A stretch of DNA of 37,522 bases from a virus. The notes under the pieces are model-generated. The model ran no database searches. It was not told the origin of the DNA and was given only the letters and a program-made list of their open reading frames with translations. Below are positions 1 to 37,522 of the stretch, piece after piece (position 1 is the first letter of the stretch; each line of letters starts with the position of its first letter). The DNA lies in IMG/VR virus record IMGVR_UViG_3300048586_000889, positions 1-37,522 of that record. One strand, 5' to 3'. The position numbers and the translations under genes are program-made.

Positions 1-882
1 ATGTCTCAAGAAATTTCTTTACAGGAACTGCTTTCCGCCTACATCAAAAAGCGACTCAAGGCCGGATCGCCCAACACTCTCCGACTCTACAAGCACTCGA
101 TCACGAGTTTCGAGAAGACTCTCGAGAAGGTCGCCCAGCTAAGCGACTTAACCGATGACAACATCGAGCGTCACATGTGGGCGATCGTCGGACGAGGAGG
201 GTCTCCAGCATCGGCGAACAAGGACTTTGGGCAACTCACAGCCCTTTGGAGATTCGCCTCTCACAACAGGATGATCGAAACCTGGCCCAATGTGCGACCT
301 CTCTCTGAGCCGGAGAGAGTACCGCTTGGTTGGATCCAAGAAGAGCTCGATCGACTATTCACCACCATTGCCCAACAAAAGGGAGTCATCTGGACCGTGC
401 CGGCGAGCATATGGTGGCGATCGCTCTTGCTCGTGCTGCTCGATACGGGGGAACGTATCGGTGCAGTGCGGCAGCTCGAGCGGCACCACCTGCAGGGCGA
501 GTATTTGCTAATTCCCGCGCACATTCGGAAAGGCAAAAAGCGAGACAAGCTCTTCCACTTGAACGAAGACACGCTTCAGAGCTTGAGTGACATGAACACT
601 AAGCACGACAGCGATTTACTGTTCCCGTGGGATAGATGCGACAACTACATCTACAAGCGATATGACGCGATCCTGAAGGCGGCAAAGCTGAGCCATGATC
701 GACGGTCAAAATTCCATCGAGTGCGCCGAACTGTTGCCAGTGCCGTTGCAAACCAAGGAGGCGACCCGACGGCCGCCATGGATCACGCCTCGCCACGGAC
801 GACCCGCAAATACCTTGATCCTCGCATCGTGGGTGGCCTTCCAACGTCTAACCTGGTTGCAAAATGGCGAACAGCGAAATAG
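1..882 (+). CDS. int: Tyrosine recombinase (phage integrase)
   Basis: 293 aa site-specific recombinase of the tyrosine family, expected to integrate or excise DNA at att sites. The N-terminal part (about residues 5-95) looks like a SAM-like core-binding domain. The C-terminal catalytic domain shows the expected residues: R152 in DTGERIG, a lysine in the IRKGKK turn (about K177-180), H239 and R242 in FHRVRR, H262 in DHASPRTTRKY and nucleophile Y271. All are present, so it is probably active. The ORF starts at the first base of the window, so its promoter and any flanking att site are not visible. It is the only recombinase on this strand; a second one lies at 34126-35226 on the other strand. 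Which of the two drives phage integration cannot be told from here. Confidence 0.9.
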   Translation: MSQEISLQELLSAYIKKRLKAGSPNTLRLYKHSITSFEKTLEKVAQLSDLTDDNIERHMWAIVGRGGSPASANKDFGQLTALWRFASHNRMIETWPNVRPLSEPERVPLGWIQEELDRLFTTIAQQKGVIWTVPASIWWRSLLLVLLDTGERIGAVRQLERHHLQGEYLLIPAHIRKGKKRDKLFHLNEDTLQSLSDMNTKHDSDLLFPWDRCDNYIYKRYDAILKAAKLSHDRRSKFHRVRRTVASAVANQGGDPTAAMDHASPRTTRKYLDPRIVGGLPTSNLVAKWRTAK

Positions 883-1005
883 CTCCCACGAACTTTTTCG
901 CGGGTCCTTCCTAGCGACCCTCCGCAGCTGCCCCCAACGGGAACAGCGGCGATTTGAGACACAGTTTCTTTCTCGAGGGATTCTTTCGATTTCTTGCGGA
1001 GAAAA

Positions 1006-1046
1006 TATACACCGACTATAGACACGGCCGATAGTCGGTGTATAAT
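1006..1046 (+). promoter_or_regulatory. Promoter overlapped by a perfect 14-bp inverted repeat operator
   Basis: TAGACA (1019-1024) and a consensus TATAAT (1041-1046) are separated by 16 bp and form a strong sigma-70 type promoter. A perfect inverted repeat, TATACACCGACTAT (1006-1019) and its complement (1031-1044), surrounds the spacer and covers both boxes. A dimeric repressor bound there should block polymerase. Transcription would begin near 1053, at the ATG at 1054, which implies a leaderless mRNA. The box matches are visible; repression is inferred. Confidence 0.75.
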
Positions 1047-1053
1047 TAGACGC

Positions 1054-1560
1054 ATGAAGCAATTCGCTTCGGACGGTAAATGCGAACCGATTCAATCGCA
1101 CCAACTGAAAGCACGCGTGATGCCCAGTTACAACCTCACCCCTATCTACGCGACCAAGCTTGTTCGAGAAGGCTCGATCAAGACTCGCCCCGCAGCCCTC
1201 AACGGTTCCGACCAGGCGAAGGCCGCTTGCATCGAGTTCCTCAAGGATTCTCCTTGCGAGCAATTCGTTGTGGTGCTCCTCGATACTCAACTGCGAGTGA
1301 TCGGCTTGGCACCGATCACCGTCGGGACCCTCGACGCGAGCTTGGTCCACCCTCGCGAATGCTTCCGCCCTGCGATCTTGGCGAATGCCTCGGCCGTGAT
1401 CCTCGCCCACAACCACCCATCGGGACTACTCACCCCGAGCCGCGAAGACCTCGCGGTAACCGAACGACTCACCAACGCCGGTGAGCTCCTCGGGATCCGA
1501 GTCCTCGATAGCATCATCGTCAACGACGAAGAGGCTTACTCGCTGAACGCGAGAGGATAA
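1054..1560 (+). CDS. RadC-like JAB/JAMM domain protein
   Basis: 168 aa protein matching the C-terminal RadC (MPN+/JAB) domain that is common on mobile elements. The metal-binding motif is clear: H119-N-H121-P-S-G followed by PSREDL with D132, plus an upstream glutamate at about E102. The helix-hairpin-helix found in full chromosomal RadC is absent; instead there is a short N-terminal extension of about 45 residues. The family is named for DNA repair, but its real activity is unsettled, and many mobile-element copies sit in anti-restriction or stabilisation clusters. I chose the ATG at 1054 because it lies exactly where the promoter would start transcription; an in-frame ATG at 994 lies upstream of the promoter. 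It is first in an operon with the RHH and DUF1874-like genes, with a hairpin terminator between. Confidence 0.85.
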   Translation: MKQFASDGKCEPIQSHQLKARVMPSYNLTPIYATKLVREGSIKTRPAALNGSDQAKAACIEFLKDSPCEQFVVVLLDTQLRVIGLAPITVGTLDASLVHPRECFRPAILANASAVILAHNHPSGLLTPSREDLAVTERLTNAGELLGIRVLDSIIVNDEEAYSLNARG

Positions 1561-1573
1561 CCCGCACACCACA

Positions 1574-1602
1574 CGCCCCGCTCGAAAGAGCGGGGCGCTT
1601 TT
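1574..1602 (+). terminator. Rho-independent terminator or attenuator after the radC-like gene
   Basis: A perfect 10-bp GC-rich stem (CGCCCCGCTC, loop GAAA, GAGCGGGGCG) is followed by CTTTT. It begins 14 bases after the RadC-like stop codon and lies 16 bases before the next start, so it probably lowers rather than abolishes expression of the downstream genes unless they have another promoter. Confidence 0.85.
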
Positions 1603-1617
1603 CGAAAGGTAACCAAC

Positions 1618-1821
1618 ATGGCAGCCGGAGAAGACAAACAGTTCCGCTGGTCACAATCCATCCCAGAGGATTGGCTACCGTACCTCGACGACCTGGCCGA
1701 CAAAGCCGGGAAGACTCGCGTCGGGTTCGTTCGCGATCTCATCCGCGAAGCGATCCCAACCAAATACCGCACCAAGCTATCTGCACCGCAATCGGCCGGA
1801 AGGCCCAAGAAGGACGAATAA
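1618..1821 (+). CDS. Small ribbon-helix-helix (CopG/Arc-like) protein
   Basis: 67 aa. The N-terminal half reads as a beta strand (FRWSQSIP, residues 9-16) followed by two helices (about 17-30 and 33-46), ending in FVRDLIREAI. This is the ribbon-helix-helix pattern of CopG, Arc and antitoxin regulators. The last 20 residues are basic and probably disordered (ending GRPKKDE). An AAAGGT Shine-Dalgarno-like stretch precedes the ATG. The stop is followed after one base by the start of the DUF1874-like gene, so the two are translationally linked. The inferred role is transcriptional regulator of this operon, possibly through the inverted repeat at 1006-1044, or an antitoxin-like partner. No toxin-like neighbour is recognised. 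Confidence 0.65.
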   Translation: MAAGEDKQFRWSQSIPEDWLPYLDDLADKAGKTRVGFVRDLIREAIPTKYRTKLSAPQSAGRPKKDE

Positions 1822-1822
1822 C

Positions 1823-2173
1823 ATGCTCTACCTTATCGCTCGCCCTATGCCGATGCCGGTCGGGAGATTCGACGTCTCCTTGATCTCTCCCGATTTGCTC
1901 CGTCAATTGATCCTCCATGCTCGCGATGCGAACGAGCTCGACTCGCGGGTTCACTTCGCATCAACGGTTCAGATCCTATCGAGCCTCACCGGGATCGCCC
2001 TGCAGCCTGGAAATGACCAGCTCGCCCCCGATCTCGAGAACGGCGATTGTGTGATCGATATTCGCCTGAAGCCAGATACCCCCAAGGGAAGGCGCATCAC
2101 GATTGATGACTTGGACTTTTACAGGATCGAATACAGCACGGCCGACGAATCACGCCCCATGATGTTCAGGTAA
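1823..2173 (+). CDS. DUF1874-like protein (AcrIII-1 / STIV B116 family), candidate anti-CRISPR
   Basis: 116 aa. The whole length follows the DUF1874 layout: MLYLI start, a short variable helix region, SRVHFASTVQILSSLTG (41-57) where the family has S-x-x-GHxxTxxLSxLLG, then a VIDIRLKP strand (77-84) and TPKGRRITIDDLD (86-98) where the family has RLPEGKVLTxEEL. DUF1874 includes the viral ring nuclease AcrIII-1, which destroys cyclic tetra-adenylate and so disables type III CRISPR immunity. The catalytic His of GHxxT is not at the expected column: F45 occupies it and H44 stands one position earlier. The glycine of the P-x-G turn is kept, while charged residues I recall as catalytic nearby are not obviously conserved. 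It may therefore bind a cyclic nucleotide without cutting it, or use shifted residues. The family call is from motif memory, not a search. Confidence 0.6.
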   Translation: MLYLIARPMPMPVGRFDVSLISPDLLRQLILHARDANELDSRVHFASTVQILSSLTGIALQPGNDQLAPDLENGDCVIDIRLKPDTPKGRRITIDDLDFYRIEYSTADESRPMMFR

Positions 2174-2591
2174 CTTTCTGCGATCGCCAGAACTCTCGAG
2201 CCGCCTCGAGGGAGAGATCCGCCTGGCCAAGCTTGCGATTCACGGCCGACTTGAGCGCATGTTTCCATTCAAACGATAACCCACCATCGCTTAGCGTCGG
2301 TGGGTTATCTTGCTTCCATGCGAAGTAGAACGTCCTGCAGGAGCAGAACGGCGGGAGCTTCTCCTCCCATTCTTCCAGTTGCTCGACTGTTCGGATCTCG
2401 AGAAAAAGATCGCGCCAGAGCCTTGGCCCTAGTGCCTCGATATTCTCAACAGGCGGTTGCACCTGGGGCGGTTCGATCGCTTGCCGACTCGTCACGATAG
2501 GATCCGCGAAGAGCGGCGCAATTTCTGCCGGTCGTCTCTCCCTGCGAATCACCTGCAGGAGCGGGTTTATAGACTGAATTGGAGCGTCCAT
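2166..2591 (-). CDS. ERV/ALR-like small protein with a CxC motif, last gene of the late operon
   Basis: 141 aa. The C-terminal half (about 58-136) resembles an Erv1/Alr sulfhydryl oxidase core: PPFCSC (C83, C85) where the family has a PCxxC redox pair, then FEWKHALKSAVNRKLG (107-122), matching the family's W-x-x-HNxVNxRLGKP helix, then LSLEAAREFW. The redox motif is CxC rather than CxxC and the FAD-binding HN is only partly kept, so oxidase activity is uncertain. The N-terminal 55 residues are proline-rich and look like a linker. It overlaps the preceding tail gene by 25 bases and converges on the DUF1874-like gene with an 8-base overlap. Its position suggests a virion tail-tip or accessory protein, perhaps acting on disulfides of the cysteine-rich neighbour. 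Fold assignment is tentative. Confidence 0.5.
   Translation of the reverse strand: MDAPIQSINPLLQVIRRERRPAEIAPLFADPIVTSRQAIEPPQVQPPVENIEALGPRLWRDLFLEIRTVEQLEEWEEKLPPFCSCRTFYFAWKQDNPPTLSDGGLSFEWKHALKSAVNRKLGQADLSLEAAREFWRSQKVT
2275..2309 (+). terminator. Terminator-like hairpin of the + operon, inside the convergent gene
   Basis: A perfect 11-bp stem (GATAACCCACC / GGTGGGTTATC, 13-base loop) lies about 100 bases after the DUF1874-like stop. On the + strand it is followed by TTGCTT, a weak T tract. It sits within the 3' part of the coding sequence of the opposing gene (2166-2591, - strand), so it must also be compatible with that protein sequence. Confidence 0.6.
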
Positions 2592-3745
2592 GTTCCCAGA
2601 TCCAAAGGAGCAATAACGGGATCCGGAGAGCTTCCGTCCATCAGCTCGCTATCGTACGTCCCCGCCGTTTGGCAGTGTCGATAAAAGCGTTGGAAACCAG
2701 AGCCTGGTACCGGAGTTGGCGTGATGGGATTGCAATTGCTGTACGGCGATGGGCCGAGTGTCGCGGCGGGGAATGCCGCGCATGTATTGCCACTGGTGCT
2801 CGAACTCGCCGCCCAGGTTACTGGCCGAGTGATCGCGGGCGGGTTGATGTCCCCGAAAGATTGAACCCCGCAGGTTGTCCCGCAAACTTCATCCATCGAG
2901 GCGACGGCGATCGGGGTCGAGGGAAGCCCATCAAAATCCTTGCAATAGCTCTTCGCGAAAGGGTAACTCACGCCCACGTTCATCGTCTCGGATTCCTGCT
3001 CTTCATACCAAGCCATCATCCCTGCGTTTGGATTCACTCCGTCGAACCAGTCTCCGAAGCAAAGGGGCGCATGGTCAGAGGGCAAGCATGGATAGGCGAC
3101 GTTGTAGCTCGCGCTCTCATATCCGGTGAGTCCATCAAATAACTCGATATGGCAACCCGTATTCGGCCTTCCATCATTGGTTCGCCACTTTACCAGCTGG
3201 CTCACGTTGTGATAGCCGTAGATGGTGAACGATACTCGCAGCTTGCAGACATCGCCGACAAGCACCGGCTGAATCGCGAGCCGATACGATGTCAATTGAA
3301 AGAAGTACCACCAGATCGATGTCGCGGCCCCGGTTCGAAATGTCGTATAGGTCCACCGGTCGACCGATTCATAGGGACTAGTCAGGATTCGATCTTGATG
3401 CGACGCGAGCCAGGTCTCAGTCTGCCGGTACCGAAAGTGCTCCCAGTAACCCCATTGGTAATACGGTCCGTAGTCAGGAAGCGCGAATAGGTTTTGCTGC
3501 CAGATTCCGCAGCATCCCGTTTGCGACGAAAATTGAGCGAGCGAGATTGTCCACTGACTGCGCAGCGAGTTGGTGATCGAGAACTTGATATCGTTCCATC
3601 TCGGAGCTCGACACTTGCCGGCGCGGTCTCCGCATGGCACGCAAAAGCCTGTAGCGGTCGCTGTGTTGTTGCACCATCGGCATTGATACCGAGGGACTAA
3701 CGGAGGGGCTGGCGGGTCCAGAATGATTTCATCAGGCATCGACAC
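2567..3745 (-). CDS. Cysteine-rich putative tail-tip protein
   Basis: 392 aa, no family recognised. The N-terminus carries closely spaced cysteines typical of a zinc or disulfide knuckle (QCRWCNNTATATGFCVPCGD, about residues 21-40), and about twenty further Cys are spread along the chain, together with many aromatic residues (YYQWGYWEHFRYRQ). There is no signal peptide or membrane segment. The C-terminal 90 residues are rich in Ser, Thr, Pro and Gly. It lies downstream of the tape measure gene with the other tail-tip candidates and overlaps both neighbours, so it belongs to the same late transcript. A second in-frame ATG two codons downstream is possible. Role as receptor-binding or tip protein is inferred only from position. 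Confidence 0.75.
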   Translation of the reverse strand: MSMPDEIILDPPAPPLVPRYQCRWCNNTATATGFCVPCGDRAGKCRAPRWNDIKFSITNSLRSQWTISLAQFSSQTGCCGIWQQNLFALPDYGPYYQWGYWEHFRYRQTETWLASHQDRILTSPYESVDRWTYTTFRTGAATSIWWYFFQLTSYRLAIQPVLVGDVCKLRVSFTIYGYHNVSQLVKWRTNDGRPNTGCHIELFDGLTGYESASYNVAYPCLPSDHAPLCFGDWFDGVNPNAGMMAWYEEQESETMNVGVSYPFAKSYCKDFDGLPSTPIAVASMDEVCGTTCGVQSFGDINPPAITRPVTWAASSSTSGNTCAAFPAATLGPSPYSNCNPITPTPVPGSGFQRFYRHCQTAGTYDSELMDGSSPDPVIAPLDLGTWTLQFSL

Positions 3746-4460
3746 ACCATGGGACCGTGATCACAAACCGATTGTTTTGCAGCGTGGCGATACCTCGATC
3801 GCCGTTCAATTGCCAGGTCGCGCAATTGTTGGAATCCACCACGAACAGCGAGCTTGTTCCGTCGACCGTTGCGTTTGTTCCTGCAGGAGGAGTTTGGCGG
3901 TTTTGAGTCAGTGCGTAGCTTGCGTCGAATTGATACGTACTCAAATCGAGAATCGAAAACGTTTGATCGGAACTCGTCCCGAGCACGCGCACTCCCCACG
4001 ACCCGATACCGAGCCTGGTCTTATGGTTCGCATCGGACTTGGCAAGAGGCCTCGCGTAGTCTCCGGATCCAGATACCTTCGCTCCGACGACTCCGGCGAT
4101 CGCGACCCGGCCAACTGCGTTGTTTGGGATCACCTCGAGGGTAACTGCGATCCGATGCAATCTGCCGACCATCGCATTGGCTTCGCTTACCGTATTGGGA
4201 AGGTAGGCATGGTAAACGTTATAGAAGCCCTTCGGCTTATTGCTCGTGAAGCTTCCCGAGTTCTCTTGAGTCCATGCTCCGAGTAGCACCGGAACACCGA
4301 TCGCGAGCTGTTCCCCCGATAGATTGCGGCCATATCCCTCCACGTACCACGGCCGCAGGTCCGATGCGTCCGATTGGATTCCTGCCCGCTTCACTTGATC
4401 GGCGAGTAGATTCCACTCGGAGGCCTTGGGATCGAATTCAGAACCGGCGACGCGACGCAT
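3732..4460 (-). CDS. Putative minor tail protein
   Basis: 242 aa, unrecognised. It looks soluble and beta-rich, with many short V/T/G strands, such as VTLEVIPNNAVGRVAIAGVVGAK starting at about residue 107 (a possible insertion loop), and a C-terminal stretch ending FVITVPWCVDA. No signal peptide, membrane segment or catalytic motif is visible. It sits one base after the preceding tail gene and overlaps the next by 14 bases, in the block downstream of the tape measure protein where siphophages encode distal tail and baseplate components. Annotation as tail component rests on this context only. Confidence 0.72.
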   Translation of the reverse strand: MRRVAGSEFDPKASEWNLLADQVKRAGIQSDASDLRPWYVEGYGRNLSGEQLAIGVPVLLGAWTQENSGSFTSNKPKGFYNVYHAYLPNTVSEANAMVGRLHRIAVTLEVIPNNAVGRVAIAGVVGAKVSGSGDYARPLAKSDANHKTRLGIGSWGVRVLGTSSDQTFSILDLSTYQFDASYALTQNRQTPPAGTNATVDGTSSLFVVDSNNCATWQLNGDRGIATLQNNRFVITVPWCVDA

Positions 4461-4461
4461 A

Positions 4462-5352
4462 TTACACCGTCAGCGCCAACGGAGAGAATGAAGCAGGCTC
4501 GACGCCATAGAGATCTTGCACATAAACAGCTCGAGGCTTTTGAACAATGACACTCCCGTCGACATCGTCCTTCCAAAGGATCCACATGTATTGATGCCCG
4601 AGCTTATTGATCCCGGTTATGTCGCCAATCGTGAGGCCGCTTAGATTCGGACTGTAGAGGAACTCGAAAGACAGCTCTCGATCTTGTGGATCGATAGGAT
4701 CTCCACCGGATACAGGATTCTCGATCGAGAACGATAGAGATCCATCCCCCGCTGTGAATTGCAGTGAGCCTGCAGGGAAACCCAGAAAGCCCGCGTTGTT
4801 GTACTTCCCGACCAAGTTCGCGACGGCAAGAGCGTAAGCCGGAGTCAATGCGGCTCCCGCCATGCGCTGAGTCACGACAACAGAAAGCGATGGAATGATC
4901 ACGTCGACGCCATCGACTTTCCCATCGCGATTGACGTTGATCGCCCCCCCAAAGTCGGGAGCTCCTGCAGGGTATCGAGTCGTCGACTTTGCGAAGTACT
5001 GCTTGACCGTCGCGGGTTTCGCGCTGAAGGATACACGATAATCACCCACGCTCGGAAGCTTCTCGAGTTCTCGCGATACGAGCTTAGGCTCACCGTAGTT
5101 TGCAGTCGCCTTCCAGCCCATGGGACCGTCGGGGCGCATGTCGATCGTGCGCAGAAGCAAGCCGTCGATCTCGCCCGGTATTCCGAGCCAATCATCGCCA
5201 TTGCCCGCCAGGAGCGCCGCGTAGGCTTCTGCCGACGTTGCACAATTGGTGATCTCGTACTCGAGGACTCCCTTATCCTCCCCCTCTCCCGAGTAGATGA
5301 GAGTAGTAACTGGAGCCTCCCAGCTCTCATGAACGCGTATTGTCATTGCCAA
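4462..5352 (-). CDS. Putative distal-tail protein with a dockerin-like calcium loop
   Basis: 296 aa. It opens with a beta-rich domain (TIRVHESWEAPVTTLIYSG), and position directly downstream of the tape measure protein fits a Dit-like or other distal tail protein. In the middle (about residues 138-152) is INVNRDGKVDGVDVI, which matches the calcium-binding loop of type I dockerins (DxNxDGxVxxxD), with Asn at the first ligand position. Only one such loop is clear, whereas true dockerins have two. In a tail protein it could be a calcium-stabilised turn. The C-terminal half contains YSPNLSGLTIGDITGINKLG, a beta-rich segment. It overlaps the tape measure gene by 10 bases, showing tight coupling. 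Function is inferred from synteny. Confidence 0.72.
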   Translation of the reverse strand: MAMTIRVHESWEAPVTTLIYSGEGEDKGVLEYEITNCATSAEAYAALLAGNGDDWLGIPGEIDGLLLRTIDMRPDGPMGWKATANYGEPKLVSRELEKLPSVGDYRVSFSAKPATVKQYFAKSTTRYPAGAPDFGGAINVNRDGKVDGVDVIIPSLSVVVTQRMAGAALTPAYALAVANLVGKYNNAGFLGFPAGSLQFTAGDGSLSFSIENPVSGGDPIDPQDRELSFEFLYSPNLSGLTIGDITGINKLGHQYMWILWKDDVDGSVIVQKPRAVYVQDLYGVEPASFSPLALTV

Positions 5353-7298
5353 CCCTTTGCGCGAATGTTCTCACATGCAGTGCGAATCCCTTGCAACACC
5401 GGAAGAGACTTGCCCATCTCTACGAGCAGCTGCTCCTCGATCGCTCGTTTGGCGGGTGTTCGGGCCCCGAGCTCCTTGCTTGCGACTTCGGCGCTCAATC
5501 CATTCATCCCTTCGGCTGTTTGCTTCTCTGCTTGCGCGAGCAGTTCGCCGAGGTACTCCGATTGCTTCTTGCTCTCGGCGAGGATCTCGAGGTCGACCGA
5601 CGGCCCGCCTCCCATTCCCATCAATGCAGCTGCAAAGCCGCTCGATGTCCCGACATTCGCCGAGCTATCTGTCTCGAGCGATTGCTTAGAATCGGGCCCA
5701 GTGGGCTTCTCTTTGTCTGGGATGTCCTCCGGATCGAATACCGCTTGGCTTGCCTTCTCGCTTCGCTCCGCTGCGTTTGCCGCTTCCGATGCAGCCTTGG
5801 CGACATTGGCCGCGAGTTGCTCCTCGAGAGCGGCTATAGCCTCCATGCGCTTTTGTTCAGCCTCCTTTGCTGCGGCGTCTCGATCGGCTGCACGATCTTG
5901 AGCGCCTGCAGCAAAGGAGTTGTTCTGTCGGTTCGTGTCCTCGCTTCGCATTTGCTTCGCGGTCTCAGCATCAAAGGAACTGTCGAAGGTCCCGTACGCC
6001 TCGAGCATCCGATCAGCGAGCCATCCCGATACATCATTCCACTTCGAGCGGAACTGAACGATGAACTCATCCGCCCGCTTCAGCAAACCGTTGAACCACT
6101 GATCCCAAGCGGCGCGAATATCCGCCGTCCCTTTCGACCAAGCGAGTTGGATTCCCTGCCAAGCGATCTCGGCGGCGAGACCGAGATTCCCGCCCGCCAT
6201 CGCATCTTGAATGCCTTGAAACACTGGCCCCGCGATGTCGCTCAACATTTGGAACTTGCCACTGAGCCAATCCATCGCATCACCCCCAGCCTTAGAGGTG
6301 TAAAGCAAGTAGGCTCCCAGGCCTGCGAGCCCGATTACTACTGCGGCAATGGCGACGCCAATTCCGCCCGTTAGGACGGTCCCAAGGATCCCCAGTACCG
6401 TCCCGACGGCCGAGGCAACAGCGCCGACGGCCGCGATCGCCACCGAGAGCCCGTACGCGAGGCCTGCGGCGGTGATCAATCCCACTCCGAGAGCACCGAG
6501 CACGGATGCCACGATTGCGATCGTAATCACGACTCCCTTGTTCGCGGCGATCCATTCGCGGGAGCGATTGATAGCATGCGTGATCAAGCCAAGTGCGGAA
6601 GTGAATATCGGTGCGAGCTGAGCACCGATGACATTCACCAAACCACCGAACGAAATCCCGACGCCATCGATCGCATCGCCGAGGGCTGCCGCCGATTGCG
6701 CTTGCTCCCCACTCATCACCGCACCGTTGGCGGCCGCTTGCTTCGTGAGCTCCTCAATTCCCTTTGAGCCGGTCGACAACAGAGGCAGGAGGTTGGCTCC
6801 CGATTTCCCAAAGACTTCCATCGCCTTTGCTGCGCGTTCGCCTGGTTTTTCAATCGTGGCGAGCTTGTCGGCGATCGCCGCAAACTGCTCTTCGGGCGAC
6901 ATGGCTTGGAGCGACTCGATCGATAGCCCGAGCTCCTCGAACACCGCAGAGCCTGCCGAAATCCCTTGCTGTGCTTTGCGAATTCCCTTTTCGATGTCAT
7001 CGAGACTCGCCCCGCTCATCTGCGCTGCGTAGCCAAGCCCCGAGAGGGCCTCCACGCTTGCGCCTGTGCGCTGCGCCATGTCGTCGAGGGCTCCGCCCGT
7101 ATCTGCGAAATGCTTGACGGCAGCGGCCAGCGGCGCAAACATTGCAGCTGAACCCGCCAGTGCCCCCGTCCCTATCTTGGCCGCTCCGGAGGCGAATGTT
7201 TGGAGTTGCTTCTGCGCAGCTGCCAGCCCCGCAGATAATCGCTTCCGATTGGCCTCGATAAAGACCGATGCGCGTCCTGCTTGGATCTCTCGACTCAT
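5343..7298 (-). CDS. Tail tape measure protein (TP901-like)
   Basis: 651 aa, the longest tail gene. It begins with the typical SVFIEANRKRLSAGLAAAQKQL coiled segment (about 11-32), followed by the TP901 tape-measure core containing GGALDDMAQRTGASVEALSGLG (about 69-90) and AMEVFGKSGANLLPLL (about 162-177). Several long hydrophobic stretches at about residues 250-330 (VVITIAIVASVLGALGVGLI and following) are the membrane-like segments such proteins use during DNA ejection. The C-terminal third is charged and Ala-rich and looks coiled-coil (roughly 420-520). Known role: sets tail length and helps DNA pass the host envelope. At 651 residues the tail would be short, roughly 100 nm at the usual rise. 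The chaperone, tube and terminator genes lie upstream as expected for siphophages. Confidence 0.92.
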   Translation of the reverse strand: MSREIQAGRASVFIEANRKRLSAGLAAAQKQLQTFASGAAKIGTGALAGSAAMFAPLAAAVKHFADTGGALDDMAQRTGASVEALSGLGYAAQMSGASLDDIEKGIRKAQQGISAGSAVFEELGLSIESLQAMSPEEQFAAIADKLATIEKPGERAAKAMEVFGKSGANLLPLLSTGSKGIEELTKQAAANGAVMSGEQAQSAAALGDAIDGVGISFGGLVNVIGAQLAPIFTSALGLITHAINRSREWIAANKGVVITIAIVASVLGALGVGLITAAGLAYGLSVAIAAVGAVASAVGTVLGILGTVLTGGIGVAIAAVVIGLAGLGAYLLYTSKAGGDAMDWLSGKFQMLSDIAGPVFQGIQDAMAGGNLGLAAEIAWQGIQLAWSKGTADIRAAWDQWFNGLLKRADEFIVQFRSKWNDVSGWLADRMLEAYGTFDSSFDAETAKQMRSEDTNRQNNSFAAGAQDRAADRDAAAKEAEQKRMEAIAALEEQLAANVAKAASEAANAAERSEKASQAVFDPEDIPDKEKPTGPDSKQSLETDSSANVGTSSGFAAALMGMGGGPSVDLEILAESKKQSEYLGELLAQAEKQTAEGMNGLSAEVASKELGARTPAKRAIEEQLLVEMGKSLPVLQGIRTACENIRAKGWQ

Positions 7299-7299
7299 A

Positions 7300-7884
7300 T
7301 CAGCCTGCTCCTACTCCGACACGAGCGCCCGACCAAGCATCGGCGATAAACTGCCGGTTTGCCTCGAGGGCTGGATACATAAACGGCCTGGCTGGATAGT
7401 TGGCTGTGGTGGTTCGCATAGGGCGATTGAACTTGTTCATGCGTCCACGCTTCCCGACCCGTACCCATCGTTCGCCACCCGGAGCCTGCCAACCCTCGCG
7501 CGTGACGCTCATATCGAGCTCCGTGATCGTGACCGAACCACCGAACTCGTGGAGTTGCGGTACAGTCATCTCCGGATACTCCGACCAATTGAATTTGAGC
7601 GGACCGACAACCACTCGATGATTCGGGCGATCGTACGAGTACCAGATCTTCGAGAGACCGGCTCCCATCGGGACTCGTCTCTTCGGAGGTTGGCCAGGTG
7701 GTGAGGGAGTTGGTGGAATCTTCTTTCGCTTCGGCTTCCTCTGCGATCGCATCCCGCGCATCGCGTGCGTACGAATTCGTCCACCAATCCGGTTGAAGAC
7801 CTTTGATTCCTTCTCGTCGATTTGATTGGTGACAGCTTTGCGATCAAAGAACCAATCTTTCGATCCGATCTTCATCTCGATCAT
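7300..7884 (-). CDS. HK97 gp10-like / minor tail completion protein
   Basis: 194 aa. It has a basic Pro-rich segment (KPKRKKIPPTPSPPGQPPKR, about 50-69) and ends with PARPFMYPALEANRQFIADAW (about 164-184), matching the PARPFLxPALE signature of HK97 gp10-type neck or tail completion proteins. An N-terminal helix with RIRTHAMRGMRS is consistent. It lies between the assembly chaperone pair and the tape measure gene, whereas gp10-like genes normally stand before the tail-tube gene, so the order is unusual. The ATG is separated from the upstream gene by four bases. Role inferred: head-tail joining or tail completion. Confidence 0.68.
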   Translation of the reverse strand: MIEMKIGSKDWFFDRKAVTNQIDEKESKVFNRIGGRIRTHAMRGMRSQRKPKRKKIPPTPSPPGQPPKRRVPMGAGLSKIWYSYDRPNHRVVVGPLKFNWSEYPEMTVPQLHEFGGSVTITELDMSVTREGWQAPGGERWVRVGKRGRMNKFNRPMRTTTANYPARPFMYPALEANRQFIADAWSGARVGVGAG

Positions 7885-7888
7885 CGTG

Positions 7889-8136
7889 TTACCTCGCGAA
7901 GAACTTTCGTTGAGATCGGATGACGTCCGGCGTCAGTTGCACGCCTGGCCGTCTGTGGTGGGTTTCCATCGGGTGGAATTGCGATCGCTTGTAGGGTCGC
8001 TTTTCCTTGGGGCGGTTCACGTTGGCAATGAGAGCCAATAGATCCGCTGTCTGATTCCAATCGTGACGCATGCGAGAGCGAGCCATGGTGAGGAGCTCGC
8101 GCAAGGTGAAGCCATCGGGACTTACTCCTAAGATCC
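7889..8136 (-). CDS. Tail assembly chaperone, T-part (probable -1 frameshift extension, gpGT-like)
   Basis: The reading frame that overlaps the end of the 8128-8613 gene encodes, after the overlap, a segment with the conserved T-part pattern: LGVSPDGFTLRELLTMARSR, then W-x-x-TADLLALIANVNRPK, a basic stretch and FHPM. In lambda the equivalent segment is made only as a G-T fusion by -1 slippage. The geometry is right: this frame is -1 relative to the upstream gene, and no good start with a Shine-Dalgarno is seen at its head. One possible slip site is G-GGA at 8134-8137, just before the upstream stop at 8128-8130, but it is not a classical heptamer. The exact fusion point is uncertain and the start given here is nominal. 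Confidence 0.6.
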
Positions 8137-8613
8137 CGGCGAACTCGCAACAGTGCTCATAGATGGATTCGAGAGATTGCTCTTCGTCAGTGCTCGATCG
8201 ATCTCCTCCTCGATCTTCGCATCCATCTCCCCGCTCGCGATGAGACTCTCGATCTCCGTATTGGCCCGCTCCATGCGTTTGAGAGTCGCGTTGAGCGTCT
8301 TCTGTAAGACCGCTTTGCGAGCGGGCTGGGAGAAATTTATGTAAGCCTCCACCCATTCCCGAGAAGCTGCTTGGATCCCTTCATTGTCGAGGGATTCAAA
8401 CCATTCATCTTCGCTCACTCGCAGCTCGAGAGCTTGCGGTCGAATGGTGATCCAGAGGACACGATATAGCGTCTCTTCATCCTCGCCGATTCGGATCAGA
8501 AGCGAATTGGGCCCGGTGAGGGCTTTAGTATCGAGCTTCGTCTCCGCAGCGAGCTCTCGAACAGTGCGGCCGGTGAATCGAAAGATCCACTCCCGACCCT
8601 TCGTATCTTTCAT
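8128..8613 (-). CDS. Tail assembly chaperone, gpG-like
   Basis: 161 aa, between the tail-tube gene and the tape measure gene, the invariable place of the tail assembly chaperone. The N-terminus reads MKDTKGREWIFRFTGRTVRE, a typical chaperone start in which metabolic-looking sequence imitates the family's WxFxLTxxxxxR pattern. The C-terminal helix is charged (about residues 105-150). It should coat the tape measure protein during tail assembly. A GGAGG Shine-Dalgarno about ten bases upstream of the ATG is one of the clearest in the window. The last 30 codons overlap the T-part in the -1 frame. Confidence 0.78.
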   Translation of the reverse strand: MKDTKGREWIFRFTGRTVRELAAETKLDTKALTGPNSLLIRIGEDEETLYRVLWITIRPQALELRVSEDEWFESLDNEGIQAASREWVEAYINFSQPARKAVLQKTLNATLKRMERANTEIESLIASGEMDAKIEEEIDRALTKSNLSNPSMSTVASSPGS

Positions 8614-8653
8614 GGATTGCAGCCTCCATTGAGGGAATGAAACTAAGTTGGGA

Positions 8654-9145
8654 TTACGCGCCCGATACCACGAACCATTGAGGCTCGATCAGTACACTCG
8701 ATTCGTAGTACTCCACGAGATCGACGTTCATGTCGACGACCTGGCCTTCCTCCAGTTGCTGATCGATTGGGAAATCGAACACCTGGCCGGGGAATACCCA
8801 CCCTTGCGTTCCGATGATGTCGATGTCGCCATCCATCACCCAAAAGATCTTGGTGACGTCGGTCGCAAAAGATGCTCTCAGCGCTGCGAATACCGCGTCC
8901 GTTCCTCGGGTGTAGCGGTATCCGAAATCCAGCCCGATCTCTCGCAGAGTGGGCCGTTTTGGCTTCCACTTGGTCTTTCTCGATAGGAGCTCGGCTTTCC
9001 CTTTCGAGGTTGGGTTGGTGACGTTGGTCGCTCGATCGATGAGGAGCCGAGTCGGAGCGGGCGTCGCGAGACTGTCCGATATGTAGAGCTTGCAATCCAA
9101 TCCGATTGGAGAAATAGCCCATCCTGCAGGTGCTGCGGTTGGCAT
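8654..9145 (-). CDS. Major tail protein (tail tube)
   Basis: 163 aa. Likely forms the stacked hexameric rings of the tail tube. Sequence features fit: compact, beta-rich, an early GLDCKLYISDSLA strand, ATNVTNPTSKGKAELLSRKT (about 39-58), a segment seen in tube proteins of Mu-like and Planctomycete phages, and a C-terminal acidic strand region (GQVVDMNVDLVEYYESS). No signal or membrane segment. It precedes the chaperone genes and follows the terminator-like gene, giving the canonical order terminator, tube, chaperone, tape measure. An AAAGGA Shine-Dalgarno lies upstream of the ATG. Confidence 0.8.
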   Translation of the reverse strand: MPTAAPAGWAISPIGLDCKLYISDSLATPAPTRLLIDRATNVTNPTSKGKAELLSRKTKWKPKRPTLREIGLDFGYRYTRGTDAVFAALRASFATDVTKIFWVMDGDIDIIGTQGWVFPGQVFDFPIDQQLEEGQVVDMNVDLVEYYESSVLIEPQWFVVSGA

Positions 9146-9172
9146 AGCGTGTCCTTTCTAGCGTGGTTCGGT

Positions 9173-9634
9173 TTAGTGGTTATTGCCAAACGTGCAGGTG
9201 AGCACGCTGCGGAAAAGGTGGTTTTGATTTAGTGCGTCGAGATCATAGATCGGCTGGTTATCGCTCCGGAGCCAACCGAGTTGCGTTTGAGCCGCGATCA
9301 ACTCGTCGAGCGCATACATCAACTCGATGAGTCCCTCCAAGCCCTCGAACTCCGCATCGAGCTTTTCAACGAGCATGAGCTGGAGTGTGACTTCTCGACG
9401 GCGAGGAGATCGACCCACTGCGGTTGTCGATCGGGCTCGATCGCTGAGGAATATCTTTCGCCCCTCGAGCTTTTCGATGTTGATGCGAGGCAATCGCGAA
9501 TCCTCGATCGACTCCACCGGGCCCGGAGCCGTTGGAAGTGAAACTCCTTCGATATAGTTCTCGACGACCGGAGCAGCTGCAATGATCAATCGCAGTTGCT
9601 CGTTCAACCAAAGGCCTGGGTTTAAGTGACTCAA
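9173..9634 (-). CDS. Putative tail terminator / head-tail joining protein
   Basis: 153 aa. Begins with a helix (WLNEQLRLIIAAAPVVENYI), has a basic central loop (STTAVGRSPRRREVTLQLML, about 69-88) and a strand-helix ending in LTCTFGNNH. This size and mixed alpha/beta layout, directly upstream of the tail-tube gene, fit a tail terminator that caps the tube and joins it to the head. No specific motif is decisive, so the call rests mainly on order. The next gene follows after 27 bases that contain a good Shine-Dalgarno. Confidence 0.6.
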   Translation of the reverse strand: MSHLNPGLWLNEQLRLIIAAAPVVENYIEGVSLPTAPGPVESIEDSRLPRINIEKLEGRKIFLSDRARSTTAVGRSPRRREVTLQLMLVEKLDAEFEGLEGLIELMYALDELIAAQTQLGWLRSDNQPIYDLDALNQNHLFRSVLTCTFGNNH

Positions 9635-9637
9635 TCG

Positions 9638-9901
9638 TTACTCCGTGGCCTGTTCCGTGGGCTGGCCAGTAGTCTTCGGGTCAGAAGATTGCTTACGGCG
9701 AGCGGGTAGTAAAGTTGGCTTTGGCGGCTTGGCCTTTGGAGTCGGAGCCGCGTCGGTCTCTACCAGGTGCTCATCTGCGAGCAACCCTTCCAATACTCCT
9801 TCAGGCATGTCGGAGAATTCGGAAGCTGGGAGGATCGTTCCAGCCAAGTGAATCTTCTTGTTCACCGACATCGCCGAGCTGAGTTTGTAGTTCGCCATCA
9901 A
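9638..9901 (-). CDS. Small structural-region protein, unknown
   Basis: 87 aa, unrecognised. The first half (VNKKIHLAGTILPASEFSDM, about 13-32) has the look of a small phage head protein with a strand and a leucine-rich helix (EGVLEGLLADEHLVE). The second half is a low-complexity Pro/Lys/Thr tail (APTPKAKPPKPTLLPARRK). It overlaps the upstream connector gene by four bases (ATGA), so the two are translationally coupled. Similar in design to the 85 aa gene at 13460-13717: short folded N-terminus, then a disordered tail. Possibly a connector accessory. Confidence 0.6.
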   Translation of the reverse strand: MMANYKLSSAMSVNKKIHLAGTILPASEFSDMPEGVLEGLLADEHLVETDAAPTPKAKPPKPTLLPARRKQSSDPKTTGQPTEQATE

Positions 9902-10260
9902 TTGATTTCTTTCGTGTGGATCCGGAGAGTCTTATCGAATTGATCCGCGTATCGCCAAGGCTTCTCGTCTCCGGCCGAGAGGACCTCATAGATCTTTTTG
10001 TCCGCGACGATTCGATCGCCATCGAGTGGTTCATCGAATCGCTCGAGCAACCGGCACAGGGATTCATCGGTAAAGATCCAGTCGACCGGCTCGGATCGCA
10101 TGACCGTTCCATCGGACATCGCGGACTCGAATGTTGATCGCCCCTTGGTCCCGCACAAACGGATCGACAACGAGCCACGCGAGTACACGACGGAATCCGT
10201 GGTATGCTCGTAAAGTTGTCTCGCGAGCCATCCAGCTCCCGAGCTCAGGAAATTACTCAT
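9898..10260 (-). CDS. Putative head-tail connector protein
   Basis: 120 aa. The sequence has the strand-rich layout of phage head completion proteins: a basic GTKGRSTFES turn, DWIFTDESLC, then PLDGDRIVADKKIYEVLS (about 79-96) and a C-terminal W-R-Y-A-D-Q-F-D-K-TLRIHTKEI. The block 'D-x-I ... Y-x-V ... RxxD ... RIHTK' is characteristic of small connector/stopper proteins in Mu- and lambda-like clusters. It lies upstream of the terminator and tail genes as expected for a head-closure protein. Exact family not assigned. Confidence 0.65.
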   Translation of the reverse strand: MSNFLSSGAGWLARQLYEHTTDSVVYSRGSLSIRLCGTKGRSTFESAMSDGTVMRSEPVDWIFTDESLCRLLERFDEPLDGDRIVADKKIYEVLSAGDEKPWRYADQFDKTLRIHTKEIN

Positions 10261-10546
10261 CGGCCTCGATCAACTCCTTGGCCTCGGCGAGGACTTCGGA
10301 TTCGAACTTGGCGGCTTGCTTCTTACGAAGCGATGCCTCGATGATTCGCATCTTCTCGTCGATTGCGATTTCGTTCGGTCCCTTCGTCGGATCTCGATTC
10401 GCTCGAGGCGACTCGACGATCGAAGCAAAGGGGGACACGAATGCAGGCGCAGGGCTCACCGACGGCGACGTCGAGTTGCGCTTCGGCGGAATGAGCATCC
10501 AAAAGAGGAATGCAGCGACACAGGCGACAATAGCTAACAGGATCAC
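10253..10546 (-). CDS. Small membrane-anchored protein with charged helix
   Basis: 97 aa. An N-terminal transmembrane helix (ILLAIVACVAAFLFWMLI, residues 2-19) is followed by a Pro/Ser linker and a long charged helix (about 55-95, with KMRIIEASLRKKQAAKFESE). This single-anchor plus coiled-helix design is seen in spanin-like, antiholin-like or conjugation-type accessory proteins. It overlaps the connector gene by eight bases and follows the larger membrane protein with a two-base gap, so it belongs to the membrane cluster at 10.2-12.4 kb. Function unknown. Confidence 0.6.
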   Translation of the reverse strand: MILLAIVACVAAFLFWMLIPPKRNSTSPSVSPAPAFVSPFASIVESPRANRDPTKGPNEIAIDEKMRIIEASLRKKQAAKFESEVLAEAKELIEADE

Positions 10547-10548
10547 GG

Positions 10549-11505
10549 TTACCCCCGGCGTTTGATGAAGTAGACAAGCAGGAACACCGCGACGAGAACC
10601 AGGCCCATTGTGAGCAGTGTCTCACCCGGTCGGAGAATGGATCGGATCAGCCCCTCGACTCCATCGAGTTTGTCCGACGGGCGAGCTCGATCGAGGAATC
10701 CCCCGTCTCCGAGATTGATCGGAAACAATCGATTGTCAGGCTCACAATTGCCGTCGGGACAATCGGGTGGGTGAGTCGCATTGCCGAGCGCCGCAGCGGC
10801 TTGGTAGAGGAACGGAGCGACCGGAGGCTCGGGCTGGAGAGCAGATTGCTGCACCACTTGCTTTTGCAATGCGGTCGCGTCCGCCACTTCCTGAACGAGG
10901 CTTGCCTCCGATTTGGGTAAGCAAGTGCGATCGCAAAGGTACACATGCCCGCCGCTCGGATCGGTGACCATCACGGCCGGGAATGCGGTCGTAGGTATCT
11001 TCGATGCGTAGCGGCCTTTGTAGAGCTCGTTGTCTCGAGTGTAGACGTGAAAGTTCGTGGAGCGTCTCCACTTCTGCAGAGTCTCGTTCGTGTTCCACCA
11101 TTGGAGCATCCGTTGCGATTCGGGATCGTTGTGGAGGACAAAGACCGAGATCGAGTATCGAGCAGTTACCGGCTTTGGATTCACTCCGGACGGTTGGCTC
11201 GGCTGCAGCTGCGGCGTGGTCCCGTTGACTTGCTGGCATGGTATGCAGAGAGGGGCCTGCTTTTTCAGCTCGTCGCGTGCGGCCGAGTTCACCGGCAGAG
11301 AATGCGCAGGTCCCGCGTTCTGCACCTGGTCAAAGTTGATCCCGCCCGGTGGAGCGGTCTCGACTCGTTCGGTAAAGAGAGCAGCCTCCACATAGGGAGC
11401 CGCTCGCTGCGCAGTCGTGAGCGTGAGAGCATGCACGACGAATGCCGCTAATAGTCCGATGGTGAGTACGATGCGAATCTCGTTTCGATCGCTGGTTTCT
11501 GTCAT
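10549..11505 (-). CDS. Bitopic membrane protein with thioredoxin-like middle domain
   Basis: 318 aa from the ATG at 11505, chosen over an upstream start at 11631 because the first hydrophobic helix then begins near residue 10 (IRIVLTIGLLAAFVVHALTL). A second transmembrane helix ends the protein (LLTMGLVLVAVFLLVYFIKRR). The middle has a CIPCQ motif (about 92-96) and a segment resembling a thioredoxin fold (SISVFVLHNDPESQRML ... FPAVMVTDPSGGHVYLCDR), both on the same side of the membrane between the two anchors. Known thioredoxin-like proteins use CxxC for disulfide exchange; here the CIPC lies before the fold rather than in its active-site loop, so activity is doubtful. A role in envelope modification at lysis or entry is a guess. 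Confidence 0.6.
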   Translation of the reverse strand: MTETSDRNEIRIVLTIGLLAAFVVHALTLTTAQRAAPYVEAALFTERVETAPPGGINFDQVQNAGPAHSLPVNSAARDELKKQAPLCIPCQQVNGTTPQLQPSQPSGVNPKPVTARYSISVFVLHNDPESQRMLQWWNTNETLQKWRRSTNFHVYTRDNELYKGRYASKIPTTAFPAVMVTDPSGGHVYLCDRTCLPKSEASLVQEVADATALQKQVVQQSALQPEPPVAPFLYQAAAALGNATHPPDCPDGNCEPDNRLFPINLGDGGFLDRARPSDKLDGVEGLIRSILRPGETLLTMGLVLVAVFLLVYFIKRRG

Positions 11506-11531
11506 AGTGCAGCCTATTCCTTCGTGAAGAA

Positions 11532-12158
11532 TCAGAAAGTGGGCACCCCGATTCGCTCGTAAGAGCGATAGGGTGGAGGACTCGGTGGATCGCCGAGAAC
11601 GGTTAGAGCAAAGCCGCCATAGCTCGCCCAAAGTCGATGGAATTGGGTTCGCTCGGTGTACTCGTACTTGGCGACGCTGTTGTTATCGAGGATCACCGCA
11701 TAGGTTTTCCCGTTGGCTTCGACCCATCCCACGAACGTGCAGCAGTGCGCAGGCTTCCACCAGAGGAGAGCGCCCCGCCTGGTCGCATGAGCAAAGTCGA
11801 GCAATGCGAGGTTGGCCTGCTCCGTGTACGCATACTTGACCCCTTCGCGGTCGAGTCTCTCACGCATGCGAGATGCGTATTCCCCTCCGCTGTAGGTCTG
11901 TTTCCACTTGCGAGCCAGGTCGAACTCGTTTTGCCAGTTGAGCATAGAGACGAGCGACGCGTGGGCGCAGGAGCCCTCACGGCCGGTCGCTCCCCCGAGC
12001 CAATTGGATTGGCGAACGTTCAGAGGTGGATTGACCACGGGCGACTCGGGTGCAGGAGCTGGCAAAGCTCGGTAGTTCTGCGGACCATCCTCGACGCATC
12101 CGATCGCAGTGAGCGAGCAGAACATTGCGAGCAAACCAAGCATCGGGCGATTGATCAC
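11532..12158 (-). CDS. Lipoprotein with papain/C39-like cysteine peptidase domain, candidate lysis enzyme
   Basis: 208 aa. I chose a GTG start at 12158 because it overlaps the preceding stop as GTGA and has AAAGGA six bases upstream. The N-terminus is then a lipoprotein signal: N-R, hydrophobic core LLAMFCSLTAIGC with lipobox cysteine C21. After a Pro-rich linker the folded part shows C64 in GREGSCAHAS, H138 in KPAHCCTFVGW and N159/N160 in LDNNSV. This is the Cys-His-Asn order and spacing of papain-like peptidases (C39-like or CHAP-like). Such domains cut proteins or peptidoglycan cross-bridges. Its place directly after a holin-like gene makes it a candidate endolysin anchored in the envelope, but peptidase activity on other targets is possible. 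Confidence 0.6.
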   Translation of the reverse strand: MINRPMLGLLAMFCSLTAIGCVEDGPQNYRALPAPAPESPVVNPPLNVRQSNWLGGATGREGSCAHASLVSMLNWQNEFDLARKWKQTYSGGEYASRMRERLDREGVKYAYTEQANLALLDFAHATRRGALLWWKPAHCCTFVGWVEANGKTYAVILDNNSVAKYEYTERTQFHRLWASYGGFALTVLGDPPSPPPYRSYERIGVPTF

Positions 12159-12358
12159 TTGCTTTCCTTTTGCAGTGCGAGGGCGATTTGAACGGCGACA
12201 ACAATCAACACACCGACCGGCCAGATCCAAGCGAGCATGGCAATGGCGAGCGTTCCTGCAGGACGACGCATCGATTTGCGGAGCTCAGTCGCGGCGGACC
12301 AAGCCCACATGGCGATGAAGCGTTGCACGGCGATCGCTAACCAAAGTTGCCAGTTCAT
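12155..12358 (-). CDS. Small double-transmembrane protein, holin candidate
   Basis: 67 aa. Two hydrophobic segments, LWLAIAVQRFIAMWAW (about 5-20) and LAIAMLAWIWPVGVLIVVAV (about 37-56), are separated by a basic loop (ELRKSMRRPAG). It ends in a short charged tail (LQKESK). Size and topology fit class II holins. The neighbouring cysteine-peptidase-like lipoprotein starts within its stop codon (GTGA), and it overlaps the previous gene by four bases, so all are co-translated. Holin identity is inferred from topology and context. Confidence 0.55.
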   Translation of the reverse strand: MNWQLWLAIAVQRFIAMWAWSAATELRKSMRRPAGTLAIAMLAWIWPVGVLIVVAVQIALALQKESK

Positions 12359-12684
12359 TCAGTGGGCTTCGGAGGAGTTATGGATAGTTTCTTCTCACCT
12401 TTGGCCGCAGCATCTGCCGCAGCCTGTTTGAGCTGATTGGCTTTCTCAGCTCCACATTCCTTCAGGTACTCCGCAGCCCATTGCACGGTCGCTCGGCCGG
12501 GTACCCATGCGAGGAGAAAGCCGAGCCGCTTCATGGAAGCCTTTCCCGACTTCTTGAGTTCGGCAGCGAACTTCTCTTCGAGTTGAGCCTGGCGATCGCG
12601 AAGTGTCTTCGCTTTCCGCGTTAGTGTTGCCGCTTCTTCGTCGAGCGTTTGCCACTCGTGGAGGTCTTCTTCTTTGATGGGCAT
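12355..12684 (-). CDS. Coiled-coil protein of unknown function
   Basis: 109 aa, start taken at the ATG at 12684, which has CAGG seven bases upstream. Residues about 10-50 form a strongly charged heptad-like helix (LDEEAATLTRKAKTLRDRQA), followed by a hydrophobic region (LGFLLAWVPGRATVQWAAEYL, too short and interrupted to be a clear membrane segment) and an Ala/Lys-rich tail. The first 64 bases overlap the end of the zincin gene in another frame. It might serve as scaffold, antiholin or spanin-like protein; nothing specific is recognised. Confidence 0.6.
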   Translation of the reverse strand: MPIKEEDLHEWQTLDEEAATLTRKAKTLRDRQAQLEEKFAAELKKSGKASMKRLGFLLAWVPGRATVQWAAEYLKECGAEKANQLKQAAADAAAKGEKKLSITPPKPTE

Positions 12685-12995
12685 GGTGAACCTGGGGGCG
12701 AAAGGATCTTGCGGTACCCCATCGCGTACAAAACGGCCGCGATGTCGGTAGCGGTCTCCGCGATCGCTTCCTCGCTGAGATCCCAATAGGCTCCGTGGAG
12801 CATTTCGTGAATCAGGACGTCGAGTTCGCGTTGGGGCGTGAGACCGGTTCGTATGGTGATAGAGCGCCTCGTGTGATCGGGCGAGTCACACGAGGCGTCT
12901 ACCTCATCTCCGTCGACAATCACTTTGGACTGTCGATAGATCGTGAAAACCACGCCACGTATCCGGGCGCTTGTAATACGTTGGCGCGGGGGCAT
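12621..12995 (-). CDS. HExxH zinc metallopeptidase-like protein
   Basis: 124 aa. It contains LIHEMLHGAYWDLSEEAIAE (61-80) with the zincin motif H63-E64-M-L-H67, and E76 or E80 as a plausible third ligand, followed by the helix TATDIAAVLYAMGYR. The N-terminal half is a small beta sheet (VVFTIYRQSKVIVDGDEVDA). The arrangement matches small phage zincins often annotated as hypothetical or 'metallopeptidase-like'. These are small enough to act in the virion or cytoplasm. No start-site Shine-Dalgarno is seen. It opens the membrane/lysis-like cluster, so a role in processing of a neighbour or in lysis is possible. Confidence 0.7.
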   Translation of the reverse strand: MPPRQRITSARIRGVVFTIYRQSKVIVDGDEVDASCDSPDHTRRSITIRTGLTPQRELDVLIHEMLHGAYWDLSEEAIAETATDIAAVLYAMGYRKILSPPGSPCPSKKKTSTSGKRSTKKRQH

Positions 12996-13018
12996 GATGG
13001 ATTAGTGAGCCCGATCGA

Positions 13019-13384
13019 TTAGATCGTTGGCCCTTGATCGTTCAGTGAGACATCGACCGTGAGCGTACCGTTACCGGCAGCTGCGACCGCTCGTCCCATG
13101 AGAATGTTGCCACCGTCTGCCGCTCCCACTTTGGGAGTGGCGAGCTTCGTCGCGGTAGCGATTTGGATTCGGTTCCCGGCAGCGATCACCGTAGCGCTCG
13201 CTTTGTCGACGGTCACGATTCCCTTGGTTCGGACCATCCCGATCGAACCGTTGTTGACTCCGGCGAGCCCCTCGACGATTCCAGCTTTCCCATCCGGCAG
13301 GAGAACAATATCGCCGCTTAGCAGCTTGGCACCCGTCGAGTTGGTGAACTGTTGGACTCCGTCCTCATACTTGAAACTTGGCAT
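13019..13384 (-). CDS. Capsid decoration protein (DUF2190-like)
   Basis: 121 aa from the ATG at 13384. It matches the DUF2190 pattern: LLSGDIVLLPDGKAGIVEGL, then GSIGMVRTKGIVTVDKASATVI and a G-N-R-I-Q-I strand, ending in a glycine-rich GRAVAAAGNGTLTVDVSL. DUF2190 proteins are phage head decoration or fibre-base proteins encoded next to the major capsid gene, as here. An upstream in-frame ATG at 13402 adds only six residues (MFSEFS) outside the conserved part. No membrane or signal segment. Confidence 0.78.
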   Translation of the reverse strand: MPSFKYEDGVQQFTNSTGAKLLSGDIVLLPDGKAGIVEGLAGVNNGSIGMVRTKGIVTVDKASATVIAAGNRIQIATATKLATPKVGAADGGNILMGRAVAAAGNGTLTVDVSLNDQGPTI

Positions 13385-13459
13385 ACTGAACTCACTGAAC
13401 AATGGTTGCGGTGGATTGGATTAGGTCAGCTCGATAGAGACCTGGTTGCGTTGGATCAG

Positions 13460-13717
13460 CTAGCCCGCACTGGGGGCTTTCTTGCGCTTGGCCGGAGCCT
13501 TTGCGGTTTGCGTTGGATTGGGGTTCGGCTCGTCGTCGTCGTCGCTACGGTTGCCGATTAACTCAGAGTCATCGGGATCCAGCTCGTCCTTTGCGGAGGC
13601 CTCTTCGGCCCAACCTGCGGCGATGAGAGACCGAGCGTATCCATCCTCGATGTTTCGCACGCCTGGCCGTGTAGGAACACCATCGACCTGAACTTCTCGA
13701 AGAACGTTTACTTTCAT
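13460..13717 (-). CDS. Small head-region protein with acidic tail
   Basis: 85 aa. The N-terminal part (VNVLREVQVDGVPTRPGVRN, 3-22, then YARSLIAAGWAEEA) resembles the short 'mature capsid-adjacent' proteins that end with a GWAEE helix in Mu-like head clusters. The rest is acidic then basic, low complexity (SDDDDEPNPNPTQTAKAPAK). Located immediately downstream of the protease-capsid fusion, after a strong hairpin. Function unknown; likely a minor head protein. Confidence 0.62.
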   Translation of the reverse strand: MKVNVLREVQVDGVPTRPGVRNIEDGYARSLIAAGWAEEASAKDELDPDDSELIGNRSDDDDEPNPNPTQTAKAPAKRKKAPSAG

Positions 13718-13753
13718 GTTTTGCAGCCTAAACAGATTTCATCAATGGAACGA

Positions 13754-13781
13754 GCTCCGCATGCAACCGAACATGCGGAGC
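13754..13781 (-). terminator. Strong hairpin after the capsid gene
   Basis: A perfect 10-bp inverted repeat (GCTCCGCATG, 8-base loop, CATGCGGAGC) lies in the 85-base gap between the protease-capsid gene and the next head gene. There is no T tract on either strand, so it may be a transcript-stabilising or processing hairpin that raises capsid mRNA, rather than a full terminator. Confidence 0.6.
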
Positions 13782-13802
13782 AGAAAGTTGCACCGCCTCG
13801 CG

Positions 13803-16100
13803 TTATGCTCGGCCTCGAACGAACCCTTTGAAGTCTTGGGCTCGAGATCCGACGTAATGCCGAACCGAGATGTTGAGACCAAAGGCCCCATTCATCAGAG
13901 GGTTGGTGGTGACGATTGGCACTCGTCCAGCTCCCTCGAGGTAGGTAACCTCGATCGTGTGAGCCTCGGACGAAACGAGGATCCAGTTGGTCGACGATCC
14001 GGATAGGGCCGCCTTGGTAACTGGATCGATCATGCCGTTCTCGAGGCGAGCCTCGCTAACCGGCGTGATGTTGTAGTCCTTGAGAACGTTCTTCGATCCC
14101 TTGCCACCGTCGACCATGACGATGTCGCTCTTGGTGAGCTGCACTGCCGTGTCTCGCAGTGATGGAGGAACGAGTAGGTGAGTCGCTCTCAGGTTGAGCG
14201 ATGCGTCTCCGTCGCGTCGCAATCCAAGCTTGGCGATCGCCAACGAGAGAGGTGCTCGATCGAGGGCCTGGCCGGTTCCGATGTCAGAGACATCGGTCGC
14301 GTTGAACAGCTGTCGACCGGTAACCAATAGGCTCGGGTTCGCGAGGAGAATCGCGGCGACGAGGCTTGGGCGAACTCGACCAGCCGCGAGACCGAAGTCG
14401 CGAGGCGTATCGGCGAGCTTGCCGAAGTTGTCGCTCATAAAGTCCGCTTCGTCGATGTTCATTTGACGCGAGAAGCGATCGACCTTGCTTTGCTCGCTGC
14501 GAGCAGCTCGTGTCGCATGGTCCGCTTCGCCACCGGCAGGATGGAGCGAGAGATCCCCAGCGGCTTCCATACGGATCCGCGAATGGAATTCCATGTCGGG
14601 GTTTTCGCGATCTTGGGTCCAGCCTCGAGAGAAGTCCTCGATCTCCGCGTAGGAGGCCAGAACTTGAGCACCGAGGGTAGCTCCGAAAAGCTGAGTCACT
14701 GCACCCGAGGAGAAAGCCGCTTGCAGCATGTCGACTCGGTTGCGGGGGACATCTTGCCCAATCGCATTGAGAGCCATTCCGGCCGCTTCGAGCATCGAGA
14801 TCGATCGGAACTCGTGGGCCTGGTCCATGATCCGTTGTCGATTCGAATCGTTGACACCGGCGCGGAGCCACTCAGGGAGTCGATCGCGGATCTCCGAGCT
14901 TTGGAATTGGGCGCAATCGAGAGCGATGTTCGCGCGGAGCAGCAAAGCAGCTTGCAAAGTGTGGAGCGATCCACGCTGCGATCTTGAGGTGCTGTGGATT
15001 CCTGGCCCAGCTGATCGGCTGTTACGCATCGCCTCGAGCTCTTGGTGGCGACGTGCTTCGAGCTCAGTTCTCTCGGCCGTCCATCCTGCTCGGATTGCGT
15101 GAGCCGCGAGATTGACGGCCGTCCCGTTGATGCTCACTGTCGGATCGTTGAATCGAGCGCAGAGAGTTCGTAGTTCGGTAGCTCGAGCATGTTCGGCCGC
15201 GAGAGTCTCGCGGTATTGGGCTGCGAGATCGTTGGTTTGATTGGAGCGAGCTCCATTGCCGCCCGCGAGGAGTGTATTACCGGCTCCGTTGGATGCGGTG
15301 GCGGTGGGTGGCGGTTGATCGTCGCTCGGAGCCCCATCGGAGCTCGCGGAGGCTGCGGCAGAGTCACCGCCCTCAGAGGATGCGCCCGATTGAGCGTTGT
15401 ATTGATTCTGAAGCGCTTCCATCGCTTCGGGGGTGAGCGTAGCGACATCCAAACCGAGCGAGGCGACCCAAGCTTCAAAGCCCATTGCGGCGTTCCCTTG
15501 TGTGAGTTGAGCAAGCATGAGCCGTGGGACGTTCATATCGCCAGGCTCCGACAGAATAGCGATGTGCTTTAGCTTCGAGCGCGAAACGAAGAGCACGGGA
15601 CCCTCGAACGTTCTTCCGTTCGCTTGCAGGGTTTGACCTTCGCGAACGATCTCCCACTCGAGCAAGATGAGGCCGATGGATGTCTTCCATGGAAAGCGTT
15701 TGCTCGAGGTAATCTCGCGCGTTTCGTCACTTTGCACGGAGAACTCACCGGATGCGAGCAGCTGCTTCCCATCGCTGTGGACGTCGGGGCAGTGGCCAAC
15801 AGGTCGAGCGGGATCATGATCGCGATTGAGTGGAGTATCCGAATCGATCTCCACACCATCGCAAGAGACGACGGCCGCACCTTGGTAACCGTTGGCCATG
15901 TTCAGTTGAGGGAACATGACCCCGCCCGTGTACACCACTTGATTGAGAAATCGAGTGGCCTCGGTCGCTCCCTCGGCAGCATGAAGCAGCTCGATCGGAC
16001 CAGAGCCAACGAGGGTGAGCTCGTTGGTTGGCGATTGAGCCTCCGCATGGAGAGAGGCGATTGTGGCGATGCGTCGCTCGCGTCGTTTCTTGGATCCCAT
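13803..16100 (-). CDS. Prohead protease - major capsid protein fusion
   Basis: 765 aa from the ATG at 16100 (an in-frame TTG nine codons earlier is less likely). Residues about 20-220 look like an HK97-type prohead protease: LNRDHDPARPVGHCPDVHSDG carries the catalytic His, and FPWKTSIGLIL the catalytic Ser, followed by a L-K-H-I-A-ILSEPGD strand. A Ser/Ala/Pro-rich stretch (about 235-300) and a charged helix follow, similar to a scaffold or delta domain. Residues about 390-765 resemble a Mu gpT-like major capsid protein (LRATHLLVPPSLRDTAVQL, GAFGLNISVRHYVGSRAQDF). Fusion of protease and capsid in one polyprotein, cut in the assembling shell, is known in some phages. No separate capsid gene exists in the window, which supports the reading. 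Confidence 0.85.
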   Translation of the reverse strand: MGSKKRRERRIATIASLHAEAQSPTNELTLVGSGPIELLHAAEGATEATRFLNQVVYTGGVMFPQLNMANGYQGAAVVSCDGVEIDSDTPLNRDHDPARPVGHCPDVHSDGKQLLASGEFSVQSDETREITSSKRFPWKTSIGLILLEWEIVREGQTLQANGRTFEGPVLFVSRSKLKHIAILSEPGDMNVPRLMLAQLTQGNAAMGFEAWVASLGLDVATLTPEAMEALQNQYNAQSGASSEGGDSAAASASSDGAPSDDQPPPTATASNGAGNTLLAGGNGARSNQTNDLAAQYRETLAAEHARATELRTLCARFNDPTVSINGTAVNLAAHAIRAGWTAERTELEARRHQELEAMRNSRSAGPGIHSTSRSQRGSLHTLQAALLLRANIALDCAQFQSSEIRDRLPEWLRAGVNDSNRQRIMDQAHEFRSISMLEAAGMALNAIGQDVPRNRVDMLQAAFSSGAVTQLFGATLGAQVLASYAEIEDFSRGWTQDRENPDMEFHSRIRMEAAGDLSLHPAGGEADHATRAARSEQSKVDRFSRQMNIDEADFMSDNFGKLADTPRDFGLAAGRVRPSLVAAILLANPSLLVTGRQLFNATDVSDIGTGQALDRAPLSLAIAKLGLRRDGDASLNLRATHLLVPPSLRDTAVQLTKSDIVMVDGGKGSKNVLKDYNITPVSEARLENGMIDPVTKAALSGSSTNWILVSSEAHTIEVTYLEGAGRVPIVTTNPLMNGAFGLNISVRHYVGSRAQDFKGFVRGRA

Positions 16101-16170
16101 GAGACCCAAAGTAAACGGCCCGGACAAAATCCGAGCCGTATGAGTACCAATTAGAATCCGTCGCGTGTTG

Positions 16171-16377
16171 CTACGGATTGACGTCGTTCGCTACCGTCGT
16201 TTCAGTCTTACCAGCCTCCAGGCCTTTCTTGACCAGCTCGATGATTATCTCCTCGGCTTTCGCGAGGAGCATGTGATCTGCGCGGGAGCCTTGGATCGCG
16301 CCCATCGCTTGCCTCATGAGTCCAATTGCCTGGTCTGGGGTCATGGATTCCAATTGTTGCTGTAAAGTGTTCGACAT
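16171..16377 (-). CDS. Short helical protein of the head region
   Basis: 68 aa, unrecognised. It is almost wholly helical: LQQQLESMTPDQAIGLMRQA, then ADHMLLAKAEEIIIELVKKG (about 33-52). Small coil proteins just before the capsid gene often act as scaffold or head-assembly helpers. Gaps of 70 bases to the capsid gene and 24 bases to the previous gene. A GGAAACG stretch precedes the ATG. No motif that would allow a firmer call. Confidence 0.58.
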   Translation of the reverse strand: MSNTLQQQLESMTPDQAIGLMRQAMGAIQGSRADHMLLAKAEEIIIELVKKGLEAGKTETTVANDVNP

Positions 16378-16401
16378 CGTTTCCTCGAAAGGGGGTAAGG
16401 G

Positions 16402-16803
16402 TTACTCGCCTTGTTCAGGCTCGGGTTCAGGGATTGGTTCGGGCTCCGGCGGGATGACCATGCGAAGCGCGTAGGTCGACGGATCGACGGTGTACTCGTA
16501 AGGTGGTACCCACTCTTCCGGTTCGATCGGTGTGCCGGTGATCGCTTCGAGAAGATCGACGAGCGCTTTTGCAGACGCGAAGAAGCGAGCCGATTGCCCC
16601 GGCGATGCCGCGTCCATTTGTGCGAGTACTTCGTTGATCTCTTCGCGCGATCGCAACTGGCCGTGCGCTCTGAACCAGAACTTTTGAAACTGCTCCCGGC
16701 GAAACGTCGCGAGATTCGCGAGCGTTGCGTTGCTGAAATCTAGCAACTCTTTCGCGAGCAAGAGCGAATCGGGATTGGTCGGGATCGTCGGTACTGCGAA
16801 CAT
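16402..16803 (-). CDS. Unknown protein downstream of the tailspike gene
   Basis: 133 aa from the ATG at 16803, which overlaps the upstream stop as TAATG; an ATG at 16815 is the alternative. Three helices (LLLAKELLDFSNATLANLAT; EEINEVLAQMDAASPGQSAR; FFASAKALVDLLEAITG) are followed by a proline/glutamate tail (PPEPEPIPEPEPEQGE). Such acidic Pro-rich ends are common in fibre-associated chaperones or baseplate linkers. Its translational coupling to the tailspike gene suggests a tail-fibre accessory or assembly chaperone. Family not recognised. Confidence 0.62.
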   Translation of the reverse strand: MFAVPTIPTNPDSLLLAKELLDFSNATLANLATFRREQFQKFWFRAHGQLRSREEINEVLAQMDAASPGQSARFFASAKALVDLLEAITGTPIEPEEWVPPYEYTVDPSTYALRMVIPPEPEPIPEPEPEQGE

Positions 16804-17954
16804 TATGCTACCCATGCGGAAACAGAAGGAAGAATCAAAGAACCACTAGCTGGCTCGTCGCCAGGACCAAGACCTCTCCCCCACAGAAGCGAAGTCTTTT
16901 TGATGCGATAGTCGCCACCGGCTGCATCGACGAATTCATCAGCGTCGGTCCCGGCGGAAAAATCATTGTTAACTTCAAGGTAGTGTTGAGAGTTCGATAC
17001 ATCTCCGTTTGTGTTGTTTCGGAATCGGCAATCGCTTAAAACAAGAAAGTTATTTGTGTTTGGTTGGGAGTACCCAAACCCACCGTTTCCTACAACAATG
17101 CATTTGTTTATTTTTGAACCATCTGAATTTGTAGCAGAATATGTAACATCCAGTCCGTTAGCAGCGTTATTTACGATACACGATTTCATTAAATACAGAC
17201 CCGAGCCACCGGAGCCTGTCACTAAACATGCTGCTCCAACATTCTTCATCACCGTCATTCGCGAGATAGCTTTTCTGCCATTGCTTGTAAGATTTACACC
17301 CCATCGATTACCCGACGTAGCTGATAGGTTTCCTTCAACTCTTATGTTGTCGTGTGAGATCATGGTGGCTGTCATTGACACAACATGGTCGTAGCTCGTG
17401 CCGGAGCATACCGCGACTATGTTTCGAGATTGATTAGTATTGCCTAGATTCGCAGCAACCGCTGCGGTATTAGACGTAGAGTTAACGATCTGACACCATT
17501 CAAAACCACCTCGACCAACATTAGATACAACAGCTCCATTTCTTCCGCTAGCGGTGAGTCGTATTCCATACCAATAACAATAATCCAGATTAGTCGTTTG
17601 AACATTGGTAGTTGTCGTGATAACGGGCATTGTTGAATTATCCCATGCCGGTTGGGCACTTACCCAACCAGGATCGGGAGGAGCCCATCGATTACCCGAC
17701 GAATCAGAAGCCAGAAATGCGAGAAAATTTGCAATATTTGGAGCGTTTGCAAATAACGCACTAGTTAGCATTTGGCTGCAGCTATAAGTCCCCGGTCCAA
17801 CTCGGCACTCAAGAGAATCACTTCCAGCGAAGTTGAATCCAGTGATGATGCTGGACCAATTCCCGCCGCTGAACAGAGCTGCACGGTTCGCCCAAGACGT
17901 ACCATCGCCCGTTCCGGCTGACACTGTCGAAAACCATCGAGTGACCAATGCCAT
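16803..17954 (-). CDS. Parallel beta-helix tailspike-like protein
   Basis: 383 aa. Repeated short strands with stacked Asn, Ser and Val (SRMTVMKNVGAACLVTGSGG, KSCIVNNAANGLDVTYS, KCIVVGNGGFGYS, LSDCRFRNNTNGDVS) form the ladder of a right-handed parallel beta-helix, the fold of tailspikes and pectate-lyase-like receptor-binding proteins. It probably recognises or degrades host surface glycans. The DNA is clearly more AT-rich than the flanking structural genes (see 17000-17650), a sign of recent acquisition, as is usual for host-range genes. It lies one base after the fibre gene and overlaps the next gene by one base. The N-terminal 25 residues (ALVTRWFSTVSAGTGDGTSW) may be an attachment segment. 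Confidence 0.7.
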   Translation of the reverse strand: MALVTRWFSTVSAGTGDGTSWANRAALFSGGNWSSIITGFNFAGSDSLECRVGPGTYSCSQMLTSALFANAPNIANFLAFLASDSSGNRWAPPDPGWVSAQPAWDNSTMPVITTTTNVQTTNLDYCYWYGIRLTASGRNGAVVSNVGRGGFEWCQIVNSTSNTAAVAANLGNTNQSRNIVAVCSGTSYDHVVSMTATMISHDNIRVEGNLSATSGNRWGVNLTSNGRKAISRMTVMKNVGAACLVTGSGGSGLYLMKSCIVNNAANGLDVTYSATNSDGSKINKCIVVGNGGFGYSQPNTNNFLVLSDCRFRNNTNGDVSNSQHYLEVNNDFSAGTDADEFVDAAGGDYRIKKTSLLWGRGLGPGDEPASGSLILPSVSAWVA

Positions 17955-17955
17955 G

Positions 17956-20265
17956 TTACGCCCTCGTCACTGTCAGAGTGAGGGACACCAGCTGCACCGT
18001 CGCTGCCGATTCGACTTCGAGCTTGATGTAGTCGCCTGCGTTGAGCGTGGTGGTCCATCCTGTCAGCGATGACGATTGAGCCTTGATCTGCGCGGCGAGA
18101 GTGGGCTTCGCGGATGCTACGATCGAGTCGCCATTCGTCGGTGGGAAGTTCGCATAGCTGTCCTTCCATATGTCGATAACTATGGACCCAATCGCATCGG
18201 CGACCAATTCCCAGCCCGTGATGGTGCATGCGTATGGAACGCGAAACGAGATTGGTTGCTCTCCGGCCGCGATCGCTGCTCCACCACCGTTGATCTGGAA
18301 CGTTATGGCACCCGAGGTGCTGCCCGATCGCTTGATAACCCCACCATCGTTGATGAAGGTTGCGATCTCGCCGGTGGTTGTGTTCTTGACTAGTCGCGCG
18401 AGATTGGCCGCGATGTCGCTTGTGCTTGGGTCCGCCGCGAGGGACTGGAACGCGGAGGTGAGGTAGCCTTCCACGTCTAGCCTCGAAGAAAACGCAACAT
18501 TTGCCAGCAACGCACTGGCGCCCTGAGTAAATGTCGCGTGCATCCGACCGTTCGTTGCATCGCGAATATAAAGGACGTTGCTATTCGCCGTATACATCAA
18601 CCATGGATGCGATCCGCCAATCACGGCGGGGGTCGCACTTGCGAACACAGCGCCGCCACTACCCGACAGATACAAGCTACTTTCAACATAGGCATTCGCG
18701 TGAATCTGCAAGTTAGAACTTGAAGAGTTCGCCCCGCCAGTCATCGTTAGAAACATGCGGGAGTTGTTAGCATCGCGAGTGAATAGCGTGTTACTATTCG
18801 CTGTGTACATGAGCCACGGAAGCGAACCGCTACCGGGAACCGGGGTTGCGCTAGAGAACTGCATTCCAGCCGAACCGGATACCCTCACACCATTGTTGGC
18901 GTAAACGATGTTGCTGAAATTGCCAGTCGATGCCGATATGCCAGCGAAATCAGTATCACCACTGTTCCGAAGCTGCAAGTCACCGGAAACGTGCTTCAAT
19001 CGCACGTTGGTACCAAGTTGGATTTGCCCGACGGGGAAGTCGACGAGTCCTGTGTTACCAAACATTGTTTGGACTGGGATAGTTAATCCGGTAGCAGTTG
19101 ATGTCACCATCATCGAAGTGTTGACTTCACTTAATGATGAACCAATAACTGAGCCGATCGTGCTGCGGATCGCGAACGAAGGAACGTTGGAGAGCACGCC
19201 GGTAGCCCCACCCGTTCGGAAGCTCAACAGGTTTCGGTAGTGCCCCGATACAGTTGTCGAAGGTGCAGCGAAAGTCCCGCCCAGGTAAGTAACCTCAAAG
19301 CTCGACTGAGTCGATGCGCTTGCAAACGACCCATAATCATACACTCGCACGCCGGTGCGATCGCCAGTGTTCACTGGGAGGATCGATAGAGAGCGAGCAG
19401 CCTGGCCCGCCATGCCGATCGACAGCAATCCTCGGTTGATCTCGACGTTGCCCGTATTGCCGCGAATAGCGAGGTCGTCAGTCAAGCCGGAATAATCATT
19501 TTGCCCCGCACCGATGGCCGAGCTCGCCGAAATGACGATGTCACCGTAGATCGCGCTGCCGGAGTAAGTACGACCACTGATCGCACCCGCGATGTAGCCA
19601 CCGACCTGGGTTAAGAAACCGAGTCGGGCGTTGGCTGGCGTTCCGAAATTACCGCCGGTGTCAGCAATGATTTGCAGTTCACCGAGTCGTGTCTTTCGGT
19701 AGAACGAATTGCCCGAATCGCGAACCTCAAGAGACGAAGCGCCCGCGTTCCATCGCAACAAATGCCCCGCCGCTCCACCAATCTGCAGTGTGCCGGAGAT
19801 CGATCCGTTGCCCGTAGCAGTGATGTTGACAAACGAGCCGGTGATCTTACTCGCGGAGAGCGATGTGATCCACGCGGGATCCGCATAGCTGAAGTCGTTA
19901 CGGACGACCTGAGCCGAGAGCCTCGAATTAGGGAGCGTACCAAACAGATCCGCCGCGTTGCCCGATGTCGCGATCGCGGCGAGTCCAGATGTCGGGGTGT
20001 AGGCGCCAAGGGCCGTTGCGATGACAGACAGCGTCTGAGACTGCGAGAAGACATCGAGGAACGCGCGACCAGACACCGCATTCAACGACGAAACGTTGTT
20101 CCCATCGCCGTACAGGAGGCCGGTCAGAGTAGTGACCGTTTCTTCAGAGACGAGATTGGGACCGGGCGCCCCAGGAGTGCCAGGCGGTCCGACTGCGCCT
20201 ACTTGCGTGATCTCACTACGGATCACTGGCGGCGGGAGGATGGTGGAGCGGATCGTTTGAGTCAT
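17956..20265 (-). CDS. Long tail fibre protein with collagen-like linker
   Basis: 769 aa. A collagen-type GPPGTPGAPGP stretch lies near residues 30-40, followed by a long Ser/Thr/Gly-rich beta-repeat shaft. Two related segments of about 70 residues each in the distal half share F-S/A-SATP...PWLMYTANSN.L..RDA.N.RM (bases about 18757-18880 and 18535-18660), evidence of internal duplication. The C-terminal domain begins near GAITFQINGGGAAIAAGEQP and ends in a beta sheet (VQLVSLTLTVTRA), probably the receptor-binding or trimerisation tip. It is encoded between the portal block and the tailspike, so host-recognition genes are inserted in the head module. Role as tail fibre is inferred from architecture. 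Confidence 0.78.
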   Translation of the reverse strand: MTQTIRSTILPPPVIRSEITQVGAVGPPGTPGAPGPNLVSEETVTTLTGLLYGDGNNVSSLNAVSGRAFLDVFSQSQTLSVIATALGAYTPTSGLAAIATSGNAADLFGTLPNSRLSAQVVRNDFSYADPAWITSLSASKITGSFVNITATGNGSISGTLQIGGAAGHLLRWNAGASSLEVRDSGNSFYRKTRLGELQIIADTGGNFGTPANARLGFLTQVGGYIAGAISGRTYSGSAIYGDIVISASSAIGAGQNDYSGLTDDLAIRGNTGNVEINRGLLSIGMAGQAARSLSILPVNTGDRTGVRVYDYGSFASASTQSSFEVTYLGGTFAAPSTTVSGHYRNLLSFRTGGATGVLSNVPSFAIRSTIGSVIGSSLSEVNTSMMVTSTATGLTIPVQTMFGNTGLVDFPVGQIQLGTNVRLKHVSGDLQLRNSGDTDFAGISASTGNFSNIVYANNGVRVSGSAGMQFSSATPVPGSGSLPWLMYTANSNTLFTRDANNSRMFLTMTGGANSSSSNLQIHANAYVESSLYLSGSGGAVFASATPAVIGGSHPWLMYTANSNVLYIRDATNGRMHATFTQGASALLANVAFSSRLDVEGYLTSAFQSLAADPSTSDIAANLARLVKNTTTGEIATFINDGGVIKRSGSTSGAITFQINGGGAAIAAGEQPISFRVPYACTITGWELVADAIGSIVIDIWKDSYANFPPTNGDSIVASAKPTLAAQIKAQSSSLTGWTTTLNAGDYIKLEVESAATVQLVSLTLTVTRA

Positions 20266-20269
20266 CGGG

Positions 20270-20671
20270 CTAGCTCTTGGTCACGCGTCGGAAGCAGTAG
20301 ACATTTCCCCAATACAATGGCATCGTCGGGCCGCTGTCCGCTGCGTCAAAGAAAATGTCGTGAACGTACGCGCTGGCTTTGTCGGTGATGAACTCACCGG
20401 CAGGGATCGCGAGCGTGTGAGCCTTGGTTAGGTAAAGCGTGAATGCATTGGCGTCCACGATGTTGATCACCGGGGTTGCGATCGCCGGGCCAGTATCGAG
20501 CCCCTTCTTTCGGATCTCGCAACGAACGGTTCCACCGGTGAGCACAAAGGGCGATCCGTCTTCGTAGTTGAGCTCGAAGCGAATGGGCCCGTACTCCGCT
20601 CCCTGCTTGATGTGCATATCGAACTGCTCGCCAATCGAGCCGAATTCGAGCTGTTCTTCATCGCATGCCAC
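20270..20671 (-). CDS. Small Ig-like/baseplate-type domain protein
   Basis: 133 aa. FDMHIKQGAEYGPIRFELNY, then VLTGGTVRCEIRKK and TLYLTKAHTLAIPAGEF match the small domain found in front of tail fibre genes in many phages: 'Q-G-x-x-x-x-x-x-x-x-x-D.....L.G..x.x.x.IR', related to BppU-type or fibre-base Ig-like domains. The end YVHDIFFDAADSGPTMPLYWGN is also typical. It directly follows the portal gene (one-base overlap) and precedes the fibre gene (gap of four bases), so a fibre-attachment role fits. Confidence 0.62.
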   Translation of the reverse strand: MACDEEQLEFGSIGEQFDMHIKQGAEYGPIRFELNYEDGSPFVLTGGTVRCEIRKKGLDTGPAIATPVINIVDANAFTLYLTKAHTLAIPAGEFITDKASAYVHDIFFDAADSGPTMPLYWGNVYCFRRVTKS

Positions 20672-22356
20672 TATTCCGCTCCAATCTCCTCGAGGAGTTC
20701 ATCCAGAAGACTGTTGATCGTGCGATCGCTGAACCCTACGCTCGAAAGGAATACTCGCGTCCGAGTCTCGCTCCACTCACCGGTTCGCAATCGATCGATG
20801 GCATCGTCGACGGCCTTGGTCGCATTCTGCAGCTGCCGTCGCGACATGGTCTTGAATTCACCCGTCGGGGCCTCACCCGACTCGAGCTCCGATTCAGCCG
20901 CTGCGGGCTGTCCTGCAGGTGCTGCCGATGGAGCTCGCGGAACGGGTGGCTCGGAATTGCCAAGTGGTCCACCGAGTGCCATAAGGTTGCGGCGTCGGAT
21001 TGCTTGTCGGATGAGCTGTTGATAGTGCTCCTCCGGATCGATGTTGTTCGATAAAAGATAGCGATCTTCGCTGAGGAGTCCGGCGTCGATCGCGTCGATC
21101 GCTGCTCCGACCTCTTTCTGCGGATCGACGTGCTTCGGTGGGTTCCATCGCCACTCGTGATCGACTTCGCCCACGTCGGAACTATCCAGGTAACCGGTGA
21201 GCATGAGAGCCTCATCGAGCCACCATTCGAAGATCCTATCGAGGCATTCAACCGCCCATTGCGATTGCTCGACTCCTATCGATTCGTAGTAGGTTTGATG
21301 ATCCAGCCGCCCGGAGCTGTAGTTGTACCGGCTGGAATCGGCCAAAGCCTTGTTGCTCGGCATGTGGACGCATCGAGCGATCTCCCCGAGGATCGCATTG
21401 CGAAAGACCTCGTAGCCTGTCGTCGGTTGCTCCGGCTTGAACTGGTTCATCTTCCAGCCGCGAGGCAAGCTCACCATCATGTTTCGATCGATCTCGACAT
21501 TGGAAAACGGTTCGACGTCCTCCGGTCCATCGTCATCGAAATCATTCCCCATCGTCTCGAGCACGGCCGAGAGATTGGCGGCCGTCTCGCTCGCAGCGAT
21601 CGTGGAAAGAGTCCAGCGTCGCAGATAGGCGAACAACGGGAGCGCGGGAGTGATCTCGGGAATCCCTCGCACCTGGCCGGGGCGCTCGACTCGAAACATG
21701 TGAATGATGTCGTCGGGGTGGATGTCATCCTTTTCCCAAGCACCGAGTGCCCATACATCGCCCGGGTGGGTCTTTAGCATGTGATAGTTGGTGGGCTGTC
21801 CCCACTTGTCGAACTCGATCCCGTCGACTCGATCGGGCAATCCGTCAACGTAGCCAGGCGTCGAGATTTGATCGGACTCAACGAGCTTGATGTCCAGCTG
21901 CACCGGAGTTCGCAATCGCCGATTGGTGCTCTTCAAGATAAAGATCTCGCCGTCGATCACCTTCGACAATCGAGCCGTTCGGAGCTTGGCAGCCAATCCG
22001 ACTTTCCGGGCCCACAACCGCCACTCTCGCTCGATCTTCTTGGCAAGCTCCCTGTTGGGGTGCGTGACCTGCAGGGCAGGGCCGGTGCTGATCGTGTCGT
22101 TGGCGAGCGTGTGGCAGATCCCTTTTGCGAACGAGTTCGCTTGATGGCATTCGTACCGAGCTCGCGATCGGAGTCGACGGCGGACCTCGATCGAGTTCGC
22201 AGCGAGGGCCGAATCGTGATCCGCCCAAGCCCAATGCTTTCGGTTCTCCGGCGTGTCCTGCGCTGCGTCGTACTTCGCGCGAAGGGACGGAGCGGAACGT
22301 CGAGATCGTTCGGGGGTGGGGCGAGCGAGTGGATTGCCGTACTGATCGACGAGCAT
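20671..22356 (-). CDS. Portal protein, lambda gpB family
   Basis: 561 aa. The dodecameric portal through which DNA enters and leaves the head. Signature regions: an N-terminal ARYECHQANSFAKGICHTLA helix (about 66-85), DGEIFILKS (134-142), LVESDQIS followed by GYVDGLPDRVDGIEFDKWGQ, then HMFRVERPGQVRGIPEITPA and the SRYNYSSGRLDHQTYYESIG motif of lambda-type portals. The C-terminal 90 residues are Pro/Ala-rich then helical. It starts one base inside the gpW stop (TAATG) and follows gpW and terminase in the lambda order. Confidence 0.93.
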   Translation of the reverse strand: MLVDQYGNPLARPTPERSRRSAPSLRAKYDAAQDTPENRKHWAWADHDSALAANSIEVRRRLRSRARYECHQANSFAKGICHTLANDTISTGPALQVTHPNRELAKKIEREWRLWARKVGLAAKLRTARLSKVIDGEIFILKSTNRRLRTPVQLDIKLVESDQISTPGYVDGLPDRVDGIEFDKWGQPTNYHMLKTHPGDVWALGAWEKDDIHPDDIIHMFRVERPGQVRGIPEITPALPLFAYLRRWTLSTIAASETAANLSAVLETMGNDFDDDGPEDVEPFSNVEIDRNMMVSLPRGWKMNQFKPEQPTTGYEVFRNAILGEIARCVHMPSNKALADSSRYNYSSGRLDHQTYYESIGVEQSQWAVECLDRIFEWWLDEALMLTGYLDSSDVGEVDHEWRWNPPKHVDPQKEVGAAIDAIDAGLLSEDRYLLSNNIDPEEHYQQLIRQAIRRRNLMALGGPLGNSEPPVPRAPSAAPAGQPAAAESELESGEAPTGEFKTMSRRQLQNATKAVDDAIDRLRTGEWSETRTRVFLSSVGFSDRTINSLLDELLEEIGAE

Positions 22357-22583
22357 TATCCCCTCCGATCGCAGCCAACGGCCGATGGTGGGAGGATCTT
22401 GGCGAAAAGCAATCCACGTCGCTTTTTCGTCGCGTTTCGATTGGCGGCGGCGACGTCGAGAGCCTCAAGTTGATCGCGGGTCGATCGAGCCGTCACGGTA
22501 AGCCCGTCCGTGCTCACCGATTGCGGACCCGTCGCATTATTGAGAATCTGCTCTGCGTCGATCGGAGAATTGTTGGTGCTCAT
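22356..22583 (-). CDS. gpW-like head-tail joining protein
   Basis: 75 aa. The central block DGLTVTARSTRDQLEALDVA (26-45) followed by basic NRNATKKRRGLLFAKILPP fits the small gpW-like proteins found between terminase and portal in lambda-like phages, where gpW stabilises DNA and completes the head-tail interface. Stop and portal start overlap. Separated from terminase by a cargo gene (22636-23508), which interrupts an otherwise conserved trio. Confidence 0.72.
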   Translation of the reverse strand: MSTNNSPIDAEQILNNATGPQSVSTDGLTVTARSTRDQLEALDVAAANRNATKKRRGLLFAKILPPSAVGCDRRG

Positions 22584-22635
22584 AGGCTTCGAACCTAGAG
22601 CAGGACAAGCAAAACGCTGGGATACTGCCTACCAA

Positions 22636-23508
22636 TTACGCTCTTGGAATTTCCAGGATTTCTGGGTTCGGAAGAATTTTCGCGGAGTTGACCCATGAAC
22701 CAAGAAGTTCATCAATGAAGCCAGGGACCTCGGTAGGTTCGCACACCCGATAAAGCTCACGACCTACTCGAGTAAGCAGTGCCTCCCCAATTGGGAGCGT
22801 AGACTTGGCCTTTTCAGTCAATTGAACCGTGATTCGTTTCGACCCATACTGAAAAGTTGTTGTGTCTGGCACCCCCGCAATGGCCATGCCAAGCTGTCCG
22901 TATTGAATCAAACCAATACTTTCAAGATGCAGAACTAAGTCGAAATTGATACCGAATTGCTCATATAGGTTGATCTTGTCAGGATCGTATATCAATTGCA
23001 CATCCTCAAATTCAATACAGAACCTGCACAGATTTGAAAATGCATTGGCGTCTCGACGATCAAGATCGCCAATAACGTTTATGGTTTTTCTTGAGAAGCT
23101 CCCTTCGCGATTCCATTCTCCAGCCAGGATCCTCGACCATAAATTCTTCATATCGGAATCTGTGTAGTTCCTACACTTCTCGAAGAAGTTAATGATCCAG
23201 TCTGGATCGAGAGGCTCCCGATCCTGCTTGTCCTGAAGCAATGGAAGCATACCTACAATGATATCTTCCATCGTCTCTTGCTTTCGAGTTTCCTCGCAAG
23301 CTGCTCGAGTAAGTGCACGAACTTGCAAATCGCTCACAGCGATTTTTGCCATTTCTGAATAGACCATTGCATCGCTTTCGGCCTTGGCAATTCGCCTTAT
23401 TTGCCAGGGCTTTGCATATCCAGTGATCGCACTTGAAATCTGTTTGGTTATTTCGATTGCAGGCTTCGCTAGAATTCCTGCGGCTGCTAATGTCGTAACG
23501 TCTATCAT
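22636..23508 (-). CDS. DUF2806-like protein, cargo gene (moron)
   Basis: 290 aa. The middle matches the DUF2806 signature: DPDWIINFFEKCRNYTDSDM, then LWSRILAGEWNREGSFSRKT and a DLDRRDANAFSNLCRF helix (family consensus DW..RFF......E..Q.LWG.iLAGE...PGSFS.rTL..L..l...eA..F). The N-terminal hydrophobic stretch (TTLAAAGILAKPAIEITKQI) could be membrane-associated. The family has no settled function and is found near defence and mobile loci. The gene is noticeably richer in A+T than terminase, gpW and portal on either side. It is collinear with them, so it is an accessory gene inserted between two core genes, most simply explained as superinfection exclusion, lysogenic conversion or defence. An upstream TTG at 23523 is the alternative start. 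Confidence 0.65.
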   Translation of the reverse strand: MIDVTTLAAAGILAKPAIEITKQISSAITGYAKPWQIRRIAKAESDAMVYSEMAKIAVSDLQVRALTRAACEETRKQETMEDIIVGMLPLLQDKQDREPLDPDWIINFFEKCRNYTDSDMKNLWSRILAGEWNREGSFSRKTINVIGDLDRRDANAFSNLCRFCIEFEDVQLIYDPDKINLYEQFGINFDLVLHLESIGLIQYGQLGMAIAGVPDTTTFQYGSKRITVQLTEKAKSTLPIGEALLTRVGRELYRVCEPTEVPGFIDELLGSWVNSAKILPNPEILEIPRA

Positions 23509-23602
23509 CGGGCATGCCCCCAAATGCTGGATTGAGTTCTTCTGTGAAGAGGGAGCGTATGAGATTATGGCAAATCAAACCACTTTGCAATGAGAAGGTT
23601 GA

Positions 23603-25726
23603 CTATCCCCTCGCCGCTGCTCGCATTTCGGCGAGCGTCTTTCGGCGAGGCTTGTTTGCCTGGCCCTCGGCCGCTTGCTTCATTTCGCTGAGCGATCGTG
23701 AGCTTCGGTGAGGCTTGCGGCGGGTGGCGAGGGTTTCGGCTGGGGAGGTAGCTCCCTCCATACTGGCGGCGACTCCGGAGAGAATGAGCGCGTCGAGGAA
23801 GTGATTGTCGCGGCCTAGCTTTCGCTGCCACTCGTAAACCTGGCGGCCGTGGCCAAACGTCTCGGTCGGATACTCCGCTGAAAGGTTATCCGCGATCATG
23901 CGATGGCGAGCCGGGCCAGCTCGGAACAATTGCCAAGCTCCCGGATCCGCATCGTCGACAGAGAACGACTCGGCGATGAAGGTCTTCCAGCGGTTGGTGT
24001 CGACGATAACATGCCGCGAACCTCGCACACGCTTCGTAGGAGGGACTCGCCAGCCGAATCCGAATCTTTCCCCCTTTTGCTTCTTGAGCGTGTCCCATGG
24101 CCGCGCACGAGCTCCAACGCCAATCCCTTTGGACGGCATCCAGTTGATCGATCCGGTGAAGCCGTCGCAGAAGCGATAAACCGCTTCGGTTCGGAATCCG
24201 GAGTCGGTGATCGCGCGACGGATGGGAATGACCGTTCCATCGTCTCGGGTGTATCGCCTGGTCGCGAGCTCGATCGAGAGCATTTGGAGTGCTTTGATCA
24301 GTGCCTCGGCCGGGCGAGTTTGTTTGGTCGCCCGCATGTAAGTGCGATCGCATTGATCGAGGGTCGTGTAATCGACGCCTTGATCGGGCCAGATCCCATA
24401 ATCGACCACGAGCCCACGAAACTCGGGGCTCGTGCCGAGTAGGGTCCACCATAGCGTGGAGTCTTGCACGTCGACTCCGAGGGTAAGGTTCTCGACCCAA
24501 TCGGGGAGCTCGCCTCGTTTGTGAGTTGGCAAGACTCGCAGGCAGTACTCGTCGCTCGTGAGGATTCGCAAAGCCGTCGCGATTGCGATCGTGGGCTTGG
24601 GTTCGTTGTTGTACTCAGCATCGAACGTATCGGGATTGTCCGCTCGCAATCCATAGGCATGCTGTATCGCCGAGAGCTCGTGCTCGTAGTATCGAGCCTC
24701 CCAACCGACGCGGCTCCCAGCGTCCATCGCCTTTCGATTCTTGCGATAGAAAGCCGTGGCCTTTGGGTGGGTGTCGTCTCCGGAATCGATTTCCTCCGCG
24801 CGGATCTCGAGATACTGATCCCAAAGCTTTGTTGCAGTAGGCCAATCGTAGACCAGTTTGCATCGCATCCCGTGCCACTTGGGATTGAGCTTGGGGTTGA
24901 GCAATCGATCGGCGACGTCTCCCTCGCGGATCACTGTGACCGCTGCAAACCCGGCGATGCGTTGGCCTGGTCCAGCTAAACCAAGGATTGCACCGGAGAG
25001 GACCTTTTCCCGCTTTGCGCATTCGATCTCCGATCGCGCCGAGAGGTCGGTTTGCGGGTCGTTGATGAGAACGAAGTCGGGCCGCAGCGTCTTGCCGTCT
25101 GCGGTGACGGTTTGCATCCCACGAATACGGCCGAGAATTCCCGAACATCGGAACGTTGCTCCGGAGGCCTTGCTCCCCGGCACGGTTGGAAAGACGAGCT
25201 CTTTCTTCGTCCATGTGATGAGCGTCCGATCGCCAAGACACGTTTGTGCATTGGCTCGTTGAGTGATCCCCTCGAGAGCTCGAATCGGAATCGCGATCTC
25301 GGGAAAGTCCTCGCGGAGGAGATCGTTCGTCTCCCATTCGATCTTGAGAACGTCGAGCGATTCCTCGGCCGCCTGGCCGTCCGCTTCGATCAACGCGAGA
25401 AAGCGGCGATGGCCATAACTGAGAGCCCAGTTGCCTGCTCGGATGAGGATCGTGGTCTTTCCAGATCCTCGAGACATCGCGATGCAAAAGAGACCGCCCT
25501 CGAGAGTCGCTTTTTCAATCGACTTGATCACTTTGAGGTGATCTTCTGAGAAAGGCTTAGGGAAACTCTCCGGGTAGTACGTGAGCAGATACCGCTCTAG
25601 GTTCCGTTCGCAGGCCTGGCGGCGTTTATAGTTTTTGGGGCGTGGTATGCGCCCGACGTCGCGTTTGTCTTCAGCTGCCTGTCGCTGTCGCGTGTTGACT
25701 CGGGCCTTATGCGCTTCGTAGCTCAT
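23603..25726 (-). CDS. Terminase large subunit (GpA family)
   Basis: 707 aa packaging motor, ATPase plus nuclease. Walker A is SRGSGKTT at 85-92. The Walker B region is PDFVLINDPQTDLSA (216-230). The nuclease domain carries LTLGVDVQDSTLWW and later conserved acidic and RKLGRDNHFLDAL motifs of GpA terminases. The last 50 residues are basic with two copies of a short helix (SLSEMKQAAEG and TLAEMRAAARG), a possible portal-docking tail. It opens the late operon: the DNA upstream holds an early terminator at 25783-25825. No terminase small subunit is identified with certainty. Confidence 0.95.
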   Translation of the reverse strand: MSYEAHKARVNTRQRQAAEDKRDVGRIPRPKNYKRRQACERNLERYLLTYYPESFPKPFSEDHLKVIKSIEKATLEGGLFCIAMSRGSGKTTILIRAGNWALSYGHRRFLALIEADGQAAEESLDVLKIEWETNDLLREDFPEIAIPIRALEGITQRANAQTCLGDRTLITWTKKELVFPTVPGSKASGATFRCSGILGRIRGMQTVTADGKTLRPDFVLINDPQTDLSARSEIECAKREKVLSGAILGLAGPGQRIAGFAAVTVIREGDVADRLLNPKLNPKWHGMRCKLVYDWPTATKLWDQYLEIRAEEIDSGDDTHPKATAFYRKNRKAMDAGSRVGWEARYYEHELSAIQHAYGLRADNPDTFDAEYNNEPKPTIAIATALRILTSDEYCLRVLPTHKRGELPDWVENLTLGVDVQDSTLWWTLLGTSPEFRGLVVDYGIWPDQGVDYTTLDQCDRTYMRATKQTRPAEALIKALQMLSIELATRRYTRDDGTVIPIRRAITDSGFRTEAVYRFCDGFTGSINWMPSKGIGVGARARPWDTLKKQKGERFGFGWRVPPTKRVRGSRHVIVDTNRWKTFIAESFSVDDADPGAWQLFRAGPARHRMIADNLSAEYPTETFGHGRQVYEWQRKLGRDNHFLDALILSGVAASMEGATSPAETLATRRKPHRSSRSLSEMKQAAEGQANKPRRKTLAEMRAAARG

Positions 25727-25782
25727 CCCCTGAAAGTAGAGGGATGCAAAGAGATCGCATGCGAGTGCGATACCAACAAACT

Positions 25783-25825
25783 AAAAAACCCCTCAAGCTG
25801 ACACGCTCGAACCAGCTCAGAGGGG
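25783..25825 (-). terminator. Rho-independent terminator between early/middle region and late operon
   Basis: On the minus strand a hairpin built from GAGGGG/CCCCTC and CAGCT/AGCTG stems with a 12-base loop is followed by six Ts (AAAAAA at 25783-25788 on + strand). It ends transcripts coming from the sigma-factor side before terminase. It therefore marks a boundary between transcription units. Confidence 0.85.
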
Positions 25826-25915
25826 CAAATCTTCGCGAGGAAGACTTCATTCAATTTACGGAATCGCGAGCCACTTGCAAGCAATTTCAAGAGAGAATTT
25901 TTGACCTATCAGCGA

Positions 25916-25931
25916 GGGCAATTAATTGCCC
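25916..25931. promoter_or_regulatory. 16-bp perfect palindrome
   Basis: GGGCAATTAATTGCCC, followed by further C residues, lies just after the stop codon of the 81 aa gene and about 90 bases before the terminator. It could be a hairpin in the mRNA or a dimer-binding site. No neighbouring copy is seen. Confidence 0.5.
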
Positions 25932-25932
25932 C

Positions 25933-26178
25933 CTACCGGCCGGATTCACAGCCCTTTGAATGAGGCTGCCGAGGGTTCTGCCGCAGCTGCTCGATCGCGG
26001 TGATGGATCGCGATTGCTTGTAGCTCGGAGCCCCGCAGTCGAATCGATAGTAGGTGACCTCGCGCGAGCTCTTGTAGGCTCGAGCGATCGAACCGCAACA
26101 GGGGCACACGCGAGCAGCTCGGCGGGGCTGCGATCCGAATCGAGATTGTCGGAGCACGCGGCGTGGATCGTTGTTCAA
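25933..26178 (-). CDS. Small zinc-finger-like protein
   Basis: 81 aa. VCPCCGSIARAYKSSREVTYYRFDCGAPSYKQSRSIT (about 24-60) has a zinc-ribbon-like knuckle with C25, C27, C28 and C48; a fourth ligand beyond C48 is not obvious, so it may be degenerate or use another residue. The C-terminus is basic and rich in Gln and Arg. It overlaps the SNase-like gene by four bases and precedes the early terminator. Possible roles: late transcription co-factor (Ogr/Delta-like zinc-finger) or small terminase subunit; neither is proven. Confidence 0.55.
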   Translation of the reverse strand: MNNDPRRVLRQSRFGSQPRRAARVCPCCGSIARAYKSSREVTYYRFDCGAPSYKQSRSITAIEQLRQNPRQPHSKGCESGR

Positions 26179-26987
26179 AACGGCATCTCCTTACAAAGTC
26201 CCTCGCGAACGAGAAACTCATTGAGCGTGAGCGTCTCATCGAGCCAGATCCATCCAGAGTGGCGAGAGTTCGCTTTGAGCGATCCCACCCAATCCTCGGG
26301 TCCATTCATGGGGCGAGGGATGGTCACGGCGAGTTGCGTAGCTTTCGTCATCGCATCCCAAGACGCATCGTATGCGGCCTGCAGTTTGAGTGGATCCGAA
26401 TAGCAATCAATCAACCAGATCTCTAGCTCATCACCGCAGGTCGTTCGGATCGTCCAGCCGTCGATCGGATGCTCGCACCGAACCGGTTGTGAGATTCCGA
26501 GCGTGAGACCGGATTGCGGCCGCTGGATCGGTCTGATCGAACGCGACTCCTCGATCCGTTCCGTGAGGACCGCAGCAAAGCCGTTCGATTCGAGCGGGAA
26601 TGGAGGAGTACTCGAACGGAGCCCGTAACCGACAAGGAGATCCGATACGGTCACCTCGCCATCAAGCCAGATCCAACCAGGCTTGGGTGTATCCTTGGCC
26701 AGTTCTCGCAGCCAGAGTCCCCAGGAGGCGCATGGAGGCTCGGGGATCGTGACGGCGACAGAGGTAGCTATGGTGAGAGCTCGCTCGAGGAGGATTCGCT
26801 CCTGCCTCGTGAACGGGATCGGATCATAGGATCGATAGCACGGATAGCAATCGATCGGGTCGATCTCCATCGCTCGGAACTCTAGGCCAAGCGACAGAGT
26901 AGTTTGAAGGATAGTCACCGAATCCGCTTCGACGGTAAGACCGCGCGGAGGGACCTTGGCAGGTTGAAGAATGGTCAAGCGATTCAC
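26175..26987 (-). CDS. Duplicated SNase-like (OB-fold) protein
   Basis: 270 aa from a GTG at 26987, with a TTG at 27008 as alternative. The protein is two homologous halves. Each ends with VAVTIPEP.../LAVTIPRP..., a Trp-rich turn (GWIWLDGEVTVSDLLVGYGL against GWIWLDETLTLNEFLVREGL), and starts with a strand block. The LNEFLVREGL ending resembles the SNase/thermonuclease tail (LNxxLVxxGLA). The catalytic Arg/Asp/Glu set of nuclease SNases is not visible, so the halves may be non-catalytic OB folds that bind DNA or protein. Duplicate design and the pairing with the sigma gene (gap of 72 bases) suggest a regulatory or replication role. The family assignment is inferred from patterns only. Confidence 0.55.
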   Translation of the reverse strand: MNRLTILQPAKVPPRGLTVEADSVTILQTTLSLGLEFRAMEIDPIDCYPCYRSYDPIPFTRQERILLERALTIATSVAVTIPEPPCASWGLWLRELAKDTPKPGWIWLDGEVTVSDLLVGYGLRSSTPPFPLESNGFAAVLTERIEESRSIRPIQRPQSGLTLGISQPVRCEHPIDGWTIRTTCGDELEIWLIDCYSDPLKLQAAYDASWDAMTKATQLAVTIPRPMNGPEDWVGSLKANSRHSGWIWLDETLTLNEFLVREGLCKEMPF

Positions 26988-27058
26988 CCCAAGCAGATAG
27001 CAAAACAATTCCGTGAGCCGATGCTCGCGGTGTGTCTATCTGTCTGGTATTGGCCAAA

Positions 27059-27739
27059 TCATGACCTGGCTAAAGTCTCGTTCAGCCTCTCAGGCTGCTT
27101 TCTGAGATTTTTTAGAATGGCCTCCATCATTTGCGATACTCGGCTTTCGGAAAGCCCCATGATGGTGGCGATCTCGTGCATCCTCGCAGATTTGAACCAA
27201 TAGAGATGCATGATCGTCTGCTCGTCGATCGAGAGACTCCGGAAGGCCTCCACCAGCGCATCGTCTCGATCGAGATCCGTCTCCAGTCTCCGGATGCGAG
27301 TCCGAGCGGTCTCGAGGGCCTCTAGAGCTACCGTGTTCTGATCCGGAGATCGTAGCATCCCGGTATGATCTGCGAACTCGTCATCGTTGACCGCGTGACC
27401 AACAGCATGCTGGATTTTGAGAGTATCTGCAGCACTCTTTTTGATCTGCTTCCGGTGCAAACGCGAAAGATGATCCAGAGATCGCATGCAATCCTTCATG
27501 GTGTACTGGATCCGCATCGCGCAGTAGGTGCGAAACGAAGAGCCGTTCGGTTCGTAGGTTTTGATGGCGTTGAGCAGCCCCTCGCCCGCAGCACTGACCA
27601 AAGCGTCTCGATCGACCTTTCGATTGAGACGTTTGAATTTCTTCATCGCAAGAGATCGAGCCATGGGGTAGAAATGCTCGCAGATCGCAGCCTTTACATC
27701 GGGCTCGTGTCGTCGTGACCAATCGAATTCCGGATCCAT
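27059..27739 (-). CDS. Phage-encoded RNA polymerase sigma factor (sigma-70 family)
   Basis: 226 aa. Residues about 26-89 match region 2: MARSLAMKKFKRLNRKVDRD, LVSAAGEGLLNAIKTYEPNG, FRTYCAMRIQYTMKDCMRSL, the pattern of core binding and -10 recognition in FliA/WhiG-like factors. Residues about 168-214 match region 4: LSIDEQTIMHLYWF then MHEIATIMGLSESRVSQMME, a helix-turn-helix for -35 recognition. Region 1 is absent and the intervening part is short. It would redirect host RNA polymerase, most likely to late promoters. It lies directly upstream of the early terminator and the terminase operon, and on the same strand. Confidence 0.88.
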   Translation of the reverse strand: MDPEFDWSRRHEPDVKAAICEHFYPMARSLAMKKFKRLNRKVDRDALVSAAGEGLLNAIKTYEPNGSSFRTYCAMRIQYTMKDCMRSLDHLSRLHRKQIKKSAADTLKIQHAVGHAVNDDEFADHTGMLRSPDQNTVALEALETARTRIRRLETDLDRDDALVEAFRSLSIDEQTIMHLYWFKSARMHEIATIMGLSESRVSQMMEAILKNLRKQPERLNETLARS

Positions 27740-27948
27740 CGCAGGAGAGTCTCGCTAAGGGCAAACCGCTCCATCGGTGCAACCGTCGTCCATGCTCGTA
27801 GCAGCCTATCGAAAAATGATCTTTCTGTGCAAGGTGTTATTAGTGAAGAAAGGTTCGAGAAGATTTGACTGTGTGACAAGACTTGGTCAACATGTTGCTC
27901 CCACTCATGCTTTCACAACTGGCAAATCCAGAATGTAGGATCCCCGAA

Positions 27949-28851
27949 ATGGAAATCACTAATTTCCCGATCAAACCCGATGGACGCGCCTCTATATGGC
28001 GTTACCTAGATCTCCCCAGGTTTTTGTCGCTAGTCTCGACCAGAAGGCTCTTTCTTCCGAGTGTTACGACGCTGCAGAGGATTGATCCATTTGAAGGAAC
28101 GTTGTCAGAAGCGGAGATAAACGAACAAAAGGAATTCTTCAAGCGTTTCTTACAATGGACGAACGAGGAAGAGAACGGTTCAGACGATGACCTTCGGAGA
28201 GGGTTACTTGACTACAACGCTTCTTTCAAATCGATGCAAGAAAACTTGGAGTTCATTGCAGCCTGGACGTTTATCTCGTGCTGGCACGCTAAGTCAAACG
28301 AATGCGACCTGATGTGGAAATCTTACGGAGCCATGATCGCGATCAAGTCAACAGTAGAAGCGTTAGAAGCCGAATTGAGTTCGGGTTTAAAATTATTCTG
28401 TAACGCCCGCCCCCCGAATGAACCCGAACTTAACGTTGGTTTTGTTCGCTACATGAACTTCGCGAAAGAAAGGATACCCTCGTACAGTTTCGGATCATAT
28501 TTTTGCAAACGCGAAAACTTCGCATCAGAGAACGAGATAAGGGCTGTCATCTCAGCAGTCCCGTATGTTGCGGATCCAAGTGGTAGGCACATGTTTGCTG
28601 GGATCGAACCTAGTAAATTCGAGCTTGACCGCAATAAGCAGTCACTTCCTGGACTGTCTATTTCCGTTAATCTCGAGAACCTAATCCAAGAAGTAGTCGT
28701 TTCCCCAGCAGCGCCCCAATGGTTCTACGAGACCTTGCTCGCCTCGTTATCACAAATGCAAATAGGCACCATAGCCTCCAGAGTCAGTCACTCTGTTCTG
28801 AAAAAGATTCCTCCCCTACTGTTCGATGAGGCTTGCCCTCCATTTGCTTGA
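27949..28851 (+). CDS. DUF2971-like protein, + strand cargo gene
   Basis: 300 aa from the ATG at 27949, chosen because AGGA lies eight bases upstream and the preceding in-frame codons (from an ATG at 27892) do not match the family. Residues 16-50 (IWRYLDLPRFLSLVSTRRLF, LPSVTTLQRIDPFEG) are the DUF2971 start: strand, helix and a LxxPFEG turn. The rest (ISCWHAKSNECDLMWKSYG; EIRAVISAVPYVAD) continues the family pattern. DUF2971 proteins occur near defence and mobile loci; activity is not established. It is the only + strand gene between 2.2 and 37.5 kb, is more AT-rich than its neighbours, and its 3' end overlaps the end of the opposing gene by 68 bases. Strong candidate moron with its own promoter in the 209-base gap upstream. 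Confidence 0.68.
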   Translation: MEITNFPIKPDGRASIWRYLDLPRFLSLVSTRRLFLPSVTTLQRIDPFEGTLSEAEINEQKEFFKRFLQWTNEEENGSDDDLRRGLLDYNASFKSMQENLEFIAAWTFISCWHAKSNECDLMWKSYGAMIAIKSTVEALEAELSSGLKLFCNARPPNEPELNVGFVRYMNFAKERIPSYSFGSYFCKRENFASENEIRAVISAVPYVADPSGRHMFAGIEPSKFELDRNKQSLPGLSISVNLENLIQEVVVSPAAPQWFYETLLASLSQMQIGTIASRVSHSVLKKIPPLLFDEACPPFA

Positions 28852-29140
28852 TTTCCGGAGGCTGTCCCGCCATTGGTTCACCAAAAATCTTCAGGTATTC
28901 AGAACGGATCATTTGTTCGATGTAGTTCATGTATTCATCGCACTGCGAGAATTCCCAAGAAGATGAATGGTTTGAATCCTCTGACTTGATCTCATCGTAG
29001 AGCTTTACAAACATGCGCAATTGCATGGCGAGGCTGGCAACTCGCAAAGGGAATTCACTGACCGCTCGCCATCTTTCGACTTTAAACTTCTGCAGCACTT
29101 CAACTCTTCGCTGGTCGATCGGATCATTCGCTCGCTGCAT
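28784..29140 (-). CDS. Unknown early protein
   Basis: 118 aa, start at the ATG at 29140, which overlaps the preceding stop as TAATG; an ATG at 29182 also exists. Largely helical: RRVEVLQKFKVERWRAVSEF, VASLAMQLRMFVKLYDEIKS. The C-terminus (from about residue 100) is poorly ordered and lies antisense to the end of the DUF2971-like gene, so this gene's tail may have been altered when that gene inserted. No family recognised. Middle-early region, near replication genes. Confidence 0.62.
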   Translation of the reverse strand: MQRANDPIDQRRVEVLQKFKVERWRAVSEFPLRVASLAMQLRMFVKLYDEIKSEDSNHSSSWEFSQCDEYMNYIEQMIRSEYLKIFGEPMAGQPPEIKQMEGKPHRTVGEESFSEQSD

Positions 29141-29613
29141 TATCTTTTCCACCGCATGATTGTTCTCAGCAAGCGGCGCCATTGATAGCGCAGATCATCA
29201 ACAGCATCCTCGTAGTCCGAACTCGCTTTGGTGTCCGTGATTGGCGATCGCGTGTCCAGATCGGGGAGCCTATCTGCTAAATCATCGACATCGAAGTGTG
29301 GCCCGAAGATCGCTTTTCCCCTGTACCGAAATCCTTCGCGGACCTCATGCTCTTGAGCTGCGAGGACTGCTTTGAGAGCCGTCTGCACAATCTCGCTCGT
29401 GGTTGAGTATCGGGAGACCAGCCACTTTCGGCCGTCCTGCACTTGATACTTGCCTGTCGTCTCATCCCAGGCGTCGAAAGAAACCTGTAGATAGATTGCC
29501 CCTTCAGGATCTTGATAGACCAAATTGACGCTGATCGTCCAGTCTAGATATTCGATTCGTTCTACTATGCGCCTGATTTGCTTAAGCGTAAGTCTTCCCT
29601 GTGATTTAGTCAT
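29140..29613 (-). CDS. Unknown early protein, conserved-looking
   Basis: 157 aa. Starts MTKSQGRLTLKQIRRIVERI with a GGAGCG element before the ATG, then strands with LDWTISVNLVYQDPEGAIYL and QVSFDAWDETTGKYQVQDGR, a helix STTSEIVQTALKAVLAAQEH, and a basic C-terminal tail (YQWRRLLRTIMRWKR). The GKAIFGPHFDVDDLADRL stretch looks like a conserved phage motif. Probably a small DNA-metabolism or replication accessory protein; function unknown. Confidence 0.66.
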   Translation of the reverse strand: MTKSQGRLTLKQIRRIVERIEYLDWTISVNLVYQDPEGAIYLQVSFDAWDETTGKYQVQDGRKWLVSRYSTTSEIVQTALKAVLAAQEHEVREGFRYRGKAIFGPHFDVDDLADRLPDLDTRSPITDTKASSDYEDAVDDLRYQWRRLLRTIMRWKR

Positions 29614-29635
29614 TTTCGCTCCTGCGTGGTGTTGT

Positions 29636-29851
29636 TTATGAATCGTATCTACCGGTAGTCGCGATCAACTCTCTCGCTGATCGCAAGCTGTCCTCGAGGA
29701 GCTGAACGAGCTCCTCGGCATCCTCGACGTCGAGGAGTGCTTTTTTCTGCCCGAATCGCCTTGCCGTCCCAGCGGCCTTGTGAAGCTTGCTGCTTAGCAT
29801 TTCAGCTCGCTGGAGCTCGGGTGGTAAAGCCAAATCGTCAGTCAACTGCAT
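29636..29851 (-). CDS. Small helical protein after the replication gene
   Basis: 71 aa from the ATG at 29851, chosen because the preceding in-frame part (from 29908 or 29965) lies inside the 3' end of the initiator gene and looks non-conserved. Its ATG overlaps the initiator gene end by ten bases, so it can be translated by coupling. Sequence: QLTDDLALPPELQRAEMLSS, a helix, then LLDVEDAEELVQLLEDSLRS. No motif. In lambda the gene after O is P, a helicase loader, but this protein is much too small for that. Confidence 0.5.
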   Translation of the reverse strand: MQLTDDLALPPELQRAEMLSSKLHKAAGTARRFGQKKALLDVEDAEELVQLLEDSLRSARELIATTGRYDS

Positions 29852-30825
29852 GCGGTCTCTCGCTGAGGTTGAGGGCGTGAGGTTGAGGGCCGTGGGCATG
29901 GTGGGCATCGCTCTCGCAGCCAGGCGAATTGGATCCCGTGTTCGTGGCAAGAGATCTTCGCGCATCGCAGGAAGTAGTCGGGAAAGTCTTCCGGATGCTT
30001 TCGGTTTGCTGCTCGAACCCAGTGGTCGATGAGCTTCTCGCTATCGATCGCGAGCCCAACGTAGGCAACCATCCAAAGATCCTCCCGAGCCTCCTCGGCT
30101 CGCTTGGGGGATCGTCGCCTAGCTGAGTCTCGGAGCTTCACGGCCGCTCGGCCGATCTGCTCCAACGGCGGTTCTGATTCCTCATCGTCGACGTCGACCG
30201 ATCGGTCGGATGTTCCCAGGGACGTCGAAGACGAAGGGGAATGGGTATTAGGGTAAGAGGGATATAAAGAGGGAGTTGGTTTCGCTACGGGTCTGGCTAC
30301 GTCTCCCGCTACGGGTCTGGCTACGTCTCCCGCTACGTCTCCCGCTACTGGTCTGGCTACGTCTCCCGCTACGTCTCCCGCTACTGGTCTGGCTACGTCT
30401 CCCGTTGTTAGCTGGCGACACCAATGTTCGACGACTGGCGGTAGCAGTTCGGATGCGTCACTGATCGCAGAGAGATCGGCTTGCAGGATAAGACCTGCAA
30501 CGCGATGGCAATGGGCATGCTTATAACATCCGCGTCGAACAAGTCGGTGCTCTTCCAGTTGCTTTACGGCTCGAGCTACCGATCCATGATGACACGCGAC
30601 AGCCGGATCCTCGGCAATCTCGCGCCGAGTGCGTCTCAGTACTCCGAGCCCTGCGACCCGTACCACGAGCCGCATTATCTTTCCTGCCGGTGTGTCGAGC
30701 CCAATCCCTTTGGCTCTCAATGCATCCTCCGTGAGCTTCAGCAACCGAGCCAGCGAGGCGCGTTTCGTTTCGGCTTCGAAATCGCGGCCTTCGATGTACT
30801 CGAGAAGCGGTGTTGGGTTTTCCAT
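29842..30825 (-). CDS. O-like phage replication initiator with winged helix
   Basis: 327 aa. Residues about 62-105 form a winged helix-turn-helix (RRTRREIAEDPAVACHHGSV, ARAVKQLEEHRLVRRGCYKH), as in replication initiators of the lambda O/DnaD-like class. A linker with ten tandem GDVA/RPVA tetrapeptides (about 142-181) is encoded by twelve-base DNA iterons, the same layout as lambda O, whose origin lies inside the gene. The C-terminal part (about 200-327) is basic and acidic, with a helix (EDLWMVAYVGLAIDSEKLID) and an H-E-H-G-I-Q-F-A-W motif like DnaD-type helicase-recruiting ends. Function as initiator is inferred; there is no homology search. Confidence 0.68.
   Translation of the reverse strand: MENPTPLLEYIEGRDFEAETKRASLARLLKLTEDALRAKGIGLDTPAGKIMRLVVRVAGLGVLRRTRREIAEDPAVACHHGSVARAVKQLEEHRLVRRGCYKHAHCHRVAGLILQADLSAISDASELLPPVVEHWCRQLTTGDVARPVAGDVAGDVARPVAGDVAGDVARPVAGDVARPVAKPTPSLYPSYPNTHSPSSSTSLGTSDRSVDVDDEESEPPLEQIGRAAVKLRDSARRRSPKRAEEAREDLWMVAYVGLAIDSEKLIDHWVRAANRKHPEDFPDYFLRCAKISCHEHGIQFAWLRERCPPCPRPSTSRPQPQRETACS
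30284..30403. repeat. Ten tandem 12-bp iterons, candidate replication origin
   Basis: Ten consecutive 12-bp units fill 120 bp: GCTACGTCTCCC (six copies) alternating with GCTACGGGTCTG (two) and GCTACTGGTCTG (two). All begin GCTAC. They lie inside the initiator gene, the same relation as lambda ori to O. On the coding strand each unit is a GDVA or RPVA tetrapeptide. Confidence 0.85.
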
Positions 30826-31229
30826 TCCAAAAGCTCCAGTTCGCAGACTATCAACGTGTGTTGTAAATCCCGTTGTAAATCGCTATTTTTTAGGGGCGTT
30901 TTTCCCAATTCCAACAGTCTTACTAAGACTGTGGTTTACAGCGTTTTTTGAGTCGCTTTCTCGCCGGTTGAGTGCGTGCGAGAGCGGTCCCGATCAGGCT
31001 TCCCGACCGGTTCAGTGCGCAAAATAAGCGCGGCGGGTGTTACCCACCTTTTCTCGAATCGATTGTCCGAGTCAAAAGCCTCTCACCTCGGTTCGCATTG
31101 CAAGTTGAACCTCGATCGAGCACTAGCAACTCGTCGGTCTAGTTGTGCCTACGGGCCAAGTTTCATTCTCAATCTCCAAGTTGTTTCACGCGCAAGTTGC
31201 GCACCAATTGAGCTCCATCAATGGAGCAA
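30826..31229. other. Non-coding regulatory region upstream of the initiator gene
   Basis: About 400 bp with no convincing coding sequence. It holds a 19-bp palindrome ACAGTCTTA-C-TAAGACTGT (30914-30932), two GTTGTAAATC direct repeats 12 bp apart (30860-30869, 30872-30881) and an inverted GTTTACAGC copy (30934-30942). Three CAAGTTG words occur at 31101, 31177 and 31193, the last inside a GCGCAAGTTGCGC palindrome (31190-31202). The set reads as the operator region of the replication operon, reading - strand. No perfect promoter is claimed. Confidence 0.6.
31212..31227 (-). terminator. Hairpin just after the first tRNA-like gene
   Basis: GCTCCAT-CA-ATGGAGC, 7-bp stem (6 bp with a 4-base loop), lies three bases after the tRNA-like 3' end on the minus strand. 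There is no T tract, so it is more likely a processing or end-protecting hairpin than a strong terminator. Confidence 0.45.
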
Positions 31230-31230
31230 A

Positions 31231-31341
31231 GGACCAGGCGGGAGTCGAACCCGCACGAATGCTACCCTCAGGAGGCCATCCCCTACTCTCGCATCACACT
31301 ACCGCCTTGTGGGCGGCGCTCTACCATTGAGCTACTGGCTC
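31231..31341 (-). tRNA. tRNA-like gene with a very long variable region (anticodon unclear)
   Basis: The 5' half is standard: acceptor GAGCCAG, TA, D arm GCTC-AATGGTA-GAGC. The 3' half is standard: T arm GCGGG-TTCGACT-CCCGC, acceptor CTGGTCC (six of seven pairs, one A.C and one G.U). Between them lie 63 bases where 23 are normal, that is, 40 extra. An anticodon-like hairpin GCCGC-CCACAAG-GCGGT follows the D arm, but its loop has C at position 33 and no usual anticodon (ACA). The extra bases hold a second stem GATGC...GCATT. It could be a class II-like tRNA with a giant variable arm, a tRNA containing an insertion, or a decayed tRNA. The CCA end is not encoded. Amino acid not assigned. Confidence 0.6.
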
Positions 31342-31347
31342 CGCTTG

Positions 31348-31623
31348 TTAAACCAACTCCTTTGCGTGAACGTGTGCTCTGTCGTATTCAGGATCCCATC
31401 CCATTGTCTCGCAACACTTCACGCACACGCTGCCTCCATACGTTCTATAGAAGCGATCACCGACGGCGATGATCCGTTTGCAATACGCGCATTCCCCAGC
31501 CGTCGATGGGTTCAGCTTCTCGTAGCACGCCTGGCAGGTGCTCCCCTCAGGTTTGTAAGGCGGTACAAGGTAGAAGTGGGTCTTGCACTCCACGCATGCG
31601 CAACGTTGTTCATTCGCTCCCAT
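31348..31623 (-). CDS. Cysteine-rich zinc-ribbon protein
   Basis: 91 aa with ten cysteines: C8, C10, C13, C30, C33, C45, C48, C67, C70, C71. They form pairs CxxC (CVEC, CQAC, CAYC, CVKC), suggesting two zinc ribbons. There is no membrane or signal segment. Such small ribbons in phage early regions often bind DNA, RNA polymerase or nucleases. It starts inside the end of the preceding gene (14-base overlap) and ends just before the tRNA-like gene. Confidence 0.66.
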   Translation of the reverse strand: MGANEQRCACVECKTHFYLVPPYKPEGSTCQACYEKLNPSTAGECAYCKRIIAVGDRFYRTYGGSVCVKCCETMGWDPEYDRAHVHAKELV

Positions 31624-31822
31624 TGCCCTCTTCCTTTCGAGACTCGGGAGCGATGAAACTCATAACGAGCTTGAACATCGCTTTGGCTTGCTCCTCCGTG
31701 ACTCTCCCTTGAAACCACAATCCCGGTACATCGACGGAGCACAATTGATCACAGCCGTCGATACCTCCCTGCGTCTTCACAGCCTCTCGCAGTTCTCGGT
31801 CGTAGCTCGGTCGCCTGCTCAA
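31610..31822 (-). CDS. Small unknown early protein
   Basis: 70 aa: SRRPSYDRELREAVKTQGGI, then a short strand and a helix (EEQAKAMFKLVMSFIAPESR). No recognised family or motif. It overlaps the zinc-ribbon gene by 14 bases and lies 48 bases after the NDT-like gene. Likely a real gene because both neighbours are tightly packed on the same strand. Confidence 0.52.
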   Translation of the reverse strand: MSRRPSYDRELREAVKTQGGIDGCDQLCSVDVPGLWFQGRVTEEQAKAMFKLVMSFIAPESRKEEGNGSE

Positions 31823-31870
31823 AATAGTGTTCCTTAAATTGTGTTACTTGCCGATACCTGAGCCGCATCT

Positions 31871-32311
31871 CTAAACAACCGTCATGGCTGGCAATCCCGC
31901 CCAGTCCATTAGCTCATCCATCGTCGTTAGTATTGGGTTGCCCAAATACATCAACTCTGGTTCGCACTTGTCTAGCATCACAACAGCTCCACGCTTGCCG
32001 TTACCCAAAGCCCACCCAAACTCCCAAGACGCCGATCGTCCGCTTGGCAAAACCAATACACAAGCATCGCAACCTCGCAGTGCGGTCATGTCGCATTCGT
32101 ACCCCGCCTTGGCTATTGGGTGTTCTAGCGCGTCGCGATATTGTTGCGGGGTCCAGTTTTGCCAATCAGGATGGATCTCTCTCCAACTGAAGCCGTTGTT
32201 ACCTGGGGCCGGATTCTTGAAGTCGTAAACATCATGGCCCGCAGATCTCAAGATCGAAACGACGGCGGGCTGTAGAAGATTCCTCCAAGACGAGGCAACG
32301 TAGATTTTCAT
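31871..32311 (-). CDS. Nucleoside 2-deoxyribosyltransferase-like protein
   Basis: 146 aa from the ATG at 32311, which has AAAGGA six bases upstream. It begins MKIYVASSWRN, continues GHDVYDFKNPAPGNNGFSWR and ends with D74-M-T-A-L, C-D82-ACVLVLPSGRS-ASW-E97-FGWALGNGK. This is the nucleoside 2-deoxyribosyltransferase layout, with two Asp and one Glu where the family keeps its catalytic acids. These enzymes move bases between deoxyribose sugars. Related phage proteins probably act in nucleotide salvage or in modifying nucleotide or NAD-type metabolites. The size is typical. Confidence 0.72.
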   Translation of the reverse strand: MKIYVASSWRNLLQPAVVSILRSAGHDVYDFKNPAPGNNGFSWREIHPDWQNWTPQQYRDALEHPIAKAGYECDMTALRGCDACVLVLPSGRSASWEFGWALGNGKRGAVVMLDKCEPELMYLGNPILTTMDELMDWAGLPAMTVV

Positions 32312-32339
32312 GTTTGTTCCTTTACAAAAAGTTAGTTCT

Positions 32340-32696
32340 TTAATCATGAACCGGACTTGCGGACGTTTGGACATCATGACCGAGCACTTCCTCGATCGTC
32401 GGGTGTCGTTCAAAAATTCGACCCGTTCGAACCTCGCGGTTATCAAGGAGGATCTTGATTCCCCGCATCCCGTTGTTCGTCACCTCGGCGCGAACCCCGT
32501 ATTTGTGAGCAGCCAACACAAGCAACGTAAGACGGTCGTCGTCGTACGTTGCGAGAGTGCCGTGAGGAACTAGCTCCACGTAGGTCGAATGCTCGGCGAA
32601 TTTGGCGAGTCGATGCTTGCCTCCAAACACCATGTCGATCACACGTACGACCCTCACAGCAAAGGGGAGTTCGATCAAATCTATTTCTTGCGACAT
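32340..32696 (-). CDS. Unknown early protein
   Basis: 118 aa. Strand-rich N-terminus (IDLIELPFAVRVVRVIDMVF), a helix (LTLLVLAAHKYGVRAEVTNN) and a NGMRGIKILLDNREVRTGRI region. No motif recognised. The end is overlapped by the next gene's 5' end; its start lies 16 bases inside the preceding gene (32681-32989). Packed in the early operon. Probably a small conserved phage protein. Confidence 0.58.
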   Translation of the reverse strand: MSQEIDLIELPFAVRVVRVIDMVFGGKHRLAKFAEHSTYVELVPHGTLATYDDDRLTLLVLAAHKYGVRAEVTNNGMRGIKILLDNREVRTGRIFERHPTIEEVLGHDVQTSASPVHD

Positions 32697-32989
32697 GCTT
32701 CGCCATTCCTTTCGAGCGTGTGGAACCGAGGAGCTTTTGGCCCAGCTGCGAACTCTCTCCGGAGAAGAGCCAATGCAGCCTCGTAGGTTGCTTCCTCACT
32801 TGCGGTCCTCTCGGACTGATTCCACTCATCGCCTGTCGAAAAGGGATCCCTCCGATCCATGCAACCAATGAAACCGATGGCCAGCTGGCACAATGCCGTT
32901 CGATCGCCCTCAACGAAATGGACTTCGTCCTTGGGATCAAGATCTCCACCCACGGCAGGCGGCGCTTGTGTTGTCTCGTTTTCAGTCAT
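32681..32989 (-). CDS. Unknown early protein
   Basis: 102 aa. Acidic N-terminus, then VHFVEGDRTALCQLAIGFIG (23-42), a pattern recalling small phage proteins that precede replication genes, and a helix with SERTASEEATYEAALALLRR. Ends in a basic patch. Starts at an ATGA overlap with the preceding gene, a sign of coupled translation. Function unknown. Confidence 0.58.
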   Translation of the reverse strand: MTENETTQAPPAVGGDLDPKDEVHFVEGDRTALCQLAIGFIGCMDRRDPFSTGDEWNQSERTASEEATYEAALALLRREFAAGPKAPRFHTLERNGEACRKK

Positions 32990-33288
32990 TGCGAATCCGT
33001 CAGAGAGAGTGTGAGTTGCTGAGAAGGAACACGCGGCCAGCTAGCTGCATAGGCTTGCTTCGAATCCGGCGCAGGAATCCAAAGCAGCTTCGATGGATCC
33101 ATTTGCAATCGGCCCTCAGCCACGAGCCGTCGGAGATCGCCGGTCCACTTGGTCTTGCTCGCCTTTGCGATCGCAGCTCCGCAGCGACCAAGAGTCGCGA
33201 GATCATTTGCGACCTCGTCGAGGGGTATCGGCTCGCGATACGACCGCACGAACTCGATCAATTCATCATCGGTCATGCCGCTAACCAT
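32986..33288 (-). CDS. Small winged-helix-like protein
   Basis: 100 aa from the ATG at 33288, which overlaps the preceding stop by eight bases; an ATG at 33276 is possible. TDDELIEFVRSYREPIPLDE is followed by VANDLATLGRCGAAIAKASK and WTGDLRRLVAEGRLQM, a helix-helix-strand order like a winged helix-turn-helix. It may bind DNA. The C-terminus is Ser/Pro-rich. No clear family. Confidence 0.58.
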   Translation of the reverse strand: MVSGMTDDELIEFVRSYREPIPLDEVANDLATLGRCGAAIAKASKTKWTGDLRRLVAEGRLQMDPSKLLWIPAPDSKQAYAASWPRVPSQQLTLSLTDSQ

Positions 33289-33631
33289 GTAGCACCGGCC
33301 TCTCTGCTTCGATGCGGAAATGGACATCGAGATCGTCCTCGCAGCCGGCAGCGCGAGCAGCCAGTTCAATTGTGAGTCCATGGTTCCTGATGTATCGATC
33401 TGCTTGGATGCGGACATCTTGCGATCGCAATCGATCGAGCTGCTTTCGCTCCAGCTGGAGAATGAGCACCCCTCGCTGAATCAAGAGCCACAAGCTCGCC
33501 ACCATCCTCCAGTCCGACGCGGACAGGGCCCACTCCGGCTTGCTCGATCCAACATCGCGCACGGAGTCAAGCTGCTCGCGGCATGCCCTGGCGTATTCCT
33601 CGGGGGTTAAATCATCACGATAGATTCGCAT
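33281..33631 (-). CDS. Unknown early protein
   Basis: 116 aa: RIYRDDLTPEEYARACREQL, a hydrophobic helix (DWRMVASLWLLIQRGVLILQ) and a helix with charged repeats (LERKQLDRLRSQDVRIQADR). The end includes ELAARAAGCEDDLDVHFRIE. No recognised motif. Three bases after the HhH-protein gene. Confidence 0.57.
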   Translation of the reverse strand: MRIYRDDLTPEEYARACREQLDSVRDVGSSKPEWALSASDWRMVASLWLLIQRGVLILQLERKQLDRLRSQDVRIQADRYIRNHGLTIELAARAAGCEDDLDVHFRIEAERPVLHG

Positions 33632-33634
33632 GGT

Positions 33635-34129
33635 CTAAACAGGCTTCTCCTTCGACTTGCTCGCGTCCCTCTTGGCGGCGGCAGGTGCGTAGAATTGTCT
33701 CGCGAAGTATCCATGCTCCGCATCAATCAGTCGTTCGTACTCCTCATCGGGTGGAATCGCCAGGCATTCGCTTCGCTTCACCTTTTCAACGGTCTCACGA
33801 ATGGCCTCCAAATTGCGAGCCCCCATTCCGGGAATGCTGAGCAGTTGCTCGTCGGTGGCTTGATCAACAGAACGCAAGATCTCGAACCGTTCGCTCTCAA
33901 GCATGCCGGCGATCCGAGCCCCAAAAACCGTGCTCACGTGATTGTCGAGCGTCGCAAGGCCGGGATTGGCCTCAACGATGAATCGAGCGAGAACGCGATG
34001 CGCTGCCTCGATCGATCCTCGCAGAATTCGAACCTGCATCTCTCGGCAAGCAATGCTCCACCGAGCCGAATCCCATTGGGCGAGCAGATCGCCGAAATCC
34101 TTTTGAGGTTGCTGTTGAGCTGCATTCAT
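33635..34129 (-). CDS. Helix-hairpin-helix DNA-binding protein
   Basis: 164 aa. TDEQLLSIPGMGARNLEAIR (92-111) is a helix-hairpin-helix motif with the usual I-P-G-x-G turn, as in DNA repair and recombination proteins. The N-terminal part (about 10-70) is helical with REMQVRILRGSIEAAHRVLA. The gene overlaps the downstream recombinase-side gene (34126) by four bases (ATGA), so the two are co-translated. A role with the adjacent recombinase, as accessory DNA-bending or recombination factor, is reasonable but inferred. Confidence 0.68.
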   Translation of the reverse strand: MNAAQQQPQKDFGDLLAQWDSARWSIACREMQVRILRGSIEAAHRVLARFIVEANPGLATLDNHVSTVFGARIAGMLESERFEILRSVDQATDEQLLSIPGMGARNLEAIRETVEKVKRSECLAIPPDEEYERLIDAEHGYFARQFYAPAAAKRDASKSKEKPV

Positions 34130-35226
34130 GTCGCGAGCCTCGTTAGAAGTGAATCTTCGACACTCAAATAGTTCCGACGGGCGACCGTCGCAGAGTGACC
34201 CAGCAAGAGCCCTGCTTGCTGCGGAGTGATCGAGGGATCGGCAGCCAGCTGATTAGCCCGAGTCGCTCGGAATGCGTTGTAGGGTGGCTGCCATTGCGGG
34301 ACCCCGACGCGATCGCGGAGCTCATAGAGCCAGTCGTAACAGGTATGCTCGGTGATCCGCGTTAGGACGCGATCGCTCGGGGATCTCCCGTGGAGGAGCT
34401 CGGGGAGGTAGATTGCGATCGCAGGATAGATCGGATTGACTCGTTGGCGATCGTTCTTCGTCTCGGTGAAGATGATTCGCGATCGCGAGAGATCGAAATC
34501 ACCCACTCGCAAGGAAAGCCCTTCTCGCAGCCGGCAGCCGGTACACTGCACGAGTCGGAGCCAATACCGCTCCTCCGTCGTCTTGCAAGATCGCACCATC
34601 TGATCAATCCATTCCGCCTGAACTTCGTCTTTCGATTTGCTACCGATGGACTTGTCGAGCTCATCGCATGGATTGCGGGGAATGGATTTGCGTTTGTCGC
34701 GAAGCCATGTAAAGAATGCCGCCCAGTTCTTCGCGTGCCTTGCGAGCGTGTTGGGTGCATAGCCGTGCTCATCGGCGAGCTCGGAAAGGAGATCCTCCAA
34801 GATGCCTCGATCGATACGGGTTACATCCGACGGGCATCGCAGCTTGAGTCGCTCGACGTCATGCATCACCTGCGAGTCCGTGTTGGCACTCGTGCCGAGC
34901 TCTTGGCGATAGGCTTCGTACTCGTCGATCGATTCATGTAAGCTCACCGCTTGCCGCGTGACAAACTGGGGGTCATCGGCGAGCAATCTCGTGAGGAGAT
35001 AGGCCCGCTGCTTGGTGGGCAATGCTTCGACCCATTCGAGAGTCGATCGCAAATGCTCGGTCTCGCTACGGTGCGCTGTCAGGATCGACTCGATCTGACG
35101 TTTGGTCGTCGACCACTCGCGATCGCTCAAGCGAAACCGCTTGAAGCTCAACGTATCTTGCACGCCCGATTTAGGACCGAGCAAATGGCGAAATCGAATC
35201 TGTCGCTCTGAGTCATCGGCATGCAT
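34126..35226 (-). CDS. Second tyrosine recombinase (Xer/integrase-like)
   Basis: 366 aa from the ATG at 35226; an ATG at 35310 would overlap the GNAT gene deeply. A SAM-like domain (about 130-185, with YEAYRQELG) is followed by the catalytic domain: R232 in TGCRLREGL, K257 in ETKNDRQ, N317-x-x-R320 in YNAFRATRA, H344 in GHSATVARRNY and nucleophile Y353. The first histidine of the HxxR pair is Asn. Some active members tolerate this position. It lies on the early strand next to an HhH protein and a GNAT-like gene, far from the first integrase (1-882). Candidate resolvase or integrase of the phage; which copy is native is not decided. Confidence 0.82.
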   Translation of the reverse strand: MHADDSERQIRFRHLLGPKSGVQDTLSFKRFRLSDREWSTTKRQIESILTAHRSETEHLRSTLEWVEALPTKQRAYLLTRLLADDPQFVTRQAVSLHESIDEYEAYRQELGTSANTDSQVMHDVERLKLRCPSDVTRIDRGILEDLLSELADEHGYAPNTLARHAKNWAAFFTWLRDKRKSIPRNPCDELDKSIGSKSKDEVQAEWIDQMVRSCKTTEERYWLRLVQCTGCRLREGLSLRVGDFDLSRSRIIFTETKNDRQRVNPIYPAIAIYLPELLHGRSPSDRVLTRITEHTCYDWLYELRDRVGVPQWQPPYNAFRATRANQLAADPSITPQQAGLLLGHSATVARRNYLSVEDSLLTRLAT

Positions 35227-35707
35227 CACCAATCTCCGAATCCGTTCGAGAAATCTTCCGGAATGAAAAGACGTCCACCGGCCCGTGAATAACCGGAGGC
35301 GCGAAATCAAACTTTCTTAGGAGGTCTCGCCACTGCACATTCGCAGGAGACGAAAAAGCGGCGACTCTCTGAGGTGAGTAACGGCTCATGTACCAAAACA
35401 GAAGGTGATACTTGAGGGTAAGGCAATCAGAAGCGAGTGGGTGAATCAGTGGCTCGAAGATGATTCCATGCCAGCGAGTTTCGGTGATGTTCATATATCC
35501 CACCACTCCGTTGTTTCGGCATTCCACGACAGCAACCGCTTCGGGGGAGCAATCCATCAACAACCTCAGGCGGCGAGCTATCAGAAACATAAGCTTCCGG
35601 GTTCGCCTTGACGAAACATAGTGCATGCCAATCGCATTGAGACTTACGACATCCGAGCCAGTCGCGAGCCGAATCAATCCGCCTGGTGGTTCAATTTCAA
35701 GCGCCAT
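35213..35707 (-). CDS. GNAT-like acetyltransferase
   Basis: 164 aa from the ATG at 35707, with GGAG upstream, inside the end of the csrA-like gene. IRLATGSDVVSLNAIG, the A-V-A-V-V-E-C-R-N-N-G-V-V-G-Y-M strand pair and the following LIHPLASDCLTLKYHLLFWY resemble a GNAT fold; a clean R/Q-x-x-G-x-G/A acetyl-CoA loop is not seen, so activity is doubtful. Its 3' end overlaps the recombinase start by 14 bases. The sequence upstream of the ATG is shadow of csrA. Family call is tentative. Confidence 0.52.
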   Translation of the reverse strand: MALEIEPPGGLIRLATGSDVVSLNAIGMHYVSSRRTRKLMFLIARRLRLLMDCSPEAVAVVECRNNGVVGYMNITETRWHGIIFEPLIHPLASDCLTLKYHLLFWYMSRYSPQRVAAFSSPANVQWRDLLRKFDFAPPVIHGPVDVFSFRKISRTDSEIGDACR

Positions 35708-36116
35708 AACGCGACGCTCCTTCCGTGTGCAGATCATTGACCACGTCCATGGAAACCATCGCAGTCTCATCGCTCTGCGTTTTAGCCATCGAAACCAAGC
35801 CGGAGACCATGACGATTGAAGCAGCATGCTCCAAATCGCAACCCATAAACTTCGCGACATCAGCTATCTCTCGGTAGCGATCGTCGGGAAGAGTCACCAT
35901 GATCGATTTCATTTGTGATGGTGCGCGTTTGAAATCGCGACCATGCTCGCGATCGATCGCTCTTTGCACCTCTTCGCGATGCACGGTCACATCGCGAGGC
36001 GCCTCGATGCCGATTCGCACCTTGTCACCGCGAATGTCGACGATCAACACTTCCACTTCGAGCGAGTCCTTCGTAATGATGATGGACTGGTCCCGATGTC
36101 TAGATAGAACTAGCAA
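35697..36116 (-). CDS. csrA: CsrA-like RNA-binding regulator with an extra C-terminal domain
   Basis: 139 aa; CsrA proteins are normally about 60. Residues 1-58 are a clear CsrA: MLVLSRHRDQSIIIT, then VLIVDIRGDKVRIGIEAPRD and VTVHREEVQRAIDRE with L4, R6 and the V45-H46-R47-E48 RNA-binding edge. CsrA binds GGA in mRNA leaders. Residues about 66-139 add a second domain: SIMVTLPDDRYREIADVAKF and CDLEHAASIVMVSGLVSMAK, helical and like a ribbon-helix-helix or dimerising region. A TTG start at 36116 has GGAGG six bases upstream; GGA in its own ribosome site allows autoregulation. Phage CsrA homologues are rare; this may redirect host translation. Confidence 0.85.
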   Translation of the reverse strand: MLVLSRHRDQSIIITKDSLEVEVLIVDIRGDKVRIGIEAPRDVTVHREEVQRAIDREHGRDFKRAPSQMKSIMVTLPDDRYREIADVAKFMGCDLEHAASIVMVSGLVSMAKTQSDETAMVSMDVVNDLHTEGASRYGA

Positions 36117-36151
36117 AGCTCACCTCCGTTCAAGCTGAATGAATTTAAAAT

Positions 36152-36189
36152 GCCTGCCGCCACTCGGTTGGAGTCGAGCAGCGGCAGGC
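36152..36189 (-). terminator. Strong hairpin upstream of the csrA-like gene
   Basis: On the minus strand GCCTGCCGC and GCGGCAGGC form a perfect 9-bp stem with a second CTCG/CGAG stem inside, followed by ATTTTAAATT. It looks like a terminator or leader attenuator between the tRNA-like gene and csrA-like gene. No GGA is in its loop on this strand. Confidence 0.7.
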
Positions 36190-36367
36190 CCACATAGCGG
36201 GGCTTGTGGTCCGCAGGCTTCTGCTTTGGTCGGCTGTCTCCCTGCGGTCTACAGCTCAGCAAACCTCCCACCCATGGGACACCATGGATAAGCCCCTCTC
36301 AGGTATGAAACGCCCCCGGTGCGCGTCGCAGGTCACGCCCGAAATCCTGCTAACGCACCGAGAGCAA

Positions 36368-36466
36368 CACGCTGGCAGGACTCGAACCTGCAACACCCGG
36401 ATTTCCTCTCGCGGAAGATCCAACGCGAGAGAAAAGCCGGTGCTCTACCAGTTGAGCTACAGCGTG
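36368..36466 (-). tRNA. tRNA-like gene with a hairpin insertion in the anticodon loop
   Basis: 99 bases. Acceptor CACGCTG/CAGCGTG pairs perfectly (7 bp). D arm GCTC-AACTGGTA-GAGC, T arm GCAGG-TTCGAGT-CCTGC and a five-base variable region (GTGTT) are standard. The anticodon stem CCGG/CCGG is intact but its loop is 34 bases, 27 more than normal. The extra part is mostly a perfect hairpin, CTCTCGCG-10 bases-CGCGAGAG (36406-36431). If the hairpin were removed the loop would be T-T-T-T plus a few A: depending on the cut, anticodon UUC (Glu), UUG (Gln), UGA or even UUA. CCA is not encoded. Identity therefore open: tRNA with a mini-intron-like insert, or tRNA mimic. Confidence 0.68.
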
Positions 36467-36473
36467 AAATCGT

Positions 36474-36767
36474 TCAGCCGGCCATTGCCGGCTTTGGTCC
36501 CAAAAACGACTCGAATGCTTCCCTTGGCTCTCCGAGATTGACGTAGATAACTTGCCCCTCGACGTGCGTAATCTGCAGCCCCATCTCGACGAGACTGCGC
36601 TCGACAAACTTCTGCGAGAAGGTGGACCTTCGACGCGACATGTCGATGCGACTCACCGAGCGCCCCTCTGCTCGGTCCCAAGCAATTTCACCGAGGGCAT
36701 AAGACAATGCCCCCGAATCGAACTCGCTCACTGGCTTCTCGAAAAAGACAAGTTTTGCAGGTTTCAT
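36474..36767 (-). CDS. Unknown early protein
   Basis: 97 aa from the ATG at 36767, which has GGAGG five bases upstream, better than an ATG at 36860. MKPAKLVFFEKPVSEFDSGA, LGEIAWDRAEGRSVSRID, a basic RRRSTFSQKFVERSLVE helix and a strand-rich end (ITHVEGQVIYVNLGEPREAF). The stop overlaps a 7-bp hairpin AGCCGGC-CATT-GCCGGCT (36476-36493). No family recognised. First gene after the XRE regulator, separated by tandem palindromes and a terminator. Confidence 0.62.
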   Translation of the reverse strand: MKPAKLVFFEKPVSEFDSGALSYALGEIAWDRAEGRSVSRIDMSRRRSTFSQKFVERSLVEMGLQITHVEGQVIYVNLGEPREAFESFLGPKPAMAG

Positions 36768-36879
36768 CACGTCCTCCCGATAGTGAAATCGGATCGGACT
36801 CAGGCGGGGAAAGCCTACGGATAAGAAGCTGCCCGCAAAGGGCTTTCGATCGCGAACCACACGGCCCAGAAACGAACAA

Positions 36880-36906
36880 AGCCCACTGAATCAGATCCAG
36901 AGGGCT
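36880..36906 (-). terminator. Terminator after the XRE gene
   Basis: On the minus strand a hairpin with outer stem AGCCC/GGGCT and a broken inner stem is followed by TTTGTT. Its outer five pairs and T-rich end fit a weak rho-independent terminator between the operator palindromes and the next gene. Confidence 0.5.
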
Positions 36907-36911
36907 ACGTT

Positions 36912-36960
36912 TTCGTAAATTTACGAACTTCCGTCAATCCAAAATTCGTAAATTTACGAA
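36912..36960. promoter_or_regulatory. Two identical 16-bp palindromes, operator pair
   Basis: TTCGTAAATTTACGAA occurs at 36912-36927 and again at 36945-36960; the second extends to an 18-bp palindrome. Centres are 33 bp apart, about three helical turns, so two dimers would lie on the same DNA face. The second overlaps the stop codon of the XRE gene. They are probably binding sites of a dimeric repressor, most simply the neighbouring XRE protein. Confidence 0.7.
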
Positions 36961-37187
36961 TCTTTTTCCGGGACGATCTCGAGACGGTATCCGAGGGCCT
37001 TGAGTATCGATTCCACTCTAGCAATCGTCGGAGTCGCTCGGTAATTGCCTCGTCTAAGCCCCGAGATTAAATCTCGCTGCACGCCGGCGCGTTCAGCGAT
37101 CGCGTTGCCAGAGTCTCCCTTCTGGCAAGCGTCTTCGATTAGACGACCGAGCTCGTGCATCAAGTCTTCGCCGGTCAAGGTTGGCAT
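36954..37187 (-). CDS. XRE-family transcriptional regulator
   Basis: 77 aa from the ATG at 37187, with AAAGGA nine bases upstream; in-frame ATGs at 37196 and 37238 are alternatives. The HTH is GNAIAERAGVQRDLISGLRR (27-46), with helix 2 and recognition helix 3 in the usual XRE spacing. The end, ARVESILKALGYRLEIVP, is the terminal helix-strand of HigA/antitoxin-type XRE proteins. It can be a Cro-like or antitoxin-like repressor. The palindromes just downstream are plausible targets; an inverted repeat at 37243-37268 lies upstream. Confidence 0.8.
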   Translation of the reverse strand: MPTLTGEDLMHELGRLIEDACQKGDSGNAIAERAGVQRDLISGLRRGNYRATPTIARVESILKALGYRLEIVPEKDS

Positions 37188-37242
37188 TTCAATCATTCCT
37201 TTACGATAGTCAAAACGCTGCTGCTGAGCTACTCGCATTCAA

Positions 37243-37268
37243 CTTCAATTTCAGAAACCGAATTGAAG
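37243..37268. promoter_or_regulatory. Inverted repeat upstream of the XRE gene
   Basis: CTTCAATT (37243-37250) and AATTGAAG (37261-37268) form an 8-bp perfect inverted repeat with a 10-base spacer; outer TTCA/TGAA pairs nearly extend it. It sits between the XRE gene and the preceding gene and may be a promoter-proximal site or a weak terminator. It is unlike the TTCGTAAA palindromes. Confidence 0.4.
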
Positions 37269-37288
37269 TGAATGATTCTGTTGCTGGG

Positions 37289-37522
37289 TTAATAATCTCG
37301 TCCTTGATCCCTGCGTATTTGTTCACGGTCTCTTTCGAGAGCCTCCATCTGCTGTTTGCTTCTCGCCTTAGAATCGATTGCTTGCTTCCTTCGCTCATCG
37401 AGCCTTTCGCGAAGCCACCCATTCACTATTGAAGTTGCTTCTGCGAGGTCGCCAACACTAAATCCCAAGCGACTAAAGAGATCCGAAGCCTGCTGTTCAG
37501 TTGCAACAATCGGAACTTTCAT
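37289..37522 (-). CDS. Unknown small protein at the window end
   Basis: 77 aa whose ATG is the last codon of the window, so its upstream signals are not visible. PIVATEQQASDLFSRLGFSV (4-23) is like the N-terminal helix of excisionase- or regulator-type proteins, and the C-terminal half is a charged coil (RLDERRKQAIDSKARSKQQM). No family recognised. Same strand as the XRE gene. Confidence 0.5.
   Translation of the reverse strand: MKVPIVATEQQASDLFSRLGFSVGDLAEATSIVNGWLRERLDERRKQAIDSKARSKQQMEALERDREQIRRDQGRDY

Follow-up and report, generated by a model that had tools for sequence, protein, structure and literature searches.

Gene content of the accessory insert

The DNA examined, referred to here as the window, is a whole 37,522-base virus record with genes for a terminase, portal, head protease and tape measure protein and for two integrases. 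Its portal protein is 25-26% identical to those of the nearest named phages among the matches listed, and assignment of the phage to a planctomycete host is unproven. Close to the start of the window lies an accessory insert, with the following genes and elements:

1003-1047 (no strand assigned): inverted repeat with 17-nt arms, 94% complementary, and an 11-nt spacer, overlapping the promoter
1019-1046 (+): sigma-70-like promoter upstream of radC, TAGACA-16-TATAAT, matching 11/12 consensus positions
1054-1560 (+): RadC-like JAB/MPN-domain gene, the first of the insert (PF04002, E 3.1e-39; PHROG 10276, E 1.1e-39)
1574-1597 (+): hairpin between radC and the next gene, 10 bp, perfect, GC-rich, followed by a short T run
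1618-1821 (+): ribbon-helix-helix (RHH)-like gene of 67 aa, with a weak NCBIfam match to the NikR N-terminus (E 0.00038)
1823-2173 (+): divergent DUF1874-like gene with replaced pocket residues, 116 aa, a complete open frame from ATG to TAA

Two sigma-70-like sites were found in this region against 0.4 expected. The inverted repeat is probably an operator, and the hairpin may act as a weak terminator or attenuator. The RHH-like protein, for which Pfam and PHROG returned no match, is probably a regulator or a co-expressed partner. In two related phages (G033 and G036), whose terminases are 67-68% identical to that of the window, the integrase directly abuts the minus-strand structural genes, and neither phage holds a homologue of radC, the RHH-like gene or the DUF1874-like gene. 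Since the insert is missing from both, the DUF1874-like gene is optional cargo. Accessory cargo sites of phages are often occupied by counter-defence genes, and we infer a link of the 116-aa protein to host defence.

We considered whether radC, the RHH-like gene and the DUF1874-like gene form a recurrent cassette and rejected this, as the trio did not recur in scans centred on any of its three members. No DUF1874 gene was present among 37 records scanned, 31 of them selected through radC, no radC-like gene was found in DUF1874 loci, and 42 other DUF1874 loci had no common upstream gene family. The RHH-like protein had no relatives in viral contigs.

The DUF1874-like gene is coding and under purifying selection

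The 116-aa frame starts one base past the stop codon of the RHH-like gene and is preceded by an AAGGA-like ribosome-binding site. Its sole close homologue (L001, in IMGVR_UViG_3300048930_001420) is 92% identical at the amino acid level; no relatives beyond it were found in viral contigs, none in genome contigs, and nothing convincing in phages or plasmids, so the lineage of this protein is represented by two sequences. With only one other gene copy known, conservation could be assessed on a single pair, which gave dN 0.054, dS 0.402 and a dN/dS of about 0.13. The frame is thus a coding sequence under purifying selection, which argues against decay of the gene. The two proteins differ at nine residues (positions 17, 34, 36-38, 59-61 and 77), none of which falls in a pocket column of the family discussed below. 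Residues 39-58 and 78-116 are identical, and His44, Asp65, Asp85 and Lys88 are the same in both.

The 116-aa protein is a remote homologue of AcrIII-1 and Crn2

DUF1874 is known as a family of enzymes specific for cyclic tetra-adenylate (cA4), found in viruses and in type III CRISPR loci. The initial annotation had proposed that the 116-aa protein follows the layout of this family, and profile searches, alignments and a predicted structure all speak for that assignment. The only Pfam match at E≤10 was PF08960 (STIV_B116-like; E 0.0025, 18.4 bits), which places protein residues 12-99 on positions 13-96 of a 101-position profile. This score lies below the curated PF08960 cut-off of 26 bits, and since chance-looking matches of 17-20 bits arise in genome-wide scans, the Pfam score alone is insufficient for the claim. 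We therefore draw on a set of 87 distinct DUF1874 proteins gathered from phages, plasmids, viral contigs and genomes. Aligned to this set with hhalign, the two-sequence query scored 38.8 over 87 columns (87.9%), as compared with at most 21.0 in 150 shuffles, 11.3 for the reversed sequence and at most 20.8 across the other 183 open reading frames of the window, a collinear profile-profile similarity beyond chance. A plain HMM also ranked the protein above all 20,000 shuffles, narrowly (13.6 vs 12.1 bits), and the pairwise score against a canonical bacterial DUF1874 protein (L210) was 85, with a maximum of 51 among 2000 shuffles. Collinearity extends over nearly all of the protein.

In PADLOC, the sole match of the protein was to model PDLC01147, labelled Csx16 (E 0.019). 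The idea that Csx16 represents a second ring-nuclease family in this comparison was dropped, as PDLC01147 matches nearly all DUF1874 proteins tried; it recognises 15/16 members of one DUF1874 alignment (A1; best E 9.1e-21) and is therefore in effect a DUF1874 model. As a separate observation, Csx16 calls made by PDLC01147 in PADLOC-DB may be DUF1874 proteins of the AcrIII-1/Crn2 kind.

Neither outcome that the initial annotation named as refuting the assignment, a lack of any profile match or a different fold, was obtained: beside the profile matches above, structure prediction gave the DUF1874 fold. With the two sequences as input, AlphaFold2 failed to produce a usable model (pLDDT 38.9); with 32 DUF1874 relatives added to the alignment, it reached a pLDDT of 87.6 and a pTM of 0.77. 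Foldseek retrieved 17 PDB chains at E≤0.001 for this model, all 17 of them DUF1874 proteins. VIA-align Z scores were 12.8-13.3 against 8y7g, 6scf, 2j85, 8y7f, 2j6b and 2x4i and 9.3 against 8y6z, also a Csx1-Crn2 structure, and the best unrelated chain scored 3.1. Because DUF1874 relatives were in the alignment from which the model was built, it depends in part on the assignment under test and is best read as compatibility with the fold.

Taken by sequence comparison, then, the 116-aa protein is a remote homologue of DUF1874 (AcrIII-1/Crn2). That the similarity is a product of chance, with the structural match induced by the alignment, is in our estimation very improbable. Such a reading could point to the sub-threshold Pfam score, the poor two-sequence model and the best sequence match in the PDB, which had an E value of 1.5, but the hhalign and pairwise scores lie far outside the distributions for shuffled sequences and other open reading frames, query and family align collinearly almost from end to end, and AlphaFold2 reaches a confident prediction only when DUF1874 relatives are supplied.

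The fold of the model is also resembled by uncharacterised proteins of the Erwinia jumbo phages phiEaH2 and Kwan (BFVD J7KCD4, A0A1B2IEC3, A0A1B2IEJ3 and A0A1B2IEG6), several of them in Kwan. A PF08960 search of phiEaH2 gave no match. Going by predicted structure, these proteins possibly constitute an unrecognised group with the DUF1874 fold.

The pocket network of the family is replaced throughout

We numbered family residues as in SIRV1. Where DUF1874 proteins have GHxxT, the 116-aa protein reads V43-H44-F45-A46-S47-T48, and this stretch was aligned without gaps by MAFFT, the family HMM, hhalign and BLASTP. All four place Phe45 in the column of the catalytic histidine and His44 in that of the preceding glycine, confirming the earlier reading that the histidine is replaced by phenylalanine with a histidine standing one residue before it. 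That reading had treated the change as an altered motif; the replacement of the histidine stands, but the loss extends well outside the motif.

Across the 87 family members, His47, Arg66, Arg85 and Gly89 are invariant (87/87 each), followed by Gly46 (86/87), Glu88 (84/87), Asn8 (79/87) and Thr50 (79/87); some of these proteins were retrieved with GH-containing patterns, which biases the histidine and glycine counts and leaves those of arginine and glutamate unaffected. A sample collected by profile only, from 398 genomes of one phylum, yielded ten members above the cut-off, with Arg66 and Arg85 in 10/10, histidine in nine and tyrosine in one, a protein of a Bacillota prophage (L215). The 116-aa protein keeps none of the six pocket residues: Asn8 is replaced by A6 or a gap, Gly46 by H44, the catalytic His47 of AcrIII-1/Crn2 by F45, Arg66 by N64 or D65, Arg85 by D85, and Glu88 by K88. 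At two of these columns the charge is reversed, with aspartate for arginine and lysine for glutamate. Thr50 and Gly89 are the only strongly conserved residues of the family that are retained. Between residues 43 and 80 the protein contains no arginine or lysine, so Arg66 cannot be restored by local realignment.

The roles of these residues are taken from the description of AFV3-109 (PMC1796864). In that crystal structure, His45 contacts Arg64 and forms a hydrogen bond with Glu86 from the partner subunit, Arg83 links the two subunits, and Asn6 and Glu86 hold a bound glycerol (PMC1796864). The histidine is needed for the reaction, as the H495A variant of Csx1-Crn2 does not degrade cA4 (PMC7293037), and AcrIII-1 H47A is inactive while still binding cA4 with a KD of about 25 nM (PMC7213978). 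As this residue is required and is missing here, the alignments exclude cleavage of cA4 by the 116-aa protein through the canonical histidine mechanism of the family.

Comparison with known relatives

The viral AcrIII-1 proteins (SIRV1 gp29/ORF114, 2x4i and 6scf; STIV B116, 2j85; AFV3-109, 2j6b) are, like the 116-aa protein, small single-domain viral proteins, collinear with it over about 90 residues and similar in predicted fold (Z about 13). They differ from it in having the catalytic histidine and the pocket asparagine, glycine, two arginines and glutamate; the 116-aa protein is longer by two residues ahead of the GD turn and is 15-20% identical to them. Crn2 as found in the Marinitoga Csx1-Crn2 protein (8y7g) gave the top Z score for the predicted fold, 13.3, whereas the phage protein stands alone, is encoded outside a CRISPR locus, is unfused and lacks the active site. 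Nearest in sequence are the YddF-type bacterial DUF1874 proteins of prophages and integrative and conjugative elements (L210, L188 and L207-L213), which are collinear with it at about 26-28% identity and also reside on bacterial mobile elements. The YddF-type proteins examined keep the GH pair, Arg66 and Arg85, and most keep Glu88, all of which the 116-aa protein lacks.

The Bacillota prophage protein L215 (also L224; 2144-2479, minus strand, on contig C257 of G449, which also has terminase, primase and integrase genes) likewise lacks the catalytic histidine, with SRIGYPAT in place of the SRVHFAST of the 116-aa protein. Unlike the latter, it keeps Arg66, Arg85 and the pocket asparagine and scores 53 bits to PF08960. 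It had no relatives in viral contigs, and its phage matches were ordinary DUF1874 proteins.

The family had been described as best known from archaeal viruses. It does occur there, but many of its members come from bacteriophages, prophages and integrative elements (PMC12409355; PMC1796864), with AcrIII-1 in 36 of 28,114 phage genomes (PMC12409355). What is new here is a member under selection that lacks the whole pocket network; neither the presence of DUF1874 in bacteriophages nor a member without the histidine, such as L215, is unique to this locus. A protein that is selected for and keeps the scaffold with none of the pocket residues would establish the DUF1874 scaffold as reusable for other roles. 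It would also be a warning that activity can be overcalled when phage "anti-CRISPR ring nucleases" are annotated by fold or by a weak profile match.

A proposed binding role on a reused scaffold

We propose that a temperate tailed phage carries this remote AcrIII-1/Crn2 homologue as accessory cargo, with the DUF1874 scaffold kept and the pocket remodelled. The dimeric cradle of the family would most likely still form, and the protein does not cleave cA4 by the histidine mechanism of the family. It would instead act by binding, either to another nucleotide signal of host defence, as a sponge, or to a protein or nucleic-acid partner, and the data do not separate these two possibilities. The RHH-like protein encoded one base upstream is probably co-expressed with it, in an insert that appears to have its own operator-like promoter. 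A binding role on a reused scaffold is the most likely reading, which we hold with reasonable though far from full confidence; the ligand and an anti-CRISPR role are unproven. For the suggested action against type III CRISPR, the evidence is homology. The alternatives weighed below overlap in part with this broad reading, and our estimates of their likelihood are not additive to one.

A narrower form of the proposal is that a DUF1874 lineage of bacterial temperate phages lost its cA4-cleaving pocket and had it rebuilt for a different defence signal, giving a new sponge or decoy; we put this forward as a tentative possibility. By analogy, the phage sponges Tad1, Tad2, Acb2 and Acb4 could share its principle, namely that a defence signal is bound and left uncut, although our searches revealed no relation in sequence or fold between them and the 116-aa protein.

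The signal withheld could also be cA4 itself, with the dimer cradle sequestering it, uncut, from type III CRISPR effectors. The scaffold is conserved, sponge proteins are a known phage strategy (PMC11722364, PMC12043709), and the behaviour of AcrIII-1 H47A implies that loss of the histidine alone makes a sponge (PMC7213978). The initial annotation had suggested a sponge, and the loss of the histidine fits that idea, but the H47A picture of an otherwise intact pocket does not transfer to a protein in which the equivalents of Arg66, Arg85, Glu88 and Asn8 are replaced as well, two of them with reversed charge. Because the rest of the network is missing too, cA4 sponging is less likely than had been suggested; moreover, no type III CRISPR system could be linked to the host, and we regard this version as unlikely.

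We give a similarly low likelihood to a DNA-binding or regulatory protein that works with the upstream RHH-like protein and has nothing to do with cyclic nucleotides. The one-base spacing between the two genes and the operator-like palindrome over the promoter would suit such a role, and binding of double-stranded DNA has been reported for AFV3-109 (PMC1796864). Against it, the 116-aa protein has a net charge of -4, a hairpin intervenes downstream of radC and the palindrome could belong to radC only, and the partnership is not recurrent, with one weak RHH match upstream of the 42 other DUF1874 loci.

Still less probable is an enzyme, a ring nuclease or phosphodiesterase, with an active site rebuilt from His44, Lys88 or the aspartates and perhaps directed at another cyclic nucleotide. 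Consistent with this, a histidine immediately precedes the column of the lost one, and His44, Asp65, Asp85 and Lys88 are identical in both homologues; cA4 is also cleaved by Crn1, a ring nuclease of the CARF-domain type with an unrelated fold (PMC12409355). Yet the ungapped register puts His44 at the glycine position, at the start of a helix, rather than at the old histidine position, and the searches yielded no relative whose active site was intermediate. Finally, a toxin-antitoxin pair, with the RHH-like protein as antitoxin and the 116-aa protein as toxin, fits the usual antitoxin-first order and the one-base spacing but is highly improbable, as searches of Pfam, PADLOC and NCBIfam linked the 116-aa protein to no toxin family, its predicted fold is that of DUF1874 and not of a known toxin, and the RHH-like protein matches no antitoxin family.

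Other features of the phage genome

Elsewhere in the window, the gene at 27883-28851 (+) encodes a 322-aa protein that matches the PADLOC candidate-defence model PDC-S31 (E 3.7e-11), and no homologue of it was found in related phages. Two regions on the minus strand resemble tRNA genes. The one at 36367-36466 scores 52.4 bits against the Rfam tRNA model; its anticodon loop holds 31 nt, as compared with 4 in the model, the extra sequence apparently forming an extended hairpin; ARAGORN called no tRNA there, and related phages had no copy. The other, at 31230-31341, scores 40.6 bits against that model; its variable region carries an insert of ~44 nt, and its similarity to the sister phage is limited to a 25-nt end. 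The two integrases are different tyrosine-type enzymes on opposite strands (1-882, plus; 34126-35310, minus), and a CsrA-like phage regulator with a C-terminal extension is encoded at 35697-36116 on the minus strand (PF02599, E 7.4e-18).
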